A stretch of 64,000 nucleotides of DNA from Roseburia sp. Its GTDB lineage: Bacteria > Bacillota > Clostridia > Lachnospirales > Lachnospiraceae. The stretch is from assembly GCA_026168605.1 (NCBI GenBank), contig JAPFDX010000019.1:1-64000 (forward strand), read 5' to 3'. Positions 1-64,000 of the stretch are shown piece by piece. Each line of letters starts with the position of its first letter. Position 1 is the stretch's first letter. The position numbers and the translations under genes were made by a program. Below the pieces are notes generated by a model. That model did not search any database, had not been told where the DNA came from, and saw only the letters and a list, made by a program, of their open reading frames with translations.

Positions 1-39
1 GTATGCAATAAGCCGTGCCCCTAGGTTAGCATGGCATTA

Positions 40-279
40 TTACCGCTTGTGCTTCTCCCTCATCAGGATGTCCGCGATCTCCCGCTTCGCCGCATCGGAA
101 ATTCCTTTTTCCCGGTAGTAGCCGGAAGTTTTTCCTCCTGCGGAGCTTCTCGCAATGTTGACCTCGCGCGGCGCGTCCACCAGAAGATGGATGTTGTTCG
201 CAGAGCCGCCGGAAAATATCACGCGGACATTTTCCCCGATGTCAATGTATTCCCCCGGACGAAGTGAAAGCTTTAACAT
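40..279 (-). CDS. csrA: CsrA-family RNA-binding translational regulator
   Basis: A 79-residue protein whose first 47 residues follow the CsrA fold: it opens MLKLS, then GEYIDIG, then DAPREVNIAR, matching the beta-strand and DAP-[KR]-x-V-x-[VI]-x-R region that binds GGA-containing mRNA leaders. A basic, helical tail of about 30 residues after the core is longer than in most CsrA proteins. I chose the ATG at 279 because GGGAGG lies 7 bases upstream; an in-frame ATG at 312 has no such signal. In Firmicutes CsrA usually represses flagellin translation and sits beside fliW, but no fliW is seen here. The neighbour upstream is a tyrosine recombinase between inverted repeats, which could affect its transcription (inference). 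Family confident, target unknown. Confidence 0.85.
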   Translation of the reverse strand: MLKLSLRPGEYIDIGENVRVIFSGGSANNIHLLVDAPREVNIARSSAGGKTSGYYREKGISDAAKREIADILMREKHKR

Positions 280-365
280 AGATAACCTCCCTGTTTCGAT
301 GTATTTTTCCATAAATAACGTGTATACTAGCGGTATCTGTCAGCCGAATATCTGTGTGCCATGCA

Positions 366-396
366 ACACAATGTATATTGTGTTACATCCGCTTCG
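366..396 (-). repeat. Left inverted repeat flanking the recombinase
   Basis: Read on the minus strand, these 31 bases are identical to plus-strand positions 1080-1110. Its inner part is itself palindromic (ACACAAT, four bases, ATTGTGT). Together the two copies bracket the recombinase gene in inverted orientation, as expected for the sites of a DNA invertase. The palindromic core also makes 22 bases (377-398) a direct repeat of 1103-1124, so deletion is also formally possible. Confidence 0.85.
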
Positions 397-401
397 TTGT
401 T

Positions 402-995
402 TTATTTCAGGCAAATGCTTTTAAACACCTCGTCACGGTCGTCCTGCTCGATGCCGAGATAGCGCTGCGTGATGGAAAACGAGGAGTGGTGATAAATCTC
501 CATCAGAAGAACGGGTGGCGTCCCCTGCTTCCACGCATAATAGCCGAAGGTCTTGCGTAGGGAATGAGGACTGATCACGCCGGAAAGCTGGCATTTCTCG
601 GCAGCCTTCCGAATGATCCGGTACGCCTGCACCCGGCAGATATGCGCGCCGCCGTTTCCCTCAAACAAAAATCTCCCGCCACACAGCGGGGCGTCCTCCT
701 TTTCTTCCCGATCTTTCCGATAGTCCTCCAGCGCCAGACGGATCCCCTCGTTGATAAAAATGCAGGTTTTCTTCCCCGTTTTCGCCTCGGTGAGGGAAAG
801 ATGCCTGCAAAAGGTCTGCCTCTGCGCGTCGTACACATCCTCCCAGCGCAGCGAAAGAAGGTCCGAGACGCGGAGCGCCGTGTTCAGCCCCATCACCAAA
901 AGCAACTGATTGCGCGTATTTTTTTCTTCCTCTCTGTAATAATTGATGAACTTTTCCAAATCGTTCCTGTCCCTGATCGGTTGTGCTGTATTCAT
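402..995 (-). CDS. Tyrosine recombinase (short integrase)
   Basis: A 197-residue site-specific recombinase of the phage integrase family. All catalytic residues are visible: Arg42 in TALRVSDLL, Lys72, His144 and Arg147 in PHSLRKTF, His169/170, and the nucleophile Tyr179 in ITQRYLG. It is short because the usual N-terminal SAM-like arm/core-binding domain is almost absent. The ATG at 995 has AGGGAGG 7 bases upstream; the longer reading from 1097 starts inside the palindrome and has no ribosome site. It lies between 31-bp inverted repeats and directly upstream of csrA in the same direction. Short recombinases flanked by inverted repeats often act as DNA invertases on their own cassette; that role is inferred here. 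Confidence 0.9.
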   Translation of the reverse strand: MNTAQPIRDRNDLEKFINYYREEEKNTRNQLLLVMGLNTALRVSDLLSLRWEDVYDAQRQTFCRHLSLTEAKTGKKTCIFINEGIRLALEDYRKDREEKEDAPLCGGRFLFEGNGGAHICRVQAYRIIRKAAEKCQLSGVISPHSLRKTFGYYAWKQGTPPVLLMEIYHHSSFSITQRYLGIEQDDRDEVFKSICLK

Positions 996-1031
996 ACCAT
1001 TCCTCCCTGAATTATTTTTCCGTTTTAATTT

Positions 1032-1060
1032 TTTTGAAATAAGGGTAAAGTATTTCAAAA
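1032..1060. promoter_or_regulatory. Inverted repeat in recombinase promoter region
   Basis: TTTTGAAATA (1032-1041) and TATTTCAAAA (1051-1060) form a perfect 10-bp inverted repeat with a 9-base spacer, between the recombinase start and the right flanking repeat. It could be an operator or a recombinase arm site. I could not place a convincing -35/-10 pair here. Confidence 0.5.
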
Positions 1061-1079
1061 TTGCGCCGATATAAAAAAT

Positions 1080-1121
1080 GAAGCGGATGTAACACAATAT
1101 ACATTGTGTTACATCCGCTTC
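1080..1121. repeat. 42-bp palindrome: right recombinase repeat and copA terminator
   Basis: Perfect 19-base arms (GAAGCGGATGTAACACAAT and its complement) around a 4-base loop. Its left 31 bases are the inverted copy of 366-396. On the minus strand it begins 34 bases after the copA stop codon and is followed by ATTTTTTAT, so it can also work as a rho-independent terminator for copA. The two roles are not exclusive. Confidence 0.8.
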
Positions 1122-1155
1122 GTTTTGCTCTTATCTTCTGTTTTTATGAAATTTT

Positions 1156-1365
1156 CTACTCTACCGACAGCACCTTGTAATCCTGCGCCTCAACGGTATT
1201 TTTCAGCACCTCGTCCGAAACCTCCGCGCTTAAATGAACAACAGCCGTGCCGTTCTCATGGCTGACTGCTGCCTCCGTCACCTCGGGAAGCTCCTCCAGG
1301 CACTTCTTTACGCGCGCCTCACAGTGTCCGCACATCATACCCTCGATCTTCATTGTCTTTGTCAT
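1156..1365 (-). CDS. Possible internal start giving free CopZ-like copper chaperone
   Basis: Inside copA, in the same frame, an ATG at 1365 is preceded by AAGGAG with about 9 bases of spacing, and the 69 residues that follow are exactly one complete HMA domain (CGHC at residues 12-15). This is what a stand-alone copZ gene would look like, so the copA stop codon may have been lost while the copZ start signals stayed. A second product from internal initiation is an inference; E. coli makes its free chaperone from copA by frameshifting instead. Confidence 0.4.
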
Positions 1366-3759
1366 AGTCTTACTCTCCTTTTCCATTTCTTCTTTTCTAT
1401 CCACCGGGGAGCTTACGCTCCCTTCGTATACGTTTTCATGCTCCGGCACATATGGATGCTTCAGCCGCTTGTCGCGGCTCGCGTCGCCCACCTTTAGCAG
1501 ATTCAGCCGAAGGGCGTTTGTCACGACGCAAAAGCTTGATAGGCTCATTGCCGCCGCGCCAAACATCGGGTTTAACTGCCACCCGAAAACAGGGATCCAG
1601 ATCCCCGCCGCCAGCGGGATCCCGATCACATTGTAGATAAACGCCCAGAACAGATTTTCATGGATGTTGCGCAGCGTCGCACGGCTTAACCGGATCGCCG
1701 CAGGCACATCCGAAAGACGGCTTTTCATCAGCACGACGTCCGCCGCATCGATGGCGATATCCGTGCCCGCCCCGATGGCGATCCCGATATCGGCGCGTGT
1801 TAAGGCAGGCGCGTCATTGATGCCGTCGCCGACCATCGCAACCTTTCCTTTTTCCTGAAGCTTTCGGATCACGCGCTCCTTTCCGTCCGGCAGCACGCCC
1901 GCGATCACCTCATCGACTCCCGCAATCCTTCCGATGGCGCGCGCCGTGCGCTCGTTGTCTCCCGTCAGCATCACCACATGGATACCCATGTTTTGAAGCT
2001 CGCGCACCGCCCCAGGGCTCTCCTCCTTGATCACGTCCGCGACCGCGATCGCTCCAAGCAGTGTCCCCTCCTTTGCAAAAAACAGCGGCGTTTTTCCTTC
2101 CTCCGCCAGCGCCTCGGCGCGCGTTCTCACATTCTCCGGCACCGAGACCTTCGCGCCGATAAATTCCAGATTTCCGCCGTAGACACGCGCTCCCGCAAGG
2201 CTTGCGGTCAGTCCGTTTCCGGGCAGCGCCTCAAACTCCGACGCCTCCGCGATCCCGGCGATCCCCTGCTCCGACGCGTAGGCGAGCACTGCCTTCGCGA
2301 GCGGGTGCTCGCTCTTTTCCTCCAGCGCCGACGCGTAGGAAATAAGCTCCTGCTCCGTATACCCGTCCGCCGTCAGCACATCCGTCACCTTTGGCTCTCC
2401 CTGCGTGATCGTTCCCGTCTTATCCAACGCCACGATCTGCATTTTTCCGGTCTCCTCCAGGGATACCGCCGTCTTAAACATGATCCCGTGCTTTGCCCCC
2501 ATGCCGTTGCCGACCATGATCGCCACCGGGGTCGCCAGACCGAGCGCACACGGACAACTGATGACAAGCACTGAGATCGCCCGCGCAAGCGCGAATCCGA
2601 CCGTCTCACCCGCAAACAGCCACACGACCAGCGTGAGCACTGAGATCGCGATCACCACCGGAACAAACACGCCGGAAACCTGATCCGCCACCTTCGCGAT
2701 CGGCGCTTTTGTCGCAGCCGCATCGCTCACCATCTGTATGATCTGGGAGAGCGTCGTGTCCTCTCCGACCCTCGTCGCCTCACATTTCAGGAAACCGGAC
2801 TGGTTGACGGTCGCGGCGGACACTTCGTCGCCGCCCGCCTTATCCACCGGAATGCTCTCTCCGGTCAGCGCCGCTTCGTTGACGGCACTGCTGCCCTCAA
2901 GTACGATCCCGTCCACCGGGATATTCTCTCCCGGTCTCACCACGAAAATATCGCCTTTCTTCACCTGCGCCGCCGGGATTTCCTGCTCGCGTCCGTCCAC
3001 GAGCACCGTCGCCGTCTTTGGCGCGAGCTTTAAAAGCCCCTTGAGCGCATCGGTCGTCTTTCCCTTCGCGCGCGCCTCCAGCATCTTGCCGACCGTGATC
3101 AGCGTCAGAATCATCGCCGCCGACTCGAAGTAGAACTCGTGCATATACGACATCACGCCCGCCATGTCACCGCGCATCTGCGCATCGGTCATCGCAAAAA
3201 GCGCATAGGTGCTGTAAAGGAATGACGCGCCCGCGCCGAGCGCCACGAGCGTATCCATATTTGGCGCGCCGTGCAACAGACTTTTCACCCCGCTGACAAA
3301 AAATTTCTGGTTGATCACCATGACCGCCGTGGTCAAAAGAAGCTGCAGCAATCCCATCGCCACATGGTTTTCCGCCAGAAAGGGCGGCGCCGGCCAGCCC
3401 CACATCATATGTCCCATCGAAAAATACATCAGGACCGCCAGGAATCCGACCGAGGCGACCAGCCTCTTTTTTAACAGAGGCGTCTCCCGGTCTGCGAGCA
3501 GATCGGCGGCGTCTCCCGCCGCAGGAGCGCCGACCGCTCCCGTTTCCCCTGCGTCCGCGCCGCCCTTTTTCGACGCGCCGTAGCCGGCGTCCTCCACCGC
3601 CTTGATCACCGCCGCCGCATCCGCCGTCCCCGTGATCCCCATTGAATTTGTCAGAAGGCTGACCGAGCACGATTCCACGCCCGGCACTTTGGCAACCGCC
3701 TTCTCCACGCGCGCGCTGCACGCCGCGCAGCTCATCCCCGTCACATTGTACTGTTCCAT
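1156..3759 (-). CDS. copA: Copper-exporting P1B-type ATPase with C-terminal CopZ domain
   Basis: An 867-residue membrane pump exporting Cu(I). In order: N-terminal HMA domain with GMSCAAC (Cys11, Cys14); membrane helices from about residue 100; actuator TGES at 299-302; ion-site CPC at 402-404 in [11 protein letters not shown]; phosphorylated Asp446 in DKTGT; SEHPLA in the nucleotide domain; [10 protein letters not shown] hinge; final helices. A second HMA domain with CGHC (810-813) occupies residues 799-867, so the protein ends in what is normally the separate chaperone CopZ. Start at 3759 by homology of the HMA domain; an upstream ATG at 3792 is possible. It follows csoR in one operon under two CsoR boxes and ends in the palindrome at 1080-1121. 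Confidence 0.95.
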
Positions 3760-3793
3760 CTTTTCACATCCTCTCTCCCGCAAGTATAGCAAT

Positions 3794-4096
3794 CTATTTC
3801 ATGAGCTTCTGTAACGTGGTCACAAGCTCATCCACCGTCTCCTCTTTCCCATCCAGAATATCCTGCGTCACACAGGTCTTGATATGGTTCGCGAGCAGCA
3901 CCTTGTTAAAGCTGTTGAGTGCAGCCGTCACCGCTGCCACCTGCGTCAAAATATCGGTGCAGTAGGCGTCCCGCTCCACCATTCCGCGGATGCCGCGCAC
4001 CTGACCCTCGATGCGGCTCAGGCGGTTCAACAAATCCTTGTATTCCTTTTCGTCCCTCTGCTTTGTCTTGTGACAGCAGCTATGTTCCTCACTCAT
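3794..4096 (-). CDS. csoR: CsoR copper-sensing repressor
   Basis: A 100-residue all-helical regulator of the CsoR/RcnR family, with [12 protein letters not shown] in the DNA-binding first helix. The Cu(I) ligands are conserved: Cys46 (DAYCTD), His71 and Cys75 (ANHIKTC), the C-H-C pattern that separates copper sensors from nickel (RcnR) and formaldehyde (FrmR) members. The ATG at 4096 has GGAG 5 bases upstream and gives the usual length. An N-terminal SCCHK adds extra possible metal ligands. It is the first gene of the csoR-copA operon, and two palindromes matching known CsoR boxes lie in its promoter. Apo-repressor should leave DNA on Cu(I) binding, inducing copA (established for the family). 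Confidence 0.93.
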
Positions 4097-4156
4097 AGAC
4101 TCTCCATCCCTCTCTTTTCTCATACAGATACAGAACCCAAATGTTCCTCATGCAAA

Positions 4157-4173
4157 ATACCCTCATGGGGTAT
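4157..4173. promoter_or_regulatory. CsoR operator 1
   Basis: ATACCCTCATGGGGTAT is a 6-5-6 inverted repeat resembling the TACCC-N-GGGTA boxes of characterised CsoR operators. It lies just downstream of the csoR -10 element, where bound repressor would block transcription. Confidence 0.8.
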
Positions 4174-4179
4174 ATTGTG

Positions 4180-4208
4180 ATTATATACCGCCCGAGGGTA
4201 TCTGGCAA
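4180..4208 (-). promoter_or_regulatory. csoR-copA promoter
   Basis: TTGCCA (4203-4208) and TATAAT (4180-4185) on the minus strand, separated by 17 bases. The spacer is filled by the second CsoR box, so repressor and RNA polymerase would compete. Confidence 0.85.
4185..4201. promoter_or_regulatory. CsoR operator 2
   Basis: ATACCGCCCGAGGGTAT is a second inverted repeat like operator 1, centred 28 bp from it and occupying the promoter spacer. Confidence 0.7.
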
Positions 4209-4222
4209 GTGCTTTTTCCGTA

Positions 4223-6091
4223 TTATTTTGTTTTCAGGGCGCGCATCGAATTTAAGATTGCGAGAACCGCAACCCCAACGTCCGCAAACACACCGCCCCA
4301 CATTCCCACGATGTGGAAAGTCGAGAGGATCAGAATCAAAATCTTTACTCCCAGGGCAAACACGATATTCTGCTTTACGATCGCGAGCGTCCGCCGCGCG
4401 ATGCGGACGACAGCCGCTATCTTTCTGACGTCATCGTCCATCAGCACAATATCCGCCGCCTCGATCGCCGCATCCGAGCCCATGCTTCCCATCGCAAAAC
4501 CGATGTCCGCGCGCGTCAGCACCGGAGCGTCGTTGATACCGTCGCCCACAAACGCAAGCTTCTCCTTTCCCTGCTGCGCGCCAAGCAGAGTCTCGACCCT
4601 TGACACCTTATCGCCCGGCAAAAGCTCCGCGTGAACCTCGTCGATGCCAAGTTCCGCCGCCACATGATCTGCCGCCGCAAGACGGTCTCCGGTCAGCATC
4701 ACCGTCTTTTTCACGCCCACACGTTTCATTGCCGCAAGCGCCTCCTTCGCGCCGTCCTTCACCGTGTCCGCGATCACGATACTTCCTGCAAACACACCGT
4801 CCTGCGCCACATAGACGACTGTTCCCGCGCTCTCACACGGCTCATAGGCGATCTGCTCTGCCTGCATCAGCTTTTCATTGCCAAGCAAAACGTCCTTTCC
4901 GTCCACCTTCACCAGAATCCCGTGTCCCGCTTTCTCCGCCGCATCTGTCACGCGGCTCAGATCAGGCGCCTTTTTGTATGCCTCACGGATGGACGCCGCG
5001 ATCGGATGGTTGGAATACCCCTCGCCGTGTGCGGCAAGCTCCAGCAGTTCTTCCCGGCTGCACTGCTTTGGCAGGATCTCCGTCACCTTAAATTCTCCCT
5101 TTGTCAGCGTGCCCGTCTTGTCAAAAACGATCGTCGTCATCTCCGCAACGGCTTCCAGATAGTTACTTCCCTTGACCAGAACACCCAGTCTTGAAGCTGC
5201 GCCGATACCGCCAAAGAATCCCAGCGGCACTGAGATCACAAGCGCACACGGGCAGGAAATGACAAGAAACGTACACGCTGTCTCGATCCATTCCCTCCAT
5301 GCGCCTCCGAAAAACAGCGGAGGAACGATCGCAAGGATCACCGCGCCGATCGTCACGACCGGCGTGTAATATCTGGCAAAGCGTGTGATAAAATTCTCCA
5401 CCTTCGCCTTCTTGTTGCTCGCGTTCTCCACAAGCTCTAGGATCTTTGCAACCGTGGAATCATCAAATTCCTTCGTCGTGCGCACCCGGAGTGTGCCGCT
5501 TCCGTTGACGCAGCCGCTGATGACCGCATCGCCGACAGACGCCCGGCGCGGAACAGACTCTCCGGTCAGCGCCGCCGTGTCAATGAGCGACTCGCCCTCC
5601 GTGACAACGCCGTCCAGAGGTATCCGCTCGCCCGGCTTTACCACGATCACGCTCCCGACCTCCACATCATCGGGGTCGACCTGCACCAGCGCGCCGTCCT
5701 GCTCGATATTGGCGTACTCGGGGCAGATATCCATCATGTCGGAGATTGACTGTCTGGATCTGCCCACCGCATAGCTCTGGAACAGCTCCCCAACCTGATA
5801 AAAGAGCATGACCGCCACCGCCTCGGAGTACTCCTGCACACCAAACGCGCCAAAGGTCGCCACCATCATCAGGAAATTTTCATCAAAGACCTGCCCGTTG
5901 CGGATATTTCTTGCCGCCTTAAAAATAATGTCGTAGCCGATCACCAGATAAGGGATCAGATACAAAAAGAACCAGACTGCTCCGTGCGTAATGGCCTCAG
6001 CAAGTCCCAGATGCTCTCCCGCAAAAAGCAGGAGAAATAGCACAAACGCCGCACAAATGCGGTATAACATTTTTTTCTGCTTCTTTGTCAT
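4223..6091 (-). CDS. cadA: Zn/Cd/Pb-transporting P1B-type ATPase lacking its own HMA domain
   Basis: A 622-residue P-type ATPase for divalent soft metals. Visible: two N-terminal helices, then ALTGES actuator motif, SCPCALVISVP in the transmembrane metal site, phosphorylated Asp in FDKTGT, YSNHPIA in the nucleotide domain, GDGINDAP, and an Asp in the last helix (FADVGVAVLAILNS) typical of Zn/Cd pumps (ZntA/CadA) rather than copper pumps. The N-terminal HMA domain usual in ZntA is missing; a separate 72-residue HMA gene lies just upstream. RBS AAGGAG 8 bases before the ATG. It has its own promoter and ArsR-type operator. The exact metal cannot be read from sequence alone. Confidence 0.92.
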   Translation of the reverse strand: MTKKQKKMLYRICAAFVLFLLLFAGEHLGLAEAITHGAVWFFLYLIPYLVIGYDIIFKAARNIRNGQVFDENFLMMVATFGAFGVQEYSEAVAVMLFYQVGELFQSYAVGRSRQSISDMMDICPEYANIEQDGALVQVDPDDVEVGSVIVVKPGERIPLDGVVTEGESLIDTAALTGESVPRRASVGDAVISGCVNGSGTLRVRTTKEFDDSTVAKILELVENASNKKAKVENFITRFARYYTPVVTIGAVILAIVPPLFFGGAWREWIETACTFLVISCPCALVISVPLGFFGGIGAASRLGVLVKGSNYLEAVAEMTTIVFDKTGTLTKGEFKVTEILPKQCSREELLELAAHGEGYSNHPIAASIREAYKKAPDLSRVTDAAEKAGHGILVKVDGKDVLLGNEKLMQAEQIAYEPCESAGTVVYVAQDGVFAGSIVIADTVKDGAKEALAAMKRVGVKKTVMLTGDRLAAADHVAAELGIDEVHAELLPGDKVSRVETLLGAQQGKEKLAFVGDGINDAPVLTRADIGFAMGSMGSDAAIEAADIVLMDDDVRKIAAVVRIARRTLAIVKQNIVFALGVKILILILSTFHIVGMWGGVFADVGVAVLAILNSMRALKTK

Positions 6092-6117
6092 AGATTTCTC
6101 TCCTTCTATTCAAATAT

Positions 6118-6141
6118 ACATATAAGCAATCGTTTATATGT
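6118..6141. promoter_or_regulatory. ArsR/SmtB-type operator before cadA
   Basis: A 24-bp imperfect palindrome with half sites ACATATAAGCAA and ACATATAAACGA, the same architecture as the site at 6825-6848 before arsR. This suggests the regulator encoded here controls both promoters. Confidence 0.7.
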
Positions 6142-6148
6142 ATGTCTT
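6120..6148 (-). promoter_or_regulatory. Putative cadA promoter
   Basis: AAGACA (6143-6148) and TTATAT (6120-6125) with 17 bases between. The spacer carries the operator palindrome. The -35 is a weak match. Confidence 0.5.
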
Positions 6149-6153
6149 AAGGG

Positions 6154-6189
6154 AAGCCTGACTATATTTTTCCAAACATAGTCAGGCTT
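6154..6189. terminator. Inverted repeat after the HMA gene
   Basis: AAGCCTGACTAT and its exact complement, 12 bp each, around a 12-base loop. It follows the small HMA gene on the minus strand. No U-tract follows, so it is at best a weak terminator or an RNA-stabilising hairpin. Confidence 0.45.
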
Positions 6190-6203
6190 ATCCGCTTCTT
6201 ATG

Positions 6204-6422
6204 CTACATCAGGATCTTGCAGTCAGGCTCTACCTTCGCACAGACGGAAACGACCTCCTTCATGATCTCGTCGAAACGTTCCTCGTCCGCCTCGATCGTC
6301 AGCTTCTGCGTCATAAAGCTGACCGTCGCGTCCGTCACTCCCTCGATATGCCTAATGGCATCCTCCATCTTTGCCGCACAGTTTGCACAATCCAGATCCT
6401 GCATTTTAAATTTCTTTTTCAT
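6204..6422 (-). CDS. Stand-alone heavy-metal-associated (HMA) domain protein
   Basis: A 72-residue ferredoxin-like HMA domain. The motif DLDCANCA near residues 9-16 places the two metal-binding cysteines in the context typical of the N-terminal domain of Zn/Cd ATPases (the preceding acidic residue favours divalent metals over copper). It lies between arsR and cadA on the same strand, so it most likely delivers metal to, or regulates, the adjacent CadA, which lacks this domain. RBS GGAGG just upstream. This looks like a CadA split into two genes, or a separate chaperone. Confidence 0.88.
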   Translation of the reverse strand: MKKKFKMQDLDCANCAAKMEDAIRHIEGVTDATVSFMTQKLTIEADEERFDEIMKEVVSVCAKVEPDCKILM

Positions 6423-6437
6423 GATAATATCCCTCCG

Positions 6438-6797
6438 CTATTCCTCAATATGTTCCCTGCCCTGGGCAATGATCGTTCTCACGTGCCCGTCCGCCAGAGA
6501 GTAAAATACGGATTTGCCTTCCCTGCGGTTCTTGACCAGCTTCGCCTGCTTTAAGATCCGAAGCTGATGGGAAATCGCGGGCTGCGTCATGCCGAGCGCC
6601 TGTGCGATGTCGCAGACGCACAGTTCCGCCCCAAAGAGCACATACAAAATCCGGATCCTCGTGGAATCACCGAATACCTTAAACAGCTCTGCCAGATCGT
6701 AAAGCTCCTCCTCCCGCGGCATATGCTCGGTCGCCCTGCCGATCAGCTCCTGATGCACCTCTGTGCTCTCACAGCACTCCAATTCCATGCCTGCCAT
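6438..6797 (-). CDS. ArsR/SmtB-family metal-responsive repressor (CadC-like)
   Basis: A 119-residue winged-helix repressor. The helix-turn-helix spans about residues 65-84 (DIAQALGMTQPAISHQLRIL). Two possible metal sites are visible: the alpha3N set with Cys8/Cys9 plus Cys60 and Cys62 in ELCVCD, as in CadC (Cd/Pb), and the alpha5 set Asp103, His105, His116, Glu119, as in SmtB/CzrA (Zn). Start ATG at 6797 with AGGAGAGG 7 bases upstream. First gene of an arsR-HMA run, with its own operator and promoter, followed by cadA. It should repress all three genes until Zn, Cd or Pb binds (family knowledge). Confidence 0.92.
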   Translation of the reverse strand: MAGMELECCESTEVHQELIGRATEHMPREEELYDLAELFKVFGDSTRIRILYVLFGAELCVCDIAQALGMTQPAISHQLRILKQAKLVKNRREGKSVFYSLADGHVRTIIAQGREHIEE

Positions 6798-6824
6798 ATT
6801 TTCACCTCTCCTTCAAGGATTTAA

Positions 6825-6848
6825 ACATATGAATAATTGTTTATATGT
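6825..6848. promoter_or_regulatory. ArsR/SmtB-type operator before arsR
   Basis: Imperfect 12-12 palindrome with half sites ACATATGAATAA and ACATATAAACAA, extending to AAAC and GTTT at the ends. It sits directly downstream of the -10 element. Confidence 0.8.
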
Positions 6849-6850
6849 TT

Positions 6851-6879
6851 ATGATATAACCGAAAAAGAAATTTGTCAA
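6851..6879 (-). promoter_or_regulatory. arsR promoter
   Basis: Perfect TTGACA (6874-6879), 17-base spacer, TATCAT (6851-6856) on the minus strand. Confidence 0.85.
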
Positions 6880-6886
6880 CACATTT

Positions 6887-7270
6887 TCAATTTTTCTTTG
6901 CCTGCGCCTTTGCCAGAAACTTCTCATTGTCAATGATAAAGCGCTCGTGCGTTCCCTCACCGATCACGCCCGCCGCATCGTATGCCTTCACCGCAAAGAC
7001 CAGACGCTTTCTGCCGACCTCCACCAGCGTGCTCTCGCAGGTCACCTCCATGCCGACCGGAGTTGCCGCCGTGTGCTTCACTTCGATCCGCGTGCCGACG
7101 GTTCCCGTTCCCTCCTCCAGCGCGCTCTCCACACTGCGGCTTGCCGTATTTTCCATCAGCGCGATCATCGCCGGTGTTGCAAATACCGGAAGCGTGCCGC
7201 TGCCCATTGCCGCCGCTGTCGTCTCCTCTGTCACTGTGATCGTTTGTGTTCCCTTGATTCCTGCTTCCAT
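6887..7270 (-). CDS. FlK-like hotdog thioesterase
   Basis: A 127-residue hotdog-fold protein resembling the fluoroacetyl-CoA thioesterase (FlK) family, which hydrolyses short acyl-CoA esters in the cytoplasm. Support: the N-terminal GSGTLPVFATPAMIALME segment, the central VGTRIEVKHTAATPVGMEV strand with its conserved HTAATPVG, and a C-terminal GEGTHERFIID. The ATG at 7270 has GGAGG 7 bases upstream (another ATG abuts it at 7273). It lies 51 bases downstream of thrS and may share its transcript. The substrate is unknown; housekeeping removal of stalled acyl-CoA is a common guess. Confidence 0.8.
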   Translation of the reverse strand: MEAGIKGTQTITVTEETTAAAMGSGTLPVFATPAMIALMENTASRSVESALEEGTGTVGTRIEVKHTAATPVGMEVTCESTLVEVGRKRLVFAVKAYDAAGVIGEGTHERFIIDNEKFLAKAQAKKN

Positions 7271-7321
7271 CATTATTCCTCCGTTTTTCTCTTTACTTTT
7301 ATCCATCTGCTCTCTCTTCCT

Positions 7322-9076
7322 TTAACGCTCTTTCGTCTCCGTCATTGTCCGGACGTCCTCTAAAAACGCGTCGAGTGCTGTCGTTCCCAGATCGCCCTTG
7401 TCCCTGCTTCTGACCGTGATCGTTCCGTCTGCCGCTTCTTTCTCGCCAAGCACAAGCATATATGGTACCTTCTCCAACTGTGCCTGACGGATCTTATAGC
7501 CGACTTTCTCATCCTTGTGGTCGATCTCCGTGCGGATCCCCGCCGCCTTAAGCTTCTCATACACACCGTTTGCGTAATCCATGGATTTCTCTGAGACCGG
7601 GATCACCTTCACCTGCACCGGGGCTAACCAGACCGGAAACTTCCCCGCAAAATGCTCGATCAGGATTCCGATAAAGCGCTCGATTGAACCGAAACAGACG
7701 CGGTGCAGCATGATTGGACGTTTCTTTGTGCCGTCCTCCGCTGTATATTCCAGTTCAAAGCGCTGTGGGAGCTGAAAATCAAGCTGGATGGTGCCGCACT
7801 GCCATGTCCTCCCCAGAGAATCGCGCAGATGGAAGTCAATTTTGGGTCCATAAAAAGCACCGTCCCCCTCATTGACGATATAGTCCATACCCATATCATC
7901 AAGAGCCCTTTTCAGACCGTTCGTCGCCAGCTCCCACTCCTCATCCGTTCCCATGGAGTTTTCCGGTCTTGTAGAAAGCTCCACGAAATAATCAAAGCCA
8001 AAACATTTATAGACCTCGTCGATCAGTCTTGTCACGCTTTTGATCTCTTCCTCAATCTGGTCCTCCCGCATAAAGATATGCGCATCATCCTGCGTAAAAC
8101 AGCGCACGCGCATCAGTCCGTGGAGCTGACCGCTCTTTTCATGGCGGTGCACCAGTCCCAGCTCACCCACGCGCAGCGGCAGATCGCGGTAGGAGTGCGG
8201 CTGACTCTTATAGACAAGCATCCCTCCCGGACAGTTCATCGGCTTTACCGCATAATCTTCCTCATCAATGACCGTCGTATACATATTTTCTTTGTAATGC
8301 TCCCAGTGCCCGGAAGTCTCCCACAGCTTGCGGCTTAAGATCACCGGTGTGGAAACCTCTTTATAGTTTTCCCGCTGGTGGATCTGCCGCCAGTAATCAA
8401 TCAGCGTGTTTTTTAAGGTCATGCCTTTTGGTAAAAAGAACGGAAAACCCGGTCCTTCCTCTGTAAATAAAAAAAGTCCCAGCTCCTTTCCAAGCTTTCT
8501 GTGGTCGCGCTTTTTCGCCTCCTCCAGCATGGTCAGATAATTTTCCAGATCTGTTTTATTCGCGAAAGCTGTACCATAAATTCTGGTCAGCATTTTATTT
8601 TTCTCACTGCCCCTCCAGTATGCCCCTGCGATGCCGGTCAGCTTAAACGCCTTTACGCCCTTCGTATAGAGAATGTGTGGTCCCGCGCACAGATCGGTGA
8701 AGTCTCCCTGCCGGTAAAAGCTGATGGTCTCCCCCTCCGGCAAATCCATGATCAACTCCGCCTTGTACGGCTCGCCATTTTCCTGCATCAGTGCAACCGC
8801 CTCATCGCGCGGCAGGACAAACGGTTTTATAGGAAGATTCTCCCTGACAATTTTTGCCATCTCGTCCTCCAACTTTGCCAGATCTTCTGCCGTAAAGCCT
8901 CCCTCGCGGTCAAAATCATAGTAAAATCCATCGTCGATTGCCGGTCCGATTGCGAGCTTTGCCTCCGGATAAAGACGTTTTACCGCCTGCGCCAGCACGT
9001 GCGACGCTGTGTGCCGGATCGCCCTAAGCTCGTCTTCCGTCTCCTGTATCATTCCATCCGGTAAAATAATCTTCAT
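7322..9076 (-). CDS. thrS: Threonyl-tRNA synthetase
   Basis: A 584-residue class II synthetase charging tRNA-Thr. The N2 editing domain carries His22, His26 (HTASH), Cys130 and His134 (DLCAGPH), which clear mis-charged Ser. The catalytic core has the zinc-binding region MNCPGGM, motif 2 around HRHEKSGQLHGLMRVR, and a C-terminal anticodon-binding domain. The N-terminal TGS domain of E. coli ThrRS is missing, so the protein is about 60 residues shorter, as in many clostridia. It is preceded by a T-box leader whose likely specifier codon is ACC, so expression should rise when tRNA-Thr is uncharged. Confidence 0.97.
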   Translation of the reverse strand: MKIILPDGMIQETEDELRAIRHTASHVLAQAVKRLYPEAKLAIGPAIDDGFYYDFDREGGFTAEDLAKLEDEMAKIVRENLPIKPFVLPRDEAVALMQENGEPYKAELIMDLPEGETISFYRQGDFTDLCAGPHILYTKGVKAFKLTGIAGAYWRGSEKNKMLTRIYGTAFANKTDLENYLTMLEEAKKRDHRKLGKELGLFLFTEEGPGFPFFLPKGMTLKNTLIDYWRQIHQRENYKEVSTPVILSRKLWETSGHWEHYKENMYTTVIDEEDYAVKPMNCPGGMLVYKSQPHSYRDLPLRVGELGLVHRHEKSGQLHGLMRVRCFTQDDAHIFMREDQIEEEIKSVTRLIDEVYKCFGFDYFVELSTRPENSMGTDEEWELATNGLKRALDDMGMDYIVNEGDGAFYGPKIDFHLRDSLGRTWQCGTIQLDFQLPQRFELEYTAEDGTKKRPIMLHRVCFGSIERFIGILIEHFAGKFPVWLAPVQVKVIPVSEKSMDYANGVYEKLKAAGIRTEIDHKDEKVGYKIRQAQLEKVPYMLVLGEKEAADGTITVRSRDKGDLGTTALDAFLEDVRTMTETKER

Positions 9077-9100
9077 TTTCTGTCTCCTTTCATAGAAAAA

Positions 9101-9355
9101 GCACCCTTGAACATATCAAATGTCCAAGGGTGCGTCTGCACGGTTCCACCTTGTGTTTCACTTCTTCTCCCTTAACGCGGGCAACGGTATCCTTTCCTTC
9201 CCATACTCTGCCTCATACATAAGTACAAGTACCGGACATCCCGGACACAACTTCGGACTGGTCTTCCTCAGCCTTCCACACACGGCTCTTCCACCAGACA
9301 AGCCGCTCTCTGTCTGCTTTTTGCTGACTACTTTTTCCTTCATCGTCATGCTTTT
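9101..9355 (-). ncRNA. T-box leader of thrS
   Basis: On the minus strand the T-box sequence AAGGTGGAACCGTG lies just before a terminator hairpin (GCACCCTTG arms, 9101-9133) followed by TTTTTC. Upstream there is about 200 nt of structured leader with AGAGAG and a GGAAG-ACC-AG segment; the ACC at 9260-9262 is a plausible threonine specifier, at the same relative place as the Val codon in the valS leader. The exact Stem I fold was not computed. An apparent 63-codon ORF inside it is not a gene. Confidence 0.9.
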
Positions 9356-9366
9356 CTTTTTTCTTG

Positions 9367-9394
9367 ATTATAGCACCTGCCTGCCATTTGTCAA
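9367..9394 (-). promoter_or_regulatory. thrS promoter
   Basis: TTGACA (9389-9394), 16-base spacer, TATAAT (9367-9372) on the minus strand, just ahead of the T-box leader. Confidence 0.85.
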
Positions 9395-9398
9395 GAAG

Positions 9399-9536
9399 TT
9401 AATGACAGCCCCTGCCGCAGCGGCTGCAGTCTCCGCCGCACTGTATGGATTTTCCTCTTTTCTTATCGCGAACCATAGTGCGGATCGCCAGCCCTACGGC
9501 GATTGCCAGTACCGTTCCAACTATCCATGTTCCCAT
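9399..9536 (-). CDS. FeoB-associated Cys-rich small membrane protein
   Basis: A 45-residue protein. Residues 3-18 form one membrane helix (TWIVGTVLAIAVGLAI), followed by a basic stretch and a cysteine-rich tail with the pattern C-GGD-C-SR-C-GRG-C-H. This matches the small FeoB-associated Cys-rich membrane proteins found downstream of feoB in Firmicutes and Bacteroidetes. GGAGG lies 5 bases before the ATG, and the gene begins 13 bases after the feoB stop codon. The cysteines may handle Fe(II) or Fe-S during uptake (inference; the family's mechanism is not settled). Its stop codon lies only 5 bases from the thrS -35 element. Confidence 0.88.
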   Translation of the reverse strand: MGTWIVGTVLAIAVGLAIRTMVRDKKRGKSIQCGGDCSRCGRGCH

Positions 9537-9549
9537 AAAAACCTCCTTT

Positions 9550-11703
9550 TTATGCCTTCGCCATACGCTTCATGCCTGCCCGCAACGTGCCGCCCTCCCT
9601 GTGGGGACGAAGCAGCAGATACAAAAATCCCGCAAGCACCAGAAGCGCTGCCACTGTTCCAACGCCAAACGCCCCGGTCGTCACCCATGTGCCGATCTGG
9701 TAAATGCACAGAGCTGCCACATACGCCAACCCGCACTGGTAACCGATGGCGAACCAGAACCACTTTGCACTGTTCATCTCGCGCTTGATCGCTCCCATCG
9801 CCGCAAAGCAGGGTGCGCAAAGCAAATTAAATACTAAGAATGAATACGCTGCTACTCCACTCATTGTTCCCGCAAGCACGCTCCAGATCTCCTCTCCGGC
9901 CTCGGAAACCTCTGCGAAACCAAACAGAATCCCAAAGGTTGTTACAACGTTTTCTTTTGCGATCAGTCCGGTGACCGCCGCAACCGCCATTCTCCAGTCG
10001 CCCCAGCCAAGCGGCGCGAACAATGGCGCGATCACGCCGCCGACTGCCGCCAGAATACTGTGGTTGAGCTCGTCTGCCTCCAGCATACGGAAACTTCCGT
10101 CCACCCAGCCGAAGCCCTGCAAAAACCAGAGCACGATCGCAGAAAGTAAGATGACCGTTCCCGCCTTTTTGATGAAGGACCATCCGCGCTCCCACATACT
10201 TCTGAGCACATTGCCCGCCGTCGGCATATGGTACGCCGGGAGCTCCATCACAAACGGCGCGGGGTCTCCGGCAAACATTTTTGTCTTTTTCAAAATGATC
10301 CCGGAGCAGACGATCGCCGCGATCCCCACGAAATACGCGCTCCATGCAACCCATCCCGCATTTCCGAAGAACGCGCCCGCGATCAGCGCGATGATCGGCA
10401 GCTTTGCCCCGCACGGGATAAAAGTCGTCGTCATAACCGTCATCTTGCGGTCTCTGTCATTTTCGATCGTGCGGGACGCCATGATTCCAGGAACACCGCA
10501 GCCGCTTCCGATCAGCATCGGGATAAACGACTTGCCCGAAAGACCGAATTTGCGGAAAATCCTGTCCATGATAAACGCCACGCGCGCCATATAGCCGCAG
10601 GATTCCAAAAACGCAAGGAAGAAAAACAGTACCAGCATCTGCGGCACAAAGCCGAGCACCGCGCCGACGCCTCCGACAATACCGTCCGCGATCAGTCCGG
10701 TCAGCCAGTCGGCACATCCGATTGCCTCCAGCGCTCCCGACACGCCGGGAACGACCCACTCGCCAAACAGCACATCGTTCGTCCATCCGGTCAGCCAGTC
10801 GCCCACCGTCGTCACCGAAATATAGTAAACGCCCCACATGATCAGCGCGAAAATCGGCAGCGCCGCAAAACGATTGGTCACAATCCTGTCGATTTTATCC
10901 GAGACGGTCAGCTTCCGCCCCTTCTGCGCCTTTGTGACGCACGCATCAATGATGGAGGAAATATAGACATAGCGCTCGTTTGTGATAATACTCTCCGTGT
11001 CGTCGTCAAACGTGTTTTCCAGCAGTTCGATCTCTGCGGAAACATCCGGCGTCTGCCCGATCTGTCCGGCAATCTTCTCGTCCTTTTCCAGCAGCTTGAT
11101 CGCGAAAAAGCGTTTCTGCTCCTCCGGCACACCGCTCCCCAGTTTTGCGGCAGCCGAGGCGATCGCCTCCTCGACCTCCGGAGCAAATGTGTGAACCGGA
11201 GCCAGCGTTTTCCGCCGGTTTGCAAGCGCAACGGCTTTTTCTGCTGCCTCTTTGATTCCCGTACCCTTTAATGCCGAAATGCGCACAACCTCACAGCCAA
11301 GCTTTTCCGCCAGCTTTGCGGTATGTATCTTGTCACCGTTTTTCTCCACAATGTCCATCATATTCACCGCCATGACCACCGGGATGCCAAGCTCCATGAT
11401 CTGGGTCGAGAGGTACAGATTGCGCTCAATGTTCGTGCCGTCCACAATGTTTAAGATCGCATCCGGGCGCTCGCCGATCAGATAATTTCTCGCCACAACC
11501 TCCTCCAGGGTGTAGGGCGACAGAGAATAAATCCCCGGCAGATCTATGATCGCGACATCCTTGTGATTTTTTAACTTTCCCTCTTTCTTCTCCACCGTGA
11601 CCCCCGGCCAGTTTCCGACAAACTGGTTTGATCCGGTCAATGCATTAAATAAGGTTGTCTTTCCGCAGTTTGGATTTCCTGCCAGTGCAATTTTTATTGC
11701 CAT
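9550..11703 (-). CDS. feoB: Ferrous iron transporter FeoB
   Basis: A 717-residue inner-membrane Fe(II) transporter. The N-terminal G-protein domain has P-loop GNPNCGKT (residues 9-16), switch region with WPGVTVEKKEG, DLPG, NMMD (G4) and SALKG (G5), followed by a helical GDI region to about residue 270. The rest is polytopic, with the conserved gate motif region IGSGCGVPGIMA. Its ATG has GAGGAG-type SD (GAGGAGTGAAAA). It lies between feoA and the small Cys-rich partner. A DtxR-like palindrome and possible promoter lie in the 68-base gap upstream, so it can be transcribed with feoA or alone. Confidence 0.96.
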   Translation of the reverse strand: MAIKIALAGNPNCGKTTLFNALTGSNQFVGNWPGVTVEKKEGKLKNHKDVAIIDLPGIYSLSPYTLEEVVARNYLIGERPDAILNIVDGTNIERNLYLSTQIMELGIPVVMAVNMMDIVEKNGDKIHTAKLAEKLGCEVVRISALKGTGIKEAAEKAVALANRRKTLAPVHTFAPEVEEAIASAAAKLGSGVPEEQKRFFAIKLLEKDEKIAGQIGQTPDVSAEIELLENTFDDDTESIITNERYVYISSIIDACVTKAQKGRKLTVSDKIDRIVTNRFAALPIFALIMWGVYYISVTTVGDWLTGWTNDVLFGEWVVPGVSGALEAIGCADWLTGLIADGIVGGVGAVLGFVPQMLVLFFFLAFLESCGYMARVAFIMDRIFRKFGLSGKSFIPMLIGSGCGVPGIMASRTIENDRDRKMTVMTTTFIPCGAKLPIIALIAGAFFGNAGWVAWSAYFVGIAAIVCSGIILKKTKMFAGDPAPFVMELPAYHMPTAGNVLRSMWERGWSFIKKAGTVILLSAIVLWFLQGFGWVDGSFRMLEADELNHSILAAVGGVIAPLFAPLGWGDWRMAVAAVTGLIAKENVVTTFGILFGFAEVSEAGEEIWSVLAGTMSGVAAYSFLVFNLLCAPCFAAMGAIKREMNSAKWFWFAIGYQCGLAYVAALCIYQIGTWVTTGAFGVGTVAALLVLAGFLYLLLRPHREGGTLRAGMKRMAKA

Positions 11704-11735
11704 TTTTCACTCCTCTTTTCTGAATGATACTTTTG

Positions 11736-11764
11736 ATTATTAGTTCTAACTAACCTATGTTCAA
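11736..11764 (-). promoter_or_regulatory. feoB promoter with DtxR-like box
   Basis: TTGAAC (11759-11764), 17 bases, AATAAT (11736-11741) on the minus strand. The palindrome TTAGTTAGAACTAA (minus strand, 11740-11753), extended by TAGG on its outer side, fills the spacer and resembles the DtxR/IdeR consensus TTAGGTTAG-N-CTAACCTAA rather than a Fur box. Confidence 0.65.
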
Positions 11765-11771
11765 AAAAATT

Positions 11772-11993
11772 TTACTCTACCTCGATCATCTGTGCATCCG
11801 CCTTGCGGAGCGACAGCTCATAGCCTCGGACCGTCACCTCGATCGGGTCGCCGAGCGGCGCCACCTTGCGCACATACACCTCCACGCCCTTTGTGATGCC
11901 CATATCCATGATCCTCCGCTTCACCGGCCCTTCGCCGTGCAGCTTTACGACTGTCACCGTCTGCCCGCAGGCAGCCTCCTTCAATGTCCTCAT
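11772..11993 (-). CDS. feoA: FeoA-family protein (second copy)
   Basis: A 73-residue SH3-like FeoA protein: RTLKEAACGQTVTVVKLHGEG, then KRRIMDMGITKGVEVYVRK and a final strand ending LRKADAQMIEV. FeoA proteins bind the cytoplasmic side of FeoB and are needed for Fe(II) uptake. ATG at 11993 chosen because AAAGGAG lies 6 bases upstream and it starts exactly at the domain. It lies between the other feoA and feoB. The order feoA-feoA-feoB suggests both assist FeoB. Confidence 0.92.
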   Translation of the reverse strand: MRTLKEAACGQTVTVVKLHGEGPVKRRIMDMGITKGVEVYVRKVAPLGDPIEVTVRGYELSLRKADAQMIEVE

Positions 11994-12039
11994 TTCCCGC
12001 TCCTTTCTTCCTCTCTGACTGTCTCTGTCTTTCCATTCC

Positions 12040-12252
12040 TCAGGAAACCATAATCCTGTTTGCCATCTCTTTTCCGATTGCAACTCTCGAATCCCTGATG
12101 TTTACGATCATATTGCCGTCTGCACGCGATATGACTGTCACCGTACCTCCGGCTACAAACCCAAGATTCTCCAAAAACCGCTTTGTCTCCTCTTTTCCAC
12201 CGACCTTCCGGATCACATTCGGCTCGCCTTCCTTCACCATTGATAACGGCAT
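12040..12252 (-). CDS. feoA: FeoA-family protein (first copy)
   Basis: A 70-residue FeoA-domain protein, divergent from the neighbour at 11772-11993: PLSMVKEGEPNVIRKVGG, LENLGFVAGGTVTVISRADGNMIVNIRDSRVAIG. Three ATG codons in a row (12258, 12255, 12252) follow GGAGG; the last has the best spacing (7 bases). First gene of the iron operon, behind a strong promoter with a DtxR-like palindrome. Two different FeoA proteins per operon are common in clostridia. Confidence 0.9.
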   Translation of the reverse strand: MPLSMVKEGEPNVIRKVGGKEETKRFLENLGFVAGGTVTVISRADGNMIVNIRDSRVAIGKEMANRIMVS

Positions 12253-12295
12253 CATCATTCCTCCTTTTTCCGTCCATGAATTTCTTTTCATGGTT

Positions 12296-12324
12296 AGTAT
12301 ATTCTAACTTAAGTTAGTTGTCAA
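12296..12324 (-). promoter_or_regulatory. feo operon promoter with DtxR-like operator
   Basis: Perfect TTGACA (12319-12324), 17 bases, TATACT (12296-12301). The spacer holds a perfect 14-bp palindrome CTAACTTAAGTTAG (12304-12317) related to the box before feoB. The placement implies repression by an iron-loaded DtxR/IdeR-type regulator, encoded elsewhere. Confidence 0.8.
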
Positions 12325-12336
12325 TAACTATTTTAT

Positions 12337-12601
12337 GGCGAGTACAAACTGCCCATCGTGCTCGCCGGAAGAAAGGATATGGTTCACGAACTTTTGTGCC
12401 GCTCTTACAAGAACATCTGAACAAAATAAAATCGCAGCAGTCGAATGTCTGAGATTCATTCTGTACTCTTTTCAATAACAGAATGAATCGAGTTTCGACG
12501 CTGCGATTTGATAATATCTGTGAAGATGTCCTTTTAGAGCTGCTAAAAAGTTTGTGCTATATCCTGCTCTGGCGAATCACGATGCACATTTATACTCCCG
12601 G
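12337..12601. repeat. Long-hairpin repeat family 1, copy A
   Basis: About 265 bp forming one long imperfect hairpin. Inner arms GATTCATTCTG (12453-12463) and CAGAATGAATC (12479-12489) surround a 15-base loop; further out AAATCGCAGC pairs with GCTGCGATTT, AACTTTT with AAAAGTT, GGATAT with ATATCC, CATCGTG with CACGATG. The central ~220 bp is closely similar to copy B at 56321-56586. It lies directly 3' of the DUF5692 gene and upstream of the feo promoter. No ORF. MITE-like element or structured RNA; not a family I can name. Confidence 0.8.
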
Positions 12602-12613
12602 AAAAACCTCCCT

Positions 12614-13669
12614 CTATCTCTCGGCTCTTGCCATAGCCTCATTAAAGTCTTTCTGGTCTGTCCAGATCTCATTCTTATACGGATTCTTCTTCTGCGCAAC
12701 GGCGCGTTTCACGATCGCCGCGAGGCAGATCACGTTTGCCGCAAGTGCGATGATCGCAATCACCCCCTGCATGGTCGGGTCTGCAAATTCCGGCTGTGCG
12801 GCTGCGCCAAGCTCCAGACCGTTTGTCCAGCCCTCGCCGTAGAGCGACGGCAGCACGGAGAACTTCGTTCCGATCTGGAATAACGGAAATACCTGCGCAA
12901 ACATACACCAGATTGCCAGAGTGTTCGCACGGTTCTGGATCCATCCGCCCTTATTCCAGAAATGGTTTGCAAACGTCGGCGCGAGCAGCAGCGCCAGTCC
13001 GCAGTACCATGCGTGCGTCGGCAGATTCAGGTATGTATACTCAAAGTTCCACAGATCATACGCGATGATAAAACACCATGTCATATCCGGCCAGAGCATA
13101 TCATCCTTCTTTTTGGAAGTGTAGATGCCCCACCATCCGGTCATACAGAGAATATTTAAAATGCCTGCAATGCCGTTGACCCAGTTCCACCAGCCGCCGT
13201 AAAGCCACACGCCCTCGCCGGACAGCCAGTAGCGCGAACCCGTCTCCGCAAACGCCTGCGCGCCCCGGATGGCAGACTCAAAGTCAGAGCCAACCGCAAT
13301 TAAGATATTGATGGCAACGATGATAAACGGGAACGGCTTAAACCACGGCTTCGCACCGATTCCCCACTGGTACTTGATCAGCATAAAGCCAATACATCCC
13401 GCAACTGCTGCATACAGCTTTGCATAATGGAACCAGCCGTTCATGTAGAGGTAGGTCTGATTGTTCAGCGCCCACTCTGCCCCGCTCGCGGCTCCGACTG
13501 CAATCGCGACAAAATAAACGGTCAGCGCTGCTGGCAGAACCAGAAAAAAGAAGATCCCGCCCTGCTTTGTGCGTCTTGCGATCTCATTGCAGAGCACCAG
13601 TCCCGCAAAGACCAGCACCCATCCAAGTAGCTGATACATGGCATTTTCGCCATAGATGTTGAATAACAT
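12614..13669 (-). CDS. DUF5692 family multi-pass membrane protein
   Basis: A 351-residue, strongly hydrophobic protein with about ten predicted membrane helices, rich in Trp (for example YGGWWNWVNGIAG and MTGWWGIYTSKKKDD). It resembles the uncharacterised DUF5692 proteins of Lachnospiraceae and related bacteria. A conserved-looking acidic/aromatic stretch, DMTWCFIIAYDLWNFEYTYLNL, lies mid-protein. The C-terminal about 35 residues are cytoplasmic and charged. AGGAGGAG lies 7-8 bases before the ATG. It is monocistronic: a terminator precedes it and the long-hairpin repeat follows it. Function unknown. Confidence 0.75.
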   Translation of the reverse strand: MLFNIYGENAMYQLLGWVLVFAGLVLCNEIARRTKQGGIFFFLVLPAALTVYFVAIAVGAASGAEWALNNQTYLYMNGWFHYAKLYAAVAGCIGFMLIKYQWGIGAKPWFKPFPFIIVAINILIAVGSDFESAIRGAQAFAETGSRYWLSGEGVWLYGGWWNWVNGIAGILNILCMTGWWGIYTSKKKDDMLWPDMTWCFIIAYDLWNFEYTYLNLPTHAWYCGLALLLAPTFANHFWNKGGWIQNRANTLAIWCMFAQVFPLFQIGTKFSVLPSLYGEGWTNGLELGAAAQPEFADPTMQGVIAIIALAANVICLAAIVKRAVAQKKNPYKNEIWTDQKDFNEAMARAER

Positions 13670-13737
13670 AACTCTCTCCTCCTACGTATACCATGACAGT
13701 GAGCGGTGCACTGTGTACCGCTCTTATGTCAAAAAAT

Positions 13738-13777
13738 TTAACGTGGCGATCTGTCTGGTATGACCACGCCACGTTAA
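13738..13777 (-). terminator. Rho-independent terminator of the sigF operon
   Basis: TTAACGTGGCG and CGCCACGTTAA pair around an 18-base loop; on the minus strand the stem is followed by ATTTTTTG. It lies 43 bases after the coiled-coil gene's stop codon. Confidence 0.85.
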
Positions 13778-13820
13778 AATTTTAACACTTTCTTAAGAAT
13801 TTTACAAGGTCTTTCTGCAA

Positions 13821-14720
13821 CTAGACCTCCTCATCCACCCGGATTCCTTTCAGATCTGCTTCCAGAAGCTTCATGCTGCTCTTGATCTCATCGAGACTCT
13901 GCCCCACGTCCTTCGTCACGCTGCCGCTGCTTTGCACCAGCTCCGCCATCTCGGAAATCTCCATATCCGGCCTCTCTGCCTTCTCCTTCAGCGCTTCCGC
14001 ACGCCGGACGGCTTCCTTTGTGCCCTCGATAAACGCCTCCTGCATCGCGCGCTCCGCTCTCTGTGCCTCCAGCAGCTCCTCTTTTTCTTCCTTCTCCTCC
14101 ATCGTCTCCTTCGATTCCTCTTTTGTCTCCTCGAGTTTCTCATCGATATGCTCCTTTGATTCACCTATCAGCATACCGGTGATCTCGTCATTCGCCGCTT
14201 CCATCACAGCCTCCGCCGCCTCTTTTGCCTCCTGCACCGGACTGCTTTTTAAGCGCTCCATCTCAATGCTACGCACGTCCGCGATGTCGTCCCGCATCAG
14301 CTTGTCGGCGTCTGCGATCCTTTTCTGCCACACCCCTGCCTGCTCGCCAAGCTCCGCCATCATGCTCTTATAATCATTCTCATCTATTGTCTCGCGCTGC
14401 TCCTTTAAGGCTTTCATCTCGTCGCTGATTGTCTTAAGCTGCCCCTGCGCTTCCTTTTTCTGCGCCTCCATCTCCGCGTAATGTCCCATCCTGTCATCGA
14501 TCATCTGATCCACGGCGCTGTCACTCCCCCACGCGTTCTCTACGATGCTCCACGCCTGCTCCTGCGCCTCTTTTCTGCGCTGCTCGACCGGATCGTTTAC
14601 CAGTGTCAGATCCCCGCCAAAAATATTATTATTTTTCGCACCGTTTTTGTCTGCTGTCGCCCGCTGTGCTCCCGTCTCCGTCATATGTTCCATTCCAAAT
14701 GGCTTTATCGCAATGTTCAT
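13821..14720 (-). CDS. Hypothetical coiled-coil protein downstream of sigF
   Basis: A 299-residue soluble protein I do not recognise. It has no signal peptide or membrane helix. The N-terminal 40 residues look disordered; residues about 100-270 are dominated by charged heptad-like helices, with a very acidic/lysine stretch around IDEKLEETKEESKE. The C-terminus (SSGSVTKDVGQSLDEIKSSM) is also helical. ATG at 14720 chosen for GGGGAGG upstream. It is 83 bases after sigF with no terminator between, so it is probably co-transcribed with the spoIIA operon and may have a forespore-stage role (inference only). Confidence 0.65.
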   Translation of the reverse strand: MNIAIKPFGMEHMTETGAQRATADKNGAKNNNIFGGDLTLVNDPVEQRRKEAQEQAWSIVENAWGSDSAVDQMIDDRMGHYAEMEAQKKEAQGQLKTISDEMKALKEQRETIDENDYKSMMAELGEQAGVWQKRIADADKLMRDDIADVRSIEMERLKSSPVQEAKEAAEAVMEAANDEITGMLIGESKEHIDEKLEETKEESKETMEEKEEKEELLEAQRAERAMQEAFIEGTKEAVRRAEALKEKAERPDMEISEMAELVQSSGSVTKDVGQSLDEIKSSMKLLEADLKGIRVDEEV

Positions 14721-14803
14721 ACCTGTTCCTCCCCATACTGCAGATATTCCGCACTTCTTTATGGATATATCGGCCTTCCGTGCGCGATACTTTAGACTCC
14801 TCA

Positions 14804-15544
14804 TCACAAAAGCCGCTCACGAAGCCGCAGCAGGATCTTTTTTTCACTGCGGCTGACCTGCACCTGGCTCATCCCAAGCTCTGCAGCGGTATCGCACTGT
14901 GTCCGGTTCTCGAAATAGCGCAGCTCGATCAGCCGCCGTTCTTTCTCATCCAGCGTCCCGAGCAACTGGTCGATCACCATCTTGTTGAGCACTGCCTCCT
15001 TCTCCGGCTCCTCGCACGCCGGATAGCCGCCGCACGTTCCACCGATCTGGTCGATCAGCAGAAGCTCATCGCCGTCGCGCTCATACACCGGCTGGTAAAT
15101 GGATTCGACCTCCTTATTTGCCTCAAGCGCGAGCACAATGTCCTCCACCGCTATGCCAAGCTCCGCAGACAGCTCCTCCATCCCCGGCTCCCTGCCGAGC
15201 CGTTCCACGAGCGTCTGGCGCGCCCGGCTGATCTTATAACCATTTTCCTTCAATGTGCGGCTGACCCTGACCATTCCGTCATCCCGCAGAAAACGTCTGA
15301 TCTCTCCCGCGATCATGGGAACCGCATAGGTGGAGAACGCCAGTTGCAACGACACGTCGAATTTGTCGATCGCCTTCATCAGCCCGATGCAGCCGATCTG
15401 GAAAATCTCCTCCCTGTCACATCCCCGGTTGTCAAAGCGTCTGGCAACCGCGTGTACCAGCCCCAGATTATTTGCAACCAGAGCATCCCGCGCCGTTTTA
15501 TCCCCTGCGTGTGCCTGTCCAATCAGTCTGGAAAAATCCTCCAT
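14804..15544 (-). CDS. sigF: Sporulation sigma factor SigF
   Basis: A 246-residue sigma-70 family factor, the first forespore-specific sigma. Region 2 is visible in NNLGLVHAVARRF and EEIFQIGCIGLMKAIDKFD with FSTYAVPMIAGEIRRFLRDDG; region 3 in LGREPGMEELSAELG; region 4 in LDEKERRLIELRYF and TAAELGMSQVQVSRSEKKIL. Identity as sigma F rather than sigma B or G rests on the two anti-sigma genes directly upstream. ATG at 15544 has AGGAAGG upstream; it starts 6 bases after the spoIIAB stop codon, so translation is probably coupled. Confidence 0.95.
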   Translation of the reverse strand: MEDFSRLIGQAHAGDKTARDALVANNLGLVHAVARRFDNRGCDREEIFQIGCIGLMKAIDKFDVSLQLAFSTYAVPMIAGEIRRFLRDDGMVRVSRTLKENGYKISRARQTLVERLGREPGMEELSAELGIAVEDIVLALEANKEVESIYQPVYERDGDELLLIDQIGGTCGGYPACEEPEKEAVLNKMVIDQLLGTLDEKERRLIELRYFENRTQCDTAAELGMSQVQVSRSEKKILLRLRERLL

Positions 15545-15549
15545 ATGTA

Positions 15550-15987
15550 TCAACCTTCCTGCACGCCTATCGTTTTACACATCCACACGCGGGTGCCCTC
15601 CCCCTCGGCGGACGTCACCCGCACATCGTCCATAAATGCTTCCATAAACGCGAACCCCATGCCGGAGCGCTCGAGTTCGGGCTTTGTCGTGTAAAATGGC
15701 TCCATTGCCTTTTTCACATCCCCGATCCCTTTTCCTGTGTCCAAGACCTCAATCTCGACCACATTTCCCTTGAGCGCGCAGGAAAGCTGCACCGGCTCGC
15801 CCGGGCTGTCATAGGCATGGATGATCGCATTTGTCACCGCCTCCGAAACGGCAGTCTTGATGTCCTCCACCTCGTCAATGGTCGGATTTAATTCTGCGAT
15901 AAACGCCGCGACTGTCACGCGTGCAAACGCCTCATTGACCGAACGCGCATCAAAGCTTACTTTCATATTGTTGTTGCCCTGCATCAT
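15550..15987 (-). CDS. spoIIAB: Anti-sigma F factor / serine kinase SpoIIAB
   Basis: A 145-residue GHKL-fold kinase that holds sigma F inactive and phosphorylates SpoIIAA. N-box EAVTNAIIHAY, G1 box DTGKGIGD and G2-like RSGMGFAFM are present. The ATG overlaps the spoIIAA stop codon (ATGA arrangement); a second ATG follows at once at 15984. It is the middle gene of the three-gene operon, whose order matches Bacillus subtilis. Confidence 0.96.
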   Translation of the reverse strand: MMQGNNNMKVSFDARSVNEAFARVTVAAFIAELNPTIDEVEDIKTAVSEAVTNAIIHAYDSPGEPVQLSCALKGNVVEIEVLDTGKGIGDVKKAMEPFYTTKPELERSGMGFAFMEAFMDDVRVTSAEGEGTRVWMCKTIGVQEG

Positions 15988-16328
15988 ATGCTCCCGTTTC
16001 CTTTCTGTCTGTTTTTTCCCGTCTCAACCGTCGGGATCAGCGTGTGCAGTCCCGACACTCGGAAAATTTTTTTCACCCTGTCGTTCAGATTCTGCGCGAC
16101 CGCCTCTCCTCCATAGTAGCCGATATTGCGGCAGCGACCGATGATCACGCCGATACCGGAGCTGTCCATAAACTCCGTATTTGAAAAATCAAATACCAGA
16201 TTTTTTACATGATACGCGTCTATCAGCAGATCCGCCTCCATCTTAAGCCGCCCCGCCTCATGGTGGTCAAGCTCTCTTGGCACATAGATCACCAGCCTGC
16301 CCGCCTGCATTTCACAATATTTCTCCAT
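15984..16328 (-). CDS. spoIIAA: Anti-anti-sigma factor SpoIIAA
   Basis: A 114-residue STAS-domain protein. Unphosphorylated, it frees sigma F by binding SpoIIAB. The phosphorylation loop MDSSGIGVIIGR (serines 56-57) is intact. AAAGGAG lies 5 bases before the ATG. First gene of the spoIIA operon. Only 24 bases separate its start from an upstream terminator, leaving no room for a normal promoter after the terminator; the operon's promoter must lie within or upstream of that hairpin. Confidence 0.95.
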   Translation of the reverse strand: MEKYCEMQAGRLVIYVPRELDHHEAGRLKMEADLLIDAYHVKNLVFDFSNTEFMDSSGIGVIIGRCRNIGYYGGEAVAQNLNDRVKKIFRVSGLHTLIPTVETGKNRQKGNGSI

Positions 16329-16352
16329 TGCTGCTCCTTTCCTATGTCACAA

Positions 16353-16390
16353 AAAAGACGCCATGGGAATCCCTCTCCCTGACGTCTTTT
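16353..16390 (-). terminator. Terminator between the TPR gene and spoIIAA
   Basis: AAAAGACG and CGTCTTTT arms with an inner GGGA/TCCC-type pairing; on the minus strand the stem runs into TTTTTTG. It ends the zinc-ribbon TPR gene at 16407. Confidence 0.75.
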
Positions 16391-16406
16391 GTATGATCTT
16401 ATTCTG

Positions 16407-17774
16407 TTATTCCTCGATCTCGAGATAATTCTGCGCGGTCGCCGCGCGCTCCGTTCCCGGATAGAGATCCACAACCTTCTGGTAATAGATCTTCGCGGTG
16501 GCGAGATCGTCATTTCGGCGGTATGCCTGCGCCAGATAGTACAGCGCATTGCCGTCCTCGTAGGTCTCATTCATCTCGATGACCTTGCCGAGCTTCTCGA
16601 TCGCCACCTCATACTCCTGCGCGGAATATGCACTCGTACCCTCGCGGTAAAGCGTGCTGATGTATTCGGCATTCACCTCGGTGTTGATCGTCTCATAGAT
16701 CTGTCTGGACTCCTCCGTCAGATAATCCGGATTCGCATTGCCAAGCGCCGTTCCCGCAGTCTCCGTATCCTTCGCCGCATATGCGACATAGGCTGCCAGA
16801 AGCTGCTCATAGCTGCTGATGCGGCTCTGGTAATCCTCCACACTGGTTTTGGAATCATTGACCTGCGCCGTCAGATCATCAATCTGCGCCTCAAGGGAGC
16901 TGATCGTCTGATTCTTGGAGGCTATCGTATTGTTCGCCTCGACAACCTCCTCCTTCGCCGTATTCTGCACCTGCCTGCGCACGCCAGGCACAACCAGAAA
17001 TGCGGTGATCGCAATACCGATCGCGATTCCGATGACCATATTGATGATGGTGCCGATCGCGGAATTGTCCTTTAAGTAGCGCGGCTGGATGATCGTCTCA
17101 TTGCCGCTCTGATAGGAGATCAGCTCATCGTTCTTCGGTTTCTTGTTCGGATTATTCTCCCGGATCCCGGCATTCGCCTCCTTCAGATAGCGCAGTGTGG
17201 TGGTATTATCGGCGTCGATCTTACCTGCGTTGCGCAGCGCTTTCTTCGCCTGGTCATACTTGTGCTCCTGGATGTAGAGCAGCGCCAGAAGCTGATGCCC
17301 CCGCACCAGCTTGGGATTCAGGGAGAGCACCTTCTTGAGCTGGATGATCGCCAGATCCCTGCTGTCCTGCCTGCAGTAGAGCAGTGCCTGATTATATTTC
17401 TTGATCGTCTGGTTGATCGTCTCAAGGCGCCCCGAATTGTTCTGGATCTCATCCAGATAACGGCTCGCGATGTTGTCCTTGGGCTGGTAGTTCTTGCTGA
17501 TGACCCACTCGGTGAGCGCCTCAACCACCTCTCCCATCTCAAAATAGACAAGTCCCAGAAGATTTCTCGCATCAATATTTAATTTGTAAAAGCGCAGACC
17601 GGTCTTAAGACTCTCGATCGCGCCCGATAAATTCCGGACCCCCGCTTTCCTCAGGGCGTCGTTGTAATAGGCATTCGACGCCATCCGGATCTTCTTATAT
17701 ATCTTCACATTGGTTCCGCAGCTCTGGCAGATATCTCCCTTTCCCAGCTCTGCTCCGCAATTATAACATTCCAT
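16407..17774 (-). CDS. Zinc-ribbon, TPR and coiled-coil membrane protein
   Basis: A 455-residue protein with an N-terminal zinc ribbon (CYNCG at 3-7, CQSCG at 16-20), cytoplasmic TPR-like helices (about 35-200), one membrane helix (about 241-263, GTIINMVIGIAIGIAITAFLVV), then an outside part with a coiled coil (about 275-330) and two or three more TPR repeats to the C-terminus (SAYSAQEYEVAIEKLGKVIEM; YYLAQAYRRNDDLATAKIYYQ). ATG at 17774 follows GAGG; an in-frame ATG at 17810 would overlap the upstream small gene. Such architecture suggests a scaffold sensing or assembling envelope proteins; no specific function is known to me. It precedes the spoIIA operon but has its own terminator. Confidence 0.8.
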   Translation of the reverse strand: MECYNCGAELGKGDICQSCGTNVKIYKKIRMASNAYYNDALRKAGVRNLSGAIESLKTGLRFYKLNIDARNLLGLVYFEMGEVVEALTEWVISKNYQPKDNIASRYLDEIQNNSGRLETINQTIKKYNQALLYCRQDSRDLAIIQLKKVLSLNPKLVRGHQLLALLYIQEHKYDQAKKALRNAGKIDADNTTTLRYLKEANAGIRENNPNKKPKNDELISYQSGNETIIQPRYLKDNSAIGTIINMVIGIAIGIAITAFLVVPGVRRQVQNTAKEEVVEANNTIASKNQTISSLEAQIDDLTAQVNDSKTSVEDYQSRISSYEQLLAAYVAYAAKDTETAGTALGNANPDYLTEESRQIYETINTEVNAEYISTLYREGTSAYSAQEYEVAIEKLGKVIEMNETYEDGNALYYLAQAYRRNDDLATAKIYYQKVVDLYPGTERAATAQNYLEIEE

Positions 17775-17811
17775 CAATAACCTCACTTCATGAATCTGTT
17801 TGTCCGGCAAG

Positions 17812-17955
17812 CTACATACCGCGCTTCATTTCGTGGATCATCTCCTGAAGTACGTCCGTCATATCCGTCAGTTCATGGCTGTAAATCGCCTGCTCTGCCT
17901 CCTCGACCTCGAGGCTTGGCTTGAAATTCTTTAATTCCTCTTCAAAATTTATCAT
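17812..17955 (-). CDS. Small acidic hypothetical protein (47 aa)
   Basis: A 47-residue, soluble, acidic, probably helical protein beginning INFEEELKNF and containing VLQEMIHEMKRG near the end. GGAG lies 6 bases upstream of the ATG. Its stop codon is 37 bases from the start of the zinc-ribbon TPR gene, so the two form an operon. I do not recognise a family. The ribosome site, coding-like composition and operon position argue it is real. Confidence 0.6.
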   Translation of the reverse strand: MINFEEELKNFKPSLEVEEAEQAIYSHELTDMTDVLQEMIHEMKRGM

Positions 17956-17980
17956 AAAAATCTCCATTCACAGAAAAAAT

Positions 17981-18021
17981 CACCACTATATTATTTCCCT
18001 TTCCATTATAATATAGTGGTG
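17981..18021. terminator. Hairpin: FapA-gene terminator that also contains a promoter
   Basis: CACCACTATATTAT and ATAATATAGTGGTG form 14-bp arms; on the minus strand ATTTTTTCTG follows, as in a terminator for the FapA-like gene. The first-transcribed arm also carries the TATAAT of the next promoter, so the two signals overlap. Confidence 0.75.
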
Positions 18022-18032
18022 ACGATAATCAA
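18005..18032 (-). promoter_or_regulatory. Promoter for the small gene and zinc-ribbon TPR gene
   Basis: TTGATT (18027-18032), 16-base spacer, TATAAT (18005-18010) on the minus strand, with the -10 inside the hairpin arm at 17981-18021. Confidence 0.6.
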
Positions 18033-18073
18033 GTAAATTTATATTAAGATTTTCTTTATCGCGGAAAAACTCT

Positions 18074-19471
18074 TTATTCGACGTCAGCGTAGCATTTTCG
18101 CGTCGCGATCTTATCCGGCATTTTGAAAAATTCGATGTGCTTGCCAATATTCTTGAGCGTATACTTCAACTCATCGATATTGATCTCGACGCCCGGATAC
18201 ACTTTCCCGATCACGGAAACGCAGGCTCCCCGCGCCCCCTCGGCAAGTGCGCGCAGCTTTTTCTCCTCCGCGCTGTCCCCCGCGAGGATCGCTGTATTCT
18301 TGATCTTCTCGCGCAGCAAAACGGTGCGCCGCGGATCATTCGTGTAGTCGACGCCGCGCTCCTTCTGGAGCACCTCAAAGCGCTTTAAGCCCTCCTCGAT
18401 CTTCACCAGTTCCTCCCGGCAGACTTCTATCTTCTTCTCAAGCACGTGCAGACGGCTGTATATCTCAATCCCCGCGCCAACGTAAACCGCGGTACGCTTC
18501 TCAACTTCGTTGCCGAGCGTAGAGACGATCACTCCCCGGATTGCGTGAACCCTGCCGCCGATAATGCTGCCTCTCGAACCGTCTAAAATGACCTGCCCCT
18601 GACACTCCACATCGCAGTCCATCAGCACATCCGCGTGCAGATCTCCTGCACATTTGATCTTCGTGAACTCAAAAAACTTCGCCGTAATACTGCCCTTTGA
18701 GTGAACGGAAGCCTTGTTGCCGCCAAGCATACCGCTCCGAAGAACAATGTCCTTGCCCGCCTCCAGGGTACACGCCTCCACAATGCCGTCCACCGTGATG
18801 GAACCGGTTGCCCGTATGACAACCCCGTTCTCGACATTGCCATGGATCACAATATCACCGTGAAAATCGATATTGCCCTCGGCAAGCTCCGCGTTGCCCG
18901 TGACCTCGTGCACCGGCAAAATGACAATGCGGTCGTTCTGTCTCTCGATCTTGCCGTCCAGCGCGGCGGTGTAGACGCGGTTATCCGGCGTGCGCTCAAA
19001 GCCCTTGCCCTTTAACGGCATCTGCTCTCTTCCGCGTCTCGCCGAGATGATCCTGCCCGTGACCGTCGCACCGTCCCTGCCCTCTACCGCCGGATGGTAT
19101 GTCGCGATCACCTGACCCTTTGTGACTTCCTCGATCAGGTGTACCGACCAGTAATCCGCCGTGCCGTTCGGCAGAAGCTTCGGCTTGTGATCCAGTGACG
19201 AATTGAAATTGTACTCGTAGTAGCCGTCCACGCCGTCCACCGGCGAAACGCCTTGCGCGATCAGCACTTCGCTGTTATATATCCCGTTTCTGACAAGCTC
19301 TGCCAGCTTTTCCTCAAAAATACCCTCACTTACCCCATTCTCTGCCAAAGCGTCCTTCAACTGTGCAACATCATAGCTCTCACCCAGCATAGGCTCGGGA
19401 AGCAGAATGTAGGCTTCCATCTCATCGTAAGTAGCACGTACCATTGGTTTTTGTTCTGTAAGTGTTGGCAT
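18074..19471 (-). CDS. FapA-like (DUF342) polymer-forming protein
   Basis: A 465-residue protein of the FapA/DUF342 family: an N-terminal alpha/beta domain, then a right-handed beta-helix region rich in short Gly/Val repeats (GNIDFHGDIVIHGNVENGVVIRATG and so on, about residues 200-330), then a long coiled coil (about 340-420) and a final strand pair. Family members (FapA, Vibrio flagellar assembly A) are linked to polar localisation or flagellar assembly, but the role in clostridia is unclear. ATG at 19471 has GGGGA 8 bases upstream; a TTG at 19486 would add five residues. It is the lone gene of its unit and ends in the hairpin at 17981. Confidence 0.85.
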   Translation of the reverse strand: MPTLTEQKPMVRATYDEMEAYILLPEPMLGESYDVAQLKDALAENGVSEGIFEEKLAELVRNGIYNSEVLIAQGVSPVDGVDGYYEYNFNSSLDHKPKLLPNGTADYWSVHLIEEVTKGQVIATYHPAVEGRDGATVTGRIISARRGREQMPLKGKGFERTPDNRVYTAALDGKIERQNDRIVILPVHEVTGNAELAEGNIDFHGDIVIHGNVENGVVIRATGSITVDGIVEACTLEAGKDIVLRSGMLGGNKASVHSKGSITAKFFEFTKIKCAGDLHADVLMDCDVECQGQVILDGSRGSIIGGRVHAIRGVIVSTLGNEVEKRTAVYVGAGIEIYSRLHVLEKKIEVCREELVKIEEGLKRFEVLQKERGVDYTNDPRRTVLLREKIKNTAILAGDSAEEKKLRALAEGARGACVSVIGKVYPGVEINIDELKYTLKNIGKHIEFFKMPDKIATRKCYADVE

Positions 19472-19561
19472 AACCAGTTTCCCCAATCTTTCGTAAAAAC
19501 GTTGTCAATATACCCCATACATCTATTATATTAGTCCTGTGCCGCTTTTTCAAGTAGATAT

Positions 19562-22228
19562 TTATTTCCGCTCCATCTGCGCCAGACGTTCTTCCACCTG
19601 CGCCATCATCTGCTCATAGCCTGCAAGCTTATCCTTTTCCTCCTGCACCTTTTCCTGCGGCGCTTTGCTTAAGAATTTCTCGTTTGAGAGCATACCGCGG
19701 CAACGCGCAAGCTCCTTTGCCAGACGCTCTTTTTCCTTTAGCAGACGCTCTTTTTCCTTCTCAAAATCTACCAGATCCTCAAGCGGCAGATACACCGTTG
19801 CGCCCGGGATCACAACCGATACCGCGTCCTCGCCGATGCCATCCCTGTCCGCCTGCACGAACACCTCGCTCGCTGCGGCGAGATTGCGGTAAGCTTCTAT
19901 ATTTACGGCAAATGTATCGCGCAGCGCAGCGTCGTCTGACACGATGTACACCTTTGCCTTTCTTGACGGCGGAACGTCCATATCAGTGCGCACGTTGCGG
20001 ATGCCCTTGACCAGATCCTTGCAGTGCTCGAGCATCTCCTCCTCTGCCGTAAAGCTCCACTCTGCCTTATATTCCGGCCACTGTGCGAGCATGATCGTAT
20101 CAGCCTCCGGATGGAGCGTGCAGAAAATCTCCTCCGTGATAAACGGCATAAACGGATGAAGCAGCTTTAACGCCTCGGTGAGCACGGTCTTTAACGTCCA
20201 GAACGCCGCGTTCGCGGACGCCGGATCGCTCTCCTTATTGTAGGTGCGCACCTTTGTGATCTCGATGTACCAATCACAGAATTCATCCCAGATAAAGTCG
20301 TAGACCTTCTGCACCGCAATGCCCATCTCGTACTTATCCATGTTCTCGGTCACATCCTTGGCAAGTGTGTTCACCTTTGAGAGGATCCACTTGTCTGCCG
20401 GCTTTAATTCATCAAGCGCCGGCTCCGTCACATCTGCGCCTTCCAGATTCATCATGATAAAGCGGGACGCATTCCACACTTTGTTGGCAAAGTTTCTCGA
20501 CGCCTCCACGCGCTCCCAGTAGAAACGCATATCGTTTCCCGGCGCATTTCCGGTGATCAGCGTCAGCCGCAGCGCGTCTGCGCCGTACTTGTCGATGACC
20601 TCCAGCGGATCGATGCCGTTTCCGAGGGATTTGCTCATCTTACGCCCCTGGGAATCCCTGACAAGTCCGTGGAACAGTACTGTGTGGAACGGCGCCTTTC
20701 CCATCTGCTCATAGCCGGAAAAGATCATGCGGATGACCCAGAAGAAAATGATGTCATACCCTGTCACAAGCACGTCTGTCGGGAAGAAATAGTCCAGATC
20801 CTCGGTTTTTTCCGGCCAGCCAAGCGTGGAGAACGGCCAGAGCGCGGAGGAAAACCATGTGTCAAGCGTGTCAGGATCCTGCTCCATATGCGCGCAGCCG
20901 CACTTTGGGCATTTCTCCGGCGCTTCCTTTGCCACAACCATCTCGCCGCACTCTGCACAGTAATATGCCGGGATGCGGTGTCCCCACCAGAGCTGGCGGC
21001 TGATACACCAGTCGCGGATGTTGTCCGTCCAGTTAAAGTAGGTCTTTTCCATGCGCTTCGGAAGCAGCTTGATCTCACCGTTTTTCACCGCCTCAACCGC
21101 CGGGCGGATCAGCTCGTCCATGCGGACGAACCACTGCTGCTTCACCATCGGCTCCACAGTCGTGCCGCAGCGGTCATGTGTGCCGACGTTGTGCGCGTGC
21201 GGCTCTGTCTCAACGAGCAGCCCCTGCACCTCCAGCTCCTTTAACATTGCCTTGCGGCACTCGTAGCGGTCCATCCCTGCATATTTTCCGGCAAGCTCAT
21301 TCATCGTCGCATCGTCGTTGATGACCGTGATCTCCGCAAGATCATGGCGTTTTCCGACCTCAAAATCGTTTGGGTCGTGCGCCGGCGTGATCTTCACGCA
21401 GCCTGTTCCAAATTCCTTGTCCACATAAGCGTCCGCGATCACCGGGATCTCACGGTCTGTCAGCGGGAGTTTCAACATCTTTCCGATGATGTCCTGATAG
21501 CGCTCGTCCTCGGGATTTACCGCAACGGCGGTATCGCCAAACAGCGTCTCCGGTCTTGTCGTGGCGATCTCCACAAATCTGCCCTCCTCGCCGACAACCG
21601 GATAATTGATGTGCCAGAAGAAACCGTCCTGCTCCTCGTGCTCCACCTCTGCATCCGAGATCGAGGTCTTGCATACCGGACACCAGTTGACGATACGGCT
21701 GCCCTTGTAGATCATACCTTTTTCGTACAGCTTCACAAACACCTCAAGCACCGCATCCGAGCATCCCTGATCCATCGTAAAACGCTCCCTCCCCCAATCT
21801 GCGGAGGAACCGATCTTCTTTAACTGATTGACAATGCGGCTGCCATATTCATCCTTCCACTCCCAGCATTTCTCAAGGAAGCCCTCGCGCCCGAGGTCAC
21901 GCTTGTCGATGCCCTGCGCCTTTAAATTCTCGATCACCTTGACCTCGGTCGCGATCGACGCGTGGTCTGTTCCCGGCTGCCACAGAGCGTTATAGCCCTG
22001 CATTCTCTTGTAACGGATCAAAATATCCTGCATCGTGTTGTCGAGTGCGTGTCCCATGTGGAGCTGCCCCGTAATGTTTGGCGGCGGCATCACGATCGTA
22101 AACGGCTTTTTGCTGCGGTCTGCCTCGGCGTGAAAATAGCCGTTGTCCTCCCATTTTTTGTAGAGACGCTCCTCAATCCCCTTTGGATCGTAAGTCTTTG
22201 CAAGTTCCTTGCTGCAATTCTGACACAT
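19562..22228 (-). CDS. valS: Valyl-tRNA synthetase
   Basis: An 888-residue class I synthetase charging tRNA-Val. HIGH motif as PPPNITGQLHMGHALDN near residue 55, CP1 editing domain around ATTRPETLFGDTAVAV, zinc-ribbon-like cysteine pairs (CAECGEM...CPKCG), KMSKS as RKMSKSLGNGIDP, and the C-terminal coiled coil (KEKERLLKEKERLAKEL) typical of ValS. ATG at 22228 has AAGGAG 7 bases upstream. A 315-base stretch between it and the T-box terminator is filled with tandem palindromes. Regulated by a T-box with a likely GTA specifier. Confidence 0.97.
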   Translation of the reverse strand: MCQNCSKELAKTYDPKGIEERLYKKWEDNGYFHAEADRSKKPFTIVMPPPNITGQLHMGHALDNTMQDILIRYKRMQGYNALWQPGTDHASIATEVKVIENLKAQGIDKRDLGREGFLEKCWEWKDEYGSRIVNQLKKIGSSADWGRERFTMDQGCSDAVLEVFVKLYEKGMIYKGSRIVNWCPVCKTSISDAEVEHEEQDGFFWHINYPVVGEEGRFVEIATTRPETLFGDTAVAVNPEDERYQDIIGKMLKLPLTDREIPVIADAYVDKEFGTGCVKITPAHDPNDFEVGKRHDLAEITVINDDATMNELAGKYAGMDRYECRKAMLKELEVQGLLVETEPHAHNVGTHDRCGTTVEPMVKQQWFVRMDELIRPAVEAVKNGEIKLLPKRMEKTYFNWTDNIRDWCISRQLWWGHRIPAYYCAECGEMVVAKEAPEKCPKCGCAHMEQDPDTLDTWFSSALWPFSTLGWPEKTEDLDYFFPTDVLVTGYDIIFFWVIRMIFSGYEQMGKAPFHTVLFHGLVRDSQGRKMSKSLGNGIDPLEVIDKYGADALRLTLITGNAPGNDMRFYWERVEASRNFANKVWNASRFIMMNLEGADVTEPALDELKPADKWILSKVNTLAKDVTENMDKYEMGIAVQKVYDFIWDEFCDWYIEITKVRTYNKESDPASANAAFWTLKTVLTEALKLLHPFMPFITEEIFCTLHPEADTIMLAQWPEYKAEWSFTAEEEMLEHCKDLVKGIRNVRTDMDVPPSRKAKVYIVSDDAALRDTFAVNIEAYRNLAAASEVFVQADRDGIGEDAVSVVIPGATVYLPLEDLVDFEKEKERLLKEKERLAKELARCRGMLSNEKFLSKAPQEKVQEEKDKLAGYEQMMAQVEERLAQMERK

Positions 22229-22253
22229 AATCATTCTCCTTCCTGATTTTCCC

Positions 22254-22506
22254 ATTCCGCCGCAATGCGATCCCCCGGCGTTGTAATAAACGATAAACGA
22301 GGCGCACTTTTGCCGCGCCGAGCATGATTGCGAAGCAATACTTCCGCTCGTGCGAGTGCGCATCTTCACACGAAGTGTGTTTTATGACATGGGATTTGCA
22401 CTGCAGGTTCCTATGTCATAAAAAGAGTTTCGCCTGCGAAACTCTCCGCCTGCGGCGGGTCGCATCTGCGACATAATTCTATTCCGCCGCAGTGCGATCC
22501 CCCCGG
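22254..22506. repeat. 25-bp direct repeats enclosing a tiled palindrome array
   Basis: ATTCCGCCGCAATGCGATCC at 22254 (followed by CCCGG, to 22278) recurs at 22481 with A changed to G and one extra C (to 22506). Between them lie seven palindromes: 22327-22339, 22347-22356, 22367-22379 (CACACGAAGTGTG), 22380-22424 (TTTTATGACATGGGA arm), 22424-22445 (AGAGTTTCGC arm), 22446-22458 (CCGCC-TGC-GGCGG) and 22459-22472 (GTCGCA-TC-TGCGAC). The last five touch without gaps. The array is in the transcribed leader of valS. It looks like an insertion or stepwise duplication of REP-like hairpins. Confidence 0.75.
22380..22424. repeat. Short dispersed palindrome (TATGACATAGGA family), copy 1
   Basis: Arms TTTTATGACATGGGA and TTCCTATGTCATAAAA. 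The same arm sequence occurs at 27079-27121 and, shorter, at 44398-44430. In copies 1 and 2 it is preceded directly by CACACGAAGTGTG, so the composite unit is repeated. Confidence 0.75.
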
Positions 22507-22510
22507 AGGG

Positions 22511-22548
22511 TTTTACTTTACAAGAAATTTCTTTCTTGTAAAGTAAAA
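22511..22548. repeat. Perfect 17-bp-arm hairpin next to the valS terminator
   Basis: TTTTACTTTACAAGAAA and its exact complement around a 4-base loop. On the minus strand it follows three bases after the T-box terminator stem, overlapping its U-tract. A possible second terminator or RNA-stabilising hairpin. Confidence 0.6.
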
Positions 22549-22550
22549 AA

Positions 22551-22840
22551 CGCCCTCTGCATCCTCGGATGCAAAGGGCGAATCCATCGCGGTACCACCT
22601 TTATTCACTGCCCGTTTGGGCAGCCTCTGTGCAGCGCTCTGCCTCTCTCGCATCGCACTGACGGTTTGCTAACGGAAACCACGCGTGAGCGCTTACTGCA
22701 GACAAGCTGCTTTCTCGGCGCCCCGGTTCAAAAGCTACCTTCCACACAGCTCTTTCCAAGAAATCTCACAGCCCAAGGATTCCTCTCTCTGCGGCGATTC
22801 TGCGCGTACTCCTCTTTCTCACTACCTTTGATCATTTGTT
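22551..22840 (-). ncRNA. T-box leader of valS
   Basis: The minus strand shows AAAGGTGGTACCGCG (22589-22603), the T-box antiterminator sequence, followed by a terminator hairpin (CGCCCTTTGCATCC arm, 22551-22580) and TTTTTTAC. The leader contains AGAGAG and GGAAG-GTA-GC; the GTA at 22736-22738 is a plausible valine specifier, matching the GGAAG-ACC context in the thrS leader. The secondary structure was not computed. Confidence 0.92.
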
Positions 22841-22843
22841 TTT

Positions 22844-22872
22844 ATGATACTTGCAGTCCCGTCTTTTGTCAA
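22844..22872 (-). promoter_or_regulatory. valS promoter
   Basis: Perfect TTGACA (22867-22872), 17 bases, TATCAT (22844-22849) on the minus strand. Confidence 0.85.
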
Positions 22873-22889
22873 GGCGCATCTTCCATTCC

Positions 22890-25800
22890 TTATAATTCTT
22901 CCTCCACCATGCTCTTGTTCCGGTTGAACAGATCATAGATACAAGGCACGACAAAGAGCGTCAGCAGGGTTCCGTAGATCATTCCCCCCTCGGTGACGAT
23001 CGCCATCGGCTGCATCATTTCCGAGCCGTCTCCAAGCCCGAACGCCATCGTGGACATCGACAGGATCGTGGTCAGCGCCGTCATAAGGATCGGGCGGAGC
23101 CTCGTCTTTCCGGATTCGACAATCGCCTCATGCTTATCCATGCCCTCTCTGCGAAGCTGGTTGATGTAGTCTACCATCACGATACCATTATTTACAATAA
23201 TGCCGGCAAGCATGACAAATCCGATCATCGCGATCACACTGACCTCATTTCCCGTGACAAAGAGCGCGAACAGTCCCCCGGTAAACGCGAGCGGGATGGT
23301 GAACATAATGATAAACGGCGACAACAGTGACTGGAACTGTGCGACCATGATGAGATAAATAAAAATCACCGCCAGCAGAAGCATCAGATATAACTGCTGC
23401 ATCGCATCGTCGATCATTTCATCCTCTCCCGTCATCTCGATGGCGTAGCCCTCCGGCAGCTCGATCTCCGCCAGTTTTTTCTCCAGACTGTTGGCGACCA
23501 GCGATACGTTGTGGTTTTCATCCACTCCGGCAGTCACGCTGATATAGCGCGTCTGCGCATCGCGATTGATGATATTTAAACTGCTGCCTTCCTCAAAATC
23601 GGCAATTTCACTAAGCGCGATCTCCTCCTCATTTCCCTCCTTGTCGGTGTAGGTAAATGTGAGATCCCGGATGTCCGCCAGTGACGCCTCCTTCTGTTTT
23701 TCTGTCTGTATGTAGACCTCGTAGTCCTTCAAATCCGTGGAGATCGTCGTCGGCGAGGTGTCGGACGCCATCTTGGCGTAGACGAGCTGGAACACCTGCG
23801 CAGTCGTCATGCCGTACTCTGCCGCCTTTTCCTTATCCACATGAACGGTAAAGGAAGGCGTTGTATTGTCGAGACCTGCGTCCACCTCCGTCGTGCCCTC
23901 CTCTGCCTCTGCAAGCTCTGCGACTTCCGCCGCAAGCTCCTGAAGCTTATCGAGGTCGCTTCCGCTCACCTGAACCGTGATTCCGCTTCCAAACATGGCA
24001 GTCATATCGGAAGCTGAGGCGTCCACGGCAACCTCACAGTCCATATCCTTTGTGAGGGATGTGATCTCCCCGGCAACTGACGAAGCGGAGACATCCGCCT
24101 CCTCGTCAAGCAGCAGGTACATCGTGATGCTCGCGCCGCCTCCGCCGCCCATCATCGCCATCGTACCGCCTCCGCCTGCCATCGCGCCGATCGTCTCGAT
24201 TCCTTCTATCGTAGATATTTTTTCCACAACCTCATCCGACATGGCGGTCAGCTCCTCGAAGTCCAGCACCTGCTCCTCCTTCGGTCCCACCGTCACCGTC
24301 AACTGGTTTGTCTCCATATTCATGTCGATAAACGAAAATCCTCTGGAAAATGCCGCCACGGCGCTCGCCACCAGAAGAACCAGCACCCCGACCAGCACCA
24401 CCGCTCTGTGGCGCAACGCAAGCTCCAGCGCTTTTTCGTAGGCATCCTGCACTTTTTCAAAAAACTCGTGTCTGACCTCCTTCGTCGTCTTTAACACGCC
24501 CGCCGCCATCATCGGCACAAAGGTCAGCGCCACCACGAGACTCGCCGTCAGGGTAAACGCGATCGTGAGCGCAATATCCACAAACAACTGTCTCGTGATC
24601 CCCTCCGTAAACACGATCGGCGCAAAAACACAGATCGTCGTCAGCGTGGACGCGATGATCGCCCCCGTCACCTGACCTGCGCCCTCCACCGCAGCCTTGC
24701 GGATGGAATATCCCTCACTTTTTAAGCGGTAAATATTCTCGATGACAACAATCGAGTTATCCACAAGCATACCGATTCCGAGCGCAAGTCCCGACAAGGA
24801 GATAATATTTAAGGAAATATCCGTAAAATACATCAGCACGATCGCAAAAATGACACTGAGCGGGATCGAGCAGGCGATGATCATCGTCGGCTTAAAATCC
24901 TTTAGGAACACGATCAGCACGAGAATGGCGAGAAACGCGCCAAAAATCATGTTCTGCAGAACGGAATCGACAATGATGTCAATGTACACGCCCTGATTCA
25001 TCAGAACGGAAATGCGCAGATCACCGTTTTCACGTTCAAGAGCCGCAAACTTCTCCAGCGCACGGTCTGACACCTCCCCGGTGGAATATCCGGTCTGCTT
25101 CTCAATGGAGAGCATGATCGCCGGGTTGCCATTGACCTTGGAGTAGGATTCCGCAGAATTATCCACCAGCTTCACCTCTGCCACATCGGACAGATGGATC
25201 GGAGCAATTCCATCCATCCCCATATCCAGAAGGACAACATTTTTAAGATCCTCCACCGATTCCAGACGGTCGCCGACACGTACCGCATACTGCTTGTCGT
25301 TCTCCCCGACATATCCTGCCGGCATGGAAAAGTTCTGTGCCACCAGAAGGTTTCCCACCATCTCGGTCGTCAAAATCGTCTCGAGATCCGCAGATTCGGT
25401 GGCGGACTGTTTCGCCTCATCAAGCTGCGCCTGCCCCAGAGAGAGCTGCGCCTCAGCGTCCGCAAGTCTCGCCGCCGCCTCGCTCATTTTTAAGATTCCG
25501 TCTATCTGTCCTTTCGTCAGGGCAACCGAAGCCTCGTCAAGCTGCTGACTGCCTCCTGCAATCTGCCCCTGCGCCTCCTTAAGCAGGGCAATGTTTGTAT
25601 TTGCCTCTGCGAGCATCTGGGTCATATCGGCGATCGCCTGCGGAATATCCTCAAAGCTCTCAATGATGATCCCGATCCCTTCCAGCAGTTCGCTCTGCCC
25701 CGAGATCGTCTCCCACAGCTCTGCGAGCTGCTTTTTCAATTCCTCCAGCAGTTCCTGCTGCTCCGGCGTCTGCGCCGCCTCCAACTGCTCAATCTTCTCT

Positions 25801-26675
25801 TTCAGCGCCATTCCGCTGTCATAGGCGGACTGTAAGATCGGGATCGCTTTCTCTATGACCGGTTTCATCTGTGTCAAAAGCGTCAGATTCGTTCTGATCT
25901 CCGATTCCCCGACATACACCTTAAGTTTGCCGTTTATAATCTCGTTCTGTGCATTGGCGGTCTGCTCGGCGAGCGCGGCTTTTCCATTCTCAAGCTGGCT
26001 TTTTCCACTTTCTATCTCAGCCTTGGCGTCGTCCAGCTCTGCCTGCGCATCGGCAAACTGCTCCTCTATTTTTGCTAAAATATCCTCGTTGAGCGCAGCG
26101 ATCCTATCCTCATCCAGCGTCACCTGCACGGTCTCCTCAAGCACTCCGGTCGTGGAGACAGACGCGATTCCCTCAACGCTCTCGAGCGCCGGCATAAGCT
26201 CATTTTCCACATAGGAGGAAACCTCCGACTGCGTCATACCCTGCACATCCGCAGAGGCAACCATGATCGGCATCATATCCGGATCGATCTGCATGATCAT
26301 CGGTGTTCCCACCGTGTCCGCCCATCTTCCCTCAAGCTGGTCTAACTTCTGCTGCATCTCGATCAGCACAGAGTCCATGTTTGCACTCTGCTCATACTCC
26401 AAAATGACCATTGAATAGTTGTCATAGGACACGGAGCTGACGTTTTTGATATTGGAAGTCGTCGCCATCGCCGCCTCAATGGGCGCCGTGACATCCATCT
26501 CCACTTCCTCCGGGCTTGCGCCCATATCCGTCGTGATCACCAGCGCATAGGGCAGACTCATGTCCGGCAGCAGATCGGTCGTCATGCGCGTAAACGATAC
26601 GATACCGAGCACGATAACCAGAACTACACCCACCAGCACCGTATATGGTTTCTTTACACTAAATTTTGCAATCAA
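22890..26675 (-). CDS. RND-superfamily efflux transporter with coiled-coil insertion
   Basis: A 1261-residue inner-membrane exporter of the AcrB/SwrC (HAE) type. TM1 is at the start (VLVGVVLVIVLGIVSF); the proton-relay helix with GLALGIGMLVDNSIVVIEN lies mid-protein; the second half repeats the pattern with GFVMLAGIIVNNGIVMVDY. It is about 200 residues longer than SwrC because residues about 205-425 insert a long coiled coil (AQAELDDAKAEIESGKSQLE and LADAEAQLSLGQAQLDEAK) into the first extracytoplasmic domain, as if a membrane-fusion-protein hairpin were built in. A glycine-rich loop (AGGGG, GGGGG) follows in the second porter region. Start is TTG at 26675 with GGGAGG 8 bases upstream. No partner gene is adjacent. 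Confidence 0.93.
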   Translation of the reverse strand: MIAKFSVKKPYTVLVGVVLVIVLGIVSFTRMTTDLLPDMSLPYALVITTDMGASPEEVEMDVTAPIEAAMATTSNIKNVSSVSYDNYSMVILEYEQSANMDSVLIEMQQKLDQLEGRWADTVGTPMIMQIDPDMMPIMVASADVQGMTQSEVSSYVENELMPALESVEGIASVSTTGVLEETVQVTLDEDRIAALNEDILAKIEEQFADAQAELDDAKAEIESGKSQLENGKAALAEQTANAQNEIINGKLKVYVGESEIRTNLTLLTQMKPVIEKAIPILQSAYDSGMALKEKIEQLEAAQTPEQQELLEELKKQLAELWETISGQSELLEGIGIIIESFEDIPQAIADMTQMLAEANTNIALLKEAQGQIAGGSQQLDEASVALTKGQIDGILKMSEAAARLADAEAQLSLGQAQLDEAKQSATESADLETILTTEMVGNLLVAQNFSMPAGYVGENDKQYAVRVGDRLESVEDLKNVVLLDMGMDGIAPIHLSDVAEVKLVDNSAESYSKVNGNPAIMLSIEKQTGYSTGEVSDRALEKFAALERENGDLRISVLMNQGVYIDIIVDSVLQNMIFGAFLAILVLIVFLKDFKPTMIIACSIPLSVIFAIVLMYFTDISLNIISLSGLALGIGMLVDNSIVVIENIYRLKSEGYSIRKAAVEGAGQVTGAIIASTLTTICVFAPIVFTEGITRQLFVDIALTIAFTLTASLVVALTFVPMMAAGVLKTTKEVRHEFFEKVQDAYEKALELALRHRAVVLVGVLVLLVASAVAAFSRGFSFIDMNMETNQLTVTVGPKEEQVLDFEELTAMSDEVVEKISTIEGIETIGAMAGGGGTMAMMGGGGGASITMYLLLDEEADVSASSVAGEITSLTKDMDCEVAVDASASDMTAMFGSGITVQVSGSDLDKLQELAAEVAELAEAEEGTTEVDAGLDNTTPSFTVHVDKEKAAEYGMTTAQVFQLVYAKMASDTSPTTISTDLKDYEVYIQTEKQKEASLADIRDLTFTYTDKEGNEEEIALSEIADFEEGSSLNIINRDAQTRYISVTAGVDENHNVSLVANSLEKKLAEIELPEGYAIEMTGEDEMIDDAMQQLYLMLLLAVIFIYLIMVAQFQSLLSPFIIMFTIPLAFTGGLFALFVTGNEVSVIAMIGFVMLAGIIVNNGIVMVDYINQLRREGMDKHEAIVESGKTRLRPILMTALTTILSMSTMAFGLGDGSEMMQPMAIVTEGGMIYGTLLTLFVVPCIYDLFNRNKSMVEEEL

Positions 26676-26797
26676 GTTTTTATCCTCCCGTTTTCCGGTC
26701 AGTTATCCGGCATTTTACAGTTTACGCACTTCCCCGGAAAATGCAAGAACCACGCGTAGGAATTTATAGTTTTTTTAGAAGTGGGATTTCAAAAGTT

Positions 26798-27019
26798 TTT
26801 TCAGATGATATTCTTTTTGTTCAGGATTCCGAAGCTAAGAACTTCTAAAATGTTCTTAAGTATCGGTAATATAATAGGAACGCAATCGCCCTCTATGCGC
26901 CATCCATGACGCAATTCGGGCTTTCGCCGGCATCCTTGCCGTCGAATTGCTGTAACCTGACAGAACATTAAGAAGTTCTAAGCTTCTCCATATTCACAAA
27001 TCAGAATATCATCTGAAAA
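26798..27019. repeat. Long-hairpin repeat family 2, copy C
   Basis: A 222-bp element with perfect 17-bp terminal inverted repeats (TTTTCAGATGATATTCT). Inside, GAAGCTAAGAACTTCTAAAATG-type sequence on the left pairs with GAAGCTTAGAACTTCTTAATG-type on the right, and the middle holds small hairpins (TGCGCCATCCATGACGCA; CGGCATCCTTGCCG; GCAATTC/GAATTGC). The core is repeated, in opposite orientation, at 44468-44701. No ORF. It sits between the RND gene and a small membrane protein gene. Confidence 0.8.
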
Positions 27020-27064
27020 GCCCCTTTTAACGCCCTAATCCTATAAAGGAACAAAAGTATGTTT

Positions 27065-27121
27065 CACACGAAGTGTGCTTTTATGACATAGGATTGCGGA
27101 ATAATCTCCTATGTCATAAAA
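27065..27121. repeat. Composite palindrome, copy 2 (CACACGAAGTGTG plus TATGACATAGGA hairpin)
   Basis: CACACGAAGTGTG at 27065-27077 is followed at once by arms TTTTATGACATAGGA (27079-27093) and its complement (27107-27121). The same composite occurs at 22367-22424 in the valS leader; the loops differ while the arms are kept. Confidence 0.75.
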
Positions 27122-27123
27122 AA

Positions 27124-27150
27124 CGGGCATCACGCTTTGCGTGATGCCCG
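27124..27150 (-). terminator. Rho-independent terminator of the small membrane protein gene
   Basis: Perfect 12-bp stem CGGGCATCACGC / GCGTGATGCCCG with a 3-base loop, followed on the minus strand by TTTTTTATG. Confidence 0.92.
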
Positions 27151-27167
27151 CATATTCACAGCAATAT

Positions 27168-27305
27168 TCAGATGTCCTCTCCATCCTCCTCATCCGCGAT
27201 CGCCGCTGCCGCTCCTGAGACGGAGGAAACCACTGCTACTACAACGGCAATAATCACAATAAACAACAATGCTACCAAAAAAATAATCAATCCGCTTTCT
27301 GTCAT
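27168..27305 (-). CDS. Small single-pass membrane protein (45 aa)
   Basis: A 45-residue protein: TESG, then one long hydrophobic helix (LIIFLVALLFIVIIAVVVAVV), then an Ala-rich stretch and a very acidic tail (DEEDGED). AGGAG lies 8 bases before the ATG, a possible promoter lies at 27370-27398, and a strong terminator follows, so it is a complete single-gene unit. I do not recognise a family. The design (short helix, acidic cytoplasmic tail) is common in small regulators of membrane enzymes, but no partner is evident. Confidence 0.65.
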   Translation of the reverse strand: MTESGLIIFLVALLFIVIIAVVVAVVSSVSGAAAAIADEEDGEDI

Positions 27306-27369
27306 ATGCTCATCTCCTAATCCCGCTTGAAAATCTCCTGCCCCATGCAGTTTTCATGTCATTGGATAA

Positions 27370-27398
27370 AGTATAGCACATTATCATGTGATTGAAAA
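27370..27398 (-). promoter_or_regulatory. Putative promoter of the 45-aa membrane protein
   Basis: TTTTCA (27393-27398), 17 bases, TATACT (27370-27375) on the minus strand. The spacer contains the small palindrome CACAT-GATA-ATGTG. The -35 is weak. Confidence 0.5.
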
Positions 27399-27405
27399 GG
27401 CTTAC

Positions 27406-27483
27406 TTGCTCTCCATCGTACTAATGATACTCAGTATTGTTGTAACGATTTTGATAGCCTATATAAATCAATCAAAAAAGTAA
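27406..27483 (+). CDS. Possible 25-aa hydrophobic toxin-like peptide
   Basis: A short plus-strand frame, TTG at 27406 (or ATG at 27424) to TAA at 27481, encodes one hydrophobic helix (LMILSIVVTILIAYI) ending NQSKK. The shape and the TAACCGCCCT just after the stop resemble small holin-like type I toxins of Firmicutes, whose genes end in such a sequence. There is no clear ribosome site and the returning terminator arm is absent, so it may be a remnant or chance. Confidence 0.25.
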   Translation: MLSIVLMILSIVVTILIAYINQSKK

Positions 27484-27513
27484 CCGCCCTCAGCCAAAGG
27501 TTTGTCAAATTTC

Positions 27514-29292
27514 TTAATTCGCACTCACGATACCGTTTTCACAGTCGAGTTCCACATACGCGCTCGACTTTAAGACTCCGAGCGCATTCTTCGCGCCGAT
27601 CATAACCGGAATGTCGAGGCTTAAGCCCGCGATCGCCGCGTGGCAGCTCTCACTCTCCGCCTCCACGATCAGACCAGACGCCGCGCGCATCTGCTCCATC
27701 ATGTGGTTGTTGGTGTCGGATGCAACGATGATGTCGCCCACCTTAAAGTTTGCGAGGTCCGCCTCATCGCGGCACACGCAAAGGCTTGCACAGACTCTCT
27801 TCTTGTTCAGACCCTCGCCCGTGACCAGAATATGACCTGCGACCTGAACCTTGATGAGGTTTGTCGTGCCGGAAACGCCGAGAGGCACGCCTGCCGTGAG
27901 GACCACAACGTCGCCCTTCTCGATGATCCCCGCTTCCTCCGCGGTGTCCACCGCGTAGTCAAACAGCTCGTCCGCCTTGTCCTTCTGCTCCAGCAGCAGC
28001 GGCACAACGCCCCAAGAGAGACCAAGCTGACGGTAGACCTTCTCGGTCAGGCACGCGCCGATGATCGGGGAAGCCGGGCGGTACTTGGATACCATGCGCG
28101 CCGTCCGTCCGGACTTGCTGACCGTGATGATCGCCGCCGCGTTCAGATCGCCCGCCATCATACAAGTCGCATGGGAGATCGCGTTGGTCACATCCGGATT
28201 GCTCATCACCTGGCTCTGACGGAATCTCTGCAGATAATTGATGTCCTGCTCCGTGCGGATCGCGATGCGCACCATCGTTTTCAGCGCCTCCACCGGATAT
28301 AATCCCGCAGCCGTCTCGCCGGAGAGCATGATCGCGCTCGTTCCGTCGTAGATGGCGTTTGCAACGTCCGTCGCCTCCGCGCGGGTCGGTCTCGGATGCT
28401 TCATCATGGAATCCAGCATCTGGGTCGCCGTGATGACCACCTTTCCTGCGCCGCTCACCTTCTTGATCATCATTTTCTGGATCACCGGCACATCCTCAAG
28501 CGGAATCTCAACACCCATGTCGCCGCGCGCCACCATCACGCCGTCCGCAACGCGGATGATCTCATCCATGTTCTGCACGCCCTGCATATTCTCAATCTTG
28601 GCGATAATGTGGATATCCTCGCCGCCTTTTTCCTCCAGGATCTTGCGGATCGCGAGCACGTCGTCCGCCGTGCGGACAAAGGACGCCGCGATAAAATCAT
28701 AATCGTTCTCCACCGCAAACACGATGTCGCTGTAATCCTTCTCACTGATATATGGCATACTGAGGTTCACATTCGGGACGTTCACGCCCTTGCGGTTGGA
28801 AACCACGCCGCCGTTCATCACCGTACACACAATATCCATCGGCACGCTGCCGTCCGCCGCCGGTTTCGCACCCGCCACCGGCTGCACCCGCATAACCTCC
28901 ATGCCGATCAGTCCGTCGTCGATCAGAATCGTATCTCCCGGTTTCACATCCTCCGGCAGGTTCTTATAGGTGATGGAGACGCGTTTTTCATCTCCGAGTA
29001 TCTCCTCTGTCGTGAGTGTAAAGATCTGCCCGTTTTTAAGCTCCACCTTGCCGGACGCAAACTCCATCAGGCGGATTTCCGGTCCTTTTGTATCCAAGAG
29101 CGCAGCCACCGGGCGGTTTAACTCCTCGCGCAGCTTGCGCAGCATCTTCAGACGTCCCATTTGCTCCTCGTGCGGTCCGTGTGAAAAGTTAAATCTTGCA
29201 ACGTTCATTCCCTCTTCGATCAGGCTGCGCAATACCTTTTCATCGTCTGTGGAAGGTCCAAGTGTACATACAATCTTTGTTTTTCTAAACAT
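27514..29292 (-). CDS. pyk: Pyruvate kinase with extra C-terminal domain
   Basis: A 592-residue glycolytic enzyme making pyruvate and ATP from PEP and ADP. Visible: RKTKIVCTLGPS start, NFSHG, DTKGPEIR, the active-site region GDMGVEIPLEDVPVIQKMMI, and TQMLDSM. The last about 110 residues form the mobile PEP-utiliser-like domain seen in Bacillus pyruvate kinases, with ESESCHAAIAGLSLDIPVM; the position normally Ser/Thr before the His is Cys here. ATG at 29292 starts at the enzyme core, with GAGGG upstream; the longer reading from 29364 overlaps engB. Downstream of engB on the same strand. Confidence 0.96.
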   Translation of the reverse strand: MFRKTKIVCTLGPSTDDEKVLRSLIEEGMNVARFNFSHGPHEEQMGRLKMLRKLREELNRPVAALLDTKGPEIRLMEFASGKVELKNGQIFTLTTEEILGDEKRVSITYKNLPEDVKPGDTILIDDGLIGMEVMRVQPVAGAKPAADGSVPMDIVCTVMNGGVVSNRKGVNVPNVNLSMPYISEKDYSDIVFAVENDYDFIAASFVRTADDVLAIRKILEEKGGEDIHIIAKIENMQGVQNMDEIIRVADGVMVARGDMGVEIPLEDVPVIQKMMIKKVSGAGKVVITATQMLDSMMKHPRPTRAEATDVANAIYDGTSAIMLSGETAAGLYPVEALKTMVRIAIRTEQDINYLQRFRQSQVMSNPDVTNAISHATCMMAGDLNAAAIITVSKSGRTARMVSKYRPASPIIGACLTEKVYRQLGLSWGVVPLLLEQKDKADELFDYAVDTAEEAGIIEKGDVVVLTAGVPLGVSGTTNLIKVQVAGHILVTGEGLNKKRVCASLCVCRDEADLANFKVGDIIVASDTNNHMMEQMRAASGLIVEAESESCHAAIAGLSLDIPVMIGAKNALGVLKSSAYVELDCENGIVSAN

Positions 29293-29360
29293 TCTGTCCC
29301 TCTCTTCGCTATTTCTAATCTGTCTGTCAGGATTTATCATAACATATGGCCTGACACGCT

Positions 29361-29972
29361 TCAAGCCTCCGGCGCATCCTCTGCCTGCGGCAGCACCATC
29401 CCGTCCATCAGCTCCCAGATCTCATCCCTGCCCTGCTTCGTCTCCGCAGAAAATGGAATGATCACCGTACCCGGCTGCACGCCAAGTCCCTGCCGAACGG
29501 CTTTCAACTGCTTTTGCACCTGACTGCGCTTGATCTTGTCAAGCTTTGTCGCAATGATGATCGGCGCAAAACCCTGCGCCAGCATCCACTCATACATCAT
29601 TTTATCGTTGGCGGACGGGTCGTGACGGATGTCGATCAGAAGAAACACCGCCTTTAACTGTTTTGAGGTGTGCAGATAACGCTCGATCATCTTTCCCCAT
29701 TTCGCCTTTACCTCGGCTGACGCCTTCGCGTAGCCATAGCCCGGCAGATCCACCAGATACATGGCGTCGTTGATATTATAAAAGTTGATGGTCTGCGTCT
29801 TTCCCGGCTGCGCCGAGGTGCGCGCCAGCGCCTTGCGGTTCATCAGCGCGTTGATCAGGGAGGACTTTCCCACGTTTGATTTTCCCGCAAACGCCACCTC
29901 CGGGTATGCCGTGTCCGGCACCTTGCTCGTAATTCCGCAGACGATCTCCAGATCTACATTTTTGATTACCAT
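29361..29972 (-). CDS. engB: Ribosome-biogenesis GTPase EngB (YsxC/YihA)
   Basis: A 203-residue small GTPase needed for 50S subunit assembly. G1 [10 protein letters not shown]2 Thr in [12 protein letters not shown]3 [12 protein letters not shown]4 [10 protein letters not shown] and G5 FSAETKQG are all present. AAAGGAG lies 7-8 bases before the ATG. It follows lon directly, as in many Firmicutes, closing the tig-clpP-clpX-lon-engB cluster. Confidence 0.97.
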
Positions 29973-30014
29973 AGTTTTACTCCTTTATCTTCGCCATGTC
30001 CTCTGTGGTTTCGT

Positions 30015-32333
30015 TTATGATACAAATGCGATGTCGAGCACCTGCTGCAAATTCTCGACAAACACAATCTCCATGCCCTTTTTGATCTCGGCGGCGATCT
30101 CCTCCACATCCTTTTCGTTCTTGCGCGGCACGCACACCGTCCGGATGCCCGCATTCTTCGCGGCGAGGATCTTCTCCTTCAAGCCGCCGATCGGAAGCAC
30201 ACGTCCGCGCAGGGTGATCTCGCCCGTCATCGCCACATCCGCGCGCACCGGCTTCTTCGTGATCGCGGAGAGCATCGCCGTCGCCATCGTAATTCCGGCG
30301 GACGGTCCGTCCTTTGGGACTGCCCCCTCCGGGATATGGATGTGGATGTCGTTCTCCTGAAAAAATTTCTTCGGTATCTGATAGTCGGCGCTGACCGAGC
30401 GGATATAGCTGATGCCCGCCTGCGCGGACTCCTTCATGACGTCGCCAAGCTGTCCCGTGAGCTGGAACTCGCCCTTTCCCGGCATAATGTTTACCTCTAT
30501 CTCCAGCGTATCACCGCCGACGCTTGTCCATGCAAGCCCGCGCACAACGCCGATCTCATCCGCCTCGTTTTTGTGATCCTGGCGGTATTTCTCCTTGCCG
30601 AGATATTTCTCGAGATTCTGTCCCGACACCTTCACCTGCGCGCGCCGGTTCTCATAGACCTCGCGCGCCGCTTTTCTCGCGATCTCGCCAAGCCTGCGCT
30701 CGAGACTGCGGACGCCCGCCTCCCTGGTATAGCCGTGGATGATCTTCTGCAGTGCGCCGTCGCTGATCACAAGCTGCTCCGGCTGCAGACCGTTGCGTGC
30801 CGTCTGCTTTCCGATCAGGTGCTCCCTTGCGATATGGAACTTTTCATTTCCCGTGTAGCTCGTGACCTCGATCAGCTCCATGCGGTCTAAAAGCGGGCGC
30901 GGGATATCCTGCACCGAGTTCGCCGTCGCGATAAACAGCACCTCCGACAAATCGATCGGCACCTCCACATAGTGATCGCGGAATTTGTTGTTCTGCTCCG
31001 AATCCAGAACCTCAAGGAGCGCGGACGCCGTATCTCCCTTGTAATCGCTGCTCATCTTGTCAATCTCGTCCAGCAGCATCAGCGGATTTTTCACCCCCGC
31101 GCTGCGCAGACCGTTGACGATGCGCCCCGGCATCGCTCCGACATATGTCTTTCTGTGACCGCGGATCTCCGCCTCGTCGCGGACACCGCCCAGACAGATG
31201 CGCACGTACTTCTTATCCAGTGCGCGCGCCACCGAGCGGGCGATACTCGTCTTGCCCGTTCCCGGCGGTCCGACCAGACAGATGATGGGACTCTCGCCCC
31301 TGCTCGTCAGATTGCGCACGGCGAGAAATTCCAGCATACGCTCCTTCACCTTCTCAAGCCCGTAGTGATCCTCATTTAAAATGCGCTCCGCGTTTCCAAT
31401 GTCCTTATTGTCCCTCGACGCCCTGTTCCACGGAAGCTCTAGCAGCGTCTCGATATAGCCTCTGGTCACCGCGCTCTCGGAGGAACTCGAACTGATATTT
31501 TTAAAACGGTCGATCTCCTTTTTGATGCGCTCCTTCACTTCCTTGTCCGCTTTGAGCTTATCAAGCTGTTCCAGATACCCGTCCGCGTCAGACTCCGTGT
31601 TGTCCTCGCCGAGCTCCTCGCGGATCAGCTTCATCTGCTCGCGCAAAATATATTCCTTCTGGTTGCGGTCCACACGCTCTTTTACCTTCGCCTGAAACTC
31701 GTTTTTGATCGCGGTGACCTCGATCTCTTTTAGCAGGAGCGACAGCAGAACCTCATAGCGCTCCGTCAGGGACACCGCCTCTAAAATGCTCTGTTTCTCG
31801 GGGTAGGCGACCGGAAGATTGTTTGCGATCAGATCCATCAGCTTCTCTAAGTCCGTGACCGTGCCCGCCTGCTTTAACAGCTCCTTCCCCGCGCGCGGAT
31901 TTAACGTCTGGTACTTCGCGTATGTCTCCTGGATACTGCGCACCATCGCCGTCTTTGCATCCTCAAAAAGACCGTCGTCCACCGCCTCGTCAAAGCGCGC
32001 GATCTCCGCCACCAGATAATCCTCTGTTTCCACAAAGGAGGACAGCTCTGCACGCTCGTCCCCCTCCACTAAGACACGTATAATATTGTTCTGTAATTTT
32101 ATAACCTGCTTGACCTCTGCGATGATCCCGATGCGGTACAGATCCTCAAGCCCCGGATTCTCCTGCTCCACATCACGCTGTGCCACCAGAAATATCTTCT
32201 GTGATTCCATCATGCACTGCTCGACCGCCCGGATGGATTTCTGCCGGCTGATGTCAAAATGAGCGATCATTCCCGGCAGGATCACCATCCCGCGCAGCGC
32301 TACCGCAGGCATCCTCAAAATCATTGTATCCAA
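30015..32333 (-). CDS. lon: ATP-dependent protease Lon
   Basis: A 772-residue LonA protease. N-terminal substrate-binding domain ([14 protein letters not shown]...), a coiled-coil linker, AAA+ module with Walker A GPPGTGKT (residues 355-362) and Walker [11 protein letters not shown], and the C-terminal protease domain with catalytic Ser in [14 protein letters not shown] and the downstream Lys. The TTG at 32333 has AGAGG 6 bases upstream; the ATG at 32324 (three codons in) is the alternative but is far from any ribosome site. It degrades misfolded and regulatory proteins. In the cluster with clpX and engB. Confidence 0.96.
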
Positions 32334-32362
32334 TTTCAGCCTCTGTTATCTTTCTTAATATC

Positions 32363-33619
<1,257 letters not shown>

Positions 33620-33642
33620 TCTCACTGTTCTCCATCAATCTC

Positions 33643-34233
33643 TTACTTCTTATCTTTTCTGACGATCACCTCGTCGATCAGACCGTATGCCTGCGCTTCC
33701 TCTGCGGACATATAGTAGTCTCTCTCCGTGTCAGCGGCAACCACGTCATATGGTTTTCCGGTATTCTCCGCGAGGATTTCGTTTAATTTCTTCTTGGTCT
33801 TTAAAATATTCTCCGCAGCGATCTGGATCTCGGTCGCCTGCCCTTTTGCACCGCCGGACGGCTGGTGGATCATCACCTCCGCGTTCGGGAGCGCGTAGCG
33901 CTTGCCCTTCGCACCGCCTGCGAGAAGAAATGCGCCCATGCTCGCCGCAAGTCCGATACAGATGGTGGAAACGTCGCACTTGATATACTGCATCGTGTCG
34001 TAAATCGCCATTCCTGCCGTCACCATGCCTCCCGGGGAGTTGATGTACAACTGAATATCCTTATTCGGATCCTCCGACTCTAAGAAAAGGAGCTGCGCCA
34101 CAACAAGGCTTGCGGTCGTCTCATTAACCTCCTCCCCCAGAAAAATGATCCTGTCCTTCAATAAGCGGGAATAGATGTCATAGTTGCGCTCTCCCCTGCT
34201 GGTCTGTTCCACGACGTAAGGTACTAAACTCAT
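33643..34233 (-). CDS. clpP: ClpP serine protease subunit
   Basis: A 196-residue self-assembling peptidase. Catalytic triad Ser98 (GLAASMGAF), His123 (MIHQPSGG) and Asp172 (ERDYYM). Start ATG 34233 has GGAGG 8 bases upstream. Works with the adjacent ClpX. The gap to tig contains a modest hairpin. Confidence 0.98.
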
Positions 34234-34283
34234 ATTCTTATCCTCCAATTTAATACTTTTTTAACAAATACTTATAAGCTTAA

Positions 34284-34316
34284 ACAGACCGGCCCTAGAG
34301 CCAGTCTGTCTGTTTG
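34284..34316 (-). terminator. Weak hairpin between tig and clpP
   Basis: Minus-strand ACAGACTGGCTCTAGGGCCGG continuing into TCTGTTT can form a GC-containing stem with a short U-run. It may terminate some tig transcripts or mark a processing site; boundaries are approximate. Confidence 0.35.
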
Positions 34317-34334
34317 TGATACTTGACAGGGGAT

Positions 34335-35675
34335 TTACTCCTCTGTTGCCTTCTCTTCTGCTTCTTTTTCTTTCTTGGACTTCGCTTTCGCTCTCTCCTT
34401 TACGTTCTCCATGATCAGATCCACTGCCTTGGTCACGGAAATATCTCTCTTCATGGACTCCTTCTCAGCGTCGCCCATGTACTCTTTGAGCTTATCGGCT
34501 TCCATTCCGTAAGATGCCGCCATCTTCTCAACCTCTGCGTCGATGTCTGCATCTGTGACTTCGATATTCTCTTCCTTCGCGATCTGCTCTAATACAAGGC
34601 TGCTCTTGATGCGTGTCACTGCTTCCGGACGAACCTGCTCTTTTAATTTCTCGATCGTCAGACCGGAAAACTGCATATACTGCTCCATCGAAAGACCGCT
34701 CTGTGCGATCCTCTGTGCAAAATCATTGACCATGTTCTCGCACTGTGTCTCGATCATAGCCTCCGGCAGCTCCATCTCGGACTTGTCGATGATCTTCTGG
34801 ATCGCCTCGTCCTCCTTGGTGCGCTTTGCCTCATTCTCCTTCTGCTCGGTCAGACGCTTCCGCACGTCCTCCTTGTACTCTGCAAGCGTGTCAAACTCGG
34901 AAACATCCTGTGCAAACTCGTCGTCTAACTCCGGAAGCTCCTTTGTCTTGATCTCATGGATCTTAACCTTGAACATCGCCGGCTTGCCTGCCAGTTCTGC
35001 CGCCTGGTACTGCTCCGGGAACGTCACGTTGACCTCCACCTCGTCGCCGGCGTTCTTTCCTACGAGCTGATCCTCAAACGTATCGATGAAAGAGTGTGAG
35101 CCGAGCTCCAACGGATGGTTCTCGCCCTTGCCACCCTCAAATGCAACGCCGTCCACGAATCCCTCAAAGTCGATCACTGCGGTATCGCCGTTCGCTGCCG
35201 GTCTGTCTGTCACGGATACGGTTCTCGCGTTGTTGTTGCGCTCCTTCTCCAGCGCCTCTGCCACTTCCTCATCCGATACGGATGTGTCAATCTTTGTCAC
35301 CTGAACACCTAAGTACTTGCCAAGCTTCACCTCTGGTCTCACTGCAACCTCAGCGGTAAAGATAAACGGCTTGCCGGACTCGATCTGCACGATGTCGATC
35401 GTCGGTCTGGAAACAATATCAACGCCGCTCTCGTCTGCTGCGGACGGATAATTCTCCTGGATCAGTGTATTCGCTGCCTCCTCGTAGAAGACACCTGCGC
35501 CATACATCTTCTCGATCATCTTTCTCGGCACTTTGCCCTTGCGGAATCCCGGAAGGCTGATCTTTCCTTTTTCCTTTAAGTAAGCCTCCTGGATCGCTTT
35601 CTCTAACTCCTCTGCACTCACCTCAATCGTGAGCTTCGCCATGCTCTTTTCCAAGTTCTCTACCTGTACACTCAT
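34335..35675 (-). CDS. tig: Trigger factor
   Basis: A 446-residue ribosome-bound chaperone and prolyl isomerase. The ribosome-docking region has the GFRKGKVPRKMIEKMYG signature (G-F-R-x-G-x-x-P), followed by the FKBP-type PPIase domain (NGDTAVIDFEGFVDGVAFEGGKGENHPLELGSHSFI) and a long helical C-terminal cradle ending in a charged tail (KAKSKKEKEAEEKATEE). AAGGAGG lies 11 bases before the ATG. First gene of the quality-control cluster. Confidence 0.97.
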   Translation of the reverse strand: MSVQVENLEKSMAKLTIEVSAEELEKAIQEAYLKEKGKISLPGFRKGKVPRKMIEKMYGAGVFYEEAANTLIQENYPSAADESGVDIVSRPTIDIVQIESGKPFIFTAEVAVRPEVKLGKYLGVQVTKIDTSVSDEEVAEALEKERNNNARTVSVTDRPAANGDTAVIDFEGFVDGVAFEGGKGENHPLELGSHSFIDTFEDQLVGKNAGDEVEVNVTFPEQYQAAELAGKPAMFKVKIHEIKTKELPELDDEFAQDVSEFDTLAEYKEDVRKRLTEQKENEAKRTKEDEAIQKIIDKSEMELPEAMIETQCENMVNDFAQRIAQSGLSMEQYMQFSGLTIEKLKEQVRPEAVTRIKSSLVLEQIAKEENIEVTDADIDAEVEKMAASYGMEADKLKEYMGDAEKESMKRDISVTKAVDLIMENVKERAKAKSKKEKEAEEKATEE

Positions 35676-35884
35676 TATCGCTGTTTTCCTCCTTAATATA
35701 TATAAATATCATGTACATTTTCCGTTTTTTACAAGCCGCTGCACTCCCTATCCCGGGGGCTGTCACTGTGTCCCGCAAAAAAGGGCGTACTACGACTATC
35801 ACAGTCATTTTAGGATTATAACATAACGATTTGAAAAATACTAGCTTTTTTTCCGCTTTTCTCTTAGAAAACAGTCATTTCGGG
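35676..35884 (-). promoter_or_regulatory. tig upstream region with a -10 element
   Basis: A clear TATAAT (minus strand, 35815-35820) lies about 140 bases before tig, without a convincing -35. The rest is AT-rich leader with a GC island (GCCCCCGGGATAGGG) and no recognised riboswitch or ORF. Confidence 0.4.
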
Positions 35885-36154
35885 CTATGCACGCTCCCTG
35901 ATCGTCACATGAACGGTCTCGCCCGGCTGCTTTCCAATCTGTGCGCGGATATCCTTTCGCAGTCCAATGATGTGGTTTATGATCTTCATCCGCACCAGAC
36001 TTCCATCGTAGGGCACGCCGTCGAACGTCGCGTGTACCTTCACGCGCCCTTTTCCAAACTCCTCCTTCACATCATACGGAAACTCAACATACGCGCCGTC
36101 GATATCCGGTACCTTTTGGATCACGGCGTCAAATTCATATACCTTTTCATTCAT
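35885..36154 (-). CDS. DUF1905 domain protein
   Basis: An 89-residue beta-rich protein matching the DUF1905 pattern: [48 protein letters not shown], ending in HVTIRERA. Function unknown; the domain often occurs with YdeI-like proteins. ATG at 36154 overlaps the end of the NUDIX gene by 8 bases, so the two are translationally coupled. Confidence 0.85.
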
Positions 36155-36620
36155 AAGCGCTCTCTCCTCCCCACAGCTTCGTCTCGACCAGTCTTTCGCC
36201 CTCATACCGCAGCTTCAGTGAAAAGAACGGCGTCTCCGTCTGCAGCAGGCGCAGAAAAACCCGGTCGCCCTCCCAGACGGGAAGCTGCGCGACCTCTGCT
36301 TTTGGAATCCACACCAGCTCGCCCTCCGCGCACTCCTTTAATTCTCCCTCATAGCCGTCCGCGGTGAACAGATGCATATATTCCGTCTCCCATTCATCCG
36401 ACACAAAGGTCACGATCCCACGGAAGCGGTACTGCGTCAGCGTCAAGCCCGTCTCCTCCAAAACCTCCCGCAGCAGACATTCCTCCGGCGCTTCGCCCTC
36501 CTCAAACTTGCCGCCCACTCCGATCCATTTGTCGTGGTTTGCATCGTTTTTCCTTTTTATGCGGTGCATCATCAGATAGCAGCCATCCTTCTCAATATAA
36601 CACAGCGTCGTAAGCTTCAT
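36147..36620 (-). CDS. NUDIX hydrolase (MutT/8-oxo-dGTPase-like)
   Basis: A 157-residue NUDIX hydrolase. The box is complete: [24 protein letters not shown] with the catalytic REVLEE. N-terminal [23 protein letters not shown] and VGGKFE resemble 8-oxo-dGTP diphosphatases that sanitise the nucleotide pool, but NUDIX substrates are hard to assign by eye. GGGAG 6 bases before ATG. Overlaps the DUF1905 gene. Confidence 0.88.
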
Positions 36621-36640
36621 AAAAATCTCCCTATTTTTCG

Positions 36641-37423
36641 TCAGTTCTGCTCGGACCTTTCTATATGTGCCCGGATTTCCTGCTCATGCTCCTGACAAAA
36701 CGCATAGCCTTTCCTCATAAACGTCCGTATATCACAGCTTTTGTACAGCCTGCCTATCACGTCGGTCACCAGTTCGCCGCCTGCTCTCATATCAAAGAAA
36801 TACGGATAGATACAGCCTCCCTGCTCCCGCGGAAAATATGGATTGAGCGATGAGAGCCGTTCGTCCGTCATAATGCTCTCCACAACCATCTCACTCAAAA
36901 TCCATTTCAGAGAAGGACATTCGTATTCCTCATAGCTGTCCGAAAACACCTGATTCCACACATAAAACCAGACAAAATGGATGATTTCATGGATTGCCGT
37001 CCCGATTGCGCCCCGCTCACTATTAAAGTAGAACACTTCAAACCGTTCTTCGTCCAAAAACCTCGGAGAGACCGGATTCATCGAGACATCGCACCTCATC
37101 TCACAAAAAAGCGGTGCAAGATCCATCTCAAACGCCTCCGACAGCGCTTGCTGTATCTGCTCTCTGTGCCTGTTCCAGTAAGCTTCGTACACCTGCACCT
37201 TTCGGTCGATCTCAGGTTCTGCCTCCCCGTACACAGCTTTCAGAACCTCTGTGATGTAGCGTTTACGCTCGTTACAGCTTAGCTGCGCCGCATATGCCTT
37301 GTCAAGCTGTGGATAAAACCTGTATAACGAATCTGACCAGAAAGCAGTCTCCTCCTCCCTCTGGAAGTGTAAAATGCTCGTGATCATGGTGTCAAATCCC
37401 GGATTTCGAAAATATAGATCCAT
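36641..37423 (-). CDS. Putative HExxH metalloprotein of unknown function
   Basis: A 260-residue soluble protein. The only strong motif is AIHEIIHFVW with His145, Glu146 and His149, a zincin-type zinc signature; acidic residues about 30-40 positions later (LSEMVVES) could supply the third ligand. No signal peptide, so cytoplasmic. ATG at 37423 has GGAGG 6-7 bases upstream. Located in a run of small single-enzyme genes (GNAT, NUDIX). I do not recognise the family; a peptidase role is inferred. Confidence 0.65.
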   Translation of the reverse strand: MDLYFRNPGFDTMITSILHFQREEETAFWSDSLYRFYPQLDKAYAAQLSCNERKRYITEVLKAVYGEAEPEIDRKVQVYEAYWNRHREQIQQALSEAFEMDLAPLFCEMRCDVSMNPVSPRFLDEERFEVFYFNSERGAIGTAIHEIIHFVWFYVWNQVFSDSYEEYECPSLKWILSEMVVESIMTDERLSSLNPYFPREQGGCIYPYFFDMRAGGELVTDVIGRLYKSCDIRTFMRKGYAFCQEHEQEIRAHIERSEQN

Positions 37424-37436
37424 GTTTTCCCTCCTG

Positions 37437-37934
37437 TCATTCCCTCTCCATCGCAATGATCGTGTAATCTTTCTGCTTCGTCTCCTCTCCCGTTGGTGCA
37501 AACCCGTGTTTTTTCCAAAATTCATATGCTCTGCGGTTGCCCTTGATACAGCCAAGTCTTACCTTTTTCATTCCGGCGCGATGCAGCGCCTCCAAAATCT
37601 CCCGCACAAGCGCTGAACCAACGCCACCGCCCTGCCTTGCTTTTTCCAGCATAAACCAGCCGATAAACGCCGTCTTTTCCACGGGATAATCCAGAATCAA
37701 ATCTAAAATTGCAAGCAAACTCGCGCCTTCCCAAAAGCCGACAAAATATTTATCTTCCAAATCCTTGCCCGGCGGCAGCACCGTGATGACCTCCGTCAGA
37801 TTCTCCGGCGTAGGCTGCAAATTCATATGCCTGTAATAATCGGGATTCCCACTGCAAAGCTTGTAAACTGCCGGGATATCCTCATTTGTAATTTTCTTTA
37901 CCCGATATTGTTTTGATAAGTCATACAGATTCAT
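37437..37934 (-). CDS. GNAT-family N-acetyltransferase
   Basis: A 165-residue GNAT fold. The acetyl-CoA site shows as ARQGGGVGSALVREILEAL (motif A, R/Q-x-x-G-x-G/A) and the final MKKVRLGCIKGNRRAYEFWKKHGF (motif B). GGGGG-rich ribosome site before the ATG. The substrate is unknown. It lies just upstream of the HExxH gene with a 13-base gap, probably one transcript. Confidence 0.88.
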   Translation of the reverse strand: MNLYDLSKQYRVKKITNEDIPAVYKLCSGNPDYYRHMNLQPTPENLTEVITVLPPGKDLEDKYFVGFWEGASLLAILDLILDYPVEKTAFIGWFMLEKARQGGGVGSALVREILEALHRAGMKKVRLGCIKGNRRAYEFWKKHGFAPTGEETKQKDYTIIAMERE

Positions 37935-37953
37935 TTTGTTCCCCCTTTCTGCC

Positions 37954-38883
37954 TTACCTCAGGCAGTTCATAACGACGCTGATCATCATTTCCTTTTCCT
38001 GCGGATTGGACTCCGCGATCATAATGGTCAGAGCCACCAGCGTGTAATCCTCGATCAGCTTTGTGCCATCTGAAAACAACGCGCCGTTTTTATCCAGAAA
38101 ATAAAGAAACATCGCAGCGGCAATGCGCTTATTTCCATCAAAAAAGCTATGGTTCTTTGTCACAAAATAGAGCAGATTTGCCGCTTTTTCCTCAAGTGAA
38201 GGATATACCTCCTGCCCTCCAAAGGTCTGATAAATACTGCCGATACTCCCTTGAAAGGAAGCATCCTTTTCTTTTCCAAATAAATCAGATGCATCCCCAA
38301 ATCCCATGCTGTCAATGACCTCTCTGCATTCCTCATACGTTAAGCGATAAGTACTTTCATTTCCTTTTGGGCGCTTCATTGTCTGATGATCGTAGGAGTC
38401 CAACAGCTCCAATGCCGTGCTGTACCTTTCGATCACCGACAATACCTGCCGGCTGTCCAGCGCATTCTCCGTTCTTTTCATGATCCGTATCACCTCGCCA
38501 AGCTGACTGATACGGTTATTATTGACTGCATACCCTTGTAAAATGTACTTCCTTAAAACGGAATTTGCCCATCTTCGGAACTCTACGCCCCGCTTTGATT
38601 TCACACGGTAACCAACGGAAATAATAACGTCGAGACTGTAATGCTCCACATTCCTTACAACTTCTCTGTTTCCCTCCCGTTGAACTATCGCAAAATTTGC
38701 GACAGTTGACTCATCGAGTTCTTCTGTAAGCGCATTTTTCACGTGCTTCCCGATCGTTTTTACATCTCTGTCAAACAGTTCTGCCATCTGCATACGCGTC
38801 AGCCAGACCGTCTCGTTCTCCACCACAACCGGCAGAGAAATCCCCTTATCCTCTGTCTCAAAAATTACAATTTCATCCCGCAC
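37954..38883 (-). CDS. RhuM-type protein with C-terminal Fic/Doc domain
   Basis: A 309-residue two-domain protein. Residues about 1-130 match RhuM virulence-protein/KilA-like modules (EIVIFETEDKGISLPVVVENETVWLTRMQMAELFDRDVKTIGKHV; SVGYRVKSKRGVEFRRWAN). The C-terminal half carries the Doc-type Fic motif NHSFFDGNKRIAA (His245, Asp249, Lys252, Arg253), which transfers phosphate or AMP to proteins. Start is GTG at 38883, supported by AGGGGGAAGG upstream; no in-frame ATG fits. Family members occur in accessory regions and act in phage defence or toxicity contexts, but the function is not settled. No antitoxin-like partner is adjacent. Confidence 0.85.
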   Translation of the reverse strand: MRDEIVIFETEDKGISLPVVVENETVWLTRMQMAELFDRDVKTIGKHVKNALTEELDESTVANFAIVQREGNREVVRNVEHYSLDVIISVGYRVKSKRGVEFRRWANSVLRKYILQGYAVNNNRISQLGEVIRIMKRTENALDSRQVLSVIERYSTALELLDSYDHQTMKRPKGNESTYRLTYEECREVIDSMGFGDASDLFGKEKDASFQGSIGSIYQTFGGQEVYPSLEEKAANLLYFVTKNHSFFDGNKRIAAAMFLYFLDKNGALFSDGTKLIEDYTLVALTIMIAESNPQEKEMMISVVMNCLR

Positions 38884-38923
38884 GTACCTTCCCCCTTTTC
38901 TCTGATGCGCGACCGCTTCCCCA

Positions 38924-39397
38924 CTAACAGTCCGTCTCTCCTGCCATCTCACGGATCTGCGCAAGCGGAAGCTGTGTTTTTTCCGCTGTCTGTTCTGCGG
39001 TCATCCCCATATTTAAAAATCTGCGCGCCACAAAGTTCATCGACTCGCCGACCTCGATCACGTGTCTGTCGGGGTCATACAGCCGCACCACCCGCTGCCC
39101 CCAGTCGTGTTCCATAGAGTCGTTGACATAAGAGACGGACGGCTCCTGCTTTTGCAGACGCGCAAGAAATCCGTCCATATCATTTTCCTCAAAGTAAAGC
39201 TCCGCATCACAGCCGCCGTAGACAGCCTTCTTTCCGGTAAAACGCTCCCACGTTTTTCTCTCCTGGAGCACCAGTCCCTCCGTCAGGATCACGTTCTCCC
39301 CGAAATCCGTGACCACCGAAAGTCCGAACAGCTCCCGGTAAAAAGCTTTCGACCGCTCGATATCCTCCACAACGATCAGTGTGTTTTTTAATCTCAT
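38924..39397 (-). CDS. VOC-superfamily (glyoxalase/bleomycin-resistance-like) protein
   Basis: A 157-residue paired beta-alpha-beta-beta-beta protein: LKNTLIVVEDIERSKAFYRELFGL is the typical start, RVVRLYDPDRHVIEVGE carries the second-half metal ligand Glu. The last about 35 residues (LNMGMTAEQTAEKTQLPLAQI) form a small helix-turn-helix-like tail seen in some VOC proteins. GGGGG precedes the ATG at 39397. The substrate is unknown. Confidence 0.85.
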   Translation of the reverse strand: MRLKNTLIVVEDIERSKAFYRELFGLSVVTDFGENVILTEGLVLQERKTWERFTGKKAVYGGCDAELYFEENDMDGFLARLQKQEPSVSYVNDSMEHDWGQRVVRLYDPDRHVIEVGESMNFVARRFLNMGMTAEQTAEKTQLPLAQIREMAGETDC

Positions 39398-39406
39398 ACG
39401 CACCCC

Positions 39407-40219
39407 CTACACCAAAATCTCCATGCCTGCATACATCTGTTCCACCGACTCGCCAAGCTCCTCGTGCAAAATCGCATAGGCGCGCTTGCCGGTGCAGTGT
39501 CCGGTAATCACACGCAGGATCCCGGTGCTTCGGATGCGCTCTGCCAGCGCGCGCACCTCCGCCTCCGGCGAAGCAAACAGATGAAATCCTCCAATCAGCG
39601 CATAAATATGCTTTTGCGGGAAGGCGGCTGCCGTCTCGACTATGATATTGTCAGCCCCTCCATGCGAACAACTGTTAAAGATCACCAGTCCCTTTGGGGT
39701 GTCGAGCACAAGGCTCTGCTCGTGCGAGAAATCATCCGGCTGCAAACGACAGCCGCACCGCACATACATCCCCGCCTTTTTCCCGAATTCTCCCAGTCCC
39801 GGCGTGCTGTGCGCAAGAAGATACGCTCCCGGAAAAAGCTCATACGTTCCATCTGCGTATACGATACGGCTCCGGTATTGTGCAAGAAGCCCCTTTTTTA
39901 CTCCGATATATTTATGAAACACCCATTTTTTTGCATAGCAGTTTTCCGCTGCCCCCTTCCGCAGATAAAAGGAAGCGCGCGCATTTTTCTCAAAAAACTG
40001 TCCCATCCCGTTTGCATGGTCGTAATGTGCATGGGAAAGGACTGCATAATCGATTTCTTCGAGTGCAATCCCAAGCGCCGCCGCATTCTCCGCAAACTTC
40101 CCTCCGGCTCCGGTATCCAGCAGAATTTTCTTCCCTTCCTGCTCGATGTAGACGGACAGTCCCCATTCCGGCTGTAACTCACTCCGGGAAATATTATCAA
40201 TGATTATTTTTGCGTACAT
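39407..40219 (-). CDS. MBL-fold metallohydrolase
   Basis: A 270-residue metallo-beta-lactamase-fold enzyme. Metal ligands: HAHYDHANG (His63, His65, Asp67, His68), NSCSHGGADN and TGHCTG. The overall pattern (GLSVYIEQEGKKILLDTGA; YALIGGFHL) matches the subgroup related to dihydropterin-aminobenzene-phosphate synthase-like hydrolases. GGAGG-type site before the ATG. The upstream GNAT gene overlaps its start by 16 bases, so the two are coupled. Confidence 0.88.
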   Translation of the reverse strand: MYAKIIIDNISRSELQPEWGLSVYIEQEGKKILLDTGAGGKFAENAAALGIALEEIDYAVLSHAHYDHANGMGQFFEKNARASFYLRKGAAENCYAKKWVFHKYIGVKKGLLAQYRSRIVYADGTYELFPGAYLLAHSTPGLGEFGKKAGMYVRCGCRLQPDDFSHEQSLVLDTPKGLVIFNSCSHGGADNIIVETAAAFPQKHIYALIGGFHLFASPEAEVRALAERIRSTGILRVITGHCTGKRAYAILHEELGESVEQMYAGMEILV

Positions 40220-40761
40220 TCTGCACCTCCATCAACTGCCTTCACATAAACCTGACACGGATTCCACGCATCCCACAGCGTCGGGAAGCACTCAAGCTCC
40301 CGAAAACCCATCCGCTCATAAAACGCGTTGGTGCTGTCATACTCCGCATAATGCCCCTTCTGCACCGTCTTTACCTGCAAAAACTCATACCCGTGTCTGG
40401 CTGCGTACCGCTCTGCCGCAAGAACAAGCGCTCTGCCTATTCCCACTCCGTGAAATTCCCTGCACACGCCCATCACAAAAATTTCTGCGGTATATGGACT
40501 TGTCTCCTTCAGCGCAAGAAATCCAACCGTCCTTCCCTTGCTCTGACACCTCCAGAACGGAAGGCTCCTGCAGCCTTCGATATACTCTTTCGTGCTCTCC
40601 GGCAATCCGAACCACTCCGACAGTCCCGCCAGAATCTCCGCTGCAACCGCTGTCTTTTTTGCAGGATCTGTCACACACTCCACAGCACCCGTGTCCGCAA
40701 AAGCCACATTTCTCTCCACTGCTGCCCCGCACAGCTTCTCTCGTTTCTTTCTCTCCTCCAT
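40204..40761 (-). CDS. GNAT-family N-acetyltransferase
   Basis: A 185-residue acetyltransferase: FWRCQSKGRTVGFLALKETSPYTAEIFVMGV, then the CoA-binding REFHGVGIGRALVLAAE and the final NAFYERMGFRELE. Substrate unknown. AAGGAG 6 bases before the ATG. Overlaps the MBL-fold gene by 16 bases, suggesting linked function or simple gene packing. Confidence 0.88.
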   Translation of the reverse strand: MEERKKREKLCGAAVERNVAFADTGAVECVTDPAKKTAVAAEILAGLSEWFGLPESTKEYIEGCRSLPFWRCQSKGRTVGFLALKETSPYTAEIFVMGVCREFHGVGIGRALVLAAERYAARHGYEFLQVKTVQKGHYAEYDSTNAFYERMGFRELECFPTLWDAWNPCQVYVKAVDGGAECTQK

Positions 40762-40777
40762 ACCTTCTCCTTATTTC

Positions 40778-42574
40778 CTACACATCCGCAAACTGCTGCA
40801 TATAAAGCTTATAATATGCGCCTTTTTTCTCCATCAGCTCCGCAGGCGAGCCCTGCTCCAAAATGCCGCCCTGATCGATCACAAAGATGCGGTCTGCGTT
40901 CTGTATCGTTGAAAGCCGGTGCGCAATGACAAAGCTGGTGCGCCCCGCCAGCAGCGCCTCAATCCCTTTTTGCACCAGAAGCTCCGTATGCGTGTCAATG
41001 CTCGACGTCGCCTCGTCCAGAATCAGGATCTTCGGCATCGAAACCATCGTGCGTGCAAACGCGATCAACTGCCGCTGCCCGATCGAAAGCCCTGCGCCGT
41101 GCTCGCGCAGCTCTGTGTCATAGCCCTTCTCCAGCTTCATGATAAAGTCATGCGCGTTGACCGCCTTCGCCGCCGCGATCACTTCCTCCTCCGTCGCGTC
41201 CAGCTTTCCGTAGAGGATATTCTCGCGCACCGTCCCGTGAAAAATAAAATTGTCCTGCGTCATAACGCCCATCTGCTTTCTGAGACTGTGCATCGACACC
41301 TTGGTCAGGTCATAGCCGTCGATCGAGATCACACCCTCCTCAATATCATAAAAACGGCTGACCAGGTTCACGATCGTTGTCTTACCCGCGCCCGTCGGAC
41401 CGACCAGCGCGATCGTCTCGCCCGGCTCTACAGTAAAGCTGACGTCCGAGAGTACCTTCGTCTCCGCCGCAGTTCCCTTGTCATAGGTAAAACTCACATG
41501 GGAAAACTCCACCTTTCCCTGAATGTCCGGCAGCTCGGTCACGTCCGGCGCATCGACGATCTCCGCCTCCGTGTCCAGTATATCAAAAATGCGCTCCGCT
41601 GCAGTCAGATTCGTGACCAGACTGTTATAGAAATTACTCAGGTTCATGATCGGATTCCAAAACATATTGATATAGGTTCCAAATGCTACCAGAAGTCCGA
41701 CCGACACCTGTTCCACACCCAGAAAACGTACCCCGACCAGATACAGCATCATCGCGCCGATTCCCCAGCAGAAATCGATCACCGCGCCAAACATATCCGA
41801 GAAACGCACCGCAGCCACAAAGGACTGCTGGTGCTCATCCGTCAGTCTCCCAAAAATCCCGCGCGTCTCCTCCTCCGCACCAAAGCTCTGCACCACGTTC
41901 ATCCCCGCAATATCCTCGTGCACATAGGCATTCAGATTCGATGATTTTTTCCGGAAAATCTGCCAGCGCTTATGCGACACCGTCTGCACAAGCCAGATGC
42001 CTGCCATCATAAACGGGATCGTACTGAGCGCCGCGAGCGCAAGCCGCCAGTCCTTGATGAGCATGATGACCACCACGCCGATGACTGTCACAAACTCGGG
42101 AATCAGTGTCGTAACTGCATTGACCAGTACGTCCTTTAAGGAATTGACGTCCCCGATGACGCGCGCTAAAATTTTTCCCGTCGGTCTGCTGTCAAAAAAG
42201 GAAAACGACAGCGTCTGAATATGCTCATATAGTTCCTGACGGATCGTGAGCAGGATTTTATTCGACACGACAGACATCACATACATCCGGATCTTGACCG
42301 TGATGATAAAAATAATATTTAAAACCAGTGCAAATATCCCAAGTCCCAATAACCCCCGCAGATCGCCATCCGCAATATAGTGGTCGATCGCCTCCTCGAT
42401 CAGCAGCGGATTCGTCAGCGAGATCGCCACGGTGACGCCCATGCACAGCAAAACCGCAAGCAGGATCCCCTTATATTTTAGTAAATAAGAAAACAACCGG
42501 CGCAAAATTTTCTTTTTGTCCGCGCCCTCCATCAGTTGTTCATCTTCTCTGTATGAATTCACAGCCAAAGCCAT
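40778..42574 (-). CDS. ABC exporter half-transporter, partner B
   Basis: A 598-residue fused permease-ATPase with six N-terminal membrane helices. Walker A GPTGAGKT, signature LSIGQRQL (Gly to Ile, non-canonical), Walker B ILILDEATSSID with the catalytic Glu, and a switch His in VIAHRLST. It pairs with the product of the preceding gene. Its Walker A/B with the partner's LSGGQ should form the active site, whereas its own LSIGQ faces the partner's degenerate Walker B. Such heterodimers (BmrCD, LmrCD type) export drugs or lipids. AGAGAGG upstream of the ATG. Confidence 0.94.
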   Translation of the reverse strand: MALAVNSYREDEQLMEGADKKKILRRLFSYLLKYKGILLAVLLCMGVTVAISLTNPLLIEEAIDHYIADGDLRGLLGLGIFALVLNIIFIITVKIRMYVMSVVSNKILLTIRQELYEHIQTLSFSFFDSRPTGKILARVIGDVNSLKDVLVNAVTTLIPEFVTVIGVVVIMLIKDWRLALAALSTIPFMMAGIWLVQTVSHKRWQIFRKKSSNLNAYVHEDIAGMNVVQSFGAEEETRGIFGRLTDEHQQSFVAAVRFSDMFGAVIDFCWGIGAMMLYLVGVRFLGVEQVSVGLLVAFGTYINMFWNPIMNLSNFYNSLVTNLTAAERIFDILDTEAEIVDAPDVTELPDIQGKVEFSHVSFTYDKGTAAETKVLSDVSFTVEPGETIALVGPTGAGKTTIVNLVSRFYDIEEGVISIDGYDLTKVSMHSLRKQMGVMTQDNFIFHGTVRENILYGKLDATEEEVIAAAKAVNAHDFIMKLEKGYDTELREHGAGLSIGQRQLIAFARTMVSMPKILILDEATSSIDTHTELLVQKGIEALLAGRTSFVIAHRLSTIQNADRIFVIDQGGILEQGSPAELMEKKGAYYKLYMQQFADV

Positions 42575-42592
42575 TCACCTCTCTTTTCTTTT

Positions 42593-44365
42593 TTATCGCA
42601 CACCGACTGCCGCATCCGCCGCCGGTACATCCTGCGGTGACAAAACGTCCTCGGGCGGCAGCACATTCTGCACCAGACAGGTCTGGTAATACAGCCCTCT
42701 TTTTGCCAGAAGCTCCTCGTGCGTGCCGCGCTCTGCAATCCTTCCGTCTTCCAGATAAAGGATCTCATCCGCATGGCGCACCGCCGAGATACGGTGTCCG
42801 ATAATGATCTTTGTCGTATTTGCAAGCCCGTTTAACATTTTCTGAATCTCATGCTCCGTCTCCATATCGAGCGCGGAGGTGGAATCGTCCAGCACCAGGA
42901 TGGGGCTGTGCTTTGCCAGCGCCCGCGCGATGCTGATGCGCTGCTTTTGTCCGCCGGAAAGCCCTACGCCGCGCTCGCCGATGACCGTCTCATACTGCTG
43001 CTCCATCTTCTCGATAAAGCCGCGCGCCCGCGCGTCCTCGGCGGCGGCGTGCACCTCCTCCATCGGCAGGCTCGCGCGCTGTCCCATCTTGATATTTTCT
43101 TCAATCGTGTCCGAAAAAAGAAAGACGTCCTGAAGCACCACCGCAATATTTCTGCGAAGCTGTCTTACGGAGAGTCTGCGCACATCCACGCCGTCCACCA
43201 GGACTGCCCCGTCCGTCACATCGTAGAAACGCTGCAACAGGTTGATGATCGACGATTTTCCCGCGCCGGTCGCCCCCATAATGCCGAGTGTTTTTCCTGC
43301 GGAAACACAAAAGCTGACGTCCTTTAGGATTTCCTTCTCCCCTATGGAAAAAGAGACATGATCAAAGCGGATGTCGCCATTGATCTTTTCCGGCTTCTTT
43401 GGAGTTTCCCCGTCCAAGATCTCCGGCTTCTCCTCATAAATTTTCCGTATCTTCTTATAGGAAGCTGCAGCGGAAGACACATCGTTCGTCAGCCAGCCCA
43501 TCATTTCCATCGGCCAGGTACAGTTTCTGCTGTACTCCACAAACGCAACGAGCGCGCCGAGCGTCATTTCCCCGTTCATCACAAAAAGTCCGCCCAGGAT
43601 CGCCATGCCGACCGGAAGCACCTTGCCCACAAACTGAAACAGCGGATAGTAGCGGACGAGCACCTTTGACTGCCGGATGTTCAGCTCGTAGTAACGGCTG
43701 TTGTGCGATAAAAACTTGGAAATCTCATGCTTTTCTCTGGCAAATGCCTTGACTGTCCGCACGCCTGCCAGATTCTCCTCCGCTACCGTCGTCAGCACCG
43801 CATTTTCCTCGCTGATCTCCTCATAAATCTTATCCAGCTTCCGCTCCATGACCACCGCCGTCGTCCCGCAGACGAGCATTGTCGCAAGCGGCACAAGCGC
43901 CAGCTTCCAGTTCAGGGAAAACATACAGTAGAGCACCATGCTCACATGGATCGCCACCTCCACGACAAGCATCCCGACATATCCCATCGCGTTCCAGATC
44001 TTGTCAACGTCATCCTTCACGCGCGCCATCAGCTCCCCCGTGTTCGTGTTCTGAAAATAATTCATCGACAGAGTCTGTATGTGGTCGAACAGATCCTTGC
44101 GGAGCTGCGCGCCGATTTTTGACGACAGCAGGTCGAACAGAAATTCCTTGCAATATCCAAAGATGCAGCGCCCGATACCACAGATCACGATACCCAGCAA
44201 AAGCGGCGTAAGAAGCGAACCGTTCCCGCCAAGGATCACGTCATCCACAATGCTCTCCGTGATTTTCGGGTACAGCATATCAAGCGTGATCGCAGCCACC
44301 ATCGATGCGATGGCGATCAAATATCCGTACCAGTAACGTCCCAAATAAGAATATAACTTTTTCAT
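42593..44365 (-). CDS. ABC exporter half-transporter, partner A (degenerate ATP site)
   Basis: A 590-residue permease-ATPase, first gene of the pair. Walker A GATGAGKS, canonical signature LSGGQKQR, and Walker B ILVLDDSTSALD, where the catalytic Glu is replaced by Asp. This is the hallmark of the non-catalytic half in heterodimeric ABC exporters. The switch region reads IIGHRISA. It is 18 bases from partner B. The substrate cannot be told from sequence. The region upstream contains repeat elements rather than a regulator gene. Confidence 0.94.
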   Translation of the reverse strand: MKKLYSYLGRYWYGYLIAIASMVAAITLDMLYPKITESIVDDVILGGNGSLLTPLLLGIVICGIGRCIFGYCKEFLFDLLSSKIGAQLRKDLFDHIQTLSMNYFQNTNTGELMARVKDDVDKIWNAMGYVGMLVVEVAIHVSMVLYCMFSLNWKLALVPLATMLVCGTTAVVMERKLDKIYEEISEENAVLTTVAEENLAGVRTVKAFAREKHEISKFLSHNSRYYELNIRQSKVLVRYYPLFQFVGKVLPVGMAILGGLFVMNGEMTLGALVAFVEYSRNCTWPMEMMGWLTNDVSSAAASYKKIRKIYEEKPEILDGETPKKPEKINGDIRFDHVSFSIGEKEILKDVSFCVSAGKTLGIMGATGAGKSSIINLLQRFYDVTDGAVLVDGVDVRRLSVRQLRRNIAVVLQDVFLFSDTIEENIKMGQRASLPMEEVHAAAEDARARGFIEKMEQQYETVIGERGVGLSGGQKQRISIARALAKHSPILVLDDSTSALDMETEHEIQKMLNGLANTTKIIIGHRISAVRHADEILYLEDGRIAERGTHEELLAKRGLYYQTCLVQNVLPPEDVLSPQDVPAADAAVGVR

Positions 44366-44397
44366 TCTAAAACTCCTCCATATCCTGTATTTTATTG

Positions 44398-44430
44398 TGA
44401 CATAGGATTACAAAGCAATTTCCTATGTCG
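44398..44430. repeat. Short dispersed palindrome (TATGACATAGGA family), copy 3
   Basis: Arms TGACATAGGA (44398-44407) and TCCTATGTC(G) (44421-44430). Shorter relative of the hairpins at 22380 and 27079. Confidence 0.65.
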
Positions 44431-44467
44431 ATTCGGATGTCGAAAGGGAATGGACACAAATGAGATT

Positions 44468-44701
44468 GGCAAAATACACAAATGATATTCTGATTTGTGA
44501 ATATGGAGAAGCTTAGAACTTCTTAATGTTCTGCCAATTTCCAGCGATTCGACGGCAGGGATGCCGGCGAAAGCCCGAACTGCGCCACGGATGGCGCATA
44601 GAGGGCGGTTGCGTTCCTATATATTCCCGATACACAGAACATTTTAGAAGTTCTTGGCTTCGGAATCCTGAACAAAAAGAATACCATTTGTGTATTTTGT
44701 C
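44468..44701. repeat. Long-hairpin repeat family 2, copy D
   Basis: A 234-bp element whose core is the reverse complement of copy C at 26798-27019. Terminal arms are GGCAAAATACACAAATGATA plus TTCT on the left and the near-perfect complement (two mismatches) on the right. These outer arms differ from those of copy C, though each copy is self-complementary. Fills much of the gap upstream of the ABC exporter; no ORF. Confidence 0.8.
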
Positions 44702-44828
44702 AGCCGCAATCTGTAAAGACCCATTTTTCACCCGAATCCAATGTCGCAAAAAGAGAGCCCAAACGGACTCTCTTTCTCCCAAAGCAACGGACATCACACC
44801 CTGCGCGATGTCTTATGTTCCTATAAAA

Positions 44829-44861
44829 AGTCCGCGGTATTCCATAGGATCACCGCGGACT
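44829..44861 (-). terminator. Terminator of the 28-aa peptide gene
   Basis: AGTCCGCGGT and ACCGCGGACT, a perfect 10-bp GC-rich stem with a 13-base loop; on the minus strand TTTTTATAGG follows. Confidence 0.9.
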
Positions 44862-44883
44862 GTTGTGTACCATAGATATAAAA

Positions 44884-44970
44884 CTATCGTAAATCTGTCT
44901 GCCTGCCCGAGGTAATGCTATGCTTCTGATTGCTGTTTGTGGTTGTATCATTCATTCTAAGCGTTGTCAT
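44884..44970 (-). CDS. 28-residue peptide with a complete transcription unit
   Basis: ATG at 44970 to TAG at 44884. The peptide begins TTLRMNDTTTNSN and ends SGRQTDLR: hydrophilic, rich in Thr/Asn/Ser, without Cys or a membrane helix. It has AAGGAGG 8 bases before the ATG, a near-consensus promoter (45003-45032) and a strong terminator (44829-44861), so little else could be the product of this transcript. It lies divergently next to a spore protein gene. No known family that I recognise; it could be a peptide or a dual-function small RNA. Confidence 0.6.
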   Translation of the reverse strand: MTTLRMNDTTTNSNQKHSITSGRQTDLR

Positions 44971-45002
44971 AGTGATTACCTCCTTTTCTTCTTATGTGAA
45001 AC

Positions 45003-45032
45003 AGTATACCAATATATTTTTTGAATTGTCAA
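45003..45032 (-). promoter_or_regulatory. Promoter of the 28-aa peptide gene
   Basis: Perfect TTGACA (45027-45032), 18-base spacer, TATACT (45003-45008) on the minus strand, about 33 bases before the ATG. Confidence 0.85.
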
Positions 45033-45033
45033 G

Positions 45034-45061
45034 GAATTTCTCAAAATTTACCAACATAATA
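45034..45061 (+). promoter_or_regulatory. Possible sigma G-type promoter of the spore protein gene
   Basis: GAATT (45034-45038) and CATAATA (45055-45061), 16 bases apart, resemble the GNATR / CATNNTA pattern of forespore sigma factors. About 120 bases before the SASP start codon. The -35 is imperfect. Confidence 0.4.
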
Positions 45062-45180
45062 TCCGTATGTCTGTAAATAATAGGATTAGGACTTACAGTA
45101 ATCTTTATTGTACTCCTAAAAACAACAAGACGTGCCAATAGACGCACGAAATCAACAGACAAGTATGGAGGAAAAAAACC

Positions 45181-45402
45181 ATGAGTGGAACAAACAATTC
45201 CGGTTCTAACACAAACCAGATGGCAGTGCCGCAGGCAAAGGAAGCCATGAACCGCTTTAAGCAGGAAGTTGCAAGCGAGATCGGTGTACCTTTAAAAGAG
45301 GGTTACAACGGTGATCTGACTTCTGCACAGGCAGGAAGCATCGGTGGCGAGATGGTCAGAAAGATGATCATGAAGCAGGAGCAGCAGATGTCAGGCAAAT
45401 AA
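45181..45402 (+). CDS. Alpha/beta-type small acid-soluble spore protein
   Basis: A 73-residue SASP that coats spore DNA and protects it from UV and heat. Typical: N-terminal low-complexity Ser/Asn/Gln stretch, MNRFKQEVASEIGVPL (the GPR protease cleavage region has the E-[IV]-[AG] context), then the second motif GSIGGEMVRKMI. GGAGG lies 8 bases before the ATG. First plus-strand gene of the window and monocistronic. Expression is expected in the forespore under sigma G. Confidence 0.95.
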   Translation: MSGTNNSGSNTNQMAVPQAKEAMNRFKQEVASEIGVPLKEGYNGDLTSAQAGSIGGEMVRKMIMKQEQQMSGK

Positions 45403-45437
45403 GAATTTGCCGCAAATAAGAATTTGCCGCAAGTAAA

Positions 45438-45483
45438 AACGTGCCATGTCAGCAGTTAATCTGCTGCTGTGGCACGTTTTTTA
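45438..45483. terminator. Bidirectional terminator between SASP and DJ-1 genes
   Basis: AACGTGCCA and TGGCACGTT arms with inner CAGCAG/CTGCTG pairing; followed by TTTTTTA on the plus strand and TTTTTAC on the minus strand. Just before it, a 17-base unit containing GAATTTGCCGCAA is tandemly duplicated (45400-45435). Confidence 0.9.
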
Positions 45484-45495
45484 TTTCCGACTTGT

Positions 45496-46047
45496 TTATG
45501 TCCGATAGACAAGCCCTTTTCTGACCTCGGCGACAGCATCCTCCCCTTTCAGATACTTCACAATGGCGAGTGCAAACGGAATCGCTGTTCCCATTCCGCG
45601 GCTGGTAATGATATTGCCATCCGTCTTCACCTCATCCTCATCAACAAACGCCCCGGTCAGCTTTTCCTCGAATCCCGGGTGACAGACCGCGTGTCTGCCC
45701 TCTAAGATTCCGGCAGCTCCAAGCACAGTTGGCGCTGCGCAGATCGCGCACACCAGCTTGCCCGCAGCCGCAAATTCACGGATCACTTTATTTACTGTCT
45801 CATCCGCGCCGAGGTTCAGCGTTCCCGGCATACCGCCCGGCAGCACAATGCCGTCGAGCTCGTCATAATTGACCTCGGACGCCAGTGCGTCCGCCATAAA
45901 TATGATGTCATGCGATCCTTTCACCTCACGCGTTCCCGTAATGGAGAGCATCACAATCTCCAGCTTCGCACGGCGCACCACGTCCACAACGGTCAGCCCT
46001 TCGATCTCCTCACATCCGTCTGCCATAAAAATTCCGATTTTGCTCAT
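45496..46047 (-). CDS. DJ-1/PfpI-family protein (YajL-like)
   Basis: A 183-residue DJ-1 superfamily protein. The nucleophile elbow shows as CAICAAPTVLG with its conserved Cys, and the acidic partner is in MADGCEEIEG. DJ-1/YajL proteins act in oxidative or glyoxal stress; the activity is debated. ATG at 46047 has GGGAGG upstream and starts exactly at the fold. Last gene of the GH3 operon region, separated from the GtrA-like gene by 58 bases. Confidence 0.9.
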   Translation of the reverse strand: MSKIGIFMADGCEEIEGLTVVDVVRRAKLEIVMLSITGTREVKGSHDIIFMADALASEVNYDELDGIVLPGGMPGTLNLGADETVNKVIREFAAAGKLVCAICAAPTVLGAAGILEGRHAVCHPGFEEKLTGAFVDEDEVKTDGNIITSRGMGTAIPFALAIVKYLKGEDAVAEVRKGLVYRT

Positions 46048-46105
46048 GGTTACCTCCCTGTCACATCTTACTGACATACAGTGTATCACAAAATCCGGAG
46101 ACTGC

Positions 46106-46672
46106 TCAACAGGACTTTTTCTTTTTCTCTCCAAATCCTTCTGCAAAGATGATCTTGTTGACGACAAAGAATACAACCATCGCCACGCCGCCGGTCAGAA
46201 CCGTCGTTCCGATATTGTAGACTGCTGCCGGAAGAAGGACTTTTGCCACACCGACCCAGACACTGTTGATGGCATTCACCACAAAAAAGATCACCGCCCA
46301 CCCCAGAAAATACAGCGGTATCTGCAGCCGGAGCGGTCCCCTGCTGCGGAAGGTGATATTTCTCTGCAACGGGAAATTGATACATTCTCCCAGAAAGCTG
46401 GAGATCAGGTTGGCAAACATATACGCCATGCCGCCGTCCGCGACGGCATAGCCTATGATATTAAAGGTAAAGGTCACTCCAAACAGCTCTCCCTCGATCG
46501 CCGGCCAGCCCCAGCCGTTATTTTTGTAGGACGCAAACAGCTCCGGCAGAAACAGCAGCATCAGATATTTCAAAAACGTGATGACATAACTGAAAATGAG
46601 AAACAGTCCGCCCTCCCGCATCCATCTGGCAGCCTTTGGATGTTTCGCTCCAAACCTTTCAAAAAACTTCAT
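46106..46672 (-). CDS. GtrA-like membrane protein
   Basis: A 188-residue protein with four membrane helices: FLIFSYVITFLKYLMLLFLP, MAYMFANLISSFLGE, IPLYFLGWAVIFFVVNAI and a last one before KIIFAEGFGEKKKK. The NFPLQRNITFRS segment fits the GtrA family signature (N-F-x-x-x-R-x-x-x-F). GtrA proteins are linked to transfer of lipid-bound sugars across the membrane. ATG at 46672 chosen by homology, behind AGGAG. It lies 13 bases after the GH3 gene, so the four genes form an operon. Confidence 0.8.
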   Translation of the reverse strand: MKFFERFGAKHPKAARWMREGGLFLIFSYVITFLKYLMLLFLPELFASYKNNGWGWPAIEGELFGVTFTFNIIGYAVADGGMAYMFANLISSFLGECINFPLQRNITFRSRGPLRLQIPLYFLGWAVIFFVVNAINSVWVGVAKVLLPAAVYNIGTTVLTGGVAMVVFFVVNKIIFAEGFGEKKKKSC

Positions 46673-46685
46673 ACACATCCATCTC

Positions 46686-49667
46686 CTACTCTTCCTGCTT
46701 TTTTGCGGAGCGGAACACAAGCACGCCCCAGAGAGCCAGAGCCGCGACGATGACTGCGTCTGTCACCGCCATAACGATCATCCATACAGGCGGCAGATAG
46801 CCGTCCGTTCTAATGCTCATCGCGTTGCTGTTGACAACCGAGTACAGAATATTTTTTGTCGCCTGCCGCAGGAGTGTGATCTGCGTGGCGTCATCCGGCA
46901 TGGAGAACGTCTTTGCGTCCTGCGTTAAGAACAGGTCGCCGCCTGCACGTATCATCTCGTCCACATGGGTGTATGTATTTAAGCTGTAATCCGTGATGAC
47001 CGAGCCGTGGAAGCCCCACTCATCGCGCAGCACCTGGGTCAGCAGCGCATAGCTGCCGCCTGCCCACTTCATGCCCAGACGGTTAAAGGAGGACATCATA
47101 CCCGTCGCCCCGCCTTCTTTTACTGCGATCTCAAACGGCAGCAGATAGAGCTCACGCATCGCCTGCTCATTCGACCACACGAGAATACCGTTATATTCGC
47201 GGTCCGTCTCCTGATCGTTGACCGCAAAATGCTTCACATAACAGTAAACTCCCTTTTTGTCCGCTCCGCGGATCACGCTCGCCGCAAATTTTCCGGAGAG
47301 CAGCCCGTCCTCGCTGTAATATTCCCAGTTTCTTCCCGCGAAAGGAGAACGGTGGATGTTCACAGCCGGAGCGTACCAGCCCGAATACGGAAGTCCGTCG
47401 CCTTTTTCATTGCCCACAAGTCCTTCCTCGCCGATCAGCTCGCCCATTCGCTCCGCCAGTGCAACATTCCATGTGGAGCCCATCACGCACTCTGCCTGAT
47501 AAGCGCAGGTCCCGTACACTACAGACTCCGACAGGAAGCTTGTAAATCCGCTCGGACCGTCCGCATCCGTGGTGAGCGGTTTGCCGACCACGCCGTCAAT
47601 GCCCGGGACCTCATTGGTGCGGAAAGCGCCAAAGCCCACAAGGTTCTTCATCTCGTCCAGGGAGATCTCATCCAGAAGCTTCTCCCAGCGCGGGTCGTCG
47701 TACGATACCTCCCCCACATAATTGCCGTCGGCATCGTAGAGCATATCGCGCAGAGAAATTCCGTTGTTCACCGGAGTGGCGGAAGGCGCGTCTCCTGTCA
47801 CCTCCCACGGCTTGCCCGCATCCGGCTCCGTGTATTTGCGCTTGACCGACTCGTCCAGAGCCGTCTTTAACTCATCGCTTAAGGTTCTCTCACTGTCATC
47901 CAGATAGTCCGTGGGAACCGTTCCCGCAAAGTCCTTTCTGGACACATAGGACGCATATGTATTCGTGCCGAAAATACCGGCGCTCACATCGTCAAAGGCA
48001 TTGACAACCTCCACTTCCTCACCGTCAGCATTGGCAACGGTCGGCATCTGCACGTCCTCGCCAAGCGTGTACACTGCGCTTCCCTTCGCCGTGTGCGCGT
48101 CGCTTCCTACTATAATGCCGTAGTCGCCCGCCTCCAGCTCGTAGCCCTTAAAGCCGTTTTCATTGGCGTCCGCGTAGTCGTAGGATTTCATATCCCGCAC
48201 ATCCAGCGTCAGGGTGAGTGTCTCCTCCTCCCCGGGCTGCAACAGTCTGGTCTTCGCAAAATCACCCAGAACAACGTGTGCCTTTTCGATCGCAGCTCCC
48301 TCGTAGTCATAAGGAGCGCTGTAATACAGCTCTACCACGTCTTTTCCGGCATAATCCCCGGTATTTTTCACCGTGACGGACACCTCGATCGTATCGTCCG
48401 CCGTGATTGCGCTTCCGTCCGCCGCCGCAAAGGACACATCCCAGTCGAAGGTCGTGTAGGAAAGTCCGTAGCCAAACGGATAGACCACGCTGTCCTCGTA
48501 CCATGTGGACTGTGGGTCTGCTTTTGTCTCCTCGTATCCGCGGGTCTCATAATAGCGGTATCCCACATAGATACCCTCCTCATAGTTTACAAAAGCATAG
48601 TCTGTCTTTTCGCCGTTATACAGATAGCGGTTGCCAAACTCGCTGCCGTAAACGCCCGTATTATACCAGGTCGGATCTTTGGTAAAGTCCGCCGCCCAGG
48701 TATCCACAGTGTGACCGGAAGGGCTGATCTGGTTTCCGTCTTCGTCCACTCCGGCCAGGATCTGTCCCAGAGCCATAATGCCCGTGGCTCCCGGAAAACC
48801 TGCCCACAGGATCGAATCGATCCCCTCGTCCGCCTGCAATTCCGGTATTTCCATCGTCGTGCCTACATTCAAGACGACAATGACATTCGAAAAGTTCTCT
48901 TTTACATGGTCAAGGAGCGCTTTTTCATTTGCATCCAGTTCCAGATAGTGGCTGTCGGCAGATACCGCTCCCGGGATGGCGGAGCCGCCAAAGCTTTCCG
49001 CCATACTTCTCGGCAGGTCAAATCCCTCCCCGCCGATCCTGGAAATGACAACGATCGCCGCGTCATTGTAGTCCGCATAGCTCTCCGTCACATCGGAGGT
49101 ATAGGAATCCAACGGAGTCTCGCCCGTCTGAAATCCCGGCAGTCTCTGCCCCGATGTCATGGCAGGATTCTCCGGTCTTCCCTGACCGGACCTGGCGGAA
49201 TCCTCATAAAAGCTTTTGAGAGTCTCGTTGCAGGAGATTCCTGCCGCCTCAAGGCTCTCATATAAGGTTTTCTGTGTACCGGAACTGCCGTTGCTGGCGG
49301 AACCCGACCCCGAGTACACCAGATCCACCGAGTTTTTTCCAAACACGCTGACGTGCGGATTTTCCCCGGTCAGTGGAAGTGTTTCGTTTTCATTTTTCAG
49401 AAGTACGATCCCTTCCTTTTCCACATCAACCACAAAATCATTTGCCGCGCTTAACACTTCTTCCTTGCTTTCATATTCTCTGTCGTACCACTCGGCGCGG
49501 TTATCCTCCACCACATTGGCGCGCTCACCGCCAAAAACAAGGCTTAAGGAATTTGTGACAATCGACACGCGCAGCAGCACCGTGGTGATCACGATCTCTA
49601 AGATCAGCACGATGGCTGTCACGATCAGCCAGATTCTTGTTTTTTTGTTTTTTAATATCTTACTCAA
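46686..49667 (-). CDS. Membrane-anchored, domain-permuted GH3 glycosidase
   Basis: A 993-residue family 3 glycoside hydrolase in the permuted order: N-terminal membrane helix (12-34), alpha/beta sandwich domain (about 60-330), fibronectin-like domain (PFGYGLSYTTFDW marks its start), then the TIM-barrel domain at the C-terminal half (DADGPSGFTSF; YYSEDGLLSG; KHFAVNDQETDR; nucleophile Asp in VITDYSLN), and a final membrane helix (about 960-985). Catalytic domain outside the cell. Likely a beta-glucosidase or similar; exact sugar unknown. The start is TTG at 49667 overlapping the stop of the preceding lipoprotein gene, implying coupling. Confidence 0.9.
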   Translation of the reverse strand: MSKILKNKKTRIWLIVTAIVLILEIVITTVLLRVSIVTNSLSLVFGGERANVVEDNRAEWYDREYESKEEVLSAANDFVVDVEKEGIVLLKNENETLPLTGENPHVSVFGKNSVDLVYSGSGSASNGSSGTQKTLYESLEAAGISCNETLKSFYEDSARSGQGRPENPAMTSGQRLPGFQTGETPLDSYTSDVTESYADYNDAAIVVISRIGGEGFDLPRSMAESFGGSAIPGAVSADSHYLELDANEKALLDHVKENFSNVIVVLNVGTTMEIPELQADEGIDSILWAGFPGATGIMALGQILAGVDEDGNQISPSGHTVDTWAADFTKDPTWYNTGVYGSEFGNRYLYNGEKTDYAFVNYEEGIYVGYRYYETRGYEETKADPQSTWYEDSVVYPFGYGLSYTTFDWDVSFAAADGSAITADDTIEVSVTVKNTGDYAGKDVVELYYSAPYDYEGAAIEKAHVVLGDFAKTRLLQPGEEETLTLTLDVRDMKSYDYADANENGFKGYELEAGDYGIIVGSDAHTAKGSAVYTLGEDVQMPTVANADGEEVEVVNAFDDVSAGIFGTNTYASYVSRKDFAGTVPTDYLDDSERTLSDELKTALDESVKRKYTEPDAGKPWEVTGDAPSATPVNNGISLRDMLYDADGNYVGEVSYDDPRWEKLLDEISLDEMKNLVGFGAFRTNEVPGIDGVVGKPLTTDADGPSGFTSFLSESVVYGTCAYQAECVMGSTWNVALAERMGELIGEEGLVGNEKGDGLPYSGWYAPAVNIHRSPFAGRNWEYYSEDGLLSGKFAASVIRGADKKGVYCYVKHFAVNDQETDREYNGILVWSNEQAMRELYLLPFEIAVKEGGATGMMSSFNRLGMKWAGGSYALLTQVLRDEWGFHGSVITDYSLNTYTHVDEMIRAGGDLFLTQDAKTFSMPDDATQITLLRQATKNILYSVVNSNAMSIRTDGYLPPVWMIVMAVTDAVIVAALALWGVLVFRSAKKQEE

Positions 49668-50310
49668 TGTTTTCTACAACCTCTTCCATAGAAAGTGACG
49701 CCTCTGCCGTGATCTTTAAGCAGTCGATGGAAGGCGCGCTTGCCATATTGCTGCGGTAAGTGTTCTCGCCTGCCACAAAAACAATCTCATTCTCGCCTGC
49801 CTTCAACTGGATCTCGCCGAGATTCTTCGTCTTGAAGTTCTCCTGATCGCTGGCATCTGTGCCGTTATCTGTTGTAAATTCCTCATAGGAAAGCGCTTCC
49901 CCGTTTACCGTCACCACAAGGCTCTCCGGATTCCATGTACAGTTTCCGAGCGTGTTTGAACCGAGCACCGCTTTTAAGGTCGCGGTCGTATCCACATCCG
50001 ATGTGATCACGAATGTGATCGGGCTTTTTGTGCCGAGCTCTCCCACATAAAATCCGTTGCTCGCATTTGCATTTTCCTTTGCGAGACCGATGCCCGTAGG
50101 TGAACCGGACACTCCAAGTCCCTCCAGTCCTTCCAGCACCGTATATTCCGCTTCAAAAATAAATTCTGTTCCGGCTGCCTCTGCACCGCCGTCCGCCTCA
50201 TTTGCGGTCTCGTTTCCGGCGTCGCCTTCTGCGCCGCTACCGCCTCCGCAGGCGGTCATAAATACCATGGTCGCTGTCATCATCAAAGCTGCTATCATTC
50301 TCTTTTTCAT
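49660..50310 (-). CDS. Carbohydrate-binding-like lipoprotein
   Basis: A 216-residue secreted lipoprotein. Signal peptide MKKRMIAALMMTATMVFMTA with lipobox Cys21 (MTAC), a disordered Gly/Glu/Ala linker, then a beta-sandwich domain starting FIFEAEYTVLEG and ending in ENEIVFVAGENTYRSNMASAPSIDCLKI, which resembles CBM6/CBM35 modules. ATG at 50310 starts exactly at the signal peptide, with GGAGG upstream. It lies between the two GH3 genes and overlaps the second by 8 bases, so it may present sugar to them at the cell surface. Confidence 0.8.
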   Translation of the reverse strand: MKKRMIAALMMTATMVFMTACGGGSGAEGDAGNETANEADGGAEAAGTEFIFEAEYTVLEGLEGLGVSGSPTGIGLAKENANASNGFYVGELGTKSPITFVITSDVDTTATLKAVLGSNTLGNCTWNPESLVVTVNGEALSYEEFTTDNGTDASDQENFKTKNLGEIQLKAGENEIVFVAGENTYRSNMASAPSIDCLKITAEASLSMEEVVENIE

Positions 50311-50417
50311 TCTGTTCTTCCTCCTGATTGTGCGAAACAGATGCACCTGCTTTTTGTACCGCAGCCGCATCTGTCACGCTTTTTGTTTCTTAGTATTTCT
50401 ATTGTTTCTATATTTTA

Positions 50418-53400
50418 TTATTTGGTAACCGTAAGCGGAAGCTCGATCGAAGCCGGCTCATAGCCTGTCGCCGCTGCCGTGATCTTGACGGTGTAGTCTC
50501 CGGCTTTCTTCGGTGTTCCACTGATCACGCCGGTCGCTGCGTCAAAAGACATTCCCTCCGGGAGTCCCTCTGCCGTATAAGTGATGGCTGAATACGGATA
50601 GTATGTATTCAAAACAGCCGTGTTCAGAGGCTCTGAGGTGTACTCCTCGCCAGTCTTAGCGCCTGCCAGCTCGATCGCAACATCCTCGCCGTCCACCTCA
50701 ACCGTGTCTGTGTAGATTACCTTTGTGCCCTTTGGCAACTGCATTGCATTGCTGTTTGCCACCATGTAAAGGATCTGCTTTGCAGCCTCCTGCATACAGT
50801 GGATGGTGATGTTCTTATCCTCCTCATCCATCGCAAGGATCTCATCCACATCCAGATAGATACCGCCCTCAAGACCGTAAACTCTTGCATCCAGCATCAT
50901 GTTTGAACCAGCCTTGACTAACTGGTACGCGTTGCAGGCATTGTATAATACGATGTCTGTCACGACTGCGCCGTCGAATCCCCACTCGCCGCGGGTGATC
51001 TGGTTCATCACGCCGTAGCTTCCTGCGCACCATGTCTTACCGATTCTGGTGAAGGATCCCATTGCAAAGGTAGCTTCGCCCTCTTCCACTGCCTTCTGAA
51101 AACCTTTCAGGTAAATCTCTCTTGCTGTCTGCTCTGTCATCCATGCGGACAATCCTTCCATTCCCGTACCGTTTCCGATCGCTCCGAAACGATAGGTCGA
51201 AGATCCGCCTCCATCGTTGTGGAATGCAAAATGCTTCAGTGTGATGTAGCATCCCTTTGTCTTTGCACCGAGAGATACGTTCGCTGCCAGACTTCCTGTC
51301 AGGAATGGATCTTCGGAATAGTACTCGGAGAAACGGCTGTCAAACGGTGAGCGGTGAATGTTCATACCCGGCGCATACCATCCGGTATAGCTGTATACCA
51401 TTCCACCCTCTGCAGTGCTGTTGCCCCACAGACCCTGCTCGCCGATCACTTCACCCATCCGGTAGAGAAGATCCTCGTTGAAGGTGGACGCGATCATCGG
51501 CTCGGAGCTAAAGTAATTGTATCTGTCATTTGTATCCGTGTAATTTCCTGTCCAGCCCTTCGGACCGTCTGTGTCACGGGAATACGGTTTTCCGATATAC
51601 GGGATGCCAATGGAATTAAATCCGCCCACATTGACCAGTTCTGTCAGCTCCTCTAAGGTAAGCTGCTCCACCAGCTCCTGGTATCTCTCATCGTCCGCAT
51701 CCGCGCCGATCAGATCGGATAACACGATGGAATACTGGTCGGAGGTACGGTTTGCCGCGTCTGTCTCATAGACCGGCGTTCCGATCTCTTCCGCGTCATA
51801 ATAAGCGTTGAACGCCTCATTGTCGTAATCCCATGTCGCGTACTCTTCCGCGGAAATCTCTTTTACCGTCTCAAAGCCATCCGGCATTGTTCCTTCAAAG
51901 TCGCTGCGGGATAAAGCGGTATAGCCTTCGTTTGCAAATCCTTCCGTCACATCATCCAGGGCGTTTGTGATCTCTTCACCTGTAACTGCCTCATTGCAGA
52001 GTTCCTTTTCTGCAACCGTGTAATTGAAGTCCACGTCGTTTTCACCCATGCCATAATGGGAGTTTGCCGCGATCTTCACATTGTAAGTACCCGCATCCAG
52101 AACATAAGTCTTGTCCGTCACATTGTCGTAGGAAGCCATGTCGGAAACGTCGATGGATACCTGCACGGTCTCGCTTGCGCCCGGCTCAAGTACGTCCGTC
52201 TTTGCATAATCGCCGAGAACCACATAGGATTTTTCGATCACTGTGTCATTTCCGGTCTCCTCCGTTCCGTAAGGAGCCGTGTAGTAAAGCTGTACGACGT
52301 CTTTTCCGGCGATATTGCCGTTGTTCGTCACCTTTACATCGAAGGTCAGCACATCCTCACCGGTCACAGAAGTATCTGCCGCTGTCGCAGGCGTTACTTC
52401 CCATGTGAAGTCCGTGTAGGAAAGACCGTAGCCGAACGGATAGTTTACATTTTCATTCCACCATGCATCCTCCGCGCCGGTCTTGTTTTCCTCGTGGCTT
52501 CTGGTCTCGTAATATCTGTAACCGACGTAAATGCCTTCCTCATAGCCAACCGACCATGTGTTGACCAGCTCGCCGTCAACACTGTACTGGGTGTATCCGG
52601 TCATTGTACCATTGCCGTCTTTGCCCTGCGCGGTCTCGCTTGTCGTGGTGTTGAAAATGGTGTAGGACGGATTCTCTGTAAAATCCACTGCCCATGTGTC
52701 AACCGTTCTTCCGGAAGGATTTACCTCTCCTGTCAGCACCTTTCCCAACGCCTCCAGTCCGTTGTCACCCGGCTCACCGATGTTCAAAACGGCGTCCACC
52801 GCCTCGTTTCTCTGGATCTCCGCTATTTCGAGAGGTGTACAACTGTTTACGAGAACAACCACCTTGTCAAAGTTCTCCGCCGCATAGTCGATCAGATCGT
52901 ACTGTACCGCATCAAGCTGCAATGCATGGGTTCTTCCACCCTCTGCGATCTCGCCTGTACCGCGGGAGAGAACGACAAATGCTGCATCGCCGTATTCTTC
53001 CAGAGACGTTTTCCACTCGTCTGTCTGGGAAGCCTCCGCAAAATCATCTGCAACCAGAAGGTCGGACGTTTTCTTCGTAACATTTCCGCTCTCATCCGCC
53101 TCGGCTCCTTCCACTTCCTCCGACGCCCACTGTGTGTAGGAGTCAATCACTGTCTGGTTCAGTGCAAATCCTGCATCCTCCATGCTGGAAATGATGGTCG
53201 CCTGCGCGATGGCAGAACCCGCCGAAGCGTCGACCACATTGTGGCTTGCGCCCGCGTTCGGGGCGATCGCCGCATAGCCGAGAAGCGTCACTTTCGCGCC
53301 GCTCGCAAGCGGAAGCGCCTCGCCTTCATTCTTAAAAAGGATCATTCCCTCTTCCGCAATCTCCAGATTCAGGTCGAGACCTGCCTGCAGCGCCTCTTCC

Positions 53401-53585
53401 TTGCTCTTGTACGCAGACTCATACAGCACCGGTGTTTCCGGGGACGCTGCATCAGATGCTCCCTGATTTTCCGTGGAATCCACAGCCCCTGCGTCCTCTG
53501 CGCCGGTTCCGCAGGCTGTCAGACCAAGTGTAAGAACCCCTGACAGCATCAGAGCTGTCACTCCTTTTAACCTTTTCTTAATCAT
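50418..53585 (-). CDS. Secreted lipoprotein GH3 glycosidase, domain-permuted, with C-terminal Ig-like domain
   Basis: A 1055-residue GH3 enzyme. Lipoprotein signal with LTAC (Cys25), then alpha/beta domain, FnIII (PFGYGLSYTDFTW), TIM-barrel domain (DTDGPKGWTGNY; YYSEDPFLTG; TLKHFAFHNDGG; putative nucleophile in VVTDIVLYN) and a C-terminal putative-Ig domain (EGLPEGMSFDAATGVISGTP). Paralogue of the enzyme at 46686, anchored differently. First gene of the operon; its promoter carries two direct repeats spaced 21 bp. Good ribosome site (GGAGG). Substrate probably beta-glucosides; not proven by sequence. Confidence 0.9.
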   Translation of the reverse strand: MIKKRLKGVTALMLSGVLTLGLTACGTGAEDAGAVDSTENQGASDAASPETPVLYESAYKSKEEALQAGLDLNLEIAEEGMILFKNEGEALPLASGAKVTLLGYAAIAPNAGASHNVVDASAGSAIAQATIISSMEDAGFALNQTVIDSYTQWASEEVEGAEADESGNVTKKTSDLLVADDFAEASQTDEWKTSLEEYGDAAFVVLSRGTGEIAEGGRTHALQLDAVQYDLIDYAAENFDKVVVLVNSCTPLEIAEIQRNEAVDAVLNIGEPGDNGLEALGKVLTGEVNPSGRTVDTWAVDFTENPSYTIFNTTTSETAQGKDGNGTMTGYTQYSVDGELVNTWSVGYEEGIYVGYRYYETRSHEENKTGAEDAWWNENVNYPFGYGLSYTDFTWEVTPATAADTSVTGEDVLTFDVKVTNNGNIAGKDVVQLYYTAPYGTEETGNDTVIEKSYVVLGDYAKTDVLEPGASETVQVSIDVSDMASYDNVTDKTYVLDAGTYNVKIAANSHYGMGENDVDFNYTVAEKELCNEAVTGEEITNALDDVTEGFANEGYTALSRSDFEGTMPDGFETVKEISAEEYATWDYDNEAFNAYYDAEEIGTPVYETDAANRTSDQYSIVLSDLIGADADDERYQELVEQLTLEELTELVNVGGFNSIGIPYIGKPYSRDTDGPKGWTGNYTDTNDRYNYFSSEPMIASTFNEDLLYRMGEVIGEQGLWGNSTAEGGMVYSYTGWYAPGMNIHRSPFDSRFSEYYSEDPFLTGSLAANVSLGAKTKGCYITLKHFAFHNDGGGSSTYRFGAIGNGTGMEGLSAWMTEQTAREIYLKGFQKAVEEGEATFAMGSFTRIGKTWCAGSYGVMNQITRGEWGFDGAVVTDIVLYNACNAYQLVKAGSNMMLDARVYGLEGGIYLDVDEILAMDEEDKNITIHCMQEAAKQILYMVANSNAMQLPKGTKVIYTDTVEVDGEDVAIELAGAKTGEEYTSEPLNTAVLNTYYPYSAITYTAEGLPEGMSFDAATGVISGTPKKAGDYTVKITAAATGYEPASIELPLTVTK

Positions 53586-53634
53586 TTTTCCTCCTTTTGT
53601 CCCTCCTGTAATGTAATGTATTTGGATGATTAAG

Positions 53635-53702
53635 AATATACCACACTCCCGCGCTCTTCGGCGTAATTTGCGTAAACTGTTAAATTTTGCTCATAAACTG
53701 TT
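53635..53702 (-). promoter_or_regulatory. GH3 operon promoter with 21-bp-spaced direct repeats
   Basis: TATATT (minus strand, 53635-53640) is a likely -10; there is no good -35. Directly upstream, TAAACTGTT occurs at 53673-53681 and 53694-53702, exactly 21 bp apart, the spacing expected for an AraC-type activator bound on one face of DNA. Confidence 0.5.
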
Positions 53703-53760
53703 TGTGTATCTGTCTATCATTTACAATCACACGGATTGTATTTTGTGCACAATGCTCAAC

Positions 53761-53789
53761 TTGTGTTTCCAAATCCAAAATGCTACAAT
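53761..53789 (+). promoter_or_regulatory. Promoter of the FakA-like/CYTH genes
   Basis: TTGTGT (53761-53766), 17 bases, TACAAT (53784-53789) on the plus strand, divergent from the GH3 operon. Confidence 0.65.
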
Positions 53790-53826
53790 GAAAACATTCC
53801 ATAAAAAACAGAAAAAGGAGAATTGT

Positions 53827-54078
53827 ATGTTGGAATTTAAGTACGATACACAGTTGTTGATTGAGGGAACAAATCTCAACGAAGATGCCATCAATGATTA
53901 TTTTACCAGATATTTAAACGGCGACTGTCTGCTGGCAGTCGGCGATGAAGAACTGATTAAAATTCATTTCCATACCAATGAACCGTGGAAAGTATTGGAA
54001 TACTGCGCCTCTCTTGGAGAAATTTATGATATCGTCGTCGAGGATATGGACAGGCAGTCCCGCGGTCTGCAGGGCTAA
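53827..54078 (+). CDS. Stand-alone FakA/DhaK-like C-terminal domain protein
   Basis: An 83-residue protein matching the central/C-terminal module of fatty-acid kinase FakA (DAK2-linked): YDTQLLIEGTNLNEDAINDYF, GDCLLAVGDEELIKIHFHTNEPWKVLEYCASLGEIYDIVVEDM. The HFHTNEP loop is the family mark. The kinase (DAK2/DhaL) domain itself is absent. AAAGGAG precedes the ATG. Such small orphan domains are often annotated as kinase-related in Lachnospiraceae; the role is unknown, perhaps binding a FakB-like partner. Confidence 0.7.
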   Translation: MLEFKYDTQLLIEGTNLNEDAINDYFTRYLNGDCLLAVGDEELIKIHFHTNEPWKVLEYCASLGEIYDIVVEDMDRQSRGLQG

Positions 54079-54113
54079 TGTTCTGCTTATTTGAAAAAGA
54101 AAGGACACAAGCG

Positions 54114-54560
54114 ATGGAAATCGAACGCAAATACCTGATCCGGGAACTGCCGGAGCACTTAGAACAGTACCCTTGTCGTCAGATTGAACAGGGATATTTA
54201 AACACAAACCCCGTCGTGCGCATCCGCCGCACCGACGAAGAGTACACTTTAACCTACAAGGGAGAGGGCTTTATGGTGCGCGAGGAGTACAACCTCCCGC
54301 TGAACCGGGAAGCTTTTTTGCATCTGCGCGAAAAGATCGACGGGATTCTCATAAAGAAACGCAGGTATCTGATCCCACTCGGAACATATACCATTGAGCT
54401 GGATGTCTTTGAGGGAGAGCTTGCACCTCTGCTGCTCGCCGAGGTGGAATTTGAGACCGAGGACCAGGCAAACGCATTTGTCCCTCCGGCATGGTTTGGC
54501 GAGGACGTCACATTTTCCTCCGCCTACCACAACAGCACGCTGAGCAGGAAAACGCTATGA
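54114..54560 (+). CDS. CYTH-domain triphosphate tunnel metalloenzyme
   Basis: A 148-residue CYTH protein. The signature ExExK is at the start (EIERK, residues 2-6), with RIRR, TYKG, EEYNLPL and KKRRYLIPLGTYTIELDVFEG forming the beta-barrel tunnel; LAEVEFETEDQA supplies the late acidic residues. Members hydrolyse tripolyphosphate or make cAMP/thiamine triphosphate; short bacterial ones like this are usually tripolyphosphatases. ATG at 54114 begins at the motif, with AAAGGA upstream. In an operon with the FakA-like gene, 36 bases apart. Confidence 0.88.
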   Translation: MEIERKYLIRELPEHLEQYPCRQIEQGYLNTNPVVRIRRTDEEYTLTYKGEGFMVREEYNLPLNREAFLHLREKIDGILIKKRRYLIPLGTYTIELDVFEGELAPLLLAEVEFETEDQANAFVPPAWFGEDVTFSSAYHNSTLSRKTL

Positions 54561-54574
54561 GAAAAGTAATTTGC

Positions 54575-54745
54575 GTGGGTGTATGACGATCTGACAAGCT
54601 ATGTCCTCACGCACCGGACACCGAGGGCAATGTAGTCCATTACGGTTACATTGAGAAATTTATCGAAAATCTCGGAGAAAAATACAACATCCGTGAAATT
54701 GCCTTTGACTGTTGGGGTGCTGTCCAGATGGTGCAATCCGCTGTG
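54575..54745 (+). pseudogene. Phage terminase large-subunit fragment
   Basis: In one plus-strand frame the DNA reads PDTEGNVVHYGYIEKFIENL, then GEKYNIREIAFDCWGAVQMVQ, which matches the C-terminal nuclease part of phage terminase large subunits (typically ...REIAFDRWGAVQMVQ...). There is no start codon and the reading runs into unrelated sequence after about 55 codons. It is a decayed prophage remnant, left of a Fic gene; a portal fragment lies on the right. Confidence 0.75.
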
Positions 54746-54810
54746 GTAATTCCAATAGTGCTTCGGTCTATGATGACCGTGGCATTTTGTTTATATAATT
54801 TCAGAATAAT

Positions 54811-54841
54811 TTCCCTTAAAAGTGCAATACTATTAAGGGAA
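54811..54841. promoter_or_regulatory. TTCCCTTAA-N13-TTAAGGGAA operator 1
   Basis: TTCCCTTAA (54811-54819) and TTAAGGGAA (54833-54841), a perfect 9-bp inverted repeat 13 bases apart, about 70 bases before the Fic gene. Confidence 0.75.
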
Positions 54842-54856
54842 TTACCCCTTAGTTTA

Positions 54857-54885
54857 TTGACTTTTCCCTTATTTTCTGCCATAAT
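54857..54885 (+). promoter_or_regulatory. fic promoter
   Basis: TTGACT (54857-54862), 17 bases, CATAAT (54880-54885) on the plus strand. Operator 2 covers the spacer and -10. Confidence 0.75.
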
Positions 54886-54894
54886 TTAAGGGAA
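54864..54894. promoter_or_regulatory. TTCCCTTAT-N13-TTAAGGGAA operator 2
   Basis: TTCCCTTAT (54864-54872) and TTAAGGGAA (54886-54894), again exactly 13 bases apart, overlapping the fic promoter. A further half-site pair follows the gene (55960-55968 and 56002-56010). The C-terminal winged-helix-like part of the Fic protein may bind these (inference). Confidence 0.75.
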
Positions 54895-54912
54895 TAACTT
54901 AGAGGTGAGGTT

Positions 54913-55959
54913 ATGAGAACTTTTAATTATTCTGAAATTAAGAATCAAAAATGGGATTCAGATATCCTTGGTCTGATTGCAGCAATATATAAAGAAGCCG
55001 GAAAACAGGAAATGTATCTGAAACAGCGACCGGAAGAACTTGAGAAACTTGTTGAGATTGCAAAGGTTCAAAGTACCGAAGCATCAAACGCTATTGAAGG
55101 CATTGTAACAACAAGCACCCGTATCAAGCAGTTGGTGGAAGAAAAAACAACACCAAAAAACCGTGATGAACAGGAAATTGCAGGTTACCGTGATGTATTG
55201 AACATTATTCACGAAAGTTTTGATGCGATTCCGATTTCGCAGAATTATATCTTGCAGCTTCATAAAATTCTGTATAGCCATATGAATAATCCTATGGCAG
55301 GCAGAACGAAAAGTGTACAGAACTATATCAGTACGACTTACCCGGATGGTCATGTGGAGACCTTATTTACTCCGCTTGCTCCTTATGCAACACCGGAAGC
55401 ATTGGATAGAATCTGTGAGGAATACAATCGTGTTATTGGAAATATGGAAGTCGAACCGCTGATTGCGATTCCGGTATTTATCCATGATTTTCTGTGTATC
55501 CATCCTTTTAATGATGGCAATGGCAGAATGAGTCGATTGCTTACAACATTATTGTTATATCGAAACGGCTTTTATGTTGGAAAGTATATTTCCCTTGAAG
55601 CCAAAATTGTCAAAGACAAAGACCTCTATTATGAGGCACTCGGTCAGGCACAAAACGGATGGCATGAAGGTAACGAGGATGCAGTTCCGTTTATTAAATA
55701 TCTGCTTGGAACTGTTCTTTCAGCCTACAAGGATTTTGAAGACCGCTTTGCGTTGGTAGAAACAAAACTGCCTGCTTTGGAAACAGTAAGACGTGCCACA
55801 ATGAATAAAATAGGTCGTTTTACCAAGCAGGACATTCGTGAACTTTGTCCGTCTCTCAGTATAAGTTCCATTGAAGGTGCCCTCCGTAAATTGGTCGCAT
55901 CCGGTGAACTGAAACGAGAAGGCTCTGGGAAGAACATCTGCTATTATAGATTGAAGTGA
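54913..55959 (+). CDS. Fic-family protein with inhibitory helix and C-terminal HTH
   Basis: A 348-residue class II Fic AMP-transferase. The N-terminal inhibitory motif S/T-x-x-x-E-G is SNAIEG (58-63) and the active site is HPFNDGNGRMSR (197-208) with the catalytic His197. The C-terminal about 60 residues (FTKQDIRELCPSLSISSIEGALRKLVASGELKREG) look like a winged helix, suggesting DNA binding. The gene and its surroundings are more AT-rich than the neighbours and lie between phage terminase and portal fragments, so it was probably brought in on a prophage. GAGGTGAGG precedes the ATG. Function: protein AMPylation, target unknown. Confidence 0.92.
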   Translation: MRTFNYSEIKNQKWDSDILGLIAAIYKEAGKQEMYLKQRPEELEKLVEIAKVQSTEASNAIEGIVTTSTRIKQLVEEKTTPKNRDEQEIAGYRDVLNIIHESFDAIPISQNYILQLHKILYSHMNNPMAGRTKSVQNYISTTYPDGHVETLFTPLAPYATPEALDRICEEYNRVIGNMEVEPLIAIPVFIHDFLCIHPFNDGNGRMSRLLTTLLLYRNGFYVGKYISLEAKIVKDKDLYYEALGQAQNGWHEGNEDAVPFIKYLLGTVLSAYKDFEDRFALVETKLPALETVRRATMNKIGRFTKQDIRELCPSLSISSIEGALRKLVASGELKREGSGKNICYYRLK

Positions 55960-56094
55960 TTCCCTCAAGCAAACATTTATTGCCTTAAAAATGACAGCAA
56001 ATTAAGGGAATGGTCATATCGATAAGGTTAAGCATCTATCGAAATGTGACAGGTGATTTTTTTGTGCCCTTTTATCAAGAAGGGAGTGATTTTT

Positions 56095-56319
56095 ATGGGT
56101 ATTTTATCCTGCATATTCAAAGCAAGAGATAAGACCGAAAACAGAACGGCGGGCAGTTCCTATACCTTTTATATGGGTGGCTCGACTTCCGGCAAGAATG
56201 TAACGGAACGCTCTGCCATGCAGATGACGGCAGTGTATCACGGAAGTCAGATATGCGCACAGATGAATGTTCTGCGCATCTCCTTTGTTCGCCGGAGAGA
56301 CAGTCGCCGTGGCGCTTGA
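56095..56319 (+). pseudogene. Phage portal protein N-terminal fragment
   Basis: A 74-codon frame with a good ribosome site (AGAAGGGAG). Residues 1-40 (MGILSCIFKARDKTENR, then YTFYMGGSTSGKNV, then ERSAMQMTAVY) match the start of HK97-type portal proteins, normally about 400 residues. After VY the sequence no longer matches and stops. Broken by long-hairpin repeat B, which begins two bases later. With the terminase fragment at 54575 it shows the normal terminase-portal order of a degraded prophage. Confidence 0.75.
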
Positions 56320-56320
56320 T

Positions 56321-56586
56321 CTGCCAGTGTAAACTACATACAAATTCGTCGGAGATAAGGACATATTTCACGGACTTTTGCGCAGCTCTTACAAGGGTTT
56401 CCGAACAAAACATAATCGCAACGACCGAATGTCTGAGATTCATTCTGCGCTCTTTTCAATGGCAGAATGAATCGAGTTTCGGCGCTGCGATTTTATTATG
56501 TCTGTTTGGATGCCCTTTTAGAGCTGCTAAAAAGTCTGTGTTATGTCCTGCTCCGGCGAATTTATGTGCAAGCTTTTCACTGGCAG
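56321..56586. repeat. Long-hairpin repeat family 1, copy B
   Basis: About 266 bp forming a long hairpin, outer arms CTGCCAGTG (56321) and CACTGGCAG (56578-56586), inner arms GATTCATTCTG and CAGAATGAATC as in copy A. The inner about 220 bp is closely similar to 12354-12584, but many paired positions differ in both partners (GGACAT/ATGTCC here, GGATAT/ATATCC in A; GGACTTTT/AAAAGTCT here, GAACTTTT/AAAAGTTT in A). It lies directly 3' of the symporter gene on the minus strand, the same relation as copy A to its gene. Confidence 0.8.
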
Positions 56587-56624
56587 ATCAAAGCACCCGA
56601 ATATCCTCTCTCCCCAACTCAAAC

Positions 56625-57812
56625 TCACCCCTGCTTCTGCACCGGGATCCCTCGTCTCTTGGCGTACCCCGTCAGGATCATCGTCAGAGCGCCATCACCG
56701 GTTACATTGCACGCCGTTCCAAAGCTGTCCTGCAATGCAAAGATCGTCAGCATCAGCGCTGTTCCTGTCTCATCAAAGCCCAGCACTCCGGTGATCAGTC
56801 CGAGCGACGCCATGACCGTTCCTCCCGGCACACCCGGCGCACCGATGGCAAAAACACCGAGCAGCGCACAAAACAGCAGCATATCCGGCAGGGAAGGCAT
56901 CTTCCCGTATAGGATCTGCGAGACCGTCATGACAAAAAATACCTCGGTCAGCACGGAACCGCACAGATGGATATTCGCAAACAGCGGAATTCCAAAGTCC
57001 ACCATGTCGTCCCGTAGGGGCGGCTCTGATTTTCTGGCACAGCGCAGAGCCACTGCAAGCGTCGCCGCCGAGGACATCGTCCCCACCGCCGTCAGATATG
57101 CCGGACCGTAATTTTTGATGACGGCGACCGGATTCTCCCCGGAATAAAGCCCGCCGATCAGATAGAGCAGCGCAAGCCAGAGATAGTGTCCGATCATGAC
57201 GATAACAATGATTTTTAAGAATACCGGAAGCTGTTTCGTGATCGTGCCCTCATACGCCAGCCCGCAGAAGGTCAGCGCGATAAACACCGGAAGGATCGAG
57301 ATCACAAGCTTCGTCACGACAGAGAGCACGATCTCCTGAAATTCCTCCAAAAGCTTTGTGACCGTCTCCGCCTTCGTCCATGCCGCCGCCAGTCCGACCA
57401 GGATCGAGAACACAAGCGCGCTCATCACCGGCATGATCTGCGGAATATCGAGCTGAAACACGATCTCCGGCAGTTCCTTTAAGCCTTCCATCTCCGAGAC
57501 GATCGAAAGTCGCGGGATCAGTGCAAAGCCTGCGGTCATCGCAAAAAGCGCGGCACCGACCGAGGAAATGTACGCACTTCCCACCGCCACCCCGAGCAGC
57601 TTTGACGCATGGCTTCCAAGCTTTGTGATGGACGGCGCGATAAAACCGATAATGATGAGTGGCACACAGAATAAAATGATCTGGTTCATGACATATTTCA
57701 ATGTCACGACAACCTCCATATAAGCCTCCGCAAACGGAAGCAGTCCAAACAAAATACCGACTCCGACACCAATTGCCAGTTTAAACGGTAAGCTGCGAAA
57801 TAACTGTTTCAT
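56625..57812 (-). CDS. Dicarboxylate/amino acid:cation symporter (DAACS family)
   Basis: A 395-residue secondary transporter with about eight helices and two re-entrant loops. Family motifs: GAPGVPGGTV in the HP2 region and DSFGTACNVTGDGAL (the N-V-x-G-D of TM8) for sodium/substrate binding. It imports glutamate, aspartate, serine or dicarboxylates with Na+ or H+. AGGAG 7-9 bases before the ATG. The start overlaps the methyltransferase stop codon by 4 bases, so the two are coupled. The 3' side ends in long-hairpin repeat B. Confidence 0.93.
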   Translation of the reverse strand: MKQLFRSLPFKLAIGVGVGILFGLLPFAEAYMEVVVTLKYVMNQIILFCVPLIIIGFIAPSITKLGSHASKLLGVAVGSAYISSVGAALFAMTAGFALIPRLSIVSEMEGLKELPEIVFQLDIPQIMPVMSALVFSILVGLAAAWTKAETVTKLLEEFQEIVLSVVTKLVISILPVFIALTFCGLAYEGTITKQLPVFLKIIVIVMIGHYLWLALLYLIGGLYSGENPVAVIKNYGPAYLTAVGTMSSAATLAVALRCARKSEPPLRDDMVDFGIPLFANIHLCGSVLTEVFFVMTVSQILYGKMPSLPDMLLFCALLGVFAIGAPGVPGGTVMASLGLITGVLGFDETGTALMLTIFALQDSFGTACNVTGDGALTMILTGYAKRRGIPVQKQG

Positions 57813-59020
57813 TTTTCTCTCCTGATTTCTAATAAATTATACAGTGTCGGGCAAAAGTGAAATTCCTCCATCAGACGCTCCACTTCTTCCAGATATCTGC
57901 GCCGCGCCGCAGGCGGCACGATCTCTTTCGCATTTCCCGCAGCGCCGCCCTTTCGCACTGCCCGGATCAAAATATTTTTTGGCGTATGCGCAAAATCCAC
58001 GAACTCCAGAAGCTGCGTTTTATAGCCGCAGTACTCCAGCAGATTCGCGCGGATGGCGTCCGTCGCGAGCGCCGAAAACCGCTCCTTTATGATGCCATAG
58101 CGCGTCAGCAGCGAGAGCTGCTCCGCCTTGATCTGGCTGTTTAGCTCATGCTGACAGCAGGGGACGGAAAAAATCATTTTCGCATTCCACCGGATGGCGT
58201 GAAAGAGCGCATAATCCGTCGCGGTGTCGCAGGCGTGCAGCGTCACGACCATATCCACCGGAAAATCCGCCTGATAGCCCTTGATATCGCCCACCTCAAA
58301 ATGAAGGTTCTCATAGCCGTACTTTTCTGCCGCCGCGTTGCAGCCACGGATCACATCTTCCTTCAAGTCCAGACCCACGATATGCACATTGCGCCCTCTC
58401 AGCTCTGTAAAATAATAGTACAGCACAAAGGTCAGGTATGATTTTCCACAGCCGAAATCAATGATGTGCAGCGTCTCCTCCTGCCCGTCGCGGACAGCGT
58501 CGTCAACCATCTCCAGAAAACGGTTGATCTGACGGAACTTATCGTACATGGAGGCGACAACCTTTCCCTCCGCCATAAAAATCCCCATATCCACAAGCGG
58601 GGCAACCACCGTCCCCTCCTCGATCAGATATTTCTTTTTCCGGTTGTGCGCTGCAGCATTTGCAGCGGCAACATTTGCAGCGGCATTTGCTGCCGCTGGC
58701 TTCTCCCCGGTCTTTTTTCGCTTGTAGGCAGCATTTCCCTTTTTCGAGCACAGAAACATATGCTCATACGCACCGTCCCACGCGTTAACCTGAAGATAGT
58801 TTCCCACAACCGTCTCCGATAAATACGCCAAAAGTTCCGCTGTGTCAATATTCCGGTGAAACACCTGCTTTTGCGTGTAGGCTGCCGCCTGATAATAGCG
58901 ATCCTTTTTCTCCACCACGATCCTGCGGTATTTTTCCTGCGCCGACGTGGGCTTGCTGATAATGATCTTATAAGGCTCTGCCTGCGCAATTTTCTCTAAA
59001 ATTTCAATCTGTCCGTTCAT
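57809..59020 (-). CDS. Class I SAM-dependent methyltransferase (Methyltransf_32-like)
   Basis: A 403-residue protein. The SAM site is IIDFGCGKSYLTFVLYYYF with GLDLKEDVI, GDIKGY and TLHACDTATDYAL; SVPCCQHELNSQIK is typical of the Methyltransf_32 family, whose substrates are probably tRNA or rRNA. An unusual linker of Ala/Asn repeats (AAANAAANVAAANAAA) lies between the N-terminal domain and the fold. ATG at 59020. Upstream neighbour is a DUF1653 protein with a 26-base gap, downstream the symporter overlaps by 4 bases. Confidence 0.88.
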   Translation of the reverse strand: MNGQIEILEKIAQAEPYKIIISKPTSAQEKYRRIVVEKKDRYYQAAAYTQKQVFHRNIDTAELLAYLSETVVGNYLQVNAWDGAYEHMFLCSKKGNAAYKRKKTGEKPAAANAAANVAAANAAAHNRKKKYLIEEGTVVAPLVDMGIFMAEGKVVASMYDKFRQINRFLEMVDDAVRDGQEETLHIIDFGCGKSYLTFVLYYYFTELRGRNVHIVGLDLKEDVIRGCNAAAEKYGYENLHFEVGDIKGYQADFPVDMVVTLHACDTATDYALFHAIRWNAKMIFSVPCCQHELNSQIKAEQLSLLTRYGIIKERFSALATDAIRANLLEYCGYKTQLLEFVDFAHTPKNILIRAVRKGGAAGNAKEIVPPAARRRYLEEVERLMEEFHFCPTLYNLLEIRREK

Positions 59021-59046
59021 CTGTCTCTCACTTTCCGTCCCATCGG

Positions 59047-59565
59047 TCAGCGCAGACGGTCAGTCTCATAGCGCTGCTTTGTTTTTAGACAGAGCTTGAG
59101 CTGCTCGTAACGCTTCTGCACGTCCCCGTCCGGGATCACCACGTCCACCGCGACCGCCATGTTGTTGATCAGTGAATCGTCGATCTCGTCGCGCATGGAG
59201 ACGAGGATCTGGTATTTCTCCTCCACATCGTTCGCGTCCAGAAATGCCAGAAGCTTTGGATTCACGCCCGTTTCCATCTCTCCGGGCTCCACGGAGTTTG
59301 CGCTCACTTTCACTGCCTCATCGTCATCCACCAGATGTTCCACCCGCTCAAAGCGGTACTTCTGCGCCGCCTGCGGATATTTCACATGATCCACCTCGCT
59401 GACAAACATATCCAGCGGTCTGGCGTAAATCCCGTAATCTCCGTACAGCGCCTGATAGACCACCAGCTTCTCACCCGTCTCCGAATGTGTCGCGACTGTC
59501 ACGATCTGATATAATTTATTTTTAAAATGGCGGTAAAATTCCCCGCTTTTTGGTATTCTCTCCAT
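59047..59565 (-). CDS. DUF1653 domain protein
   Basis: A 172-residue protein. The first about 70 residues are the DUF1653 pattern: SGEFYRHFKNKLYQIVTVATHSETGEKLVVYQALYGDYGIYARPLDMF, a compact beta domain. The rest is an acidic, helical extension ending QRYETDRLR. Function unknown. Between a Gln-rich membrane protein and a methyltransferase in the same direction, with short gaps, so likely one transcript. Confidence 0.85.
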   Translation of the reverse strand: MERIPKSGEFYRHFKNKLYQIVTVATHSETGEKLVVYQALYGDYGIYARPLDMFVSEVDHVKYPQAAQKYRFERVEHLVDDDEAVKVSANSVEPGEMETGVNPKLLAFLDANDVEEKYQILVSMRDEIDDSLINNMAVAVDVVIPDGDVQKRYEQLKLCLKTKQRYETDRLR

Positions 59566-59583
59566 TTTTAGTGTCCTTTCTTT

Positions 59584-60111
59584 CTAGTTTTGCAGCATCT
59601 CGTAACGGTTTAGCAGCTCCGCACCCTCGCCGATAAAATCGCGCTCAAATCTCAGATCTGCCTGATACCCCGTGATCATCAGATCACTGACCTGCTGCAT
59701 CAGCTCGCTGGAAGGGGCAGCATACGGCTGCACGGTCATCCGCAAGCGGTCATTGAGATTCTCTACTGGACGTGCCTTTGGTATACTCTGCACCGGAGGC
59801 ACCTGCTGCACCGGGCGCTGACGCGGCTGCATCTGCTGGCGTGGTGGCTGCATCTGTTGACCTGGCTGCCTATATGACTGCGACTGCATCTGCTGGCGCG
59901 GCTGTCTATACTGCGGCTGCATCTGCTGACCCGGCTGTCTATATGACTGTGACTGCCGATAGGACGGCTGCGAGTTCCCTCTCTGCGTATAGGATCCCTG
60001 CGCCGGGTGCGACTGATAAGTCCGCTGACGCTTCTGCTGCCTCCCCGACGACTTCTTCGCACTCAGAACGATCGCAAGCACAATGATGATCCAGATAATA
60101 ACTACTCCCAT
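59584..60111 (-). CDS. Gln/Pro-rich single-pass membrane protein
   Basis: A 175-residue protein. One N-terminal membrane helix (VVIIWIIIVLAIVLS), a basic stretch, then a low-complexity region with about five copies of a [S/Y]YRQPGQQMQ-like unit (residues about 45-100), then a folded-looking C-terminus (ELMQQVSDLMITGYQADLRFERDFIGEGAELLNRYEMLQN). Function unknown. First gene of a minus-strand run and divergent from the potassium transporter operon. GGAGG-type site before the ATG. Confidence 0.75.
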   Translation of the reverse strand: MGVVIIWIIIVLAIVLSAKKSSGRQQKRQRTYQSHPAQGSYTQRGNSQPSYRQSQSYRQPGQQMQPQYRQPRQQMQSQSYRQPGQQMQPPRQQMQPRQRPVQQVPPVQSIPKARPVENLNDRLRMTVQPYAAPSSELMQQVSDLMITGYQADLRFERDFIGEGAELLNRYEMLQN

Positions 60112-60162
60112 AAACGACTCCTCCTTCTATGTCAAAATTCCGTTTCGATCCGGTGGATTGCT

Positions 60163-60191
60163 ATGTACAAAAAGTTATATCCATATTATAA
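60163..60191 (+). promoter_or_regulatory. ktrB promoter
   Basis: TGTACA (60163-60168), 17 bases, TATAAT (60186-60191) on the plus strand. The leader is only about 50 bases, too short for a c-di-AMP (ydaO) riboswitch. Confidence 0.65.
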
Positions 60192-60246
60192 TGTTTTGAT
60201 ATACGATGTACAACCGGAATTTTTATTCGGAGGTTTAAAACATATC

Positions 60247-61590
60247 ATGTTACTGAAAAAAATCAAAAATCTTTCCGGAATGCAGCTCATTGCCCTCGGG
60301 TTTCTTCTTCTGATCCTATGCGGCGCACTGCTTTTGATGCTTCCCATCTCCTCGCGGGACGGAACCGTCACCCCGTTTACCACCGCACTCTTTACAGCGA
60401 CAAGTGCGACCTGCGTGACCGGGCTGATTCTTGTAGACACTTACACCCACTGGTCCGTCTTCGGGCAGATCATCCTGCTCTGTCTGATCCAGATCGGCGG
60501 ACTCGGCTTCATCACTATGGGCACCGCCGTCTCCATGATGCTCCGCCGCAAGATCGGACTCAAGCAGCGCGGCTGGATCCGGGAGAGTTTCAATGTCCTC
60601 GACATCGGCGGCGTGGTACGGCTGATCCGTCTCGTCCTAAAAGGAACACTCCTTTTCGAGGGAATCGGCGCGATCATTCTCGCCATCCGCTTTTTCCCGC
60701 GCATGGGCTTATTGCAGAGCATTTACTATGGCATTTTCCATTCCGTCTCCGCCTTCTGCAACGCGGGCTTTGACCTGATGGGACGCTACGAACCGTATTC
60801 TTCCCTCACCGCCTACTACGACGATCCGGTTGTCTGTTTTACCGTCTGTGGGCTGATCCTGATCGGCGGCATCGGTTTTATTGTCTGGAGCGATATTGCA
60901 AAGCACAAATGGCATTTTCGAAAATATGCCCTCCAGACCAAGATGGTTTTGAGTGCGACCGCCCTTCTGGTGTTCGGCGGCGCGCTGCTTTTCTATCTGA
61001 TCGAGGGAAACCGCCTGTATGACGGAATGAGCCCGGTTGGAAAAGTGTGCAGTTCCATTTTCAGCGCGGTTTCCCCGCGTACCGCAGGCTTTAACACAAC
61101 AGATGTCGGCGGTCTCTCCGAGGGCGGCAAGCTGCTCACCATCATCCTGATGTTTATCGGCGGCGGCTCGGGCTCCACGGCAGGCGGCGTGAAGATGGCG
61201 ACCATTTTCGTTCTTCTGGTGCATCTGCGCTCGACGCTGACGCGCAGCATGGGCGCCAATATTTTCGGCAGACGCATCGACGATTCCACAGTCACAAAGG
61301 CATCCGCACTGCTGTGCACCTACCTTTTTTTCACGCTCACGGCAACATTTGCCATTTGCAGTATGCAGGATTTCGCCATCGGCGACGCGATGTTTGAGGT
61401 CGTCTCCGCCATCTGTACCGTCGGCATGAGCGTCGGGATCACCGGGGATTTAAATCTCGCCTCGCAGTTGATCATCATATTTCTGATGTATATCGGGCGG
61501 CTCGGAAGCCTGTCATTCGCACTTTCGTTTACCGACCACAAAAAAACGGCGCACGTCATGCAGCCGGTCGAACGGATCAATATTGGTTAA
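60247..61590 (+). CDS. ktrB: TrkH/KtrB-family potassium uptake channel subunit
   Basis: A 447-residue membrane protein with four M1-P-M2 repeats. The four P-loop filter regions are visible: TATSATCVTGL, HSVSAFCNAGFD, AVSPRTAGFNT and AICTVGMSVGIT. The size and the adjacent single RCK subunit fit KtrB rather than the larger TrkH. GGAGG lies 13 bases before the ATG at 60247. It forms an operon with ktrA (18 bases apart). Confidence 0.93.
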   Translation: MLLKKIKNLSGMQLIALGFLLLILCGALLLMLPISSRDGTVTPFTTALFTATSATCVTGLILVDTYTHWSVFGQIILLCLIQIGGLGFITMGTAVSMMLRRKIGLKQRGWIRESFNVLDIGGVVRLIRLVLKGTLLFEGIGAIILAIRFFPRMGLLQSIYYGIFHSVSAFCNAGFDLMGRYEPYSSLTAYYDDPVVCFTVCGLILIGGIGFIVWSDIAKHKWHFRKYALQTKMVLSATALLVFGGALLFYLIEGNRLYDGMSPVGKVCSSIFSAVSPRTAGFNTTDVGGLSEGGKLLTIILMFIGGGSGSTAGGVKMATIFVLLVHLRSTLTRSMGANIFGRRIDDSTVTKASALLCTYLFFTLTATFAICSMQDFAIGDAMFEVVSAICTVGMSVGITGDLNLASQLIIIFLMYIGRLGSLSFALSFTDHKKTAHVMQPVERINIG

Positions 61591-61608
61591 TGAAAAGGAG
61601 TATTGGGT

Positions 61609-62259
61609 ATGAAATCAATTTTAATTATTGGACTTGGACGCTTCGGAACACATCTCTGCAAGGATCTGTCGCGTCTCAACAATGAGATCATGATCGTCGA
61701 TCAGGACGAGAGCCGTCTGGAGGATCTCCTCCCGCTTGTCGTCAGCGCCAAGATCGGGGACTGCACCAATGAAAAGGTACTGAAAAGTCTCGGCATCGGC
61801 AACTTTGACGTCTGCTTTGTCTGCATCGGCAACAACTTTCAGAGCAGCCTTGAGGTCACAAGCCAGCTCAAGGAACTCGGCGCAAAGTACGTGGTCAGCA
61901 AGGCAAACCGCGACATCCACGCGAAGTTCCTGCTCCGCAACGGCGCGGACGAGGTGGTCTACCCTGACTCTGACATCGCCGAGAAGATCGCCGTCCGTTT
62001 CTCCGCCAACCAGGTGTTTGACTACACGGAGCTCGGAAACGGCTACTCCATCTATGAGATCGCACCGCTTCCCGGATGGATCGGAAAGACCGTAAAAGAG
62101 GTCAACTTCCGTGCCGTCTACAACGCCAACATTATCGGCGTCAAGGCAGACGGCAGCATGAAGCTGACCCCCGGACCGGACTATGTATTTCAGCAGGATG
62201 AGCATCTGATGATCCTCGGACACCAGAGCGACGTCGAGGAGATCGTCAAAAAGCTCTAG
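61609..62259 (+). CDS. ktrA: KtrA/TrkA-type RCK regulatory subunit
   Basis: A 216-residue cytoplasmic gating subunit: RCK_N Rossmann domain with GLGRFGTHL and the acidic end of strand 2 (IVDQDESRLE) for nucleotide binding (ATP/ADP or NAD(H)), and RCK_C domain from about residue 135 (YEIAPLPGWIGKTVKEVNFRAVYNANIIGV), which in Firmicutes can bind c-di-AMP. ATG at 61609 has AAGGAG 9-10 bases upstream; the TTG at 61603 is an alternative. Its stop codon overlaps that of the convergent gene at 62256. Confidence 0.94.
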   Translation: MKSILIIGLGRFGTHLCKDLSRLNNEIMIVDQDESRLEDLLPLVVSAKIGDCTNEKVLKSLGIGNFDVCFVCIGNNFQSSLEVTSQLKELGAKYVVSKANRDIHAKFLLRNGADEVVYPDSDIAEKIAVRFSANQVFDYTELGNGYSIYEIAPLPGWIGKTVKEVNFRAVYNANIIGVKADGSMKLTPGPDYVFQQDEHLMILGHQSDVEEIVKKL

Positions 62260-62939
62260 TTTTCTGTCGGGATATATTTTTGTAACAGTTCCTGCATACG
62301 TTCCAGTGCACCACTCCGGCTGCACTGCTCCATCAGCGCATCCAGCAAATGCTCCTTCCAGTACCGGAGCACAAACTGGTTGCGCTGTTCGTTTTCCATA
62401 TCCCGCAGGGTATCCCTGCCCTCTCTCGTGCAGTAATAGCCGAGCGCCAGAAAATCCGGCGCCTCCCATCCCACCGTATCGTCAAGCACCGCCTTCACAT
62501 TCTCAAGCTCACTGCGCAGCATCACCCGCTCCATCCCCGGGGTCTGCTCGCCATAGTTCGCCGACAGACGCTTCAGGCTTGCAAACGTTGACCGGAAGTC
62601 CAGATCATCCTCCCGGATCGCACAGTCATGATAAACCTGCTCCAGTTCTCCCATCAGCGTATGTAAGCTGCGCTGCACCTCCGCCGCAGGTGTCTCCGCC
62701 ATACAGTCAAGCAGACGCACGATGGATGCCTGCGCCTCCCCAAGATGCGCCCGCGCCCTGGCATAATCCTCTGCGAGCTGCGCGCCAAGCTCGATCGCTG
62801 CCCCGAGCTCCTTCATATCCGCCGCAAGCTTCGCCTTGTCCCCTCCTGCGCCCGCAAGGATCTGCTTTTGCAGCTCCTTTAATTCGTTTTTTAAATCCTT
62901 TGATTTTCTGCGCGCAGCAGCCCTCTCTGCAAATCCCAT
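62256..62939 (-). CDS. Hypothetical coiled-coil protein convergent with ktrA
   Basis: A 227-residue soluble protein, mostly helical. Basic N-terminus (GFAERAAARRKSKDLKNELKELQKQI), then Ala/Glu-rich coiled coil (about 15-95) and a globular C-terminal half (DDTVGWEAPDFLALGYYC; NQFVLRYWKEHLLDALMEQC). I recognise no family. GGGAGG lies upstream of the chosen ATG at 62939; an upstream in-frame ATG at 63017 lacks a ribosome site. It overlaps the ktrA stop codon by four bases (CTAG), tail to tail. Confidence 0.6.
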   Translation of the reverse strand: MGFAERAAARRKSKDLKNELKELQKQILAGAGGDKAKLAADMKELGAAIELGAQLAEDYARARAHLGEAQASIVRLLDCMAETPAAEVQRSLHTLMGELEQVYHDCAIREDDLDFRSTFASLKRLSANYGEQTPGMERVMLRSELENVKAVLDDTVGWEAPDFLALGYYCTREGRDTLRDMENEQRNQFVLRYWKEHLLDALMEQCSRSGALERMQELLQKYIPTEN

Positions 62940-63033
62940 AACCTTCTCTTTTCCTCCCGCTTTTCTGCTGAATCCCGTCTCCGAAAGGCTTAGCATTATT
63001 AGTATATCATTCTGCATATAGGAAAAACAAGAC

Positions 63034-64000
63034 CTACAATTCTATCACTCCGTCAAAACGTTCCAGATTCTTCTTGTCCCAGTTATGTGTGATCACAATC
63101 ACTGTCTTCCCCTGAATATCCATGATATATTTTTCGATGCGTTCCGCCAGAACCGGATCAAGACCACTGGTCGGCTCATCAAAAATATAAACCTCCGGAT
63201 CCCGCAAAAGCGCTCGTGCGATCGAAATTCTCTGTTTTTCTCCACCGGAGACTGCCGCTCCCATATCCCCCACCTCAGCTTTCTTTAGAATCTCGTCGGA
63301 TAATCCGACACGGATACCCATGTCATAAGCAGCTTTCTCCTCCGAAAACAACGCAATATTTTCCATCACGCTCCCGGAAAAAAGAAACACACTCTGCGGC
63401 ACATAAAGAATATACTTTAAGAGACTGTCCCTCCGAATGGATGCAATCTCCTGCGTCCCAATGCGTATACTCCCGCATGACGGTGTAAGAAACCTTGTCA
63501 AAGCCTTTGCAATAGACGTCTTTCCGATACCCGAACTTCCAATAACCGCATATTTCTTTCCCTTCTCAAAGGTGTAACTGAAATGCTCAAACAAAACTCT
63601 CTCACCATACGAAAGCGCAACATTCTCAAATACAAGATCGCCTCCACAGCAGTCCTCTGTCGCCATATCACCCTCAAGTTCCAACACCTGCTCGAATTTC
63701 TGCCTGATCGTCTTTGTCGATCTCAGACTTGCAATCTGGCTGTTCATCACATGAAACGGCGAAAAAATAAAATTCAAAAGCTGTGTGGAGGTGATGAGCA
63801 CGCCAATTTCCAAATGATCGGTGACAATAAAATACGTCGCTGCGATCATACAGACAATATGTGCAATCATCCCAACGCTTTTTGAAACCGCCATCCCTCC
63901 AAGGTGGGTGACCTCATTTTCCATACGTGCCCGCTCCATCTTTTTATCTTCGCACTCCATTTTTTCAAAAAAGGTTCTCCCCTTCTGAAAAAAGATGATC
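63034..64000 (-). CDS. ABC exporter (permease-ATPase), N-terminal part cut by window edge
   Basis: The reading frame is open to the window end, so the gene starts beyond 64000. Visible part (about 320 codons): the last membrane helices (VGMIAHIVCMIAATYFIVT; IGVLITSTQLLNFIFSPF), Walker A GSSGIGKTS, signature VSGGEKQR, Walker B VYIFDEPTSGLD and a switch His in VITHNW. ABCB-type exporter ATPase; the substrate cannot be told. It precedes the coiled-coil gene on the same strand (94-base gap). Confidence 0.88.
   Translation of the reverse strand, partial: IIFFQKGRTFFEKMECEDKKMERARMENEVTHLGGMAVSKSVGMIAHIVCMIAATYFIVTDHLEIGVLITSTQLLNFIFSPFHVMNSQIASLRSTKTIRQKFEQVLELEGDMATEDCCGGDLVFENVALSYGERVLFEHFSYTFEKGKKYAVIGSSGIGKTSIAKALTRFLTPSCGSIRIGTQEIASIRRDSLLKYILYVPQSVFLFSGSVMENIALFSEEKAAYDMGIRVGLSDEILKKAEVGDMGAAVSGGEKQRISIARALLRDPEVYIFDEPTSGLDPVLAERIEKYIMDIQGKTVIVITHNWDKKNLERFDGVIEL

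Follow-up and report, generated by a model that had tools for sequence, protein, structure and literature searches.

The window, a stretch of 64,000 nucleotides, comprises bases 1-64000 of contig C26, i.e. the start of that contig, in a genome of 2.73 Mb assembled in 50 contigs. At its beginning, a recombinase gene between inverted repeats lies next to a csrA-like gene, here termed csrA', and the following features were identified.

40..279, minus strand: csrA-like gene (csrA'), 79 amino acids, with a Pfam CsrA domain; presumed first gene of a csrA'-flagellin operon
361..402, no strand: putative csrA-proximal recombination site, one side of an inverted pair (93%), with a palindromic core at 365-384 and the centre GTAT
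402..995, minus strand: tyrosine recombinase, 197 amino acids (Pfam PF00589), directed toward csrA' as assembled
1046..1072, plus strand: predicted sigma-28-type promoter, TAAA-N15-GCCGATAT, inside the cassette beside the distal repeat and pointing away from csrA'
1073..1126, no strand: putative csrA-distal recombination site, with a core at 1091-1110, the centre ATAC and an extended palindrome at 1075-1126

The original prediction described a short tyrosine recombinase with intact catalytic residues between two identical 31-bp inverted repeats, the right one within a palindrome, with csrA downstream, and all but one detail of this anatomy stands. The sole Pfam match of the 402-995 product is Phage_integrase (E 9.4e-24), which places it in the tyrosine family and not among the serine (Hin-type) recombinases. 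Its alignment with XerA (4a8e) spans the positions that we take to be the R, K, HxxR, H and Y motifs, and the residues are in place. The protein is like FimB/FimE-type DNA invertases in being a short tyrosine recombinase, but its scores against the NCBIfam models PRK09871 (43.2 bits, cut-off 222) and PRK09870 (31.7 bits, cut-off 221) fall far below the cut-offs.

The gene is enclosed by an inverted pair of 42-nt arms (361-402 and 1073-1114, 93% complementarity), within which 31 bp are exactly identical at 365-395 and 1080-1110; the right repeat lies where it had been placed and the left one is one base off. The site cores, GTAT on the left and ATAC on the right, are reverse complements, i.e. 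one core in inverted orientation. The palindrome containing the right repeat has 24-nt arms at 1075-1098 and 1103-1126 (96%), and this distal site scans as a terminator, with an RNA fold of -38.2 kcal/mol (z -9.67); the left repeat folds weakly (z -1.35). The repeat pair scores 34.5, against 1 of 325 shuffled flank pairs that reached at least 15 and a top shuffled score of 16. That the repeats are merely terminator copies found at many loci, a possibility raised with the original prediction, was rejected: the 34-nt repeat pattern has three genome matches with up to 3 mismatches, every one at the window locus, and occurs at no second locus. The 20-nt core alone has 3 more places in the genome, with 3 mismatches each, compared with 1 match per strand in a chance control. 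The bounds of the putative invertible segment were placed at about 365-1110, giving some 0.7 kb in which the recombinase gene and the promoter lie together between the repeats.

The start codon of csrA' (277-279) is about 86 bases from the left repeat. Its product scores 56.4 bits against Pfam CsrA (PF02599), above the gathering cut-off of 27, and remains below both NCBIfam csrA cut-offs (24.7 against 73, and 23.4 against 70.1); judged by these scores, csrA' is a divergent CsrA-domain gene. In total, five CsrA-domain genes are present in the genome: an ordinary one on C15 (92.7 bits), one on C47, and three near-identical copies on C26, C38 and C9, each of which adjoins a recombinase. These three copies share 96.7 to 97.1% of their DNA and the adjoining recombinases only 48 to 65% of their residues, which suggests that csrA' has been homogenised among the three loci. 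On C38, the ORF after csrA' encodes a 490-aa flagellin. For the window we infer such a flagellin, because C26 ends 39 bp beyond the csrA' stop; C9 ends about 40 bp past its csrA. Searches with PF00669 (5 matches) and PF00700 (4 matches) found no flagellin for C26 or C9 in the assembly; the matches lie solely on C38, C47, C15 and C18. A Csr regulator had been named as the target of the switch; with csrA' divergent and one of five such genes, and with its C38 copy preceding a flagellin, an alternative flagellin operon is a likelier object of the switch than global Csr control. On C47 (L115:1546-3376, minus strand), a csrA-like gene precedes a flagellin gene, and the ORF list shows no adjoining recombinase.

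Related recombinase loci were gathered from a genome-contig scan (34 loci), from family draws (32 of 299 genomes at E<=1e-15 and 30 of 397 at 1e-35), from a genus draw (25 of 62 genomes at 1e-30) and from fetched regions, and removal of duplicates of one gene left 99 distinct recombinase genes. Within 3 kb of csrA or fliC lie 72 of the 99; the other 27 have neither in the sequence examined, which in several cases is cut short by a contig edge. Inverted repeats with a score of at least 15 surround 60 of the 72 adjacent recombinases, and a promoter is found inside 52 of these 60 cassettes (window included), 50 pointing away from csrA (OFF) and 2 toward it (ON). Putative self-inverting flagellar-promoter cassettes for csrA'-flagellin operons were found in many Lachnospiraceae. 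The same counts hold what tells against a switch: ON in just 2 of 52, repeats with no recognised promoter in 8 of 72, and no repeat in 12 of 72. At 2 of the 60 loci the contig breaks off 20 bp or less from the distal site, which was not used as a sign of mixed orientation.

Controls were run on the first 65 adjacent loci. A score of at least 15 was reached by 55 of the 65 true flank pairs, whereas cross-locus pairs did so in 92 of 650 cases and shuffled pairs in 1 of 325. Promoters were found at 48 of these loci, against about one match expected in cassette intergenic DNA at a background rate of 22 matches in 518,600 control strand-bases. Over all 72 loci, the inverted score was higher than the direct score in 61, lower in 7 and tied in 4; direct scores of at least 15 occur in 25 of the 72, which near-palindromic sites permit. 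A comparison of cores favours the inverted over the direct arrangement in 56 of 57 loci, a result biased because the pairs were picked by inverted score, and the 72-locus comparison is the fairer test.

The non-adjacent recombinases were rejected as a clean negative control and make a weak one, with repeats in 5 of the 27 and a promoter match in 6. A repeat scan of six solitary recombinases gave mostly none, with a pair at L039 and half a site at L101. The former (L039:3773-4663) is a repeat-flanked recombinase with a sigma-28-like match and no csrA or fliC near, and is perhaps an orphan cassette. Three others, L020, L022 and L105, have recombinases between inverted repeats (scores 18, 25 and 31) with no csrA, fliC or sigma-28 match; ORFs near them resemble, by eye, sugar-nucleotide or glycosyltransferase genes, and these cassettes are perhaps invertible promoters of surface polysaccharide genes. 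At L067 (3185-4395), a fragment of a recombinase passes into the C-terminal stretch of a flagellin encoded on the opposite strand; the locus is either rearranged or an assembly chimera.

A phylogenetic tree of the recombinases was built from 84 rows, 4 of 88 being left out as fragments. It contains a supported 14-row clade (98/88) that includes the window protein; in the 11 OFF rows of this clade the recombinase is directed toward csrA, and in OFF rows outside it the recombinase is directed away. Recombinase and sigma-28-type promoter both point away from csrA in 37 of the 50 OFF loci. One ON locus, L066, belongs to the clade of the window protein and the second, L092, to the other group; each nests among OFF relatives in the tree, and in both the recombinase and the promoter are reversed together. 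In all 7 comparisons made by nucleotide alignment, of L092 with five OFF loci and of L066 with L041 (OFF) and L042 (no promoter recognised), csrA runs parallel whereas the cassette runs antiparallel. As aligned, the cassette, conserved in its anatomy, has inverted between homologous loci in both recombinase groups, and the flipped arrangement that was to be sought in related genomes is found at L092 and L066. Both orientations were seen between genomes only. The site pair of the ON locus L092/L157 scores 18 direct and 16 inverted, the direct score being the higher because the core is nearly symmetric. The ON cassette of L066, about 2.8 kb long, has an extra long ORF, ATPase-like by eye, between recombinase and promoter.

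As originally proposed, an invertase cassette probably switches the adjoining csrA, and flipped related loci exist. In the fuller reading reached here, to which we assign a probability of about 0.83 from comparative sequence evidence, a self-inverting promoter cassette (about 365-1110), the tyrosine-recombinase analogue of Salmonella Hin/fljBA, switches a csrA'-flagellin operon. Recombination between the two inverted palindromic sites, catalysed by the cassette-encoded tyrosine recombinase, would swing the internal sigma-28-type promoter between an outward position (OFF, as assembled) and one toward csrA' (ON). The ON transcript would yield the CsrA-like protein and the alternative flagellin from one operon. 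Action of the recombinase on these sites, use of the promoter by sigma-28, a flagellin after csrA' in the window, and flipping within one strain are presumed in this scheme. The 1046-1072 element fits the general sigma-28 consensus as quoted in PMC3720852 and is similar to what precedes the C15 flagellin gene of the same genome. Inversion would place its -10 some 124 bp from the csrA' start, as computed from distances alone; the predicted ON-state distance has a median of 102 bp in the 50 OFF loci (quartiles 92 and 126, range 61 to 760), and the two ON loci have distances of 89 and 151 bp.

Among 64 CsrA-like proteins, Arg is found at position 44 in 64 and Leu at position 4 in 49, which are presumably RNA-contact positions of E. 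coli CsrA. Flagellin adjoins csrA' on C38 and at many related loci, and 55 csrA'-fliC' leaders were extracted from the 64 loci, some with approximate flagellin starts. No intervening gene was found in the 55 extracted gaps (<280 nt), which leave no room for tldR. GGA hairpins of at least 5 pairs are present in 42 of the 55 leaders, compared with 80 of 550 shuffles, and those of at least 4 pairs in 48 of 55, compared with 206 of 550. The C15 flagellin leader contains the hairpin TGCAGC-ATGGAA-GCTGCA with the loop ATGGAA. Folding of whole leaders was no better than that of shuffles for C38 (z -0.95) and slightly better for C15 (z -2.08). CsrA' may act on flagellin leaders, those of other flagellins included, and may repress other flagellins. 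The CsrA-FliW-Hag loop of B. subtilis is a homeostatic brake. A reading along these lines, in which the switch is correct and CsrA' mainly brakes the flagellin of its own operon via the leader, is a serious contender that falls somewhat short of even odds: GGA hairpins sit in the csrA'-fliC' leaders themselves and the two genes adjoin, but the C15 flagellin leader too has its ATGGAA hairpin, and in Oscillibacter the csrA-linked CsrA is described as enriched on the leader of a TldR-targeted flagellin (PMC13418256).

A stem-loop with the conserved loop TA(A/T)CC(T/C)NGGG is also seen at the csrA' stop in the csrA'-fliC' gaps (e.g. L069:2946-3066, minus strand). Of 203 cells in 29 unique sequences, 177 are paired; 1000 shuffles gave a mean of 113 and a maximum of 127, and this covariation suggests a structured RNA. 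An Rfam scan of the leader at 4 loci gave no match at the gathering threshold.

It is improbable that the cassette has become fixed in this lineage, with a recombinase inactive here and sites that now serve as terminators. The predominance of OFF among promoter-bearing cassettes (50 of 52) and the resemblance of the distal site to a strong terminator would fit such a history, but the recombinase reading frame is open with its motif residues in place, the inverted cores match exactly at the window locus, and flipped relatives exist in both recombinase groups.

The polarity of the preferred reading, the self-inverting cassette, is opposite to that of the original prediction, because the sigma-28-type promoter faces away from csrA. 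In the earlier model csrA is ON now, through a promoter co-directed with the recombinase, and inversion would turn that promoter away from csrA and toward the 3' end of the copper operon. Such an arrangement is very unlikely. The recombinase is indeed directed at csrA, and a sigma-70-like match (9/12) upstream of it reads toward both genes (minus strand, 1038-1011), but sigma-70-like matches are about as frequent here as chance predicts (2 found, 1.4 expected), and since the recombinase, like the promoter, is directed away from csrA in 37 of the 50 OFF loci, read-through from it cannot be the shared rule. With the promoter facing outward, the assembled orientation looks OFF for csrA', which inversion would switch on. 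On its far side the cassette has no consistent target: where the flank suffices (52 loci), the longest ORF there lies on the outward strand of the promoter in 27 and on the other strand in 25, so the copper operon looks like a bystander. That a mobile element merely happens to sit beside csrA-fliC operons is scarcely credible: 27 of the 99 related recombinases have no csrA or fliC within 3 kb (several reaching a contig edge), but the csrA-fliC partner and the internal promoter are kept across deep recombinase divergence.

In the flagellar phase variation of Salmonella, the serine recombinase Hin is encoded in an invertible segment of about 1 kb together with the promoter of fljBA, and FljA is regulatory. 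The cassette is like Hin/fljBA in that a recombinase lies inside an invertible segment bearing the promoter of an alternative flagellin operon with a regulatory gene. It is unlike it in its tyrosine recombinase and in the several cassettes per genome; unlike FljA, the regulator here, a putative repressor of the other flagellin, is a CsrA-domain protein encoded upstream of flagellin. Hin/fljBA is mentioned in PMC13418256 and PMC11868660. The nearest published system found is the hin-csrA-tldR-fliC loci of Oscillibacter and Flavonifractor, as described in PMC13418256, and a serine-Hin inverton is already on record upstream of csrA-tldR loci in other gut bacteria. These loci share with the present ones a FliA-type promoter inversion upstream of a flagellin-linked csrA in gut Bacillota, the inversions in Flavonifractor being reported beside serine hin and upstream of csrA-tldR loci. 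They differ in having the RNA-guided repressor TldR and a serine Hin that adjoins the inverted stretch of about 120 bp; here, a tyrosine recombinase is enclosed by a segment of some 0.7 kb, and no gene separates csrA' from fliC' in the 55 gaps extracted. According to PMC5386303, the flagellar switch of C. difficile is also inverted by a tyrosine recombinase, RecV, acting on a short segment (154 bp, 21-bp repeats) upstream of flagellar genes, those of the early flgB operon; RecV is encoded outside the segment and also controls cwpV, whereas the recombinase described here is encoded within its segment, with a csrA-like-flagellin operon as the target. Among the titles and abstracts listed by searches of open-licence PMC papers, none was found that describes a tyrosine-recombinase csrA'-flagellin module.

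Locus L036 is that of R. inulinivorans DSM 16841, which we take to be strain A2-194; its cassette is assembled OFF and its flagellin has 389 residues counted from MVVQHNMQAM. We infer that this is the flagellin ROSEINA2194_00549, given in Table 1 of PMC3720852 with 389 residues and a sigma-43 promoter alone. That paper assigns a protein band to ROSEINA2194_00549, and the report of a flagellin so matched to an OFF locus counts against the switch; a mixed culture or the use of another promoter might explain the band. According to the same source, clade-f flagellins of Roseburia and E. rectale mostly have no sigma-28 promoter, and its Table 1 has a sigma-28 prediction for 1 of the 9 listed in this clade, with an unusual 23-bp spacing. 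Neither "recombinase" nor "integrase" occurs as a word in its main text.

A conserved switch gating alternative flagellins would, if true, give a reason for clade-f flagellins reported without an ordinary sigma-28 promoter, and the logic of Hin/fljBA would have been used independently with another recombinase class. The host immune system recognises flagellins of gut Lachnospiraceae, and gut bacteria could, if the switch is real, turn an alternative flagellin off and on. At the level of the genome, up to three cassettes, in two recombinase groups with different sites, might each gate a csrA'-flagellin operon, with CsrA' from an ON cassette silencing other flagellin leaders, and combinatorial antigenic variation of commensal flagellins would be the outcome; this wider picture is offered tentatively, the chances being rather against it. 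Elsewhere in the window, two TwoAYGGAY RNAs (RF01731, gathering score 43) are found at 44502-44668 (plus strand, 111.4 bits) and 26824-26992 (minus strand, 107.2 bits).
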